Assembly (NCBI GenBank): GCA_013697635.1
Contig: JACCWM010000064.1
Span: 1-40,169 of the forward strand
DNA from: Lujinxingiaceae bacterium
GTDB lineage: Bacteria; Myxococcota_A; Bradymonadia; Bradymonadales; Bradymonadaceae
Direction of reading: 5' to 3'
DNA: 40,169 bases
Part shown: positions 1 through 40,169 of the stretch, piece by piece
Numbering within the stretch: position 1 is the stretch's first letter
Layout of the letters: the number at the start of each line of letters is the position of its first letter
Notes under the pieces: model-generated
Database searches by the model: none
What the model saw: the letters and a program-made list of their open reading frames with translations, nothing else
What the model was told of the DNA's origin: nothing
Program-made: the position numbers and the translations under genes

Positions 1-24
1 GCCTGGGGGCTTGTTCCCCCAGGC
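1..24. terminator. Hairpin at window edge, possible terminator of an upstream gene
   Basis: A perfect 9-bp inverted repeat (GCCTGGGGG / CCCCCAGGC) with a 6-nt loop opens the window. No T-tract follows on the plus strand, so it is either a weak terminator or another structured element. The gene it would serve lies outside the window. Confidence 0.4.
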
Positions 25-183
25 GGACCTTCGCCTCCCCTACATGCCTTTACAACTGAGCGCTGGCTTATCGTCGACAATAGGCGTAACCCTGCGCCTT
101 GGGTTATTGATCCTGGTCCAATGGCACCCAGATTCATCCTGTTGGAGATTCGACGAATACCACACTGTATTTGGAGACAAGCT

Positions 184-444
184 ATGACCTACTACAAAGA
201 GATCGACGGTCAGAAGTACGATCGTGAAATCCTCGAGCTCGCTGACAAGCTGATTGAGGGCCAGGGCGACGGACGCCTCTCCAAGGCCGACGCCGACTCG
301 CTGCTTGGGGCCGTCAAGGATGGCAACACATATACCGATATCGAGAAGGCGACGGTCAAGTACGTGCGCAAGAACTACAAGTGGACCGACGCGGCCGACG
401 AGTATTTCCGCACGGAGATTCGCAGCTGGGCCGCGACCAAGTAA
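184..444 (+). CDS. Small hypothetical protein with an EF-hand-like loop (86 aa)
   Basis: This is a soluble 86-residue protein with no signal peptide or membrane segment. ATG 184 is preferred over an upstream ATG at 121 because GGAG lies just before it (GGAGACAAGCT-ATG) and the extra 21 residues look non-coding. Residues 25-36 (EGQGDGRLSKAD) resemble a calcium-binding EF-hand loop: acidic at positions 1, 5 and 12, Gly at 6, Leu at 8. Position 3 is Gln, so the loop is degenerate. The rest is predicted helical, with a Lys/Tyr/Trp-rich C-terminal half (KYVRKNYKWTDAADEYFR). I recognise no named family. It is a single gene facing the convergent beta-helix gene, with a shared hairpin between them. 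Calcium binding is only an inference from the loop pattern. Confidence 0.75.
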   Translation: MTYYKEIDGQKYDREILELADKLIEGQGDGRLSKADADSLLGAVKDGNTYTDIEKATVKYVRKNYKWTDAADEYFRTEIRSWAATK

Positions 445-467
445 GACACCTGGCTTCGTGTAGAATT

Positions 468-508
468 CGACGGCTCAGCCTGCCAAATATTGGGGGACTG
501 AGCCGTCG
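468..508. terminator. Bidirectional terminator-like hairpin between convergent genes
   Basis: CGACGGCTCAG at 468-478 is exactly complementary to CTGAGCCGTCG at 498-508, an 11-bp perfect stem with a 19-nt centre that can pair further. It lies between the stop of the small plus-strand gene (444) and the stop of the minus-strand beta-helix gene (522), as expected for a shared terminator. There is no long T-run on either side. Confidence 0.6.
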
Positions 509-521
509 TTGCGTTTGGTCG

Positions 522-2729
522 CTAGCTCAGGAGCATCTTGACCGGTAGTTTCTCGCGCGAGGTGACGCGCGGGTTGCCGGCCCAGGTGATCCAGACGTCG
601 TGGACATCGCGCCCGTCGGGCAGGGCGCTGCGGTTGTTCCAGATCGTCTCGGGCTTCTCCAGCTCGACATCGAGCGAGAAGGTCGAGTAGGCGTCGCTGT
701 TGCCGGCGCGAAGCCCGGCGCCCAGGCCGTGGGCGCGGTTGTACTGGATGGTGACATCGGCAAGCGAGAGGGTGAAGGGCAGGGAGAAGTCGGCGGCGCT
801 GACGAGCTGTTCGACGTCGGTGTCGCGGCTGGTGACGCAGTAGATCGCGCCGCCTTCGCCAAGCTCGGCGCTGTTGCGCTGCAGGATGCATCCCTCGGTG
901 AGGCGGATCGAGGCGTTGATCGCCCCGATTGCCCCGCCGTTGCCCTGGGCACGGTTGTTTTGCAGGGTGAGCGTTCGGCCTTGCAGGGAGGCGCCCTTGT
1001 GACAAAAGATCGCCGCGCCGACGCTCTCGGGATCGGTGCAGCGGTTGGCCTCGAAGTCGCCCTCTTCGAACTGCGCGGCGCTCAGGCCGATGAGCGCGAT
1101 CGCGCCGCCGAAATGCTTGGCCAGACAGCCCTTGAAGTTTGCGCCGTGCGACTTGATCACGCTCTGGGCGTCCGCCCAGCCGATCGCCAAGATCGCGCCG
1201 CCGGCCAGCGCGCGGTTCTCGACGAAGGCCTCTTGATCGCCGCTTTGCAAGACCACGCGGCTGGCCAGCGCGACGACCGCGCCGCCGCCCACACTTGCGT
1301 CGTTGCCCTCAAAGCGGCTGTCGATCACTTTGAGCAGCGAGCTCACCAGGGCCACGGCGCCGCCAAGCCCCTTGGATTGTTTCCACTCAGCGAGCTTGAG
1401 CTGCAAGAGCGGGCCTTCGGGTAGCTGGCGTGTCAGAGCGCGGTTTCGGCTCAAGGTACAGCCTTGGAGCAGCAGGGGGGATTTGAGATTTCGCGCCAGG
1501 ATTGCGCCGCCGATAGGCGCCGTATTGCTCTCGAAGACGCAGTCCTCCAGGCGCAGCGCGCTTCGCAGCACGTGCAGCGCGCCGCCGCCCTTGGCGCTGG
1601 TGTTGGCGCTGAGCCTGCAGCCCATCATGGTCGTCTGGCGACCGGGCAGATCCTCGCCACAGTCGGTGATCTCGATGCCGCCCTGAGAGAAGCCCTCGAC
1701 GGCGCAGTGCAACAAGACCAGCGCCATGCAGCCGGCTGCGCGGATTCCCAACTGCGCGACGCCTTCGCGGCCGACGATCTGGCAGCCAAAGAGGCCCTGC
1801 AGCCTGCCGGGCAAGAAGGTGATCGTGGCATCGCTGTTGGCCGGTGCCAGGATCGTGACGCGCTCAGGGTGGTCGATGTCGCTCTGGTCGGCAAGCCACG
1901 CCTCGCGCTGGCGCTTGTTGCCCTCGGCCGGCATGCGGTGGTTGACGAGCACGACGCGATCGGGGATCTGCAACGCCGTCTGGTAGACGCCGGGCATCAA
2001 GCGCACTTGAACGCGCTGGTCGGGCTTGAGACACAACTTTTGGGCCGCGAGCAAGGCGCGCTCGACGCTCTTGAAGGGATGCTCGGGGTTGTCGACGCGC
2101 TGATCGTCGTCGAGCGCATTTTGACTCTCTTCGTAGCTGAGATCGACGTAGAGGATCGGGCTGCGGGCCATGCCGGGTGGGCAATAAAAGCCGTCGAGCG
2201 TCGACTCGTGTTCAACCAGCGCGTCCGGCTCGCTCTCGGAGCGAACCACGCGGGCTTGCACGAAGGCCATCAGCGAATCAGGGTCCTCTTCGACCTCCGA
2301 GCGCACGGCGCCGAGGTCGACCGGCGGGCCCAAATCGAGCTCTTCGTCGATATCGATCGCCACAACCGGATCTTTGGCCGAGGATCCGACCGGCGCCGCC
2401 ACGTCGTGAAAGGTCGGCGCGGTGCGATGCGTTGGGCGCGCGATGCGCGTGGGTGCCGGGGGGGGCGGCTTCTTTGCGCCCGAGAGCGTGCGCACGATCA
2501 CCGCGCCAATGAGCGCAACCGAGAAGGCCAGCCAGGCCAAGGTCGAGTCCATCGCCGGCTGGGACTTGCAAAGAGCAGCGCTGAACTGGGGCAAGGTCGT
2601 CGGATCCTGGCTCATTGCCCAGTCGCAATACAGCGCGGGCACCCAGGCCAAGAAAAAGGCGATGGCCGAGACGGCAAACAGCCCCGTGCTCAACATCCTG
2701 GCCTTTGTCTTGTCGATGCTCTTGGACAC
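522..2729 (-). CDS. Membrane-anchored right-handed beta-helix protein (735 aa)
   Basis: Two hydrophobic segments (about residues 13-33 and 63-80) form an N-terminal hairpin with a short loop carrying Cys35 and Cys54. A Pro/Lys/Arg-rich stretch (about 84-105) and an acidic stretch (about 122-155) follow. From about residue 190 to the end there is a long right-handed beta-helix, opening with a DUF1565-like signature (NPEHPFKSVERALLAAQ ... VRLMPGVYQ) and then many Gly/Asn-rich coils (GGAIL, GGAVV, NNRAQGNGGAIG). Basic residues before the first and after the second segment put both ends of the hairpin inside by the positive-inside rule, so the helix would face the cytoplasm. That is unusual for this fold. 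The GTG at 2729 has a weak ribosome site; ATG 2696 is an alternative. The gene follows the ABC permease on the same strand with a 43-bp gap, suggesting one operon. Function is unknown. Confidence 0.85.
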   Translation of the reverse strand: MSKSIDKTKARMLSTGLFAVSAIAFFLAWVPALYCDWAMSQDPTTLPQFSAALCKSQPAMDSTLAWLAFSVALIGAVIVRTLSGAKKPPPPAPTRIARPTHRTAPTFHDVAAPVGSSAKDPVVAIDIDEELDLGPPVDLGAVRSEVEEDPDSLMAFVQARVVRSESEPDALVEHESTLDGFYCPPGMARSPILYVDLSYEESQNALDDDQRVDNPEHPFKSVERALLAAQKLCLKPDQRVQVRLMPGVYQTALQIPDRVVLVNHRMPAEGNKRQREAWLADQSDIDHPERVTILAPANSDATITFLPGRLQGLFGCQIVGREGVAQLGIRAAGCMALVLLHCAVEGFSQGGIEITDCGEDLPGRQTTMMGCRLSANTSAKGGGALHVLRSALRLEDCVFESNTAPIGGAILARNLKSPLLLQGCTLSRNRALTRQLPEGPLLQLKLAEWKQSKGLGGAVALVSSLLKVIDSRFEGNDASVGGGAVVALASRVVLQSGDQEAFVENRALAGGAILAIGWADAQSVIKSHGANFKGCLAKHFGGAIALIGLSAAQFEEGDFEANRCTDPESVGAAIFCHKGASLQGRTLTLQNNRAQGNGGAIGAINASIRLTEGCILQRNSAELGEGGAIYCVTSRDTDVEQLVSAADFSLPFTLSLADVTIQYNRAHGLGAGLRAGNSDAYSTFSLDVELEKPETIWNNRSALPDGRDVHDVWITWAGNPRVTSREKLPVKMLLS

Positions 2730-2772
2730 GCCTAACGCCTTGTGAACGCCCGAAAAACCCGGGCCGACCCAA

Positions 2773-3567
2773 TCAGTACTTCTGCCACTTCAGGACAGGA
2801 TACGCAATGCCCACGAACAAGCACGAAAACAAGAGCAGCGGCAGCAAATAACCAAAGGCTGAGACGAACTCCGGCGAGGTTTTGGCGAACTCGGCCAGGC
2901 TCTCGTAGCCCCATCGCGAAGGCATCAACTTGTAGATGGTCTCGCTGACGCCCTTGAACTGATCTTTGCTGATCGCAAACTCGCTGAACAAGATCTGGGG
3001 CAAGATCACAAGCGGCACCATGCCCACCGCGTAGTCACTGCGCTTGACCAGGGCCGAGATCAACAGTCCCAGGCAGGTGCCACAGAGCACGGTGAACAAG
3101 AGCGCGATGATCAGCCATCCAATGGCCACCCTGACGTCGACCCAGCGATAGACGATCAGGCTGTAGAGCACGACCTGCACGATGCCGATCAGCGAGAGCA
3201 CGCGCACTTTGCTGTAGAGGTAGGCGCCCACGTCGAGGTTGACCATCTTCTCGCGCAAGAAGAGCGCGCGCTCTTTGACGATCTCGCGACAGGCGTTCAT
3301 GCAGCCAAGCCAGAGCACCGAGAGCACCATCACAAAATACAGGGCCGCGTTGGCGCGCGACACGTTGCCCCACACCATCACGGCCATTCCCGCGAGCAGG
3401 GGCGCCTGCAAAAGCAACAAGCCGGTGCTCTTCCAATCGGCCAGGATCGTCTCCAGATAGCGGTCCGACAAGACGCCGCCCTGGTACCAGTCGATAAAGC
3501 GCCCGCGCGCGGGCGGCACGTAGCCATCTTCTTGCTTGGGCGGATCGACGGCCGTGGGTTCGCTCAT
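2773..3567 (-). CDS. ABC-2 type (ABCG-like) transporter permease
   Basis: A 264-aa integral membrane protein with about six hydrophobic segments: LLLLQAPLLAGMAVMVWG, ALYFVMVLSVLWLG, VLSLIGIVQVVLYSLIV, AIGWLIIALLFTVLCG, AVGMVPLVILPQIL, and a C-terminal FGYLLPLLLFSCLFVGIAY. The sequence CREIVKERALFLREKMVNL after the second segment is the coupling region typical of ABCG/White-type permeases. Start ATG 3567 lies 2 bp after the ATPase stop (TGA-CC-ATG), so the two are translationally coupled and form one exporter. An upstream start at 3621 would overlap the ATPase gene and is not needed. The substrate is unknown. The following beta-helix gene may be a partner. Confidence 0.88.
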   Translation of the reverse strand: MSEPTAVDPPKQEDGYVPPARGRFIDWYQGGVLSDRYLETILADWKSTGLLLLQAPLLAGMAVMVWGNVSRANAALYFVMVLSVLWLGCMNACREIVKERALFLREKMVNLDVGAYLYSKVRVLSLIGIVQVVLYSLIVYRWVDVRVAIGWLIIALLFTVLCGTCLGLLISALVKRSDYAVGMVPLVILPQILFSEFAISKDQFKGVSETIYKLMPSRWGYESLAEFAKTSPEFVSAFGYLLPLLLFSCLFVGIAYPVLKWQKY

Positions 3568-3569
3568 GG

Positions 3570-4355
3570 TCACTTCAAATAGGTGGCGTACAGCGTGCTC
3601 TTGATGAACTCGCTGCGCCACTGTTCGGCGGGCTTTGCCTGCAAGCGCGCGTAAATATGGACATAATCATCGACCGTAAAGTAGGCCTTGAGCTCGTTGA
3701 CCGGACCAAAATACACGAGTCGGCCCTCGTACAACACACAGACGCGGTCGAGCAGATCGAGCGAGGTCATGATGTGCGTGGTCACGATGACGATGCTGGC
3801 GTCGTCCTGGGTGAGCTTGGCGAAGCTCTCGGTGAGCGAGCGCTCCAGCGCCGGGTCCAGGCCGCTGGTGGGCTCGTCGGCAAACAAGATCGTCGGCTCG
3901 CTGAGCAGCTCGACGCCGACGCTGACGCGCTTTCGCTGGCCGCCGGAGAGGCTCGAGACGCGCTGAGCGCGGCTCTTGGCAAGCCCGAGCTTGGTGATCA
4001 CGCGCTCCACGCGGGCGCGTCTGACCTCGGGTGCGATGTCGAAGAGGCGCAGCTCGGCGGTGTACTCGAGCACGCGCTCGACTCTCAGCGCCAGCGGAAC
4101 GATGTCGTCTTGAGGCACAAAGCCGATATTTCGCTTCAAGTTTTCGAAGTTCGCGTATAGATCTTGGCCCTGGTAGCTGACGTTGCCTGCGCCGGCAGGC
4201 CGAAAACCCGAAAGCGCGCCCAAGAGCGTCGATTTGCCGCAGCCGGATGGTCCCAAGATCCCGATCAGCTGGCCCGCGTTGGCGCGAAAATCGATGTTGT
4301 GCAGGATTGTTTTACCCCCGAGCTCCACACGAATTTTGCGACCGACCAGTGACAT
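3570..4355 (-). CDS. ABC transporter ATP-binding protein (ABCG-like)
   Basis: A 261-aa nucleotide-binding domain with Walker A GPSGCGKST (residues 35-43), Q-loop region (GFVPQDD), signature LSGGQRKRVSVG, Walker B ILFADEPTSGLD and the H-loop histidine in VTTHIM. The RKR after LSGGQ and the spacing are typical of ABCG/White-type ATPases. The start at 4355 is chosen because AGAGAGAT precedes it; starts further upstream (4376, 4421) would run into the divergent LuxE-like gene. It energises the permease encoded immediately downstream. In myxobacteria similar ATPases are often fused to FHA domains; none is present here. Confidence 0.9.
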   Translation of the reverse strand: MSLVGRKIRVELGGKTILHNIDFRANAGQLIGILGPSGCGKSTLLGALSGFRPAGAGNVSYQGQDLYANFENLKRNIGFVPQDDIVPLALRVERVLEYTAELRLFDIAPEVRRARVERVITKLGLAKSRAQRVSSLSGGQRKRVSVGVELLSEPTILFADEPTSGLDPALERSLTESFAKLTQDDASIVIVTTHIMTSLDLLDRVCVLYEGRLVYFGPVNELKAYFTVDDYVHIYARLQAKPAEQWRSEFIKSTLYATYLK

Positions 4356-4374
4356 ATCTCTCTCTTGACCAAGC

Positions 4375-5499
4375 ATGCTCATGGCCCGCGAATCCATCAC
4401 AACCCGCTTGATCGAGGCCATCGAGGGCTGGGATCCTCTGCACGGCCCGCTCGTCTGGTCCGACGAGCTCTTCGACGAACTGGCGCGCGCTGTGTTCGCC
4501 CATCAGTATAAGCATAACGCGGCCTATCGGGGCTACTGTGAATCGAGCGGCGTGCGCCCCGAGAGCCTGAACACCTGGCGCGATTTGCCGGCGGTGCCGA
4601 CCGACGCCTTCAAGTACGTGCGCTTGAGCGCGGCCGAGCAGCCCGTGCGCACCTTTCGCACCAGCGGAACCAGCGCTGACGCGCGCGGCGAGCACCATTT
4701 TGGCACGCTCGATGTGTACAAGGCCGCGCTGCATGGTCCGTTCGTGCGTTTTTGTCTGCCCGAGCAGCGCCCGATCCGTATGTTGGTGGTCGCACCCTCG
4801 CCGGACGATCTGGCGGACAGCAGCCTCTCGTTCATGTTGGGCGAGCTTGTCGCGCGCTGGGGTGACGCCGAGTCCGGCTATTTTTTTGGCCCTGGTCAAA
4901 GCGGCGCGTTCGAGCCCGACTTCGAGGGGCTGGGCCGCGCGCTCGATCGTGCTCAGGCAGACGACGTGGTGACCATGGTGCTGGGAACGGCCTTTGGTTT
5001 CATCGAGTTCTTCGATCACAACGCCGGGCGCTGGAGCCTGCCGGCCGGCTCACGCGTGATGGAGACGGGCGGCTTCAAGGGGCGCACCCGCGAACTCACG
5101 CGCGCCGAGCTCTACGGGCTCTTCGAGCAGCGTCTGGGCATCTCGACCGCGATGTGCGTAAGCGAGTACAGCATGACCGAGCTCTCGAGCCAGGCCTACA
5201 GTGACAACCTGGCCAGCGGCATCCAGGAGAACGTGCGCCTGAGGGTGCCGCCGTGGGCGCGCGTCGAGGTCGTCGATCCCGTCTCGCTTCGCCCTCTTAA
5301 GGGCGGCACACAGCGCGGCCTGATCCGCTGGATCGATCTGGCCAACGTCGACAGCGTCTGCGCCGTGCAGACCTCCGATATGGGAATTGTCGACGAGGAC
5401 GGCGGATTTTTGCTGCTCGGGCGCGCTGCCGAGGCCGAGTTGCGCGGTTGCAGCTTGACGATCGAGGAGATTATCGCGGCGAGCACAGATAAGCGCTAA
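4375..5499 (+). CDS. LuxE-like acyl-protein synthetase (374 aa)
   Basis: The protein resembles the LuxE/acyl-protein synthetase branch of adenylate-forming enzymes (PF04443). It has an AMP-binding P-loop-like motif FRTSGTSADARGEHHF (about residues 95-110), a central VLGTAFGFIEFFD segment, VMETGGFKGRTREL, SEYSMTELSSQAY (a counterpart of the adenylate-binding YGxTE-type motif) and a C-terminal LGRAAEAELRGCSL. LuxE activates fatty acids as acyl-AMP and passes them to a protein Cys. No luxC reductase or luxAB is present, so bioluminescence is not implied; an acyl-activation step for another pathway is more likely. ATG 4381 is an alternative start. Neither start has a clear ribosome site, and only about 19 bp separate it from the divergent ABC ATPase start. 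The MutS-like gene follows after 36 bp. Confidence 0.8.
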   Translation: MLMARESITTRLIEAIEGWDPLHGPLVWSDELFDELARAVFAHQYKHNAAYRGYCESSGVRPESLNTWRDLPAVPTDAFKYVRLSAAEQPVRTFRTSGTSADARGEHHFGTLDVYKAALHGPFVRFCLPEQRPIRMLVVAPSPDDLADSSLSFMLGELVARWGDAESGYFFGPGQSGAFEPDFEGLGRALDRAQADDVVTMVLGTAFGFIEFFDHNAGRWSLPAGSRVMETGGFKGRTRELTRAELYGLFEQRLGISTAMCVSEYSMTELSSQAYSDNLASGIQENVRLRVPPWARVEVVDPVSLRPLKGGTQRGLIRWIDLANVDSVCAVQTSDMGIVDEDGGFLLLGRAAEAELRGCSLTIEEIIAASTDKR

Positions 5500-5535
5500 G
5501 GTGATCGGGCAACCTTGAGCCGAGCAGGTGATTTG

Positions 5536-7137
5536 ATGACCACAACTTTTACAGACGAGTCGACGCAGGCGGTGCTTGGCACCGGCCAGCTGCTCGCGCG
5601 TCTCAAGCCCGACAGCGCGCGCGGCCAACTGAGCCTGCAGAGCATGCGAGCGTACCGCTGCGCCGACGAAGGCGCCTGGCGCACCGAGGTGGCCTTTTTG
5701 GATCAGGCGCAGGCCTGGGTTACGGCCGACGCCGAGCATCACAGCGCGCTTCGCACCACGCTGGCCGAGATTCCGCTCATGGAGCGCACGCTTCGAAAGC
5801 TCGAGGCCGGTGAGGTGTTGCGCGACGTGGAGTTCTTCGAGGTCAAGCGCTTCTTGTTTCACGCCGCGGCCGCGCTTCGCAAAGCCGATTTGCTGATTCA
5901 AGAGTGGTGCTGGCCGGCGCAGTGGGCGCCGCGCTGCGTGGACACGATGAGCGAGTTTCACCCCGAAGGCACGCTGACCTCGCGCTTTTATCTCTCCTCC
6001 GATCTCAGCCCATCGCTTGCCAGCCTTCGCCTTGAGGGGCGCCAGGCCGTGCGCGTGGTTCTGGCGATCGCGCGTGCGCTCGAGCGCGAGGTGATCGAGA
6101 GCTACGGCGGCAGCTTCGACATGGAAAGAAACTACCTGCCACCGGCGGCCACCGATGCATTCACCGGCTCACAGGCGCTTCGCAAGGAGGGCGATCGCTG
6201 GCGTCTGTTTACCCCTGAGCTTGCGGCGGCCGAGGAGCTTGCGCGCGCGGTGGCTCACTCGGTCGAGGTGGCCGAGGAGGCGCTTCGCCGCCGGCTCAGC
6301 GATTACCTGCGCTGGCAGCTCGGGTGGTTCGAAGAGATCGCTGCAGCGCTTGCCCAGCTCGACGTACGCCTGGCCAAGGTGCGCCTTCGCCAGGAGTTCG
6401 ATGGTTGCTGGGGAAGCTGGCAGACACGCCCCGGCCTCGACCTTCGCCGCGGCTGCGAGCCGCGACTCGAGCACACCCTGGCAAAGCGCGGCGAGCGCGT
6501 GCAGGCGGTCGATATTTTGTGCGACGAGCGGCCCACGATCATCGTTGGACCCAACATGGGCGGCAAGTCCTTGCTCTTGAAGCTCATCGGGCTTTGCCAG
6601 TGGTGCGCCCAACACGCGATGCCCGTTCCAGCCGCGCGCTTTGTGTTCTCTCCGGTCAATGCGATCATCTACGTCGGCAGCGAGGAGCCGCTGGCGGCCG
6701 AGGCCGCCGAAGGGCTCTCCTCGTTTGGCCGCGAGGTGCGCCGCCTGGTCGACTGGTGGCAAACCCCTGCCAACCCTCGGCTGTGGCTGCTCGACGAGCT
6801 CGGCCGCGGCACCCACCCCGACGAGGGCGCCTCGATCGCCTGCGAGGTGGTCCAACAGCTCGCCGCCAACGCCGATCGCGTCGTCGCCGCCACCCATTTT
6901 CCGACGCTGGCCGATCTGCCCAATGCTCGCCGCCTTCGCATCCGCGGCCTGGCCGAGGCCGTCGACTTCGAGCAGACCTTCGCGCGCGTCGGCGACGATC
7001 TGATCGCCATCGAAGCCGCCCTGCGCGGCCTGATGGACTACAACCCCGTAGCCGTCGAGGTCGCCGAGATCCCACGCGATGCTCGCCGCGTCGCGTTGGC
7101 GCTCGGGTTGAAGATCGCCGACAGCCTCAACGAATAG
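5536..7137 (+). CDS. MutS-like DNA-binding/ATPase-domain protein (533 aa)
   Basis: The C-terminal third is a clear MutS-family ATPase: Walker A GPNMGGKS at residues 338-345, Walker B LWLLDELGRGT around residue 416-426, and AATHFPTLADL as the H-loop. The N-terminal part is largely helical, like the MutS core and lever domains. The mismatch-recognition domain I (Phe-x-Glu), the connector and the Smr nuclease domain of MutS2 are all absent. At 533 residues it is much shorter than MutS (about 850) or MutS2 (about 780). Short MutS homologues include KamC-type enzyme reactivases, so a role other than mismatch repair is possible. ATG 5536 is chosen because AGGTG lies about 7 nt upstream; a TTG at 5515 is less likely. 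It probably forms an operon with the LuxE-like gene. Confidence 0.82.
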   Translation: MTTTFTDESTQAVLGTGQLLARLKPDSARGQLSLQSMRAYRCADEGAWRTEVAFLDQAQAWVTADAEHHSALRTTLAEIPLMERTLRKLEAGEVLRDVEFFEVKRFLFHAAAALRKADLLIQEWCWPAQWAPRCVDTMSEFHPEGTLTSRFYLSSDLSPSLASLRLEGRQAVRVVLAIARALEREVIESYGGSFDMERNYLPPAATDAFTGSQALRKEGDRWRLFTPELAAAEELARAVAHSVEVAEEALRRRLSDYLRWQLGWFEEIAAALAQLDVRLAKVRLRQEFDGCWGSWQTRPGLDLRRGCEPRLEHTLAKRGERVQAVDILCDERPTIIVGPNMGGKSLLLKLIGLCQWCAQHAMPVPAARFVFSPVNAIIYVGSEEPLAAEAAEGLSSFGREVRRLVDWWQTPANPRLWLLDELGRGTHPDEGASIACEVVQQLAANADRVVAATHFPTLADLPNARRLRIRGLAEAVDFEQTFARVGDDLIAIEAALRGLMDYNPVAVEVAEIPRDARRVALALGLKIADSLNE

Positions 7138-7228
7138 TCTTGCGAGCCTAAAGTAGTTTGGCCGTTTCTCGTGCCTATTCTTTTGCCCCTGGCAGTCGAA
7201 TATCACCCTTGAGACGCGGAGAACCCCA

Positions 7229-9937
7229 GTGCAAGCAGAGACTCGACACATCTATTCGTTCGGTGACGGCCGCGCTGACGGGCGCACGGCCATGAAGGAC
7301 CTGCTCGGCAGCAAGGGCGCGAACCTGGCCGAGATGGCGAGTCTTGGTATCCCCATTCCGGCCGGCTTCACGATCACCACCGAGGTTAGCCGCTTCTTCA
7401 CCGCCCAAAAGGGCCGCTTCCCATCGGGCCTAAACGAGCAGCTCGACGCCGCGCTGGGCCAGGTCGAAAAAATCATGGGCGGGCGCTTTGGTGATTCCAA
7501 GGCGCCGCTCTTGCTCAGTGTGCGCTCGGGCGCGCCGGTGAGCATGCCGGGCATGATGGATACGGTGCTCAACATCGGGCTCAACGATCAGACCGTCGAA
7601 GGGCTGATTCGCCAGAGCGGCGACGAGCGCTTTGCCCTGGACAGTCACCGACGTTTTTTGCAGATGTACTCGCATGTCGTCATGGGGCTCGACGGCGACG
7701 TGCTCGAGCAAAAGCTCGAGGCCTACAAGCGGGCCAACGGCTTTGAACTCGATGTCGAGCTTGGGGCCAAGGACTGGCGTCAAGTGATCGAGGGATTTCG
7801 CAGCGCGATCATGGCCGAGCTTGGGCGCGCCGTGCCCGAAGACCCGCACGAGCAGCTCTGGGAGGCCATTCGCGCCGTCTTCTCGAGCTGGAACACGCGC
7901 CGCGCGGTGCATTATCGGCGCTTGCATCACATCTCCAACGAGCTGGGAACGGCGGTCAACGTCATGGCCATGGTCTTTGGCAACATGGGCGAGCACAGCG
8001 CCTCGGGCGTGGCCTTTACGCGCAATCCGGCCAGCGGCGAGCGCGAACCCTATGGCGAGTATCTGGTCAACGCCCAGGGTGAGGACGTCGTGGCCGGCAT
8101 TCGAACGCCTTCGCCGATCAATCGCGCCTATGAATTGCCCCAAGACGGCGTGCTCAGCATGGAGGAGCGCATGCCTCAGGCCTACCGCGAGCTGGTCGAG
8201 GTGTTTCACAAGCTCGAGTCGCACTACCGAGAGATGCAGGACATCGAGTTTACCGTGCAAAAGCAAAAGATGTGGATTTTGCAGACACGAACCGGCAAGC
8301 GCACCGGACGTGCGGCGATAAAGATCGCGCTCGACATGCTCGACGAGAAGCTGATCAGCGAGCGCGAGGCGATCCTTCGCGTCGATCCGGAGCACCACAT
8401 CACCGAGCTCTTGCATCCGGCGATCGATCCCAACCTCACCCGGCCTGAGCCGCTTGGCCGCGGGCTGGCCGCCTCGCCGGGGGCCGCCGTCGGTGAGGTC
8501 GTGCTTTCACCGGACGAGGCTGCTCGCCGCGGTGATGCTGGCGAGCGCGTCATTCTGGTGCGCCAGGCCACCTCGGCCGATGACGTGCATGGCCTGTACG
8601 CCGCCCAGGGGGTGCTCACACAAACGGGCGGGTTGACCTCGCACGCGGCCGTCGTCGCGCGCAGCATCGGCAAGCCCTGCGTCAGCGGGGCAAGCGAGGT
8701 GCACATCGAGGCCGATGGCTCCGGCTTTCACTTCGGTGATGCCTTCATCAAGGCCGGCGAGGTGATCACGATCGATGGCACCCAGGGCATGGTTTACCGC
8801 GGCGCGCTCGATCTGGTCGAGGCCGAGCTCAGTGGCGAGTTCGAGCGCTTCATGGCGCTGGCGGACAGCCATCGCACCATGGGTGTGCGGGCAAACGCCG
8901 ACACGCCGCTCGACGCCAATCGCGCGCGCGCCTTTGGCGCCCAGGGCGTGGGGCTTTGTCGCACCGAACACATGTTCTTTGCGACCGATGAGCGCCTCGA
9001 GGCGATGCGCGCCGTGATCATGGCCGAGAGCACCGAAGAGCGCGAGCGCGCACTCTCCACGCTGCTGCCGCTGCAACGCGCTGATTTTGCGGACATTTTT
9101 CGCTGCATGGGGTCGCTTCCGGTTACCGTGCGCCTGCTCGATCCGCCACTTCACGAGTTCTTGCCCGCCGGGCGTGCCGCCTACGAGGAGATGGCGCGCG
9201 CGCTTGGCAAGAGCGTGCGCTACGTCAAGCAGCGCGCGGCCAACTTGCGCGAAACCAACCCGATGCTCGGCTTTCGCGGCTGTCGGGTCGGCATCATTAT
9301 CCCCGAGATCTACGACATGCAGGTGCGCGCGATCGTCGAGGCCGCCCTGCAGGTGCAGGCCGAAGGCTTGAGTCCGCATGTTGAGATCATGATCCCTTTG
9401 GTCATCGACCAAAGCGAGCTGCGAAGCCTTCGCGCCTCGACCCAGGCGAGCATCGACGGGCTCTTGGAGGCGGCAAAGGCCACGCTCAAAGTGGCGATCG
9501 GCACGATGATCGAGCTGCCGCGCGCGGCGCTGCTGGCCGGCGAGATTGCCCGTGAGGCCGACTTCTTCAGCTTTGGCACCAACGACTTGACTCAGGCCAC
9601 CTTCGGGTTCTCGCGCGACGACGCCGGGCGTTTTTTGCCCGATTATCTCGAGCGCGGCCTGCTGGCCTTCGATCCCTTCGTCACCATCGATCGCGACGGC
9701 GTCGGCGAGCTGCTCGCCCTCGGCCTCACGCGCGGCAAGGCTGTGCGACCGGATCTCGTCGTCGGTATTTGTGGCGAGCATGGCGGCGATCCGCGCTCGA
9801 TCGATTTTTGCCACGAGCTTGGCTTTGACTACGTCAGCTGCTCGGCCTACCGGGTTCCGGTCGCCCGTCTGGCCGCAGCCCAGTGCGCCTTGCGCAAAGA
9901 ACCAGGCGATGATCGCGGGGTTGGCGGTTTGGAATAG
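7229..9937 (+). CDS. ppdK: Pyruvate, phosphate dikinase
   Basis: This 902-aa protein matches full-length PPDK (about 880 residues), which reversibly makes phosphoenolpyruvate from pyruvate, ATP and phosphate. In order: an N-terminal ATP-grasp nucleotide domain (GSKGANLAEMASLGIPIPAG; SVRSGAPVSMPGMMDTVLN), the swivelling phosphohistidine domain TGGLTSHAAVVARS with catalytic His472, and the C-terminal PEP/pyruvate TIM barrel (GVGLCRTEHMF; NPMLGFRGCR; FFSFGTNDLTQATFGFSRDD; GICGEHGGDP). The start is GTG 7229, with GGAG about 9 nt upstream. No PPDK regulatory protein or pyruvate kinase is adjacent. It is a cytoplasmic gluconeogenic or glycolytic enzyme and appears to be transcribed on its own, with a 91-bp gap before it. 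Confidence 0.97.
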   Translation: MQAETRHIYSFGDGRADGRTAMKDLLGSKGANLAEMASLGIPIPAGFTITTEVSRFFTAQKGRFPSGLNEQLDAALGQVEKIMGGRFGDSKAPLLLSVRSGAPVSMPGMMDTVLNIGLNDQTVEGLIRQSGDERFALDSHRRFLQMYSHVVMGLDGDVLEQKLEAYKRANGFELDVELGAKDWRQVIEGFRSAIMAELGRAVPEDPHEQLWEAIRAVFSSWNTRRAVHYRRLHHISNELGTAVNVMAMVFGNMGEHSASGVAFTRNPASGEREPYGEYLVNAQGEDVVAGIRTPSPINRAYELPQDGVLSMEERMPQAYRELVEVFHKLESHYREMQDIEFTVQKQKMWILQTRTGKRTGRAAIKIALDMLDEKLISEREAILRVDPEHHITELLHPAIDPNLTRPEPLGRGLAASPGAAVGEVVLSPDEAARRGDAGERVILVRQATSADDVHGLYAAQGVLTQTGGLTSHAAVVARSIGKPCVSGASEVHIEADGSGFHFGDAFIKAGEVITIDGTQGMVYRGALDLVEAELSGEFERFMALADSHRTMGVRANADTPLDANRARAFGAQGVGLCRTEHMFFATDERLEAMRAVIMAESTEERERALSTLLPLQRADFADIFRCMGSLPVTVRLLDPPLHEFLPAGRAAYEEMARALGKSVRYVKQRAANLRETNPMLGFRGCRVGIIIPEIYDMQVRAIVEAALQVQAEGLSPHVEIMIPLVIDQSELRSLRASTQASIDGLLEAAKATLKVAIGTMIELPRAALLAGEIAREADFFSFGTNDLTQATFGFSRDDAGRFLPDYLERGLLAFDPFVTIDRDGVGELLALGLTRGKAVRPDLVVGICGEHGGDPRSIDFCHELGFDYVSCSAYRVPVARLAAAQCALRKEPGDDRGVGGLE

Positions 9938-10000
9938 GAGGCGCTAGACTCGGGTTAGTTGCTGTATGAAAGGCGAGTCATTTCAACTCGGGGTCAATCC

Positions 10001-11503
10001 ATGAAAAAGCCTACCGTGATCTTGCGACATTGTGCCGACTATGACGCCGAGCGCATCGAGCGCATCGTCGGCGAAGGACTTGACACGATGGGCTTGCGCC
10101 CCTTCGGGCGCACGCTGGTCAAGCCCAACGTCGTGGCCTCCGGCCCGTTGTTTCCCCACGCTTACACGCGCCCGGAGTTCGTCGAAGGCGTGCTGCGCGC
10201 GCTCAAGTCGCGCGGTGAGCGGATGACCGAGATCGCCGTCGGTGAGCGCTGTGGGATCACGGTGCCCACGCGCTTTGCCTACAAGGGGGCGGGCTACTAC
10301 GAGATGATCGACCGGGTCGGGGGCACCAAGCTCTACCACTTCGATGAAGAGCCCCAGGTCGAGATACCGCTGTTTCATCCCCAGCGGCTGCGCGATTCGT
10401 TCTTTACGCCCGAGCCCGTGGCGCGCGCCGATTTCTTCGTCAACTGTCCCAAGTTCAAGGCTCATCCGTGGACGACGGTGACCTTTAGCATGAAGAACTA
10501 CATCGGCATTCAAGACGATCGCCACCGGCTCATCGACCACGACCACGCGCTCAACTCCAAGGTCGCCGACCTGCAATACATCACCCAGCCGCAGTTCATC
10601 GCCACCGACGCGATCATCGCCGGCGAGGGGCGCATGCTGACGCCGCGGCCTTATCGGCTCGACCTGGTGTGCATGGGCGACAACCAGGTGGCTTTTGACG
10701 CGGTGTGCTGCCACATCATCGGCGTCGACCCGCTCAGCGTCGACCATATTCGCATGGCCCATGAGCGTGGCTTTGGCCCGGTCGACCTGGCCAGCATCAC
10801 GATTTTGGGCGATGTCTCGCTGGCCGAGGCGCGCGAGCGTGCGCAGCACTTCGAGGTGGGGCTGATCCGAGTTGAGGACTACTTTGAGGACACGAACATC
10901 CGCGCTTACGCTGGCCCGCCGCCCAGCGACACGGAAAAATATTGCTGGGGTGGTTGTCCGGGCGCGCTCGAAGAGGCGATCGAGATCTTGCGCGTCTTCG
11001 ACGCCGCCACCGACGAGAAGATGCCGCGCATGCACGTGGTTTTTGGTGCCTACGACGGGGACATCGACGCCAAGCCTGGCGAGAAGGTGGTCTTTATGGG
11101 CGACTGCGCCACTTACAAAGGCGAGATCGCCGGGCGCGACGTCTCGATCGAGAGCCGCTACATCGACCGGGCGCGCCACGATCCCAAGAGCGCGCGCACC
11201 GAGGACATCTACGCCAAGATGGCGCGCATGGAAAAACGCATGTGGGAGGCTAGAAAGGACGACGTCATTCAGATCAAGGGCTGCCCGGTGAGCGTCGCCG
11301 AGCAGGTCTTGTTGCTCGTCAAGATAGGCAAGCTGCAAAACCCCTACTTCGACCCGAGCCAAGCGATGAGCTTTACGAGCTGCTATCTGTCATCGCGCAC
11401 GCGCACGGCGATCAAGCGCATCTTCGGAGAGAGCTATCACAAGAGCGGGCCGACGGTTCGCGGCGCCGCACGCCCGGTGCAAAACATGCCACCGGGCGAT
11501 TGA
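10001..11503 (+). CDS. DUF362 domain protein with a C-terminal four-cysteine region (500 aa)
   Basis: Residues 1-290 match the DUF362 family (PF04015): VKPNVV near the start, the PKFKAHPWTTVTFSMKNYIGI block, the FIATDAIIAGEGRM block and FDAVCCHIIGVDP. DUF362 proteins are often next to or fused with ferredoxin domains. Here there is no classic ferredoxin motif. Instead the C-terminal 190 residues hold Cys315 and Cys319 (YCWGGCPG), Cys369 (MGDCATYKG) and Cys428 (IKGCPVS), which could bind an Fe-S cluster or metal. The biochemical function of the family is not established to my knowledge. ATG 10001 is preferred (GGGG about 10 nt upstream); a TTG at 9959 would add 14 residues. The stop lies 10 bp from the stop of the convergent lipoprotein gene. 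Confidence 0.87.
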   Translation: MKKPTVILRHCADYDAERIERIVGEGLDTMGLRPFGRTLVKPNVVASGPLFPHAYTRPEFVEGVLRALKSRGERMTEIAVGERCGITVPTRFAYKGAGYYEMIDRVGGTKLYHFDEEPQVEIPLFHPQRLRDSFFTPEPVARADFFVNCPKFKAHPWTTVTFSMKNYIGIQDDRHRLIDHDHALNSKVADLQYITQPQFIATDAIIAGEGRMLTPRPYRLDLVCMGDNQVAFDAVCCHIIGVDPLSVDHIRMAHERGFGPVDLASITILGDVSLAEARERAQHFEVGLIRVEDYFEDTNIRAYAGPPPSDTEKYCWGGCPGALEEAIEILRVFDAATDEKMPRMHVVFGAYDGDIDAKPGEKVVFMGDCATYKGEIAGRDVSIESRYIDRARHDPKSARTEDIYAKMARMEKRMWEARKDDVIQIKGCPVSVAEQVLLLVKIGKLQNPYFDPSQAMSFTSCYLSSRTRTAIKRIFGESYHKSGPTVRGAARPVQNMPPGD

Positions 11504-11513
11504 AGGCGGGTTT

Positions 11514-11888
11514 TCAGGAGCGCGGATCGGTGCAGACCTTGTCCGCGTTACACTCGGCGACAAAGCTCCAGAAATCAAAGGCGTTGCCACAGGGCACGAC
11601 GCGGGCGCGATCGAGGCATTGGTCGAATTTTTCGGGGTTGATGCGGCCATCGTCGCAACGATCGGCCGGCCACAGGTCGTTGATGTTGCTGCGCACCTTG
11701 ATCTCGCAGTCCTCTTTCGAGGAGTAGGTCTTTCCTGAACCGATATCGCCGCAACTCTCATAGCTCTTGCAGGCTTCTTCGGTGATTTCGTCGCGGTATT
11801 CTTCGCGGGTGGGATCGGAGCAAGCTGCGCTAAGGGCAATGAAGCAAAACAAACAAAGAGTGATAACGAACGACGGACTGCACTTCAT
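11514..11888 (-). CDS. DUF6184-like cysteine-rich lipoprotein (124 aa)
   Basis: The N-terminus is a lipoprotein signal ending in the lipobox LSAAC, with Cys23 as the lipidated residue. The mature part has regularly spaced cysteines (ACKSYESCGDIGSGKTY, DCEI, DRCDDG, QCLDRAR, PCGNA, ECNADKVC) that likely form disulfide bonds. This pattern resembles the DUF6184 lipoproteins common in Myxococcota; I recognise it by pattern, without a search. A good ribosome site (AAAGGGA) sits 5 nt before ATG 11888, inside a small palindrome (ATCCCTTTGGGAT on the plus strand, 11892-11904). It is probably attached to the outer membrane. Its function is unknown and it stands alone. Confidence 0.85.
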   Translation of the reverse strand: MKCSPSFVITLCLFCFIALSAACSDPTREEYRDEITEEACKSYESCGDIGSGKTYSSKEDCEIKVRSNINDLWPADRCDDGRINPEKFDQCLDRARVVPCGNAFDFWSFVAECNADKVCTDPRS

Positions 11889-11956
11889 GGTATCCCTTTG
11901 GGATCGTTATTTCATCGTGGTGCGAGATACTGCGGGGTTCGTGGCTTGCGTACTGC

Positions 11957-12210
11957 GCTGATGGTGCCAAGGTTGAGGAAGAAATCGCCTTGGAGAAGAT
12001 GAGTGTCGGTAAGACCCCAGATCGCACGATGTCTGGCGAAGGTGGCGGGAAACTACTACTTCTTGAAAAAGGCGAGTGGGCTGTTGGACGAGAAAGTCCA
12101 CCAGCTTGATAGCTTGACTAGCCTTGCTGGACGGTTGATCGATCACCGAATCTGCAAGGAGATAGGTGGTGAGGCTGTAACGACTCTTCCTCAACCTTGG
12201 GACCATCAGC
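11957..12210. mobile_element. Candidate MITE or IS remnant bounded by 26-bp inverted repeats
   Basis: Bases 11957-11982 and 12185-12210 are inverted copies of each other, 26 bp with one mismatch (G against C at the seventh base). They share the core CCAAGGTTGAGGAAG and enclose 202 bp. No transposase is encoded inside; the short reading frames there match nothing I recognise. No clear target-site duplication is visible at the outer edges. The length, long terminal repeats and lack of coding capacity fit a miniature inverted-repeat element or the stub of a lost IS. A large RNA hairpin is the alternative. Confidence 0.5.
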
Positions 12211-12576
12211 TTCATGCCATACTCGACGTGCAATGACTCAGCGCACAGTTTTGCCACGCTGTGTAGGATTGGTGCTGCTCCATCATGATGCCGATCCAGG
12301 TGTGGTGATTGTTTCTTCGGAGTAAACCCTGAACCCCATTTACTATTCCCACTGGCCGCTTGAGCTGTGGCAGCAGCGGGCGCTCGTCTCTCTTGAGCAG
12401 TGTTGAGCTTTCGGGGGTATCGGACCGAGCCAGAGTGTAGGCAAATGTGTGACCGACGTCAAAGCCTACACGCTGTGTATTTGCAATCCGTTCCCGGCAA
12501 CCTGCCTGGGAGGTGTATAGAAAGAATGTAAGTCATTGTTTTCTTATTTCTTTCTGCAATTGCAAATATTTGCATC
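12211..12576. other. Gene-free interval with decayed reading frame and hairpins
   Basis: No credible gene is seen between the inverted-repeat element and the RND gene. On the minus strand one frame is open for about 100 codons (about 12530 down to 12217), but it lacks an ATG until near its end (MMEQHQ) and resembles no family I know; it may be a remnant. GTGTAGGC (12435-12442) pairs perfectly with GCCTACAC (12464-12471). A 14-bp perfect palindrome, TGCAAATATTTGCA, lies at 12561-12574, directly after the RND stop. Base composition looks more A+T-rich than the flanking genes. Confidence 0.45.
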
Positions 12577-15500
12577 TTAGCGGGGATCGGCCAGATTGCG
12601 CACGCGCTGGACGCTGAGCTCGAGCATGAGCTGGTCTTGAATCTGGGCGATTTGGGCGAGCTCGAGTTGCTCCTGGGCGCTGATCACGTCGAGCTGGGTG
12701 GCGACGCCGTGGCGGTAGGCGGTCTGGGCCTGGTTGAGCGCGAAGGCGGCGAGCTCGATCTCGGACTGGCCCGACTCGATCTGGCTCTGGGCGGCTAAAA
12801 ATTCCGCCCAGGCTTGCTCGATGCCCGAGGTGATCTGGTGGATCGACTGGCGTCGGCGGATGTCGACGGCCAGCAGTTGGGCGCGGCGCTGGTCGATCTC
12901 GGCGCCGCGCATGCCGCCGTCCCACAGTATCCACTCGGCGCCAAAGATGATCATCCAACGCGGGTCTCCCGGGCTGAGCAGGGAGCCGCGCGAGCCCGAG
13001 TAGCTGGCCGTGGCGGTAAATGCCGGCAGGTAGCGCCAGTAGACCTCCTCGAGGGCGAGCCGTGCCACGTCGCGCTGTGCGGCATTGGCCGCCAAGACGG
13101 CGCGGTTTTGTTCGGCCATGGCTACAAGCCCCTCGGGATCGGAAGGCGCTTTCAAGGGCTCGGGGCTGACGACGTCGAAGTCCGAGGGGATCTGAAGCAG
13201 CTCGGCTGCCGCCGCGCGCACCTGCACGAACTGCAGGCGCGCGCGCTCGACGCTCTTTTCGGCCTGCACGACGCGCAGCCGCGCGCGCGTGAGCTCGAAT
13301 TCGGTGGCCGTGTCGGCCGCGCGCCTGGCCTCGGTGGCCCGAAGCATCGTGCGGTTGCTCTCGAGCTGCTGCACGGAGAGGTCGATGAGCCGGCGCACGC
13401 TCAAGACATTGTAGTAGACGCTGATCACGGCCGAGTCGAGGTTCTCGCGCACCAGATCGACCTGCACGCGTGCCAGATCCCGCTGGGCGTAGGCTTGCTG
13501 GATGAGCGGATAGGAGCGAAAGTTCGCGCGCAGCGAAGCGCTGATCGTCCAGCGATAGTCCGTGCGCGGCTGCACGACGATCTCGGGCGCGCCCGGCGCC
13601 GGTGCAAAGGTGATCTCGTCCTGGTTGATCGTGTACGAGCCGCTGGCCACCACGCTGGGGTGAAGCGCGCCCCAGGCCTGGCGGATCACGCCCTCGGCGA
13701 TCTCGATCTGGGTTTCGGCCAACTGGACGTCATAGCTCTGCTCGCGCACGAGCTGTCGGGCCTGCTCGAGCGTGACCACGCGCGTTGCGCCGAGCTCGAC
13801 GTGTACTTTTCCAGGCGAGCTCAGCGCATCGCCGGGCTTGGGCAAGAGCGGCTGCTCTTGTTCGAGCGGCGCCTTGGCACCTTCATCGGGCACGATCTGG
13901 GCCTGGGCCAGCATCGGCAGGCCCATGCACAAGAAGACGATCGCGCTTGCTCCAACCAAGCGAACAACCATGCGCCGGCTGACAGAGGAGATCTCGTCGA
14001 ACAGCGAGTAGAGCACGGGCACGATGATCAGCGTGAGCGCGGTCGAGACGATCAGCCCGCCGGAGACCACGCGCGCCATCTGGCCCCACATCTCCGCTGA
14101 GCTGCCACCGTAGACGATCTGGCGATTGACGAAGTCGACGCTCACGCCGATGACCAGCGGCACCAGGCCGAGCACGGTGGTGATCGCGGTGAGCAAGACC
14201 GGGCGAAAGCGCACCATGCCCGCCAAAATGACGGCGTCGCGGCGCTCATAACCGCGGGCACGCAGCCGGTTGATATAATCGATCAGAACGATCGCGTTGT
14301 TCACCACGACGCCCGCCAAACTGATCACGGCGATGCCCGTCATGATGATGCCAAAGGCCTCTCCGGTCAGAATCAATACCCAGAGCACGCCGATCAAGCT
14401 CAAGAGCACGCTGCACAAGATGATCAGCGGCTGGGTGATCGAGTTGAACTCGGTCACCAGAATCAACAGGATCAAGAACAGTGCCGTGAGCAGTGCCTTG
14501 GCCAAGAAGCTCGCGGCCTCGTTTTGGTCCTCGCTCTCGCCGGTGTAGCGAATGACGTAGCCTGCGGGCAGCTGCAAATCGAGCAGATTCTTTTGAACCT
14601 CCTCGAGCAACTTGGCCGGCAAATAGCCGTCGGCGGCGTTGGCCGTGACCTTGACCACGCGCTCCTGGTCTTTTCGGCGCACGGAACCCGCGCCGCCCAA
14701 GATCTCGACCGTGGCGATCTCGATCAGGGGAATATGGAGGTTATCCTTGTTGACGATCGTCAGGCTGTTGATGTCGGAGATCTCGTGGCGGCGATCCTCG
14801 GGAAGGCGCACGACGATGTCGTACTCGTCATCGCCTTCGCGATAGTTGCTGGCCTTGGTGCCGTTGATTGCGGTGCGCACGGTCTGAGCGATCGAGTGTG
14901 TGCTCAGCCCGGCCGTGGCGGCCTTTTGTCGATCGACGACGACGTGGATCTCCGGGCGGCTGAGCTCGATGTCGTCCTTGAGATCGATGATGCCCTCGAT
15001 CGGGCGGATTTTCTCGCGCACTTCGCGGGCGATGCGGCCGAGTTCGCGCAGTTCGGGGCCGGCGATCTCGACGCTGACCGGCGCGCCGCTGGGTGGGCCC
15101 ATGCTCTGGCGGTTCAAGATGATCGTCGCGCCCGGGATCGGCGCAAAGAAGTCTCGAAGGCTGTCCATGAAGGCGTAGGGGTCGCTGGTTTGTTTGCCGT
15201 TCTCGACGAGCTCAACGGTGATCTGGCCGTAGTGCGGCGCCTCGCCGCCGCCGCCGGCTTGGCCGCCACCTTGGACGCCGCCATCGGTGATCCAGGCCGT
15301 AACGAGCTCCGGGGCACTGTCGAGCGGCGCCTGCATGCGCTCGAGCACTTCGCTGGTTGCAGCCAGGCTGCTGCCGTCGGGCATTTGCACGCTGATGTTG
15401 AACTGCTCGGGGGTGGTCTGGGGAAAGAACTCCACACCGCGCGAAGTCTTGGCGAAGACCACGAAGGTCATCACAAGCGCGCCACCGGCCAGAAAAACGA

Positions 15501-17106
15501 CGAGCACGCGCTGGTTGAGGCAAAAGACCAGCGTGGCCTTGTAGGCCCGGTACAAGACGTTGTCCGGGACGGCCACCTCGGAGAAGGTGACGCCTTCGCG
15601 CACCTTCAAGAAGGCCGCGCACAGCGTTGGGTTGATGATCAGCGCGACAAAGAGGCTGGCCAAGAGCGTAATGATTACGGTTTTGGGCAAAAACCCCATG
15701 AACTTGCCGGTAACGCCCGGCCAGAACAGCATCGGTGCAAAGGCTGCCACCGTGGTCGCCGTCGAGGCGATAACCGCCCAACCCACCTCGGTGGTGCCGT
15801 CGAGCGCCGCCTGAACGCGGTCTTTTCCCTCGCTGGCGTGGCGGTAGATGTTCTCGACAATCACGATCGCGTTGTCGACGAGCATGCCCAGCGCGAGCAC
15901 CAGCGAGAAGAGCACGACCATGTTGAGCGTGATGCCCATCATCGAGAGCACGATGAAGGTGATCAGCATCGAGAGCGGCACGCTCACGGCGACAAAGAGC
16001 GCGTTTCTCGCACCGCCCATGAAGAAGAACAAGACGCCGAGCACGAGGATCAAGCCCGAGATGATGTTGTTCTCCAGCTCGTGAACGCGGGCCTGGATCT
16101 GGACCGACATGTCGTTGACGATCGTGATGTTGACGCTGTCGCCGGCGGCCTGATCGTAGCGCGCGATCACCTGCTTGGCCTCCTGGGCTATCGAGATGAT
16201 GTTCGAGCCGGCGCGCTTGACGATCGAGAGCGAGACGTTGGGTCGGGTGGTCAGCTCGCGCCGGCCGTCCTCATAGGTCGTCCAGGTGGTCAGCCGGCTA
16301 AAGGTAGTGGGCTCTTTGAAGCTGTCGATCACATCGGCCACGTCGCGCAGATAGACGGCGTTGCCATCGGGCGCCTTGACCACGATGTTGCGAATCGTCT
16401 CCATGTCACGAAACTCGCCGGCGACGCGCACGATGTACTTCATCGAGCCGATGTCGAGGCTGCCGCCGGGCAGGTTGATGTTCTCGGTCTGGATGGCCGT
16501 GATCACCTCGTTGACCGAGGCGCCGCGGTGGCGCAGCTTGTCGGGATCGACGGCGATCTGGATCTCGCGCTCGATGCCACCGGCCAAGCCCACGCGCAGC
16601 ACGCCGGTCACGCTCTCGAGCTCGTCTTGCATCTGCTCGGCCAGATCCTTGAGGCGCAGCAGATCGAGATCTCCGGAGACGTTGGCGATCAAGATCGGCC
16701 AGTCGCTGGCGTTGATCTCGATGATCTCGGTCTCCTCGGCGTCGGGCGGCAAATCGGGCTTGGCCTTGTCGACCTGAACGCGGATGCGCTGCAGCGCCTC
16801 GTCGATGTCGACGTCGGGCTCGAACTCCAGGGTGATCAGCGAGACGCTCTCGGCCGAGGTGCTGTTCATGCGCTTCAAGTTTCGAAGGCTCTTGAACTTC
16901 TTCTCCAGCGGCCGGGTCACGAGCATCTCGATGTCGACCGGTGAGACGCCAAAATAGGGCGTGCTCACGATCACCACCGGAATGGCAATGTCCGGCGCGG
17001 CCTCGCGAGGCAGCGAGAAATAGCTGATCAGCCCGCCGATGACGAGCGTCACGATCAGCACGTAGACCGACATGGAATGTTCAATGGCGAAGCGCGTCAG
17101 TTTCAT
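12577..17106 (-). CDS. RND multidrug efflux pump fused to a TolC-like outer membrane factor (1509 aa)
   Basis: Residues 1 to about 1040 are a complete RND transporter of the AcrB/MdtB (HAE) type. They include the N-terminal TM1, the periplasmic porter with PREAAPDIAIP, the TM4 proton-relay region LGMLVDNAIVIVENIYRH (about residue 405-420), the repeated second half, and the usual RND end VPVLYSLFDE. The frame then continues without a stop into MVVRLVGASAIVFLCMGLPM-LAQAQ (from Met1046), a segment that looks like a signal peptide. A full OEP/TolC domain follows (about 1085-1509; LEQARQLVREQSYDVQLAETQ, and a C-terminal coiled-coil repeat). Since RND C-termini are cytoplasmic, this extra hydrophobic segment would pass the OMF into the periplasm. 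No Shine-Dalgarno precedes codon 1046, so internal initiation is not favoured. CusA/CzcA-TolC fusions are known in Bacteroidetes. AGGA precedes ATG 17106. The adaptor gene is 20 bp upstream. Confidence 0.93.
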   Translation of the reverse strand: MKLTRFAIEHSMSVYVLIVTLVIGGLISYFSLPREAAPDIAIPVVIVSTPYFGVSPVDIEMLVTRPLEKKFKSLRNLKRMNSTSAESVSLITLEFEPDVDIDEALQRIRVQVDKAKPDLPPDAEETEIIEINASDWPILIANVSGDLDLLRLKDLAEQMQDELESVTGVLRVGLAGGIEREIQIAVDPDKLRHRGASVNEVITAIQTENINLPGGSLDIGSMKYIVRVAGEFRDMETIRNIVVKAPDGNAVYLRDVADVIDSFKEPTTFSRLTTWTTYEDGRRELTTRPNVSLSIVKRAGSNIISIAQEAKQVIARYDQAAGDSVNITIVNDMSVQIQARVHELENNIISGLILVLGVLFFFMGGARNALFVAVSVPLSMLITFIVLSMMGITLNMVVLFSLVLALGMLVDNAIVIVENIYRHASEGKDRVQAALDGTTEVGWAVIASTATTVAAFAPMLFWPGVTGKFMGFLPKTVIITLLASLFVALIINPTLCAAFLKVREGVTFSEVAVPDNVLYRAYKATLVFCLNQRVLVVFLAGGALVMTFVVFAKTSRGVEFFPQTTPEQFNISVQMPDGSSLAATSEVLERMQAPLDSAPELVTAWITDGGVQGGGQAGGGGEAPHYGQITVELVENGKQTSDPYAFMDSLRDFFAPIPGATIILNRQSMGPPSGAPVSVEIAGPELRELGRIAREVREKIRPIEGIIDLKDDIELSRPEIHVVVDRQKAATAGLSTHSIAQTVRTAINGTKASNYREGDDEYDIVVRLPEDRRHEISDINSLTIVNKDNLHIPLIEIATVEILGGAGSVRRKDQERVVKVTANAADGYLPAKLLEEVQKNLLDLQLPAGYVIRYTGESEDQNEAASFLAKALLTALFLILLILVTEFNSITQPLIILCSVLLSLIGVLWVLILTGEAFGIIMTGIAVISLAGVVVNNAIVLIDYINRLRARGYERRDAVILAGMVRFRPVLLTAITTVLGLVPLVIGVSVDFVNRQIVYGGSSAEMWGQMARVVSGGLIVSTALTLIIVPVLYSLFDEISSVSRRMVVRLVGASAIVFLCMGLPMLAQAQIVPDEGAKAPLEQEQPLLPKPGDALSSPGKVHVELGATRVVTLEQARQLVREQSYDVQLAETQIEIAEGVIRQAWGALHPSVVASGSYTINQDEITFAPAPGAPEIVVQPRTDYRWTISASLRANFRSYPLIQQAYAQRDLARVQVDLVRENLDSAVISVYYNVLSVRRLIDLSVQQLESNRTMLRATEARRAADTATEFELTRARLRVVQAEKSVERARLQFVQVRAAAAELLQIPSDFDVVSPEPLKAPSDPEGLVAMAEQNRAVLAANAAQRDVARLALEEVYWRYLPAFTATASYSGSRGSLLSPGDPRWMIIFGAEWILWDGGMRGAEIDQRRAQLLAVDIRRRQSIHQITSGIEQAWAEFLAAQSQIESGQSEIELAAFALNQAQTAYRHGVATQLDVISAQEQLELAQIAQIQDQLMLELSVQRVRNLADPR

Positions 17107-17126
17107 GAGGTTCCTGGTTTTGGCGC

Positions 17127-18212
17127 TTAGTTCTGCTGGAGTTCTTGGACGACTTCGATGCGGCTGCCGGCGACGAGCCCGCGGTGCCCACGGGTGATCA
17201 GCTGATCGCCCTCGACCAGGCCCTCGCTAACGAGCACCAACGCCCCGCTGCCAGGGCCCAGCTCGACCTTTCGCAACTCGGCGCGGCGAATGCCCTCGTC
17301 GGTGTTGCTCACCACCATGGCCTCGCGCGAGCTGAAGCCCTCGAGGATCGCTTCGCGCGGGACCATGATGACGTCGTTGAATTCCTTTCGCGTCACGAAC
17401 ATGCGCGTGCGCATACCGGGCAAGATGCTCAGATCTTCGTTGGCGATGTGGATCTCGACGGGGTAGGTGAACGACGGGCTGTGTGCCAAAATCCCCACGC
17501 GCTTGACGCTGCCCTCAAAGGAGCGGCCCAGCGCCGGGATCTCGATCGTCAGCGTCTCATCGCGCCGAATGTGCTGGATCTGAGACTCCGGCACCTGGGC
17601 CTGCACGACGATCGTGTCGTAGACGACGATCTCGGCCAGCGCCGCGCCAGGGCTCGCGTATTCGCCCTGATCGACGTTCTTTTTGGCGACATAGCCGCTG
17701 ATCGGGCTGGTTACTGTCGTCTTGGAAAGGCCCAACTCGGCCTGGCGCAAGTTGAGCTGTGCCGTCTCGAGAGTGGATTCAGCCTGATCGAGCTGCTGCG
17801 GCGTGGCCAGACCATCTTTTTGAAGGCGCTCGAGGCGAGCGAGCTCGCGCTTGGAGGTGGCGATCTGGCTCTTGAGCAGCTCGATGCGTGCAGCATCGAT
17901 GCGCCCGTCCACGCGGTAGAGCAGCGCGCCGCGCTTGATCGTCTGGCCTTCGCTAAAGGGCGCGGCGACGACCATGCCCGGCGTATCAGCCGAGATGCGC
18001 ACCGATTCCAGAGGCTCGGTTCGCCCGATCACCTCGAAGGTATCGACAAAGCGCGTACTCTTGATGACCAGCGTGGCCACAGGCACCGGCGCCACCAAAG
18101 GAGCGCTCTTGGCCTCCCTGGATGTCGGAGACCCGCTGGCCTCGTTTTGACAGCCGGCTGCGCCGAGTGCGAGCAAAATAGCTCCTCCGATCATGGCGTA
18201 GCGTATTCTCAT
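17127..18212 (-). CDS. RND efflux periplasmic adaptor (membrane fusion lipoprotein)
   Basis: A 361-aa HlyD/AcrA-type membrane fusion protein that links the inner membrane pump to the outer membrane channel. The signal ends in lipobox LGAAGC with lipid-anchor Cys21. The order is: first barrel/lipoyl half (VRISADTPGMVVAAPFSEGQ), a coiled-coil hairpin of about 65 residues (IELLKSQIATSKRELARLERL ... LDQAESTLETAQLNLRQAEL), second lipoyl half (SPISGYVAKKNVDQGEYASPG), beta-barrel and membrane-proximal domains. The start ATG overlaps the TetR stop by 4 bp (ATGA, 18209-18212), so translation is coupled. It is the partner of the downstream RND-TolC fusion. Confidence 0.95.
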   Translation of the reverse strand: MRIRYAMIGGAILLALGAAGCQNEASGSPTSREAKSAPLVAPVPVATLVIKSTRFVDTFEVIGRTEPLESVRISADTPGMVVAAPFSEGQTIKRGALLYRVDGRIDAARIELLKSQIATSKRELARLERLQKDGLATPQQLDQAESTLETAQLNLRQAELGLSKTTVTSPISGYVAKKNVDQGEYASPGAALAEIVVYDTIVVQAQVPESQIQHIRRDETLTIEIPALGRSFEGSVKRVGILAHSPSFTYPVEIHIANEDLSILPGMRTRMFVTRKEFNDVIMVPREAILEGFSSREAMVVSNTDEGIRRAELRKVELGPGSGALVLVSEGLVEGDQLITRGHRGLVAGSRIEVVQELQQN

Positions 18213-18919
18213 AGAGACTCCTTACTCTCGAGCTTTCCCGCGCCTGCGAGAAAGAAATAGACGAGGCGATCGAGCGCCTCCTCACTCAAATAATTTTGTG
18301 TGCAATAAGCTTGAGCCTCTTCGCTGTCGGCGCACTCGACGAGCTTGAGCACGTGCATGAGGTGGTTGTTGATCATCCCCATCAACTGCTCGGTCAAAAA
18401 CAAGGTCGTAAAGCCCGGATGAGGCTCGAACTCGCCGCTGGCGATCGCCTCATCGAACATCTTGTAGACGCGCGCCATCATCGCCTCATGAGAGCAGATG
18501 ATGTTGAAGGTCGGCCGGCTCTGCTCGGGCCCGAAGATCACCGAGTAAATGAACTGCAAGGTCAAAGGCGCACGCCGGGCGCCATCGATATGGGCCCAGG
18601 CAATCGCGCGCACCTTGGCGGGCAAGTCTTTGGCCCCGTCAATGCACGTCTCGATGCGCGTCTGCATCGACGAAAACAAAAAGTCGATGAGCTTTAAGAA
18701 CACGCCCTCTTTGCTCTCGAAGTAATAATAGAGCATGGGGTTGGTGATGTTGGCCTCCTGGACGATCTCGCGCACGCTGGTGGCGGCGTAGCCTTTGCGC
18801 GCAAAGAGCTCGAGGGCGGCCTGCATGATGCGTGCGGCCATCTCCGGGATGCCTGCCTCGATGAAGGCAGGTACCAGGTCGCCGTTGGGCGGCTCGGTGC
18901 TTAAAAGACTCTCAGACAT
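18209..18919 (-). CDS. TetR/AcrR family transcriptional regulator of the efflux operon
   Basis: A 236-aa protein with a typical TetR N-terminal helix-turn-helix at about residues 30-80: ALELFARKGYAATSVREIV, followed by ITNPMLYYYFESKEGVF. The C-terminal helical part would bind a drug-like ligand. It is the first gene of the efflux operon and overlaps the adaptor gene by 4 bp. Two palindromic sites lie 27-60 bp before its start, so it most likely represses its own operon and is released by pump substrates. That mode is inferred from the family and the operator position. The ribosome site is weak. Confidence 0.94.
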   Translation of the reverse strand: MSESLLSTEPPNGDLVPAFIEAGIPEMAARIMQAALELFARKGYAATSVREIVQEANITNPMLYYYFESKEGVFLKLIDFLFSSMQTRIETCIDGAKDLPAKVRAIAWAHIDGARRAPLTLQFIYSVIFGPEQSRPTFNIICSHEAMMARVYKMFDEAIASGEFEPHPGFTTLFLTEQLMGMINNHLMHVLKLVECADSEEAQAYCTQNYLSEEALDRLVYFFLAGAGKLESKESL

Positions 18920-18946
18920 ATACGGCTCTTGAGAACGGTGGTTGCT

Positions 18947-18978
18947 GGTTAACGCTCGTTAGGTTAACGATCGTTAGG
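18947..18978. promoter_or_regulatory. Tandem TetR operators
   Basis: Two 17-bp near-identical direct repeats, GGTTAACGCTCGTTAGG (18947-18963) and GGTTAACGATCGTTAGG (18962-18978), overlap by two bases. The second contains the perfect 12-bp palindrome TAACGATCGTTA; the first has one central mismatch. They lie just upstream of the TetR gene, where a promoter is expected. The 15-bp centre-to-centre spacing would let two dimers bind on adjacent helical turns. Binding by the adjacent TetR is inferred. Confidence 0.75.
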
Positions 18979-19088
18979 CGGGCACTTTAGCGGAGAATTC
19001 TTGGAAGTCAACGCCTTTTCAAAATCGCCAGGGCTGACATTGTTGTCCGAATCACATCGTCGTACTGACAATTTTTGCGTGTTCTGGC

Positions 19089-19129
19089 GCCTGGCCGGCG
19101 TTTTTTGCCGACTCGGCGCCGGCCCAGGC
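19089..19129. other. Strong G+C-rich hairpin in the 18979-19383 intergenic region
   Basis: GCCTGGCCGGCG (19089-19100) pairs with CGCCGGCCCAGGC (19117-19129) with a single bulged base, around a 16-nt loop containing TTTTTT. It lies between the TetR operators and the promoter of the small protein gene. No T-run follows, so a terminator role is uncertain. No gene is seen from 18979 to 19383. Confidence 0.45.
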
Positions 19130-19157
19130 TCTCCCTGCTACAATCCCAACGGAAAAA

Positions 19158-19185
19158 TAGACTGACCCGCATAAATGCTTATAGT
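19158..19185 (+). promoter_or_regulatory. Putative sigma-70 promoter of the small protein gene
   Basis: TAGACT (19158-19163) and TATAGT (19180-19185) are separated by 16 bp and resemble -35 and -10 boxes. Transcription from here would give a leader of about 190 nt before ATG 19384. The leader contains the inverted repeat GTGCACG (19245-19251) / CGTGCAC (19269-19275), flanked by ATAA (19241-19244) and TTAT (19280-19283). This is a prediction by eye. Confidence 0.4.
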
Positions 19186-19383
19186 TTAGCTTGAACGCTC
19201 AAACGGGTGCAGGACGCGAGCAGAGTTTTTCGTCGTGAAAATAAGTGCACGGTGAATATGGAATGGATCGTGCACGTTCTTATAAGTAGCAGAGCACCCC
19301 GGTAACATTGGTTTGGGCGGTGCAGTTTGGCAGAAGTTCTCGGGTAGCGATTCGCGTCGTTGCCCCAAGCCGAAAGGATTCCC

Positions 19384-19575
19384 ATGCTGCCGGATTACAT
19401 CATTTATGATGAGCTGAAGAGACAACGCGAGCGCCTTGAACGTGAGCGGGATAATCGGCCTCAACTCGAGGTTCCCCGCTATGTTCCCTACTGGCCTGAG
19501 TCGGAGTTCGAATCCCCCGCCTATGGGGACGACGAATCCAGCAGCGACCGAGGCGTTACCATCATTCAGACCTGA
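19384..19575 (+). CDS. Small charged hypothetical protein (63 aa)
   Basis: A 63-residue soluble protein. It starts MLPDYIIYDELKRQRERLER, a hydrophobic/aromatic tip followed by an Arg/Glu-rich amphipathic helix. Next comes a Pro/Tyr segment (LEVPRYVPYWPE), then an acidic Ser-rich tail ending VTIIQT. AAAGGA lies 5-6 nt before ATG 19384, a strong ribosome site, which favours this start over 19360. I recall similar short proteins in deltaproteobacterial genomes but know of no function. It is flanked by its own promoter-like boxes, a structured leader, a stem-loop right after the stop and a terminator, so it is a monocistronic unit. Confidence 0.7.
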   Translation: MLPDYIIYDELKRQRERLERERDNRPQLEVPRYVPYWPESEFESPAYGDDESSSDRGVTIIQT

Positions 19576-19659
19576 AAAGATCGTTCGCGATCTTTGCCAT
19601 ACAGCAAAAACCTAAAAGAAGGCCCGCACCCATGAACCAGGTGGCGTGGTCTTTTTTTT
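19576..19659 (+). terminator. Stem-loop and Rho-independent terminator after the small gene
   Basis: AAAGATCG-TTCG-CGATCTTT (19576-19595) is an 8-bp stem with a tetraloop directly after the stop codon. A second imperfect stem follows (about 19615-19651, CCCGCACC pairing with GGTGGCGTGG with two single-base bulges). It runs straight into eight Ts (19652-19659), the classical intrinsic terminator arrangement on the plus strand. Confidence 0.7.
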
Positions 19660-19679
19660 GCTCTGGGCCAAGCCGCGCT

Positions 19680-20336
19680 TCAAAAAGTGACGGTTGCAAC
19701 GGGCGTCTTGGCCGCTGTGTAGGCCTTGCAGACCTGATCGAGCAGCTCGTCGATCGCTTGTTCGTCGCGTGAGAAGTCCACGTCCTGGGTATCGATCTCG
19801 ACGAGTGGCGTCTGGTCGTAGTGCCCGAAATAGTTGTGGTACATGCGGCGCAGCCGGTCGATGTACAGCGGATCCATGTCGACCTCGTAGGAGCGACCGC
19901 GGCTGGCGATGCGCTTCAACAGGCTGTCGAGCGGTGCATGCAGGTGCACGACCACATCGGGCGTGGGCGTCTGGGCCGTGAGGATCGAGTACATGCGGTC
20001 GTAGAGCACGAGCTCATGGTCGGAGAGCGTGAGGCTGGCAAAGAGCCGGCATTTGACGAAGAGATAATCGCTCACCGAGATGCGTGAGAAGAGATCGGTC
20101 TGAGCGAACTCCTCTTGCTGGCGGTAGCGGCTGAGCAAGAAGAACATCTCGGTCTGAAAAGCGTAGCGGCTGCGATCCTTGTAGAAGTTGGCGAGGAAGG
20201 GATTCTCCTCGAAGATCTCGAGCACGGTGCGCGCGCGCAGCCGCTCGGCCAGGCGAGTGACCAGCGTGGTCTTGCCCACACCGATCGGTCCCTCGATCAC
20301 GATGTAGCGCGGCAGCTCGGCGGTGGTCTCAGGCAT
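19680..20336 (-). CDS. Deoxynucleoside kinase (dAK/dGK-like)
   Basis: A 218-aa member of the deoxynucleoside kinase family (dGK/dAK/TK2 type), which phosphorylates deoxynucleosides for dNTP salvage. Visible motifs are P-loop IEGPIGVGKTTL near the N-terminus, EIFEENPFLANFYKD (substrate-binding Glu region), FQTEMFFLLSRYRQ, the catalytic region SRISVSDYLFVK, and a lid RIASRGRSYEVD. ATG 20336 is chosen because an upstream frame extension has no homology and would run into the preceding gene's end. The ribosome site is weak. It is last in the SixA-MFS-FadL gene row, with an 82-bp gap, so co-transcription is possible. Substrate choice cannot be read from the sequence. Confidence 0.9.
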   Translation of the reverse strand: MPETTAELPRYIVIEGPIGVGKTTLVTRLAERLRARTVLEIFEENPFLANFYKDRSRYAFQTEMFFLLSRYRQQEEFAQTDLFSRISVSDYLFVKCRLFASLTLSDHELVLYDRMYSILTAQTPTPDVVVHLHAPLDSLLKRIASRGRSYEVDMDPLYIDRLRRMYHNYFGHYDQTPLVEIDTQDVDFSRDEQAIDELLDQVCKAYTAAKTPVATVTF

Positions 20337-20418
20337 GGCACGACGGGCGGTGGAGGGTCGACTTTTGCTGCACGATTCGGGCTGGGAAGTTAGCGCGAGG
20401 GGGCCAAAAAGGTCAACC

Positions 20419-21831
20419 TCAGAAGTTGACGCCCAGGCCAAAGACCAGGTAGCGCGAGACATACGTGCCGTTGCCCACGACCAGGGCCAGATCTCCGCCC
20501 TCGTCGCTTTGATTGATCTGGCGCACCTCGGAGTTGGTGATCGTGCGATCGGCCATCAGAAAGTAGGCCGCGCCAAAGTCGAGCTCGAAGCTCTCAAAGG
20601 CGTAGCTCGCTCCCAGCGCGAACATGTGCTTGTCGGCGTCGACGATGAAGACGCTGATGCGATGGTCTGGTACGGCTCCCATGTCAAAGGCGTAGCCGGC
20701 GCGAAGCTTGAGCTGCTCGCCAGCTTGGAAGTCACCGCCGATGCTCAGCGTAAAGGTGTCGCGCATCTGCTGGGGTACGACGAGCGGCTCGAGGCGAATC
20801 GCACCGATGCCCGGAACGCCTTCGATGTAGGTGTCGTTGGGCGTGGCCACGATCTCGTCGAGCGTCGACCAGCCCTCGTACATCGCGGCAAGCTCGACGT
20901 CGAAGCGCTCGCTGACCAGGCGAAGGCCAAAGCGTGCGATCAGGGGCATCTTCATGACAATCGAGAGCGTATCGTTGGTGAGCGTCGCGTTGTCGTAGGC
21001 CGGATGGCTGGGCATGCGCACCCGTGCGCGCGCTTCGTTGTCGTCGATCGTCACCGGAAGTTGCAGGGCAAAGGCGGCCTCGAGTCCCGGAAGAATCGAG
21101 AACCATGCACCCATGTTGGCCGTAGGGCTAAACAAATCTTGGACCGTCACCTCGACGAGCAGGTCGAGATCCTCGTCCTCCGGATCTCCGAACATGCCGA
21201 CATAGCCCGAGGCCAGGCTGACGACGCGGTAGTTCGCCATGAAGTTTTGAATGCCCGCGCCCACGCGCGCTCGGTCGTTGATCTGCCAGGACAAGGCCGC
21301 GTGCAAAAGGCCCATGAACGAGCCCTGATTGTCGATCAGCACGTAGCGCTGGGCGCCGTCTTCGGGAAAGCGCGCCGGGCTCATATAGGGCGTGTAGCCG
21401 CCCACGCTCCAGCTGATGCCCTCAAAGCCCGTGGGTCCACCCACAAGAATTTGCGGAATCGCTTGCGGGCCGCCGTCGTGAGCGACCCCGGCATAGGTGC
21501 GCACCTCACCGTTGTCCATCGTGCGCGGCGCACGCTGATGCTCGAAGCTCAAATCGAGCAGGGCGGCGTCGATCGTCAAGGTCAGCCCATCAAAGCCCGC
21601 CAGATTTGCCGGGTTGTACCACAGACTGTTGAGGTTACCCGCGCCGCTGGCGACAAAGGAGCCGGCGCGGCCCATCGGGCGTACCCCGCGCCCCGGCAAA
21701 TAAAAGCCCGCCGCCCATGCGCTCTGCGCCCAAAGCAGCGTGAAACATGCCGCGCAAAGGGTGAGCACCTTCGTTGACCCGCGTCGCCCCAAAAGCGTTC
21801 GTCTCACCTGCTCCAATTCAAGACCTCTCAT
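20419..21831 (-). CDS. OmpP1/FadL/TodX family outer membrane transporter
   Basis: A 470-aa beta-barrel of the FadL family, which moves long-chain fatty acids or other hydrophobic compounds across the outer membrane. The signal peptide ends at about AWA-AGFYLP (cleavage after residue 40). The mature N-terminus has the family hallmark GAGNLNSLWYNPANLAG. It ends VFGLGVNF, with the C-terminal aromatic residue used by the BAM complex. The start overlaps the MFS gene stop by 4 bp (ATGA at 21828-21831), so translation is coupled and the pair may act on one substrate. The substrate is unknown. Confidence 0.92.
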   Translation of the reverse strand: MRGLELEQVRRTLLGRRGSTKVLTLCAACFTLLWAQSAWAAGFYLPGRGVRPMGRAGSFVASGAGNLNSLWYNPANLAGFDGLTLTIDAALLDLSFEHQRAPRTMDNGEVRTYAGVAHDGGPQAIPQILVGGPTGFEGISWSVGGYTPYMSPARFPEDGAQRYVLIDNQGSFMGLLHAALSWQINDRARVGAGIQNFMANYRVVSLASGYVGMFGDPEDEDLDLLVEVTVQDLFSPTANMGAWFSILPGLEAAFALQLPVTIDDNEARARVRMPSHPAYDNATLTNDTLSIVMKMPLIARFGLRLVSERFDVELAAMYEGWSTLDEIVATPNDTYIEGVPGIGAIRLEPLVVPQQMRDTFTLSIGGDFQAGEQLKLRAGYAFDMGAVPDHRISVFIVDADKHMFALGASYAFESFELDFGAAYFLMADRTITNSEVRQINQSDEGGDLALVVGNGTYVSRYLVFGLGVNF

Positions 21832-23204
21832 GGGACGGACATTTCCGGCGTGCGTGCCCGCTCATCGGCTGCCCGGTTGGCCTCGCGCGCAACCCGGCGG
21901 CCCTCGTCGACGTCGACAAAGATCAGGATTGCGCCGCCGACGATGAAAAACGCGATGATCGACAAGATCGCGTACTGGCTTGCGCCGGTGACGATGATCA
22001 TCGCCGTAAAGATCAGGGGCCCGAAAATACCCGCGAATTTCTCGAAGACCGCAAAAAAACCAAAAAACTCGCCGCTCTTTTCGCGCGGCACCATGCTGGC
22101 GAACAGCGAGCGTGAGAGGGCCTGCGTGCCGCCCTGAACCAGACCGACCAGCGCAGCGAGGATCACGAAGTGCACCCAGGTTTGCATGAAGTAGCCCAGC
22201 ACGCTGATGCCGGCGTAGACGACCAGGCCAATAAAGATCGCCGGCTTGGCGCCGATGCGCCCGGCCAGCGCGCCGAACAAGAATGTGCACGGAATGCCGA
22301 CGAACTGAACCATGACAATCGAGCCGATCAGCACGTGGCTCTCGATGCCCTTCTCCTCGCCATAGATCGCGGCCATGCGGATGATCGTACCGATACCGTC
22401 GTTGTAGACCAAGAAGGCCAGCAGCATCAGCGACGCCTGCTTGTAGCCGCGAAGCTCCTTGAAGGTCTGGCCGAGGCGCTCAAAGGCGACGCCGATGGGA
22501 TTGCGGCCAGCCTGAGAGGCCGGCAGCACGGCGACGGGCGGCTCAGGCACACGGCGAAAGAGCGGGATCGCAAAACAAAACCACCACAAGGCCACGGACA
22601 AAAATGCCAGGCGCGTGGGCAAGGTCGTATCCGGCAGACCAAACCAGTCGGGCTTCATGATCACGGTCAAATTGATCGCCAGCAAGATGCCGGCGCCGGC
22701 ATAACCGATGGCAAAGCCTGCCGTGGAGACGCGGTCGATCTCGTCCTCGCGCGCGATGTGCGGCAGCATCGCGTCGTAGAAGACCATCGAGCCGTTGGCG
22801 CCGATGTTGGCCAGCACAAAGAGAATGGCCGCAAGCAGCCAATCGCCCTGGTGGATGAAGAACATGCAGGCGACCGCGGCGATGCCGATGCCTGCAAAGG
22901 TGCCGATCATCTTCTTTTTGACGGCGCGAAAGTCGGCAAACGCCCCCATGATCGGCGCGAGCAGCGCGATAAAGGCCAGCCCCAGCGTGGTGGCGATGCC
23001 AAAGTAGCGTGTGGCAAGGCCCGGGGCCAGATCGGCGCCGGCGACCTTGGCAAAGTAGATCGGAAAGACCGTGGCGACGATCACCGCCCACATGCCAGTA
23101 ATCGCCCAGTCGTACATCGCCCAGGCCCGAAGCTCGGGACGATGCAGCCCGAGGCTCTCGAGTATGCTGCGCTTGTGGGCCGGGCCGGGCGTCGGTTCAC
23201 TCAT
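21828..23204 (-). CDS. MFS transporter, UMF1 (Atg22-like) family
   Basis: A 458-aa inner membrane protein with about twelve hydrophobic segments. The start of TM1, RAWAMYDWAITGMWAVIVATVFPIYF-like, carries the MYDWA signature of the UMF1 family related to the vacuolar amino-acid exporter Atg22. Other typical parts are PIMGAFADFRAVKKKMIG after TM3 (MFS motif A) and LVGLVQGGTQALSRSLFASMVP, a family hallmark. Bacterial UMF1 substrates are mostly unknown. It lies 9 bp after the SixA gene and overlaps the FadL gene, so the three form an operon. Confidence 0.9.
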   Translation of the reverse strand: MSEPTPGPAHKRSILESLGLHRPELRAWAMYDWAITGMWAVIVATVFPIYFAKVAGADLAPGLATRYFGIATTLGLAFIALLAPIMGAFADFRAVKKKMIGTFAGIGIAAVACMFFIHQGDWLLAAILFVLANIGANGSMVFYDAMLPHIAREDEIDRVSTAGFAIGYAGAGILLAINLTVIMKPDWFGLPDTTLPTRLAFLSVALWWFCFAIPLFRRVPEPPVAVLPASQAGRNPIGVAFERLGQTFKELRGYKQASLMLLAFLVYNDGIGTIIRMAAIYGEEKGIESHVLIGSIVMVQFVGIPCTFLFGALAGRIGAKPAIFIGLVVYAGISVLGYFMQTWVHFVILAALVGLVQGGTQALSRSLFASMVPREKSGEFFGFFAVFEKFAGIFGPLIFTAMIIVTGASQYAILSIIAFFIVGGAILIFVDVDEGRRVAREANRAADERARTPEMSVP

Positions 23205-23213
23205 GGCGTTGGC

Positions 23214-23714
23214 TTAAAGCTCTTTGGGGCGGATGACCTCGACGAGCTCCCAAGAGCCTTGTTCGAGCGCTTCTTCCCAGGTGTCGCCCTCGCCTTCGAG
23301 CAGGGCGGCGTTGGCCGTGGTCATGGTCACCGGCTCGCCGCTCAAAAAGGCCACGATCGCCTCCCAGCCGGGGTTGTGGCCGAGCACCATGACCTCGGCG
23401 ATCTCGTCGTCGAGCTCGATCAGCGCGTCGCTCACCTCGTCCATGCCACCGTGGTAGAAATCGGGAATCCACACGACCTTGGGCACCTCTTCCTCTTCTT
23501 CGAAGATGGGCTTCATGCGCTTCCAGGTCTCACGGGTTCGCTTGGAGTCGCTGCTGAGCAGGCGCTCAGGCAGCCAACCCAGCTCGACCAGGCGGCGAGC
23601 GACCTCGGGGGCCTCCTTTTTGCCGCGCTCGTTGAGCGGGCGATCGTGGTCGCCCAGCTTTTCATCAGACCACGAACTCTTGGCGTGGCGCATCACGATC
23701 AATCGGCGGTTCAT
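23214..23714 (-). CDS. SixA-like histidine phosphatase
   Basis: A 166-aa histidine phosphatase-superfamily protein. LIVMRHAKSSW holds the catalytic RHG/RHA-type motif, where His accepts the phosphate. DHDRPLNERGKKEAPEVA and SSDSKRTRETW follow, and VMVLGHNPGWE contains the second catalytic His. This arrangement is typical of the SixA phosphohistidine phosphatase group, which acts on phosphohistidine in signalling proteins. ATG 23714 is preceded by GGAGATAGG, a good ribosome site; a longer frame to 23786 is not supported. It is first in the operon with the MFS and FadL genes. The link between phosphatase and transport is not obvious. Confidence 0.9.
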   Translation of the reverse strand: MNRRLIVMRHAKSSWSDEKLGDHDRPLNERGKKEAPEVARRLVELGWLPERLLSSDSKRTRETWKRMKPIFEEEEEVPKVVWIPDFYHGGMDEVSDALIELDDEIAEVMVLGHNPGWEAIVAFLSGEPVTMTTANAALLEGEGDTWEEALEQGSWELVEVIRPKEL

Positions 23715-23906
23715 CCTATCTCCGTTTGAGGGCTTTTTTTCAGGGTGAGGCAAGCTGAGGGCACCACAGACCACCGGGTTTGTCAATCGAGAGCCTTGGC
23801 CTTGTAGCTCGCGCCGATGGGCGTGGAATCAACGCCCTGTTTCCGTTCGTTTCCCAGATGCGCTATGGTCACCGGCGCCTTGTCCCAGGACTTAACGGAG
23901 CTTGTT

Positions 23907-24230
23907 TTGGACAGATTTCTGCGCAATTTGAAGTTACGCATTCTCTTTAGCGCCGCGCTCTTTGCGGCGTTCATCATCACCGGGGCGATCACCGCCGCGC
24001 GCGCCACCGCAGAGATTGGGCCAACGCCGGTTGTCGCCTTGTTGCTTGGCGCCTATTTCTTGATGCCACGGCGCACCCTGCCCAAGGGGTTTCGCCCGGA
24101 GCCGGACTCGCAAGAGGATCGCGCGCTCGTCACCCGCATGACCGAGCTGAAAAAACGCCTCGTTTATGCGCGCATGGGCTACTTTCTGATAGCGATCGTC
24201 GTGCTCGTGGCATTTCCCAACATCTTCTAG
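23907..24230 (+). CDS. Small two-helix membrane protein (107 aa)
   Basis: Two hydrophobic segments are clear: LFSAALFAAFIITGAITAA near the N-terminus, with VVALLLGAYFLMP close behind, and a C-terminal YFLIAIVVLVAFPNIF. A charged helix (EDRALVTRMTELKKRLVYARM) lies between them. TTG 23907 is preferred because GGAG sits 6 nt upstream and yields a compact protein; ATG 23865 is an alternative with a poor ribosome site. I recognise no family. It lies 36 bp before the DsbA-like lipoprotein gene on the same strand, so co-transcription is possible. Confidence 0.65.
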   Translation: MDRFLRNLKLRILFSAALFAAFIITGAITAARATAEIGPTPVVALLLGAYFLMPRRTLPKGFRPEPDSQEDRALVTRMTELKKRLVYARMGYFLIAIVVLVAFPNIF

Positions 24231-24266
24231 TCGTATTGGCGACTCTCAAATTGCTGGCAAAATCAA

Positions 24267-25721
24267 ATGACACGAGCGGCTATGGGAATCTGGTTCTTCG
24301 TTTTGGCAGCGTGTTTGTGCCTTGGCGGCTGTGCGTCAACGGGCTCCAGCGCAACGCCTGACTGCACGTCGTCCGAGCTGCAATCGGCGCTGACCTACTG
24401 CGCCTCACCACGCGCTGCTGACGAAGCTCGCCAGGTGGTGCGATCGCGTGCGGCACGTGCTGGCGGCGAGGCCGATCCCGCGCTCTTTCCCGTGCCCACG
24501 GAGGGCTCGCCGGCGCGAGGAAGGGCCGACGCGCCGGTGACGATCGTCGTCTTCGCAGATCTGCAGTGTCCTTTTGCCCGGCGCGGCCACGAGAGCCTCG
24601 AGGCGTTGCGCGCCAAATACGGTGAGCGCCTGCGCGTCGTATTCAAGCACGCTCCGCTGCCTTTTCACGACCGGGCCGTGCCCACCGCGCTCGCTGCTCT
24701 CTCCGCCGGCGAGCAGGGCAGGTTCTGGGAGTTCGTCGACGCCGTCTATTCCAGCACCGACGGCGCGCTCGACGAGCAGGACTATGTGCGCCACGCGAAG
24801 GCGCTCAAGCTCGACCTCGAGCGCTTTCGCGATGCCTTTGGCCAAGACGAGCACGTGCTCGCCATTCGTCGCGACGTCGAGCTCGCGGTCACCCTTGGCG
24901 TGCAGGGAACGCCCACCTTCTTCGTCAACGGCATACGCGTCGAGGGCGCCGTACCCACCGAGGACCTCGGCGCACTGATCGAGGCCCAGCTCGCACTCGC
25001 CACCCGGATGACCGACGCCGGCGTTGCGCCCGATGAGGTTTACTGGCGTCTGGTCGACATGCAATACAACCCCGTCGCGATCGACGAAGCCCTCGCCACA
25101 CCCGATCCCGAAGAGGCTGAGCGCCGCGTTGAATTTGTGCCGGTCGATGACGCTCCCGTCCGCGGCGCAGATGCCTCCGAGGCGTTGGTCACCATCGTCG
25201 AATTTTCCGACTTCGAGTGTGGCTACTGTGCGGGTGCCACGGAGACCCTCGATCGTGTCATCCTCACCTACGCCGGCAGCATCCGTCTTGCTTATCGCCA
25301 CCTGCCGCTGCCGATGCATCCTCGCGCGGGCCACGCTGCGGCCGCGTCGGTTGTCGCCGCTCAAGACGGCTTGTTTTGGCCCATGCACGACCAACTCTTC
25401 GAGCATCAGGACGACCTCAGCGACGATGCCCTCAAACAGTTTGCTGCCAGCATTGGCCTCAACTCCGAAACCCTGCTTGCCCGCATGCGCGAGCCAGAGG
25501 TCACCGCCACCATTCAGGCCGATGTCGCCCTGGCCAACGCGCTTGGCATCCAGGGAACGCCCACCTTCTTCGTCAACGGCATCATGATCGTCGGCGCGCC
25601 GTCGTTCGAGGAGTTCGCTGCATTGATCGAAGAGCAAATCGAGCTGGCCGGCAGCCTTCGCGTCGAGCGCGGGTTAGATGGCGAGGCGCTCTATGAGGCC
25701 GTGGTCGAGTACAACAGGTAG
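24267..25721 (+). CDS. Lipoprotein with two tandem DsbA-like thioredoxin domains
   Basis: A 484-aa protein. Lipobox LGGC gives lipid-anchor Cys22, so it is membrane-bound in the envelope. Two DsbA/Thioredoxin_4-like domains follow (about 85-245 and 300-465). Each has the thioredoxin-fold start VTIV.F.D..C and the cis-proline loop GTPTFFVNG. The second active site is CGYC, as expected for a thiol oxidoreductase. The first is CPFA, with Ala replacing the resolving Cys, so it may form mixed disulfides without resolving them. A 32-nt identical stretch is shared by the two domains (24903-24934 and 25551-25582). ATG 24267 is preferred to 24282 because it supplies the basic N-region residue Arg3. 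A role in disulfide formation for the many Cys-rich envelope proteins is inferred. Confidence 0.92.
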   Translation: MTRAAMGIWFFVLAACLCLGGCASTGSSATPDCTSSELQSALTYCASPRAADEARQVVRSRAARAGGEADPALFPVPTEGSPARGRADAPVTIVVFADLQCPFARRGHESLEALRAKYGERLRVVFKHAPLPFHDRAVPTALAALSAGEQGRFWEFVDAVYSSTDGALDEQDYVRHAKALKLDLERFRDAFGQDEHVLAIRRDVELAVTLGVQGTPTFFVNGIRVEGAVPTEDLGALIEAQLALATRMTDAGVAPDEVYWRLVDMQYNPVAIDEALATPDPEEAERRVEFVPVDDAPVRGADASEALVTIVEFSDFECGYCAGATETLDRVILTYAGSIRLAYRHLPLPMHPRAGHAAAASVVAAQDGLFWPMHDQLFEHQDDLSDDALKQFAASIGLNSETLLARMREPEVTATIQADVALANALGIQGTPTFFVNGIMIVGAPSFEEFAALIEEQIELAGSLRVERGLDGEALYEAVVEYNR

Positions 25722-25754
25722 GCCGCGCGCCGGTGTTCAAAGCGCGCCTGCCTA
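25719..25754. terminator. Hairpin filling a convergent intergenic gap
   Basis: TAGGC (25719-25723) pairs with GCCTA (25750-25754), and GCGCGC (25725-25730) pairs with GCGCGC (25742-25747), around an 11-nt loop. The left arm begins in the stop codon of the plus-strand gene, and the right arm ends next to the stop of the minus-strand gene. It likely ends both transcripts, although there is no T-run. Confidence 0.5.
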
Positions 25755-27203
25755 TCAGTAGCCGAGCCGTTGGCCGAGCACGACGTCGATGCCTTCCTGG
25801 GCGTCTTGGGGCGTTTTGCCAAGCGCGATCAAGTCGAGCTTTCCAATCTCTTGGACCGGGCCGACGTTGTAGAAAATAAAGCGGCCCTGGCCGGTTTTGG
25901 GGTCGTAGAGCTCGTCACCTAGCGCCTTGATGAACTCGACAAAGCTGATGCCCACGTGGCTTTGGGGCAAGAAGAAGTCTTTGGCAATGTAGGCAGGGCG
26001 AGGGCCTTTGACGAGGCGGTCAACCAGGTGCATGGGGGTGCTGGTTCCGCCCCAGCGGCCGTTGCATTCGGTGAAGCGAATGCTGAAGTCGCCATGGACG
26101 TCGCCGAGCACGATGAAGTCAAAGGAGCAGCGCCCGACGTAGCCAAGCTGCTGAAGAGCGGCGGCAAGCTCGAGGGAGCCGTGGGCCAGTTGAGCGTTGA
26201 CAGCGGCCGGCAAAAGCGAGGGACGGCTGCCGACAAAGATTTTTTCGGGGCCCGTGAGCAGCTGCTCGTAGACGCCTTCGAGTAGAGGGGGGCCGTCGCC
26301 AAGCGGGGGCAGCCAGAGTTGGGTCGAGGGGGAGAGGTCGGTTATCGCCCACTCGACGACGAGCACCTCCTCGCCGTCGCACCACTCGGTGCGGTGCAAA
26401 AAGGCGCGAACGAGCGCCTCGACTTCGCTCCTGGGGCGAGCGAGCAGGGTGGCGGATTCAAAGACGATGTTGCCCATGGCCGAGGCGCAGCGGGTGCGCT
26501 TGAGGCCAACCCAGGGGTGGCGCGCGGCGAAGGCCAGGATGTGGGCCGTAATGCTCTCTGGGTTCGTGGCGCGCTGGGTTTCGACGAGCCAGTCCTGGCC
26601 GAGCACGCGGTTGACGACCTCGCTGAGCAGTGACTTGTCATTGGCCAGCCAGAGCACCGGCGGCGGGGGGCCGACGACGCTGACGGGCACGCCGGCGGCT
26701 GTGGCGATCGTTTTGGCAAGCGTCCAGACATCGTCGATCGACATGTAGGGGTGGACGACAAGGCCGCCGGCTGCACGGGCGCGGGCTGCCAGGGTGTCAA
26801 GGGTGGTGCCGCGGGCACAGGCCTGAGCGATCGCCATGGGGTTGGCGACGGGTTCGACGCGCAAGAATTCGGGCGCGCCCAGGCCCAGGTGCTGCTGGCA
26901 ATACTCTTCATAGCCGATCACCGGCTCGCTGCTGGCGGCGAAGAGGTCGCCTTGGCTTGCGCGCACGCGGGCGCGGTGCTGGTACTGGGTGATGCCGGCG
27001 ATGTCTTGCAAGAATGGAATGCCGGTGACGTCTTCGAGGTGCAAGACGGGAAAATCCTTGTGGAGCGTGGACCACAGATGGGGTCGATACGTTTGGAGCG
27101 CGGCGTCAATGCCCAGTTCTTCGCGTAGATCGCGGACAGCCTGGCGAGCGCGCTCGTTTTCTTGCTTTGGAAGGGTAACAGCCCCAATGCCTGTGTCGTT
27201 CAT
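25755..27203 (-). CDS. ATP-grasp ligase with a pre-ATP-grasp N-terminal domain
   Basis: A 482-aa protein. The C-terminal region has ATP-grasp features: NDKSLLSEVVNRVLG (about residue 187), a nucleotide-binding lysine in GLKRTRCASAMGN (about 230), DGEEVLVVEWAI, and the metal-binding, glycine-rich end SIRFTECNGRWGGTSTPM (about 375-392). The first 180 residues look like the pre-ATP-grasp domain of amino-acid or peptide ligases such as the pheganomycin PGM1 group. Such enzymes form an amide via an acyl-phosphate. It starts 4 bp after the stop of the dehydrogenase gene (TGA-ATCC-ATG), so the two are translationally coupled and probably act in one pathway. The substrate is unknown; I infer a carboxylate product of the dehydrogenase. 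Confidence 0.8.
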   Translation of the reverse strand: MNDTGIGAVTLPKQENERARQAVRDLREELGIDAALQTYRPHLWSTLHKDFPVLHLEDVTGIPFLQDIAGITQYQHRARVRASQGDLFAASSEPVIGYEEYCQQHLGLGAPEFLRVEPVANPMAIAQACARGTTLDTLAARARAAGGLVVHPYMSIDDVWTLAKTIATAAGVPVSVVGPPPPVLWLANDKSLLSEVVNRVLGQDWLVETQRATNPESITAHILAFAARHPWVGLKRTRCASAMGNIVFESATLLARPRSEVEALVRAFLHRTEWCDGEEVLVVEWAITDLSPSTQLWLPPLGDGPPLLEGVYEQLLTGPEKIFVGSRPSLLPAAVNAQLAHGSLELAAALQQLGYVGRCSFDFIVLGDVHGDFSIRFTECNGRWGGTSTPMHLVDRLVKGPRPAYIAKDFFLPQSHVGISFVEFIKALGDELYDPKTGQGRFIFYNVGPVQEIGKLDLIALGKTPQDAQEGIDVVLGQRLGY

Positions 27204-27207
27204 GGAT

Positions 27208-28377
27208 TCACTCGGGTAGGAGACTGCTTTGGAGGTAGTCGAATCGTTCGCTCAATTGTCCTCGCCAGACGATACAGGCGCGCTGCAAAATCCTGGGTAG
27301 GCCGCTTTGGTCGAGGCTCAAGGCGTCGAGGCGCGCCTGGGCCAGGGCGGTGACGAAAGGTCGCAGGGCGTGGCTGAAGTGGCGCGAGGCGTCAACGCAG
27401 ACGCCGGTGTCACTGGTGATATCGCCGATGACGTGCATAGGCATGCAATAGCTTGCGGCCAGCTCGGCCAGCGTCTGATCCGGAACATAGCCAGGAAAGC
27501 CTGGCTCCCAGAAGTAAGTGGTGATCACGGCGCTGGTGTGCGGCAAGTACGTAGCGACCACGGAGTGAAAACGTTCTGGGTGGTCGTAAAACTCCGAGAG
27601 CGCGAAGGGACGCATCGAATCGATCGGGGCGACCATGTGCTCTTCTTTGAAGAGCGCGGCGTAGATGGCGTGGCGCGAGGCGTTGGCCTCGAGTCGGGTG
27701 AGCTGCGCGGGGTCGATCCACTCAACGCCGAGCGCGTTCAAGACTTGCTGCACGGCCTCGCTGACATGGCCGTACCCCAGCACAGCCACTGCGAGCGGCG
27801 CGATGCGCTCGTCGAGGCCGTCTTGTCGAATTTCTTCGCCGATTTCGGCCAGCACCGAGAGCGCCTCGTCGAGATCACGGTAATTGTGCAGGGGCTCGAG
27901 GCGCGCCAGGGGCGAGCGGATGGCGGCGGTCTCGTATTTTTGGGCGAGGGCGACGAGCGTCTCAATCGCACCGGAATAGCCGGCGTGGCGGCCCAAAAAT
28001 ACCAGGCGTTTGTTGTCCTCGCTGGTGATCAGCTCGTAGTCGATGAGCGTCGCGCCGCACTCGACGATTCGCTTAACCAGGGCCCTGTTGGGCGCGCGGG
28101 TTTTGGGTGTGTGCGAGAACAACAGATAGGTCGCGCCCGGCTCGACGTAGTCGAGCGGAATCTCTCCGATACCCAGGATCACCTCACAGTCGCTTAGATC
28201 TTCTCGCAGCGCTGCGCCGGCCGTCGCATAGGCCTCGTCGCCAAAGGCGCGCATCAGCGAGGGCTGTACGAAGACGGTGATATCCTCGGCGACCAGATCG
28301 ACGACGTCACGGGGCACGAGCGGTGCGCGCCTCTCCCAGCGATCTTTGTCCTCGCGACGTAATCCGACTCGATTCAT
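27208..28377 (-). CDS. Lysine-ketoglutarate reductase/saccharopine dehydrogenase-like enzyme (389 aa)
   Basis: The N-terminus RREDKDRWERRAPLVPRDV is the signature of the AlaDH/PNT-type N-terminal domain in lysine-ketoglutarate reductase (LKR, the first half of eukaryotic AASS). The nucleotide-binding motif LGYGHVSEAV (about 198-207) matches the LKR form GxGxVS. These enzymes condense lysine with 2-oxoglutarate and reduce the imine to saccharopine, an opine-like secondary amine. No saccharopine dehydrogenase (second half) or alpha-aminoadipate gene is nearby, so a degradative lysine pathway is not supported here. The ATP-grasp gene follows directly. Upstream lies a shared divergent region with a Fur-box-like site, so iron control is likely (inference). 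ATG 28377 has a weak ribosome site. Confidence 0.82.
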   Translation of the reverse strand: MNRVGLRREDKDRWERRAPLVPRDVVDLVAEDITVFVQPSLMRAFGDEAYATAGAALREDLSDCEVILGIGEIPLDYVEPGATYLLFSHTPKTRAPNRALVKRIVECGATLIDYELITSEDNKRLVFLGRHAGYSGAIETLVALAQKYETAAIRSPLARLEPLHNYRDLDEALSVLAEIGEEIRQDGLDERIAPLAVAVLGYGHVSEAVQQVLNALGVEWIDPAQLTRLEANASRHAIYAALFKEEHMVAPIDSMRPFALSEFYDHPERFHSVVATYLPHTSAVITTYFWEPGFPGYVPDQTLAELAASYCMPMHVIGDITSDTGVCVDASRHFSHALRPFVTALAQARLDALSLDQSGLPRILQRACIVWRGQLSERFDYLQSSLLPE

Positions 28378-28486
28378 GGGGCTGCTCTCGCGGGCGGATG
28401 AGTTTTGACGAACTTCGGCTGGGCATACTTATAGCGAGCCCAGGGGCACTCGGCAATTGTCGGGGCTTTGTCCGATGATAAAATTA

Positions 28487-28505
28487 GAAATTGACATTCA
28501 TTATC
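28487..28505. promoter_or_regulatory. Fur-box-like operator in a divergent promoter region
   Basis: GAAATTGACATTCATTATC matches the classical 19-bp Fur consensus GATAATGATAATCATTATC at 15 of 19 positions, by hand alignment. TTGACA at 28491-28496 inside it resembles a -35 box. The site lies 72 bp before the TonB-receptor start and about 110 bp before the divergent dehydrogenase start, so it could control both. The whole 28378-28576 interval is A+T-rich around the site and holds no gene. Confidence 0.7.
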
Positions 28506-28576
28506 AAAATCAAGTACACGGATGGCGCAGTTTGTCGTTTCGTTATTCGATGCCTTTGGCCGTTTTTGAGGTAGCT

Positions 28577-30847
28577 ATGAGTGTTCGTCGCAGTCTTGTG
28601 TGGTTTGCGGTCTTGGGGCTAAGCCCAGCTTATGTCGCCGCTCAGCAGTCTGGAGAGACGATCGTGATCGAAGTCGATGGCGAGTCGGGGTCAGCCAAGG
28701 CGTCGAGCACATCGGCTGTGCGGTTGCCGCAGATCGAGGTGATCGGCCAAGATCCCGGCCAGCTCGAATCGGTGCCGGGTTCGGCGGCGGTGATCACGGC
28801 CGACGATCTCGAGCAGCAGACGCCGCTCAGCGTCAACGAGGCGCTTCGCAACGTGGCGGGCGTGCACATCGTCGAAGAAGACGGCATTGGCCTTCGGCCC
28901 AACATCAGCATCCGCGGTTTGAACCCGGATCGCAGCCGTAACGTCCTGATCCTCGAGGACGGCGTGCCCATCGCGCTTGCGCCCTATGGCGAGCCGGAGC
29001 TGTATTACGCGCCGGCGATCGAGCGCATGGAGCGCGTCGAGGTGGTCAAGGGCAGCGGCTCGATTTTGTGGGGCCCGCAGACCATCGGTGGCGTGGTCAA
29101 CTTCATTACGCCGGGCGCCCCTGAGCAGTTTACGGCCACAGCCGAGGCGCGCGGCGGCAATTTCGGCTACTACACGGGCATCTTGAGTGTGGGCGACACG
29201 CTCGGCCGCCTGGGCTACCGGGTCACCGCGATGCACCAGGGCTTTGAGGGCCACCGCGCGCTCAATTTGCGCATGACCGATGTGACCACCAAGCTCAGCT
29301 ACCGGATCGGTGCGACCTCGAGCGTTGGGCTCAAGTTGCAATTCTATGACGAGCTCTCTAGTGCCACGTATCTGGGCTTGACGACGCCGCAGTTTGAGGC
29401 GGATCCGGGCGGCAACTACGCGATCAACGACGAGTTGCCGGTTCGCCGCTATGCTTTCTCGCTCAACCACGAGGCGGCGCTGAACGACTCGACGCTGTTG
29501 CAGACGGTGCTCTATGGCCACAACATCACGCGCAACTGGAATCGTCAGGACTTCGATCGCAGCTTTGATGCCGCGCGCAGCTACGATCGAATCATCGACG
29601 GGCAGGGCCACGAGGCTACCGGCTCCGGTCAGCCCGACAGCGGTAGGATCTTCTTTCGTCCCACCATGGGTAGCCGCGACCGCGAATTCACCGTCGGTGG
29701 CATCGAGCCTCGCTTGACCTTCGATTACAATCTGGGCGCCATTGAGAGCGAGCTTATCGTCGGCACGCGCTTGCATGCCGAGTTGACCAATGAGCAACGC
29801 ATCGACAGCAACATCGACCCGACGATCGAGCCGACCGTGCGCGAAGATGAGGTGCGCTATGGCATGGCGGTCGCCGGCTACGTGCAGAACCGTTTTACCT
29901 TTTTTGAACGCCTGCGTGTCTCGCCGGGTTTGCGCGTCGAGAGCTTTTGGAATGATCGCGAGATCTTGCGCATGCGTGTCGACGGCACGCCCACCGACCT
30001 CAGTCCGACGATCAAGAATAGCGACCACATCCTGGCGATCATCCCCGGGCTGGGCGTCTCATATGCGCTGCTCGACGAGCTCACCCTCTTTGGTGGCGCG
30101 CACCGTGGTTTTGCGCCACCGCGCACCAAGGACGCCGTGACCAACGACGGCACCTTGCTCGAGCTCGACGCCGAGTATTCGATCAACTACGAGCTGGGCG
30201 CGCGCGCCAATATCGAGAACTACCTCGCGGCCGAGCTCACAGGCTTCGTGCTGGACTTCTCCAACCAGATCATTGCCCCTTCCGAGGCCAGCGGCGCCGT
30301 CTCTCAGGCACCGGAGGTCGCCGGCCGGGCTTTGATCAACGCCGGCGAGACGCGCCACATCGGCGTTGAATCGAGCGTGAGCTTCGATATCGCAGCCTTT
30401 GCTGGCCTGGGCTTTCGCCTGCCGCTGAGCGTCACCTACACCTGGGTCGATGCGAGCTTTGGCGAGGGCTGGCTCGAGGACCAAGACGGCGTCGACGGCA
30501 TCGCCGGCAATCGGCTGCCCTACGCCCCTGAGCATCGCGTCTACGGCCAGCTTCGCTTCGTCCACCCCTCGGGCATCGCAGCGCAAGTTGGCGCGCACTA
30601 CATCACCGAGCAATTCACGGACAAAGCCAACACCGTCGAGCCATCGACCGACGGGCTGATCGGTGCCATCGATCCTCGCCTCCTGCTCGATGCTCGGGTG
30701 GCCTACACCTATGAGCCGCTCGGCCTAACGGCGTTTGTCAGTGGCAAGAACCTCACCGACGAGCGCTACATCGCCTCGCGCGCGCCGCAGGGCATTCAGC
30801 CCGGAATGTTTCGCCAGTTTGTCGTCGGTGTGCGGGGCACGTATTGA
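28577..30847 (+). CDS. TonB-dependent receptor, FecA-like
   Basis: A 756-aa outer membrane receptor. The signal peptide is cleaved after about Ala22 (YVAA-QQ). A TonB box ETIVIE (residues 27-32) follows at once. The plug domain has VPGSAAVITADDLEQQ, then ISIRGLNPDRSRNVLILEDG, ALAPYGEPELYYAP and GSILWGPQTIGGVVNFITP, which closely match FecA-type receptors for ferric citrate or other carboxylate chelates. The 22-stranded barrel ends LRG-like FVVGVRGTY with a C-terminal aromatic. ATG 28577 has GAGGT 6 nt upstream; a longer frame from 28457 would include the Fur box and is rejected. It probably imports the ferric form of a small chelate and is iron-repressed. Confidence 0.94.
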   Translation: MSVRRSLVWFAVLGLSPAYVAAQQSGETIVIEVDGESGSAKASSTSAVRLPQIEVIGQDPGQLESVPGSAAVITADDLEQQTPLSVNEALRNVAGVHIVEEDGIGLRPNISIRGLNPDRSRNVLILEDGVPIALAPYGEPELYYAPAIERMERVEVVKGSGSILWGPQTIGGVVNFITPGAPEQFTATAEARGGNFGYYTGILSVGDTLGRLGYRVTAMHQGFEGHRALNLRMTDVTTKLSYRIGATSSVGLKLQFYDELSSATYLGLTTPQFEADPGGNYAINDELPVRRYAFSLNHEAALNDSTLLQTVLYGHNITRNWNRQDFDRSFDAARSYDRIIDGQGHEATGSGQPDSGRIFFRPTMGSRDREFTVGGIEPRLTFDYNLGAIESELIVGTRLHAELTNEQRIDSNIDPTIEPTVREDEVRYGMAVAGYVQNRFTFFERLRVSPGLRVESFWNDREILRMRVDGTPTDLSPTIKNSDHILAIIPGLGVSYALLDELTLFGGAHRGFAPPRTKDAVTNDGTLLELDAEYSINYELGARANIENYLAAELTGFVLDFSNQIIAPSEASGAVSQAPEVAGRALINAGETRHIGVESSVSFDIAAFAGLGFRLPLSVTYTWVDASFGEGWLEDQDGVDGIAGNRLPYAPEHRVYGQLRFVHPSGIAAQVGAHYITEQFTDKANTVEPSTDGLIGAIDPRLLLDARVAYTYEPLGLTAFVSGKNLTDERYIASRAPQGIQPGMFRQFVVGVRGTY

Positions 30848-30880
30848 TCCCTGCTAAATGAATGACGTTGTGGGTGTCGT

Positions 30881-30941
30881 CTGTTACAAGTACGGCGTTG
30901 CGCCCGGTGAAAGGGGTGGAGCGGTGGTGGGCTTGTAGCAG
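30881..30941. other. Inverted repeat in the leader of the UbiB-like gene
   Basis: CTGTTACAAG (30881-30890) can pair with CTTGTAGCAG (30932-30941), with one G-U pair. It lies in the 109-bp gap between the receptor stop and the kinase start. It could be a terminator remnant or leader structure; there is no T-run. Confidence 0.3.
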
Positions 30942-30956
30942 GCAGGGGCTTTAGCA

Positions 30957-32693
30957 ATGGCATCTCCGGTAAAGACAGCGGTCCAGGACATTCGGCGTTT
31001 GCGCGATATTGCCAGCGTGTTGACGCGCCACGGCTTCTCGGCTGTGGCGACCAAGGCCGGCCTGGGCCGCTTCGTCAGTGAGCGCGAGGACGACGGGGAT
31101 TTCGAACAGGCCACGGATCTGTTCGGCGAAGATCGCAGTGATACGGCGGTGCGCTTTCGCCAAGTGCTCGAGGACCTGGGGCCGACCTTCGTCAAGTTGG
31201 GGCAAATCTTGTCGACGCGCCCGGACTTGATTCCCTCGGAGTTTATCGAGGAACTCAAGCAGCTCCAAGATCGCGTCAACCCGATGCCGCTCGAGGATGT
31301 GAAGGCTCAGATCAATGAGAGCCTTGGCAAGTCGGTCGAGGATTGCTTTGCGAGCTTCGAGGAGAAGCCGCTGGCGGCAGCGAGCATCGGACAGGTGCAC
31401 CGGGCGACGACCCATGAAGGGCAGCAATGCGTGGTCAAGGTGCAGCGGCTGGGCATTCGCGAGCAGATCCGCAGTGATCTTGACCTGCTCTACTATCTGG
31501 CGCGCTTTCTGGAAGCGACGATCAAGGAGTTCGAGCTCTATACGCCCACAGCGATCGTCAAGGAGTTCGAGGGCGCGATCTTGGGCGAGTTGGACTTTCG
31601 CGGTGAGGCACGAAACATCGCCGAATTCGGCCGCAATTTTTCCGAGGTGGCCGAGGTCAGCGTGCCGGCGGTGTTCGAGGAGCTGTCGAACTCCGAGATC
31701 TTGACCATGGAGTTCATCGAGGCGCGAAAGCTCTCCCAGATCGAGGGCGGCACCGACGAGGCGCGCCTGGTGCTCAAGCACCTGCTCGACGCCATGGTCA
31801 AGATGGTGCTCTATGACGGCTTTTTCCATGGCGATCCGCATCCGGGCAACATCCTGGTGCACGACGATGGGCGGCTGGTCTTCATCGATTTCGGGCTCGT
31901 TGGCCGGCTCTCGGCAGCCCAGCAAGACGAGCTGATCAGCCTGATCCTCAACGTGATCGCCGGCGATGTCGACGCGATCTCACGCACGATCTTGCGCATG
32001 GGCCACCCGGTCGGCCGGGTCAATTTGCGTGCGTTTCGCGCCGACGTCGAGCGCATCCGCGACACCTACTTGCTGGCGAGCTTGAGCGACATCAACGTGA
32101 GCCGCTTCGTCCAAGAGGTCATGGACGCGGCGCAATCGCATCGCATCCGTCTCAACCCCAATTACGCCGTGTTGACCAAGTCCGCGATGACCATCGAGGG
32201 GATCATGCGCACGCTCTATCCGGACATGGACATCATGGCGCTCGGGATGCCCTACGCACGCGAGCTCGCGATGCGCCGGTTCTCGGCCAAAAAGCTCGTG
32301 CAGAGCGCGGTCAACACGGCCGTGGGTTTTTCGGGCTTTGTCACCCAGGTGCCCCAGCAGCTCGATCAGGTGCTCATGGACCTGGAGAGCGGCAACCTGA
32401 CGATCACGGTGAGAAACGAGTCGCTCGATCAGATGGGAACCCACCTCAATACGCTGGGTACACGACTCTTTTTGGGCGTGATCGCCTCGGGCATGGCGGT
32501 GGTGGCGGCGCTGTTGATTCGCACCCACGATGTTTCGATCTTCGGCGTCTCGTTGATGTTGATTTTGGGAATCATGGCGGCGATCTCGGCGTCGACCTTG
32601 TTTTGGTGGGCGCTTGGCTGGCACGTCGTGGGCAGTGGCAAGGGGCGAAAGCTGCGCCTGGCACCGCTGATGCGTCTGTTGCGCCGTGAGTGA
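30957..32693 (+). CDS. UbiB/AarF/ABC1 family atypical kinase
   Basis: A 578-aa protein of the UbiB/ADCK family, which supports ubiquinone or other lipid-cofactor synthesis. It has the family-specific KxGQ motif FVKLGQILSTRPDLIP (about residue 77-92), the Ala-rich loop AAASIGQVHRA in place of a Gly-rich loop, the catalytic HGDPHPGN and metal-binding IDFGLVGRL. Two hydrophobic segments near the C-terminus (LFLGVIASGMAVVAALLI and LMLILGIMAAISASTLFWWALG) anchor it in the membrane. AGGGG lies about 10 nt before ATG 30957. It is a single gene; the substrate is not known for the family in general. Confidence 0.95.
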   Translation: MASPVKTAVQDIRRLRDIASVLTRHGFSAVATKAGLGRFVSEREDDGDFEQATDLFGEDRSDTAVRFRQVLEDLGPTFVKLGQILSTRPDLIPSEFIEELKQLQDRVNPMPLEDVKAQINESLGKSVEDCFASFEEKPLAAASIGQVHRATTHEGQQCVVKVQRLGIREQIRSDLDLLYYLARFLEATIKEFELYTPTAIVKEFEGAILGELDFRGEARNIAEFGRNFSEVAEVSVPAVFEELSNSEILTMEFIEARKLSQIEGGTDEARLVLKHLLDAMVKMVLYDGFFHGDPHPGNILVHDDGRLVFIDFGLVGRLSAAQQDELISLILNVIAGDVDAISRTILRMGHPVGRVNLRAFRADVERIRDTYLLASLSDINVSRFVQEVMDAAQSHRIRLNPNYAVLTKSAMTIEGIMRTLYPDMDIMALGMPYARELAMRRFSAKKLVQSAVNTAVGFSGFVTQVPQQLDQVLMDLESGNLTITVRNESLDQMGTHLNTLGTRLFLGVIASGMAVVAALLIRTHDVSIFGVSLMLILGIMAAISASTLFWWALGWHVVGSGKGRKLRLAPLMRLLRRE

Positions 32694-32702
32694 GCGCAGC
32701 CG

Positions 32703-32869
32703 TATCATGCGACACGTTTCGTTGTTGCTTGCGATGGCCACCACCACCTCGCGATCACCTGGGATGGGACGAGCGATGATCAGACGGTCAGGATCTGGGA
32801 AGTCGCGAGCGGGCGCGAGCTCCGAGTCGTCGCGCCGATGAATCTTGCCCGATGCGCTTCGTTTATATA
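32703..32869 (+). pseudogene. WD40-repeat fragment (gene relic)
   Basis: In the gap after the UbiB-like gene, the plus frame starting at 32703 reads without a stop to TAA at 32867-32869. It includes LAITWDGTSDDQTVRIWEV and ASGRELRVV, ending ...MNLARCASFI. SDDQTVRIWEVASGREL is a typical WD40 blade end (S-D-D-x-T-V-R-I-W). There is no suitable start codon or ribosome site, and only one blade remains. It is best read as the debris of a WD40 beta-propeller gene. The region holds no other gene. Confidence 0.6.
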
Positions 32870-32910
32870 AAGATGCTTTGCAGACATTCTTTGGCAACGA
32901 GGGCCTAAAT

Positions 32911-33954
32911 ATGCGTAATTTAATAGGTAAAGGGGGCTTTTGGGCCCTGGTGTTGATGGTTTTGACGCTGTGGGCGCCCAATTTATCGGCGCAGGAGTTT
33001 GAATACCGGGTCAACGGCCGCGTGCAAGTTGGCAGCGGGCAGCCCTCGATCGAGCTGAGTTCGCCACGAAGCGTCAAGGCGGCCAAGGTCACTTTAGAGC
33101 GCTCCGATGGTAACAAGCAGACGATCAAGTTGGGCGATCTGCGCCTGGGCGAGACGCGCACCATACCGCTCAAGCAGCCCAAGGGTAAGTTCACCTACGT
33201 GGCGACGGTTGAGGGCAAGGACATCGACAACGACACAATCTCGATGGGTTTTAACTTCGATGTCGCCTATGTCGATGCGATCGCGCTGAAGATCGACCGC
33301 GATACGGTCGATCTGGGCCAGGGCCGTGTGCCTTTTGTGAGCAATCGTCCCGTCGATCGTGTGGAGATCGAGGTTTTCGACACCAAGAGCAACAAGATCC
33401 TCGAGCGCACGCAAAGCTTCAATGGCCAGAGCGGCAGCCTCGAGGCGAAGTGGGACGCGATCGCTGAGGTCGGTGGTATCCGGCTGACCGTGCACGACGT
33501 GGACGGTTTTTGGACGGGCATGATCCTTGAGCCCTTCTCGGTGTTGATTCCTCACCAGACCGTGGTGTTTGACTCGGGCAAGTCGAGCTGGAACAAGAGC
33601 GAGGAGCCCAAGCTCGAGGCAACGCTCCAAGACATCCGCAAAGCGATCGAGGAGCACGCTCACAAGGGGCTCGATATGCGCCTCTACATCGCCGGCTACA
33701 CCGACACGGTCGGTGGCGCCGAAAGCAACAACAAGCTCAGCGGTGATCGGGCGCGCGCGATCGGGCAGTGGTTTCGAAAGAAGGGTTTGAAGATCCCGGT
33801 CTACTCGCAAGGTTTTGGTGAATCGGTGCTCGCGGTTCCCACGCCCGATGAGACGCCCGAGGAGCGCAACCGGCGTGCACTCTACATCCTGGGCGACTCG
33901 CCGCCGCCCACCTCGCGCGACATTCCGCGTGGCGAGTGGAGTCAGGTGCGTTGA
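32911..33954 (+). CDS. OmpA-family peptidoglycan-associated outer membrane protein (347 aa)
   Basis: The signal peptide is cleaved after about Ala27 (NLSA-QEF). The middle (about 28-220) is beta-rich with no recognised domain and includes a PEGA- or Ig-like stretch (RSVKAAKVTLERSDGNKQ). The C-terminal OmpA domain (about 225-335) has VVFDSGKSSW, LYIAGYTDTVGGAESNNKLS and GDRARAIGQWF, then VPTPDETPEERNRRALYIL. The Asp in GYTD and the Arg in RNRRA are the residues that bind diaminopimelate in peptidoglycan. ATG 32911 has GAGGG 8 nt upstream; a start at 32845 is rejected. It probably ties the outer membrane to the cell wall. Confidence 0.9.
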   Translation: MRNLIGKGGFWALVLMVLTLWAPNLSAQEFEYRVNGRVQVGSGQPSIELSSPRSVKAAKVTLERSDGNKQTIKLGDLRLGETRTIPLKQPKGKFTYVATVEGKDIDNDTISMGFNFDVAYVDAIALKIDRDTVDLGQGRVPFVSNRPVDRVEIEVFDTKSNKILERTQSFNGQSGSLEAKWDAIAEVGGIRLTVHDVDGFWTGMILEPFSVLIPHQTVVFDSGKSSWNKSEEPKLEATLQDIRKAIEEHAHKGLDMRLYIAGYTDTVGGAESNNKLSGDRARAIGQWFRKKGLKIPVYSQGFGESVLAVPTPDETPEERNRRALYILGDSPPPTSRDIPRGEWSQVR

Positions 33955-34007
33955 ACGATTGGAATGCCGCGCGCGCGCTGGCGGTTGTACCCATCGGACG
34001 TAAATCC

Positions 34008-34067
34008 TTGACTAAGAAGCAATTTGTATAATTATTAACCGGGGCGAATTCCATTTTTGCCCCGGTT
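34008..34067 (+). promoter_or_regulatory. Promoter-like boxes followed by a 9-bp hairpin
   Basis: TATAAT (34027-34032) is a perfect -10 box; TTGACT (34008-34013) upstream is only 13 bp away, shorter than usual. Right after it, AACCGGGGC (34037-34045) and GCCCCGGTT (34059-34067) form a perfect 9-bp stem with a 13-nt loop. The stem could terminate the OmpA-like gene's transcript, or cap the 5' end of the transpeptidase transcript. The two roles cannot be separated from sequence. No gene lies in 33955-34145. Confidence 0.4.
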
Positions 34068-34145
34068 TACTGGCATCATCGATCAATTCAATCACGCGGA
34101 GGGTCGCAGCTGTTTTGTGTAGCGATCTTCGAGCTTTATGTTTGG

Positions 34146-36476
34146 GTGCCCATGATTTTCGAGCCCACCTCTATCGCCTTCCGATCGGCTTCGACCAGGA
34201 CCTGCGTCTTGGCGTTGTGCCTGTTTGGCATGGCGGCCTGTCAGGAGCCCCTGATCAGCGCCGAGGAAGCCGGTCCCTTTGTTGCTGACTGGTCGCAAAC
34301 GGTCGAGCCGGTGCTGCTCGAGCAAGCCTCTCGGGCGGCGACGGCCAAGGCGCTCAAGGAGCGTCTGGTTGCGAGCGCGGCGGCAGATAAGGCCAAGGTC
34401 ACGCGTGACGATCCGCCCTTTGACGTGTTCATCGACGAGGTCTACAAAGCGCTCGAATACCAGCCCGCGCTGGTCGACTCCGGCAAGCTCACCGCGCGCG
34501 GTGAGCAGGTCTGGGCCACGCTCCAAGCGGTCGACAGCCACCTGCTCGACACGAAGAAGTATCCGCTCGAGCCGATCCGCGAGAAGCTCGAAGAGCTCGA
34601 CAAGAAGCGCCAGAGCTTCAAGAGCTTTGACGGCCTTGCGCCCACGGGCGAAGAGCTCACCTACATCACCGAGCACCTGACCAAGAAGCATGTCTCCGAG
34701 TTCGAGCTCGTCGCCGCCAATCACGCTCAGCTCACGACCATGCTCATGGATTCGCCCAAAGGCCAGCGCCTGCGCCTGGCGCTCGGTGAGTACGAGGCGA
34801 TGAGCACACGCAAGGCGGGCATGGAGGTTGAAATCGAGCAACTTCTGGCTCAGGGTCTGGTGCGTTATTCGCGTGAGATGAAGCACCATCGCCTCAAGGA
34901 GATCTTCATCCACCCGCGAAACGACGACTTCTACAACGAGCAAGAGATTCGCAGCCGACGCCCGGACGAGGCCAAGGGCCCCTATGAGGCGGGCGTGATC
35001 TGGCGACGTGCTGCAGCGATCGCCGAGTCGATGGCGGACAAGCCCAAGATCTTGCACACGCGGATGCGCGAGACGCTGCGCGATGCGCTCACCGCCGATA
35101 CAGAGCGCGCGCTGGCTGCGCTGATACCCGACCAGCCGCAGTACATGGGCCTGGTCAAGGAGTACGCGCGCTACAAGAAGATTGTGGAGGCGGGCGGTTG
35201 GCAAAATGTCACGGTGCCGCGCAGCCTCAATCCTGGCGACCGCGCCGAGGTGGTCGTCGAGCTCAAGAAGCGTCTGCTCGCCGAGGGCTATTATCCGGCC
35301 GACGCGGCGCTCGACAACCGCTATGACGATGCGCTGAGCAAGGCGATTACGGCCTACCAGGAGACCCATCAGATGGAGGTCACGGGCAAGCCGCACGCGA
35401 TCTTCTGGCGAAGTGTCAATGTGGCCGCGGATCGGCGCGCCGAGCAGATCGCGATCAACATCAAGCGCTGGCGAAAGAGTAATGTTCGCCACGACCTGGA
35501 AACCTACGCCTTTGTGAACATCATGGATTTTCATGTCGAGCTTTGGAAGGGCCAGGAGCGCAAGATGCGCGTGGGCGTGGTCGTTGGCAACAACGAGCTG
35601 GCCGTCAATCCGCTCACCGAGGAGAAGGCCCACTCGAATCGCACGCCGACGCCGCTGGCAGCCTACATCGACCGCGTGATCTACAATCCGTATTGGAACG
35701 TGACGCCGCGCCTTCGCGCCGAAGACATCTTGCCCAAGGTCAAGGAGTCGGTGCAAAAGGAGTACGCGGCCAAGCTCAAGACCCTTCGCAAGCGCTCCTC
35801 GCCCGTGCGTGCGGTTGCGCGCGAGGGCGAGGAGGGTGGCGCGTCGGCTGTTGACGACGAGCCGGTCTTTACCAGCGGCGCGACCACCGATGGCCTTCGC
35901 TTCAACATGCAGGCGGTGCGCAACGTCAAAAAAGACGCCGCCAGCGGGGCGGCAGACGGCGAGCTGAGCACCGAGCAGCTGCGCCAGATGTTTCCCTACC
36001 TCAACCCGGAGACCGGCGAGGTCGACGTCAGCACCACGGATCCCAACCACATCCCCAAGTGGTATGCCGAGAACCGCTACGAAGTGGCCTTTCCGGGGCG
36101 CACCTGGGAGTATGTGCGCATGATCCCCGGCCCGGATAACGCGCTGGGGTTGGTGAAGATCATTTTCCCCAACTACAGCGACGTCTACTTGCACGATACC
36201 CCGGCCAAGGCGCTGTTTAGCCGTCCGGTGCGCGCCTTCAGCCACGGCTGTATCCGTATGGCCGATCCGCTGGGAGTCGCCGAGTGGTTGCTTCGCAATG
36301 ACGGAAAGTGGGAAGCGGCCAAGGTGCCGACCACGCTCAAAAGCGGCGACTACCTGCCAGTATTCTTGGACCGCCAGGTGCCGGTCTTCCTCGAGTATTA
36401 TACGGTGCGCGTCGACGACGCGGGCCGGGCCAACTTTTTGGCCGACGTTTACAGTTACGACTCCAATCCCAGCTAA
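34146..36476 (+). CDS. L,D-transpeptidase (YcbB/LdtD-like), probable lipoprotein
   Basis: A 776-aa protein. An N-terminal hydrophobic segment ends in CLFGMAAC, a possible lipobox (the Met before AAC is less common). The long N-terminal half (about 50-340) is helical. A peptidoglycan-binding domain lies at about 360-415 (GDRAEVVVELKKRLLAEGYY). The YkuD catalytic domain carries VYLHDTPAKALFSR and SHGCIRMADP, with His700 and catalytic Cys702. The layout matches YcbB-type enzymes that make 3-3 peptidoglycan cross-links in the periplasm. The start is GTG 34146; ATG 34152 is possible. Ribosome sites near either are poor, although GGAGGG lies at 34098-34103. The TlyA gene follows 8 bp after the stop. 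Confidence 0.92.
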   Translation: MPMIFEPTSIAFRSASTRTCVLALCLFGMAACQEPLISAEEAGPFVADWSQTVEPVLLEQASRAATAKALKERLVASAAADKAKVTRDDPPFDVFIDEVYKALEYQPALVDSGKLTARGEQVWATLQAVDSHLLDTKKYPLEPIREKLEELDKKRQSFKSFDGLAPTGEELTYITEHLTKKHVSEFELVAANHAQLTTMLMDSPKGQRLRLALGEYEAMSTRKAGMEVEIEQLLAQGLVRYSREMKHHRLKEIFIHPRNDDFYNEQEIRSRRPDEAKGPYEAGVIWRRAAAIAESMADKPKILHTRMRETLRDALTADTERALAALIPDQPQYMGLVKEYARYKKIVEAGGWQNVTVPRSLNPGDRAEVVVELKKRLLAEGYYPADAALDNRYDDALSKAITAYQETHQMEVTGKPHAIFWRSVNVAADRRAEQIAINIKRWRKSNVRHDLETYAFVNIMDFHVELWKGQERKMRVGVVVGNNELAVNPLTEEKAHSNRTPTPLAAYIDRVIYNPYWNVTPRLRAEDILPKVKESVQKEYAAKLKTLRKRSSPVRAVAREGEEGGASAVDDEPVFTSGATTDGLRFNMQAVRNVKKDAASGAADGELSTEQLRQMFPYLNPETGEVDVSTTDPNHIPKWYAENRYEVAFPGRTWEYVRMIPGPDNALGLVKIIFPNYSDVYLHDTPAKALFSRPVRAFSHGCIRMADPLGVAEWLLRNDGKWEAAKVPTTLKSGDYLPVFLDRQVPVFLEYYTVRVDDAGRANFLADVYSYDSNPS

Positions 36477-36484
36477 GGCGCTTC

Positions 36485-37255
36485 GTGGCGGCCAAGAAAC
36501 GACGTCTGGACGAGCTCCTCGTCGAGCGTGATCTGGTCGAGAGCCGCGCTCTGGCGGGAGCGCGCGTGATGGCTGGCGAGGTCTTCGTCAACGGCCAGCG
36601 CATCGACAAGGCCGGCACGATGGTCGCGATCGAGGCCGAGGTCGAGCTCAAGGGCGAGCAGTTGGCCTTTGTCTCGCGCGGTGGCCTCAAGCTCGAGGCT
36701 GCGCTCGATGCCTTTGGCTACGACTGTTGCGACAAGATCGTGATCGACGTGGGCGCCTCGACCGGAGGCTTTACCGACTGCGTGCTCAGCCGCGGCGCAC
36801 GCCGCGTCTATGCCGTCGACGTCGGCTACGGTCAGTTGGCCTGGAAGCTGCGACAAGACGAGCGGGTGGTGTGCATGGAGCGCACGAATATCCGAACGAT
36901 GGCGCCCGATGCGATCGAGGAGCGCTGCGATCTGGCCGTGATCGACTGCTCGTTTATTTCGCTTGACCAGGTGCTGCCCAACACGCTGACCTTTCTAAAG
37001 CCTGGCGCCGACGTGATCGCGCTGGTCAAACCTCAGTTCGAGGTGGCCGCCGAGCACGTGGCAAAAGGAGGCGTGGTGCGCGATGCCCGCCAGCGCCTGG
37101 CGGCGATCGCCGCGGTGGTCGAGTTTGCCCGAGGGCTGGGCCTCGAGCCCGTCGATGCGATCGACTGCCCGGTGCACGGCCCGGCGGGCAACGTCGAGCA
37201 TCTGGTGTGGTTGAAGCGGGCGGCGTCGGCCTCGACGATCACGGTTAGCGGCTGA
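36485..37255 (+). CDS. tlyA: TlyA family rRNA 2'-O-methyltransferase
   Basis: A 256-aa protein. The N-terminal S4 RNA-binding domain (RLDELLVERDLVESRALAGA, GEVFVNGQRIDKAG) is followed by an FtsJ-like methyltransferase (IVIDVGASTGGFTDCVLSRGA, the SAM-binding loop; DLAVIDCSFISLDQVLP; LVKPQFEV). TlyA methylates cytidines in 16S and 23S rRNA, and its loss gives capreomycin resistance in mycobacteria. The GTG start 36485 follows AAGG, 8 bp after the transpeptidase stop. The C-terminal end (KRAASASTITVSG) overlaps the convergent lipoprotein gene by 11 bp. It appears to have been replaced when that gene arrived, because a second copy of the gene end lies at 37935-37971. Confidence 0.93.
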   Translation: MAAKKRRLDELLVERDLVESRALAGARVMAGEVFVNGQRIDKAGTMVAIEAEVELKGEQLAFVSRGGLKLEAALDAFGYDCCDKIVIDVGASTGGFTDCVLSRGARRVYAVDVGYGQLAWKLRQDERVVCMERTNIRTMAPDAIEERCDLAVIDCSFISLDQVLPNTLTFLKPGADVIALVKPQFEVAAEHVAKGGVVRDARQRLAAIAAVVEFARGLGLEPVDAIDCPVHGPAGNVEHLVWLKRAASASTITVSG

Positions 37256-37901
37256 GCGTCCATCGGTGCGTGGCCGGTGTGCTCTGAACGTTGAGTACGT
37301 TGGTAGCTCTGACTTGGAAGGTGTAGTCACCTCCTTGCAAGGGCGAGCCGAGGTTTTCGTTGTTGTAGCGGATCCAGCCCTCGTTGCATGCCCCTTGTGA
37401 GAGCACGGTCTCAGACGCTTGCAGCTGGCACTCAAAGGTGCAAGGCAGGTTGAGTCCTTCGCATCGAAACTTGATATAGGGCTCTTGGTGAGGGTCGGGA
37501 AATTGATAGATGTTTACCGTGGGCATGGTCGGGTCGACCGTCCATGTGTAGGCGACCGCAGCACCAAGCTCGCCGTCGACCACGCCTTTGATTTCCATGG
37601 TGTGCGTACCCGAGCCAACAGTCACCGTGTGGCCCGATTCGCAGTCCTCAAAGGGCCCCCCGGAGAACGCGCACTGAAACGTGCAATTTTCCTGTTCGCA
37701 CTCAAAGTCAAACGAGGCTTGTCTGTCCTTGGTAGGGTTGAAAGGCGTGCCGGTGAACCGAACCGTGATGGCACTCTCAGAAGGCGTGGGCTCCTCGAGG
37801 TCCGAACCGAAGATGCAGCCTGAAACAGCCAGTGAGGCGGTCAGGCCAAGCGCGCAGACGAATTTGAGCGATGTCGTCGTTCTTTGGCAGATTTTGGGCA
37901 C
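37245..37901 (-). CDS. Lipoprotein paralogue of the RCC1 protein's N-terminal region (218 aa)
   Basis: Lipobox LAVSGC gives lipidated Cys29, followed by IFGSDLEEP, nearly identical to the neighbour's GCIFGSDLDEP. The mature part has two Cys-rich Ig-like modules. Each pairs a short FxC...CTFxC motif with a later Cys (FDFECEQENCTFQCAFSG; IKFRCEGLNLPCTFECQL ... QGACNEG), and each ends in a YTW/YTFQVRA strand. The RCC1 propeller of the neighbour is missing, so this is a shorter paralogue. GTG 37901 is chosen because GGAG lies 7 nt upstream; the longer frame to 38138 crosses the neighbouring gene. It lies between two copies of the tlyA 3' end, indicating insertion or duplication. Confidence 0.83.
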   Translation of the reverse strand: MPKICQRTTTSLKFVCALGLTASLAVSGCIFGSDLEEPTPSESAITVRFTGTPFNPTKDRQASFDFECEQENCTFQCAFSGGPFEDCESGHTVTVGSGTHTMEIKGVVDGELGAAVAYTWTVDPTMPTVNIYQFPDPHQEPYIKFRCEGLNLPCTFECQLQASETVLSQGACNEGWIRYNNENLGSPLQGGDYTFQVRATNVLNVQSTPATHRWTLSR

Positions 37902-37934
37902 CGAACATCTCCATAATGCAAATTGGTTTTTGGG

Positions 37935-37971
37935 CGAGCATCTGGTGTGGTTGAGCCGAGCGCGTGCCTGA
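37935..37971 (+). pseudogene. Relic of the tlyA 3' end
   Basis: The 20 bases CGAGCATCTGGTGTGGTTGA at 37935-37954 are identical to 37195-37214 inside tlyA. In the same frame they read EHLVWL, then SRARA and a stop, while tlyA has EHLVWL-KRAASAS. Upstream of 37935 there is no tlyA similarity. It is the original end of tlyA, or a copy of it, left behind across the inserted lipoprotein gene. Confidence 0.7.
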
Positions 37972-37974
37972 GGC

Positions 37975-39999
37975 TCAGGGGCCCAGGAGCCTGACCGGCG
38001 CCCCAACCGCCTCACTTTCGGCCTTGTTGTTACCGAGGCGGCCTTTGTCCTGCTCCCCCCAACAAAAACCCAGCCCGTTTTCGCGCACGCCGCAGGTGTG
38101 AAACCACCCGGCGCCGACATGTTTCCAGTTCTGCCCATTGATTAGGGCCGGGTCACTGACGTTGGCTGTAGCGTTATCGGCCGCTTGTCTGCGGTTGTTG
38201 TAGCCCCAACAATAGAGTTTCGTGTCGCCACGAATTCCGCACGTGTGGTTGCGTCCTGTGAAGATGGCCACCCACTTGTAGCTGCCGCTCACGAGGGCTG
38301 GCACGGGGCTGGCCGACGGACTAAGCGTTCCGAGCTGGCGGTTGGCGTTTGAGCCCCAGCAATAGGCGGATTCGTTGGTGTGACTGTTGCTGATCTCAAT
38401 GGCGCAGGTGTGGTTTTCGCCGGCTGCCACCGAATGCCACTCTCCAGAGATGCGCAGCAGTGGTGATTCAGCGGCGGCGTCGATCACGCCCAATTGGCCA
38501 TCGTTGTTGCTACCCCAGCAAAAGAGGGCCTTGGCACCGCTGGTGACATTGATTCCGCAACTGTGATTGGCGCCCGCGCTGATTTCAGTCCATTTATCGG
38601 ACTCGCCAATTTGCGTGGGCTGATGCACAACGCGGTTCAGTGTGCCCACCTGGCCAAGATCATTGCTTCCCCAGCACCACAGCTCGCCGTTGGTGAGAAT
38701 GGCGCAGCTATGGTCTTTGCCTGCGCTCACAGAACTCCAACCCCTCTGGGCGCCTGGGGTGACCTCGATGGGTTCGGTTTCGTCCGGAAAATCTGCGGTC
38801 AAAGTGCCGAGCTGGCCGCGATGGTTTCGGCCCCAGCACCACAGTGAGTCGTCTTTGCGAATTGCACAGGCATGAGAATCACCAACGGAGACGCTCTTCC
38901 ATCGATGGGCGGGCGCCACGGCGACCATCGTGGCGCTTGAGTCCTTGGTCCCATTTCCGAGTTGTCCAGACTCGTTTGATCCCCAGCACCACAGCGTTTC
39001 ATCCTTCATCACAGCACAGGTAGACTCCCCGCCGGCGGCGAGCTGATCAATGCTCGGGTGTTCGACGTGCCAGAGATGCTTGGTGATCGGGCCTGAGTTT
39101 TCCAGGTTGTCGAAGGCCTGAACGTTGACGTAATGGCGCAATAGAGTGGTCTCGCTGGCGCGCAAAACGGTGAAGGTCTCGACCGGATTACAAACGCCGA
39201 GTGTTGGGGTATCGTCGTTTTGGCTGACAGCGCACAAGAATTTGCACTGCTCGCCACAGTCGAAGTTGAAGGTTTGCGTGCGGTGATAGTCCGCGCGGCC
39301 AGCTTCCATGGTGACGCTGACCTCAGGTCCGACGGTGTCGACCTCAAAGTCGTGTTGCGCCGGCGCGCTGCGGCGGCCGGTGCTGTCGATCGCTGTGACG
39401 TGGAAGGTGTAATCGCCGTCATCAAGGCCGGAGTAGGCAATCGATCCCTGGTTGCACGGCGCTTCTGCGCCTGCGCTGCCGGTTTTTTGCAGGCGGCAGG
39501 CAAAGGTGCAGGGCGCGTTGTCACCGCTGCAGGTAAAACTAAAAAAGGGCGCAGGGTCCGAACTTCGCAGATCTGGCATCTCCTCAATCATGACGGTCGG
39601 AGCACTGAGATCAACCTCCCAGATGTACCAATTATCCGGGCCGCGCGCGTCGCCCAGCACGGTCTTGATCGAGAATTTCTGGCTGCCCTCGCCAACCTCG
39701 AACTCCTGTGGCGAGGTGCAGGGTACAAAGAGATCGCTGACTTCGTAGCGTTTACACTCGAGCGTGCAGCCTTCGGGGAGGCAATGAAACTCGAAGCGCG
39801 CGATCGGGTCGTTGGTGAGCACAGGCGGTTTCAGGGTGTAGACGGCCATCATGTTGGGGTCGGTGTTGTTGGTGTTGTTGTTGTTGCTGTTGTTGGTGTT
39901 GTTGCTGTTGTTGGTGTTGTTGTTGCTCGGAGGGCGGGGCTCGTCGAGGTCGGAGCCAAAGATGCAACCGGAAAGAGCAAGAATTGACGCCAGGCTCAC
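37975..39999 (-). CDS. RCC1-repeat lipoprotein with Asn-rich tether (674 aa)
   Basis: Lipobox LALSGC is followed by IFGSDLDEP and a low-complexity tether (NNNTNNSNNTNNSNNNNTNN). Three Cys-rich Ig-like modules come next (FEFHCLPEGCTLEC; FSFTCSGDNAPCTFACRL; FNFDCGEQCKFLC). The C-terminal half has seven RCC1 repeats, each with a HxCA/GI...LWCWGxNxxGQLG pattern, enough for a complete seven-bladed propeller. It is likely exposed on the outer membrane surface; a binding function is plausible but unknown. The GTG at 39999 has AAGG upstream, yet leaves only 11 residues before the lipid Cys and no basic residue. The in-frame upstream sequence (CPRKATWTNFARLV) would complete a normal signal, so a non-standard start or sequence error is possible. 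Confidence 0.9.
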   Translation of the reverse strand: MSLASILALSGCIFGSDLDEPRPPSNNNTNNSNNTNNSNNNNTNNTDPNMMAVYTLKPPVLTNDPIARFEFHCLPEGCTLECKRYEVSDLFVPCTSPQEFEVGEGSQKFSIKTVLGDARGPDNWYIWEVDLSAPTVMIEEMPDLRSSDPAPFFSFTCSGDNAPCTFACRLQKTGSAGAEAPCNQGSIAYSGLDDGDYTFHVTAIDSTGRRSAPAQHDFEVDTVGPEVSVTMEAGRADYHRTQTFNFDCGEQCKFLCAVSQNDDTPTLGVCNPVETFTVLRASETTLLRHYVNVQAFDNLENSGPITKHLWHVEHPSIDQLAAGGESTCAVMKDETLWCWGSNESGQLGNGTKDSSATMVAVAPAHRWKSVSVGDSHACAIRKDDSLWCWGRNHRGQLGTLTADFPDETEPIEVTPGAQRGWSSVSAGKDHSCAILTNGELWCWGSNDLGQVGTLNRVVHQPTQIGESDKWTEISAGANHSCGINVTSGAKALFCWGSNNDGQLGVIDAAAESPLLRISGEWHSVAAGENHTCAIEISNSHTNESAYCWGSNANRQLGTLSPSASPVPALVSGSYKWVAIFTGRNHTCGIRGDTKLYCWGYNNRRQAADNATANVSDPALINGQNWKHVGAGWFHTCGVRENGLGFCWGEQDKGRLGNNKAESEAVGAPVRLLGP
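39863..39930. repeat. Trinucleotide repeat encoding the Asn-rich tether
   Basis: A tract of AAC-type triplets (read as TTG/GTT on the plus strand) with interspersed Thr and Ser codons lies near the start of the RCC1 lipoprotein gene. Such tracts can slip in replication by whole codons, which would change tether length without breaking the frame. Confidence 0.8.
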
Positions 40000-40083
40000 A
40001 AGCCTTGCGAAGTTCGTCCATGTCGCTTTTCGTGGGCAAGATCTAGTACTCGGCCACAGGGGTTTTGATCGGTTGAATCAGCA

Positions 40084-40169
40084 TCATTCTAAGGTCGGTA
40101 ATGCGGCCGGATCGATGAGGAGACGGATGGTGCGGGCCTTTCCAGGTATGCGGGTGATGAGCCCAAGTT
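40084..40169 (-). CDS. Possible 3' end of a gene running off the window
   Basis: On the minus strand an open frame enters from the window edge and reads LGLITRIPGKARTIRLLID, then PAALPTLE and a TGA at 40084-40086. The composition looks protein-like, but the piece is only 27 residues and matches no family I recognise. It may equally be chance. The 40000-40083 interval holds nothing else clear. Confidence 0.25.
   Translation of the reverse strand, partial: LGLITRIPGKARTIRLLIDPAALPTLE

Follow-up and report, generated by a model that had tools for sequence, protein, structure and literature searches.

The fused gene and its neighbours

The window, i.e., the whole stretch of 40,169 nucleotides that was analysed, carries on its minus strand a gene in which an RND pump is continued by a TolC-like outer-membrane channel (Table 1). 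The frame running from 17106 to 12577 comprises 1509 codons with an ATG start and no internal stops. The sequence-only reading of this DNA had described an unbroken frame passing from a complete RND transporter into a complete OEP/TolC domain, and this is borne out by both the ORF and Pfam: the ACR_tran match covers residues 4-1036 (E 6e-220, 733 bits against a cut-off of 28), and two OEP repeats reach residue 1501 (E 5e-42).

None of the named NCBIfam pump subfamilies (HAE, CusA/CzcA) scored over its curated cut-off for the window pump. The best match was RND_permease_2 with 603 bits against a cut-off of 1250, and CusA/CzcA scored 428 bits against 701. The pump can fairly be described as HAE-leaning yet outside the named NCBIfam subfamilies, thus the earlier label "HAE-like" agrees with the leaning of the scores, while no subfamily cut-off is reached. 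At the proton-relay positions, comparison with AcrB by eye places D411-N412 in helix 4 (window 15871-15876) opposite D407 and D408, and N936-N937 in helix 10 (window 14296-14301) opposite K940, leaving one Asp only and no Lys.

The OEP part was modelled by AlphaFold as a TolC fold with the helix and strand order of TolC (mean pLDDT 83); in the modelled piece, residues 1-60 are disordered. Foldseek matched this model to E. coli TolC 1ek9 (E 8e-19, 422 columns), and further to OprM, OprN, and CusC. The model of the pump with helix 13 is of low confidence beyond residue ~1040; it draws helix 13 as a continuation of helix 12 and holds no packing information. The lipoprotein adaptor (RND_mfp score 193 bits against a cut-off of 95) and the TetR regulator that had been said to accompany the pump are both present upstream of the fused gene. 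In the relatives examined, the adaptor gene likewise lies 5' of the fused gene, and most of them show a TetR-like frame.

Table 1. Features of the fused gene and the genes upstream of it (window positions).
Feature	Position	Strand	Basis or remark
Whole fused gene	12577..17106	(-)	RND pump, putative internal signal peptide and TolC-like channel, 1509 aa
Stop codon of the fused gene	12577-12579	(-)	ATG start at the 17106 end
RND pump part, residues 1-1041	13984..17106	(-)	ACR_tran; nearest solved structures MexK, MdtB
Basic stretch RRMVVR, residues 1044-1049	13960..13977	(-)	Resembles a signal peptide n-region
Helix 13 / putative internal signal peptide, residues 1050-1069, LVGASAIVFLCMGLPMLAQA	13900..13959	(-)	Family alignment, cleavage scores
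Fast-changing acidic linker (residues 1070-1110), predicted to begin the mature channel	13777..13899	(-)	Alignment; disordered in the model
TolC/OEP outer-membrane channel domain, residues 1111-1509	12580..13776	(-)	Pfam OEP, AlphaFold, Foldseek
Lipoprotein periplasmic adaptor (RND_mfp), lipobox LGAAGC	17127..18212	(-)	TIGR01730 over cut-off
TetR-family regulator	18209..18919	(-)	ATGA overlap with the adaptor start

Distribution and origin of the fusion

A close homologue occurs in 18 of 21 same-family genomes (no homologue of the fused gene was found in G001, G007, and G012), and all 18 have one open frame across the joint. Full-length family homologues are 54-64% identical to the window protein; the homologue of G019 lies on an N-terminally truncated contig. 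The same architecture was found in dozens more genomes of the phylum, close relatives being present in 76 of the 379 sampled. In the sister family, G022 and G024 are fused and G021 and G023 have adjacent separate genes, while the G025 locus ends soon after the pump and was placed in neither state. Separate genes are thus confined to the sister family and more distant relatives, as is expected of an ancestral split pair. According to the sequence-only reading, a close relative in which pump and channel are separate genes, with a ribosome site ahead of codon 1046, would speak against it, and no such case was found within the family. In a FastTree tree of 96 pumps with 48 fused rows, six changes between fused and not fused are needed, five of them on well supported branches, gains and losses being indistinguishable in this tree. 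At the level of sequence, the fusion is conserved, old, and recurs across Myxococcota with at least 5-6 state changes.

In split relatives, the channel gene lies directly 3' of the pump gene and carries its own signal peptide. It overlaps the pump stop by ATGA at six loci, five of them distinct (L022, L033 = L078, L079, L081, and L086), and follows the pump after gaps of 9-62 bases at L075, L082, L091, L094, L116, L124, and L131, with a Shine-Dalgarno-like sequence ahead of the channel start in most split loci. The motif QSSKL ends, or sits near the end of, the split pumps L075 and L076, and in the fused L074 the same pump tail continues directly into the signal peptide. Since adjacent split channel genes carry their own signal peptide, helix 13 is best read as a retained one: it is most likely the signal peptide of the channel, kept when the intergenic stop was lost. 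At the level of sequence, the loci show an origin from adjacent genes: two neighbouring or overlapping genes would have lost the stop that parted them.

The genome of the window contains a second fusion of 1479 aa (L009:5029-9465 (-), contig C76), 28% identical to the first, with the joint PASATA/QDG (the slash marks the predicted cut) and a 5-aa linker. Adaptor and TetR genes lie next to it in L009. The close relatives of this second fused family (P0002) in G002, G014, and G020 are pumps alone, with no channel gene directly downstream. In relatives of the second pump that have no fused channel, the pump is followed not by a channel gene but, on its own strand, by a small gene (L138, 3400-4047; L139, 4683-5315; L140, 4701-5339) encoding a putative lipoprotein that ends in CTSCHGQFRFP or CAGCHGQFRFP (CxxCH, haem-binding-like).

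Outside Myxococcota, one fused RND-OEP protein, L145, with the joint GALHA/QVTEKISLEK, was found in a Bacteroidetes genome. Other close pumps found in Bacteroidetes are split, so this fusion looks local. For the earlier statement that similar fusions of CusA/CzcA are known in Bacteroidetes, no confirmation was found in the literature searched, L145 being the one fused RND-OEP protein found there. In a Lentisphaerae genome, an AcrB-like pump and an OprM-like channel are fused (L144:972-5468 (+)), with a lipoprotein signal, LLTGC/INIGPN (slash after the Cys), as the joint. Each of the 12 fused proteins examined in the phylum of that genome (L152-L160, L182, L185, and L186) has a lipobox-like stretch with Cys at its joint, and further joint lipoboxes in this phylum read FFGGC/LTVGPDY and CCSGC/KSMAPDY.

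The joint and the proposed precursor

The 13th hydrophobic helix ends in P-M-L-A-Q-A/Q, and a linker of ~41 aa precedes the channel domain. The predicted signal peptidase I cut falls after A1069, between window positions 13900 and 13899. Aligned without anchoring on the cleavage motif, the 18 family members have R or K at position 1044 in 13 and at 1045 in 16, P1064 in all 18, A, G or S at 1069 (-1) in 16, and Gln at 1070 (+1) in 14, and the linker that follows is gap-rich. With a basic n-region, a hydrophobic core, and small residues at -3 and -1, the joint looks like a signal peptidase I substrate. Gln1070 (window 13897-13899) after the predicted cut recalls the Q-rule, which is reported for signal peptidase I substrates of Bacteroidetes (PMC5837995).

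Helix 13 ends in a strict AxA motif in 41 of 50 fused proteins, which share kinship and do not represent 41 independent events, and such a motif follows the six other out-facing pump helices in 0, 0, 3, 2, 0, and 2 of 48-50. This control superseded a null obtained by shuffling the Ala-rich joint, a weak one (40 observed against 27 expected). The median best-site cleavage score was 6.38 for fused joints, 6.21 for the signal peptides of split channels, and -0.9 to 2.6 for control helices, the matrix serving as a relative scale only. Most of the nine fused proteins lacking a strict AxA carry a tolerated variant (e.g., VRA, LQA, ASG); L112 and L104 have low scores and L080 has no good site. The proposal of a signal-peptide-like hydrophobic joint with a cleavage site and the argument that a 13th helix solves the topology of channel export both hold.

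The distance from the predicted cut site to the first channel helix has a median of 3.5 aa; it is at most 10 aa in 29 of 50 fused proteins and zero in several, as in PAPAQA/VTLEEAW and PSAHA/ITLEEAW, and reaches about 70 aa in some relatives. A stretched residue spans about 0.35 nm. The channel of known tripartite pumps is kept well clear of the inner membrane by the pump head and the adaptor. Given this distance, a linker of 10 aa or less would leave an uncut protein unable to place its channel in the outer membrane. The 41-aa linker of the window protein, fully stretched, measures ~14 nm and is not too short by itself. A type II signal, as found in the L144 lineage, is sensible only if its Cys is lipidated and becomes a new N-terminus, thus this lineage independently supports cutting.

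We consider it very probable that the gene encodes a precursor of pump, channel signal peptide, and channel, which would be cut by signal peptidase I and would fix a 1:1 supply of the two parts. The pump would insert into the inner membrane during synthesis of the precursor, and the retained signal peptide would follow as a 13th helix (N-in, C-out) and carry the channel part through the membrane. Cleavage by signal peptidase I would fall after A1067-Q-A1069, leaving helix 13 with the pump, and the freed channel with the N-terminus Q1070 would move to the outer membrane. There we infer that it assembles with the pump and with the lipoprotein adaptor, the product of a separate upstream gene, into a machine that would export its substrate. 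A single gene would set pump to channel at 1:1, i.e., 3:3 in the assembled machine. The likely gain is an equal supply of both parts; after use, the signal peptide would stay in the pump as its helix 13.

The sequence-only reading had left it undecided whether the product stays fused or is cut. Its second option is favoured by the conserved AxA, the near-zero linkers, and the lipobox lineage, and the same comparison speaks against the first, in which helix 13 would serve as an ordinary membrane anchor, with the channel tethered by the linker in a permanently joined two-membrane machine. Helix 13 puts the C-terminal part in the periplasm, so a fused topology is possible, and the acidic, disordered linkers of the window protein and of the relatives with the longest ones are in keeping with a tether. 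However, AxA is kept although the linker is hypervariable, the 0-6 aa that separate channel helix 1 from the site in many relatives cannot reach the position of an outer-membrane channel, and lipobox fusions would be lipidated at Cys and cut. We regard an uncut protein as unlikely.

Separate translation of the channel from an internal start before helix 13, with an incidental long read-through form, is less probable still. An in-frame ATG precedes helix 13 in 17 of 50 fused genes, including that of the window, but is lacking in the other 33, and a start codon with a Shine-Dalgarno-like sequence is found there in only 6 of 50, so that an internal start at Met1046 was rejected as a general rule. 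Moreover, no stop stands ahead of Met1046, and the long form would still be made. The residue given in the sequence-only reading as the beginning of the hydrophobic segment does lie just before the helix, but it is not conserved, is not preceded by a Shine-Dalgarno-like sequence, and is not a start codon. A stop codon deleted by a sequencing or assembly error, for which the split gene pairs of the sister family could be invoked, can practically be dismissed, as the joint DNA, read across for a lost stop (...SSVSRRMVVRLVGASAIVFLCMGLPMLAQAQIVPDEG...), is free of stop codons and the same-family orthologues (18/18), along with dozens more in the phylum, are fused as well.

Meaning and comparison with known systems

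The pump and the channel of a tripartite system are usually seen as parts that are synthesised separately and then meet. If a precursor cut by signal peptidase exists, it would fix both the pump to channel ratio and the choice of partner, and a beta-barrel channel would be delivered from the tail of an inner-membrane protein. Database entries for pump-channel "fusion proteins" would then probably stand for two mature proteins, and type I and type II signals would both work more than 1000 residues from the protein start. It seems about an even bet that joining an RND pump to its channel through the export signal of the channel is a general strategy, arisen several times (in at least two pump families of Myxococcota, once in Bacteroidetes, and once, by way of a lipoprotein signal, in the phylum to which the Lentisphaerae genome belongs), yielding a polyprotein that spans the envelope, fixes a 1:1 supply, and turns the used signal peptide into a working 13th helix of the mature pump.

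The architecture itself is probably not new; domain databases list ACR_tran+OEP architectures. In the open-access papers searched, including the accessible part of one major review, neither a natural RND-OMF fusion nor a cleaved RND-OMF precursor was found described, and the conserved, convergent internal cleavage signal appears to be undescribed in the same literature.

The locus resembles MexAB-OprM, AcrAB-TolC, MexJK, and MdtABC in its RND pump, lipoprotein adaptor, TolC-fold channel, and adjacent TetR gene, and among solved pumps the window pump is closest in sequence to MexK and MdtB. It differs from these systems in that pump and channel form one gene and one precursor, and in the extra 13th helix, the putative signal peptide of the channel. 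L144 with its relatives and L145 likewise have ACR_tran and OEP in a single frame with the export signal of the channel kept, but their pumps are of other classes, and the L144 lineage has a type II lipoprotein signal instead of AxA. A single helix beside a 12-helix pump is also known from AcrZ, a small helix bound to AcrB, whereas helix 13 is covalently attached. In Bradyrhizobium japonicum, the cytochrome b/c1 precursor (fbcH) is a membrane protein processed by signal peptidase at an internal signal peptide. As in our proposal, this signal peptide stands between a multi-span inner-membrane protein and an exported partner, the two becoming subunits of one complex; in fbcH the partner remains at the inner membrane, whereas here an outer-membrane channel would be released.
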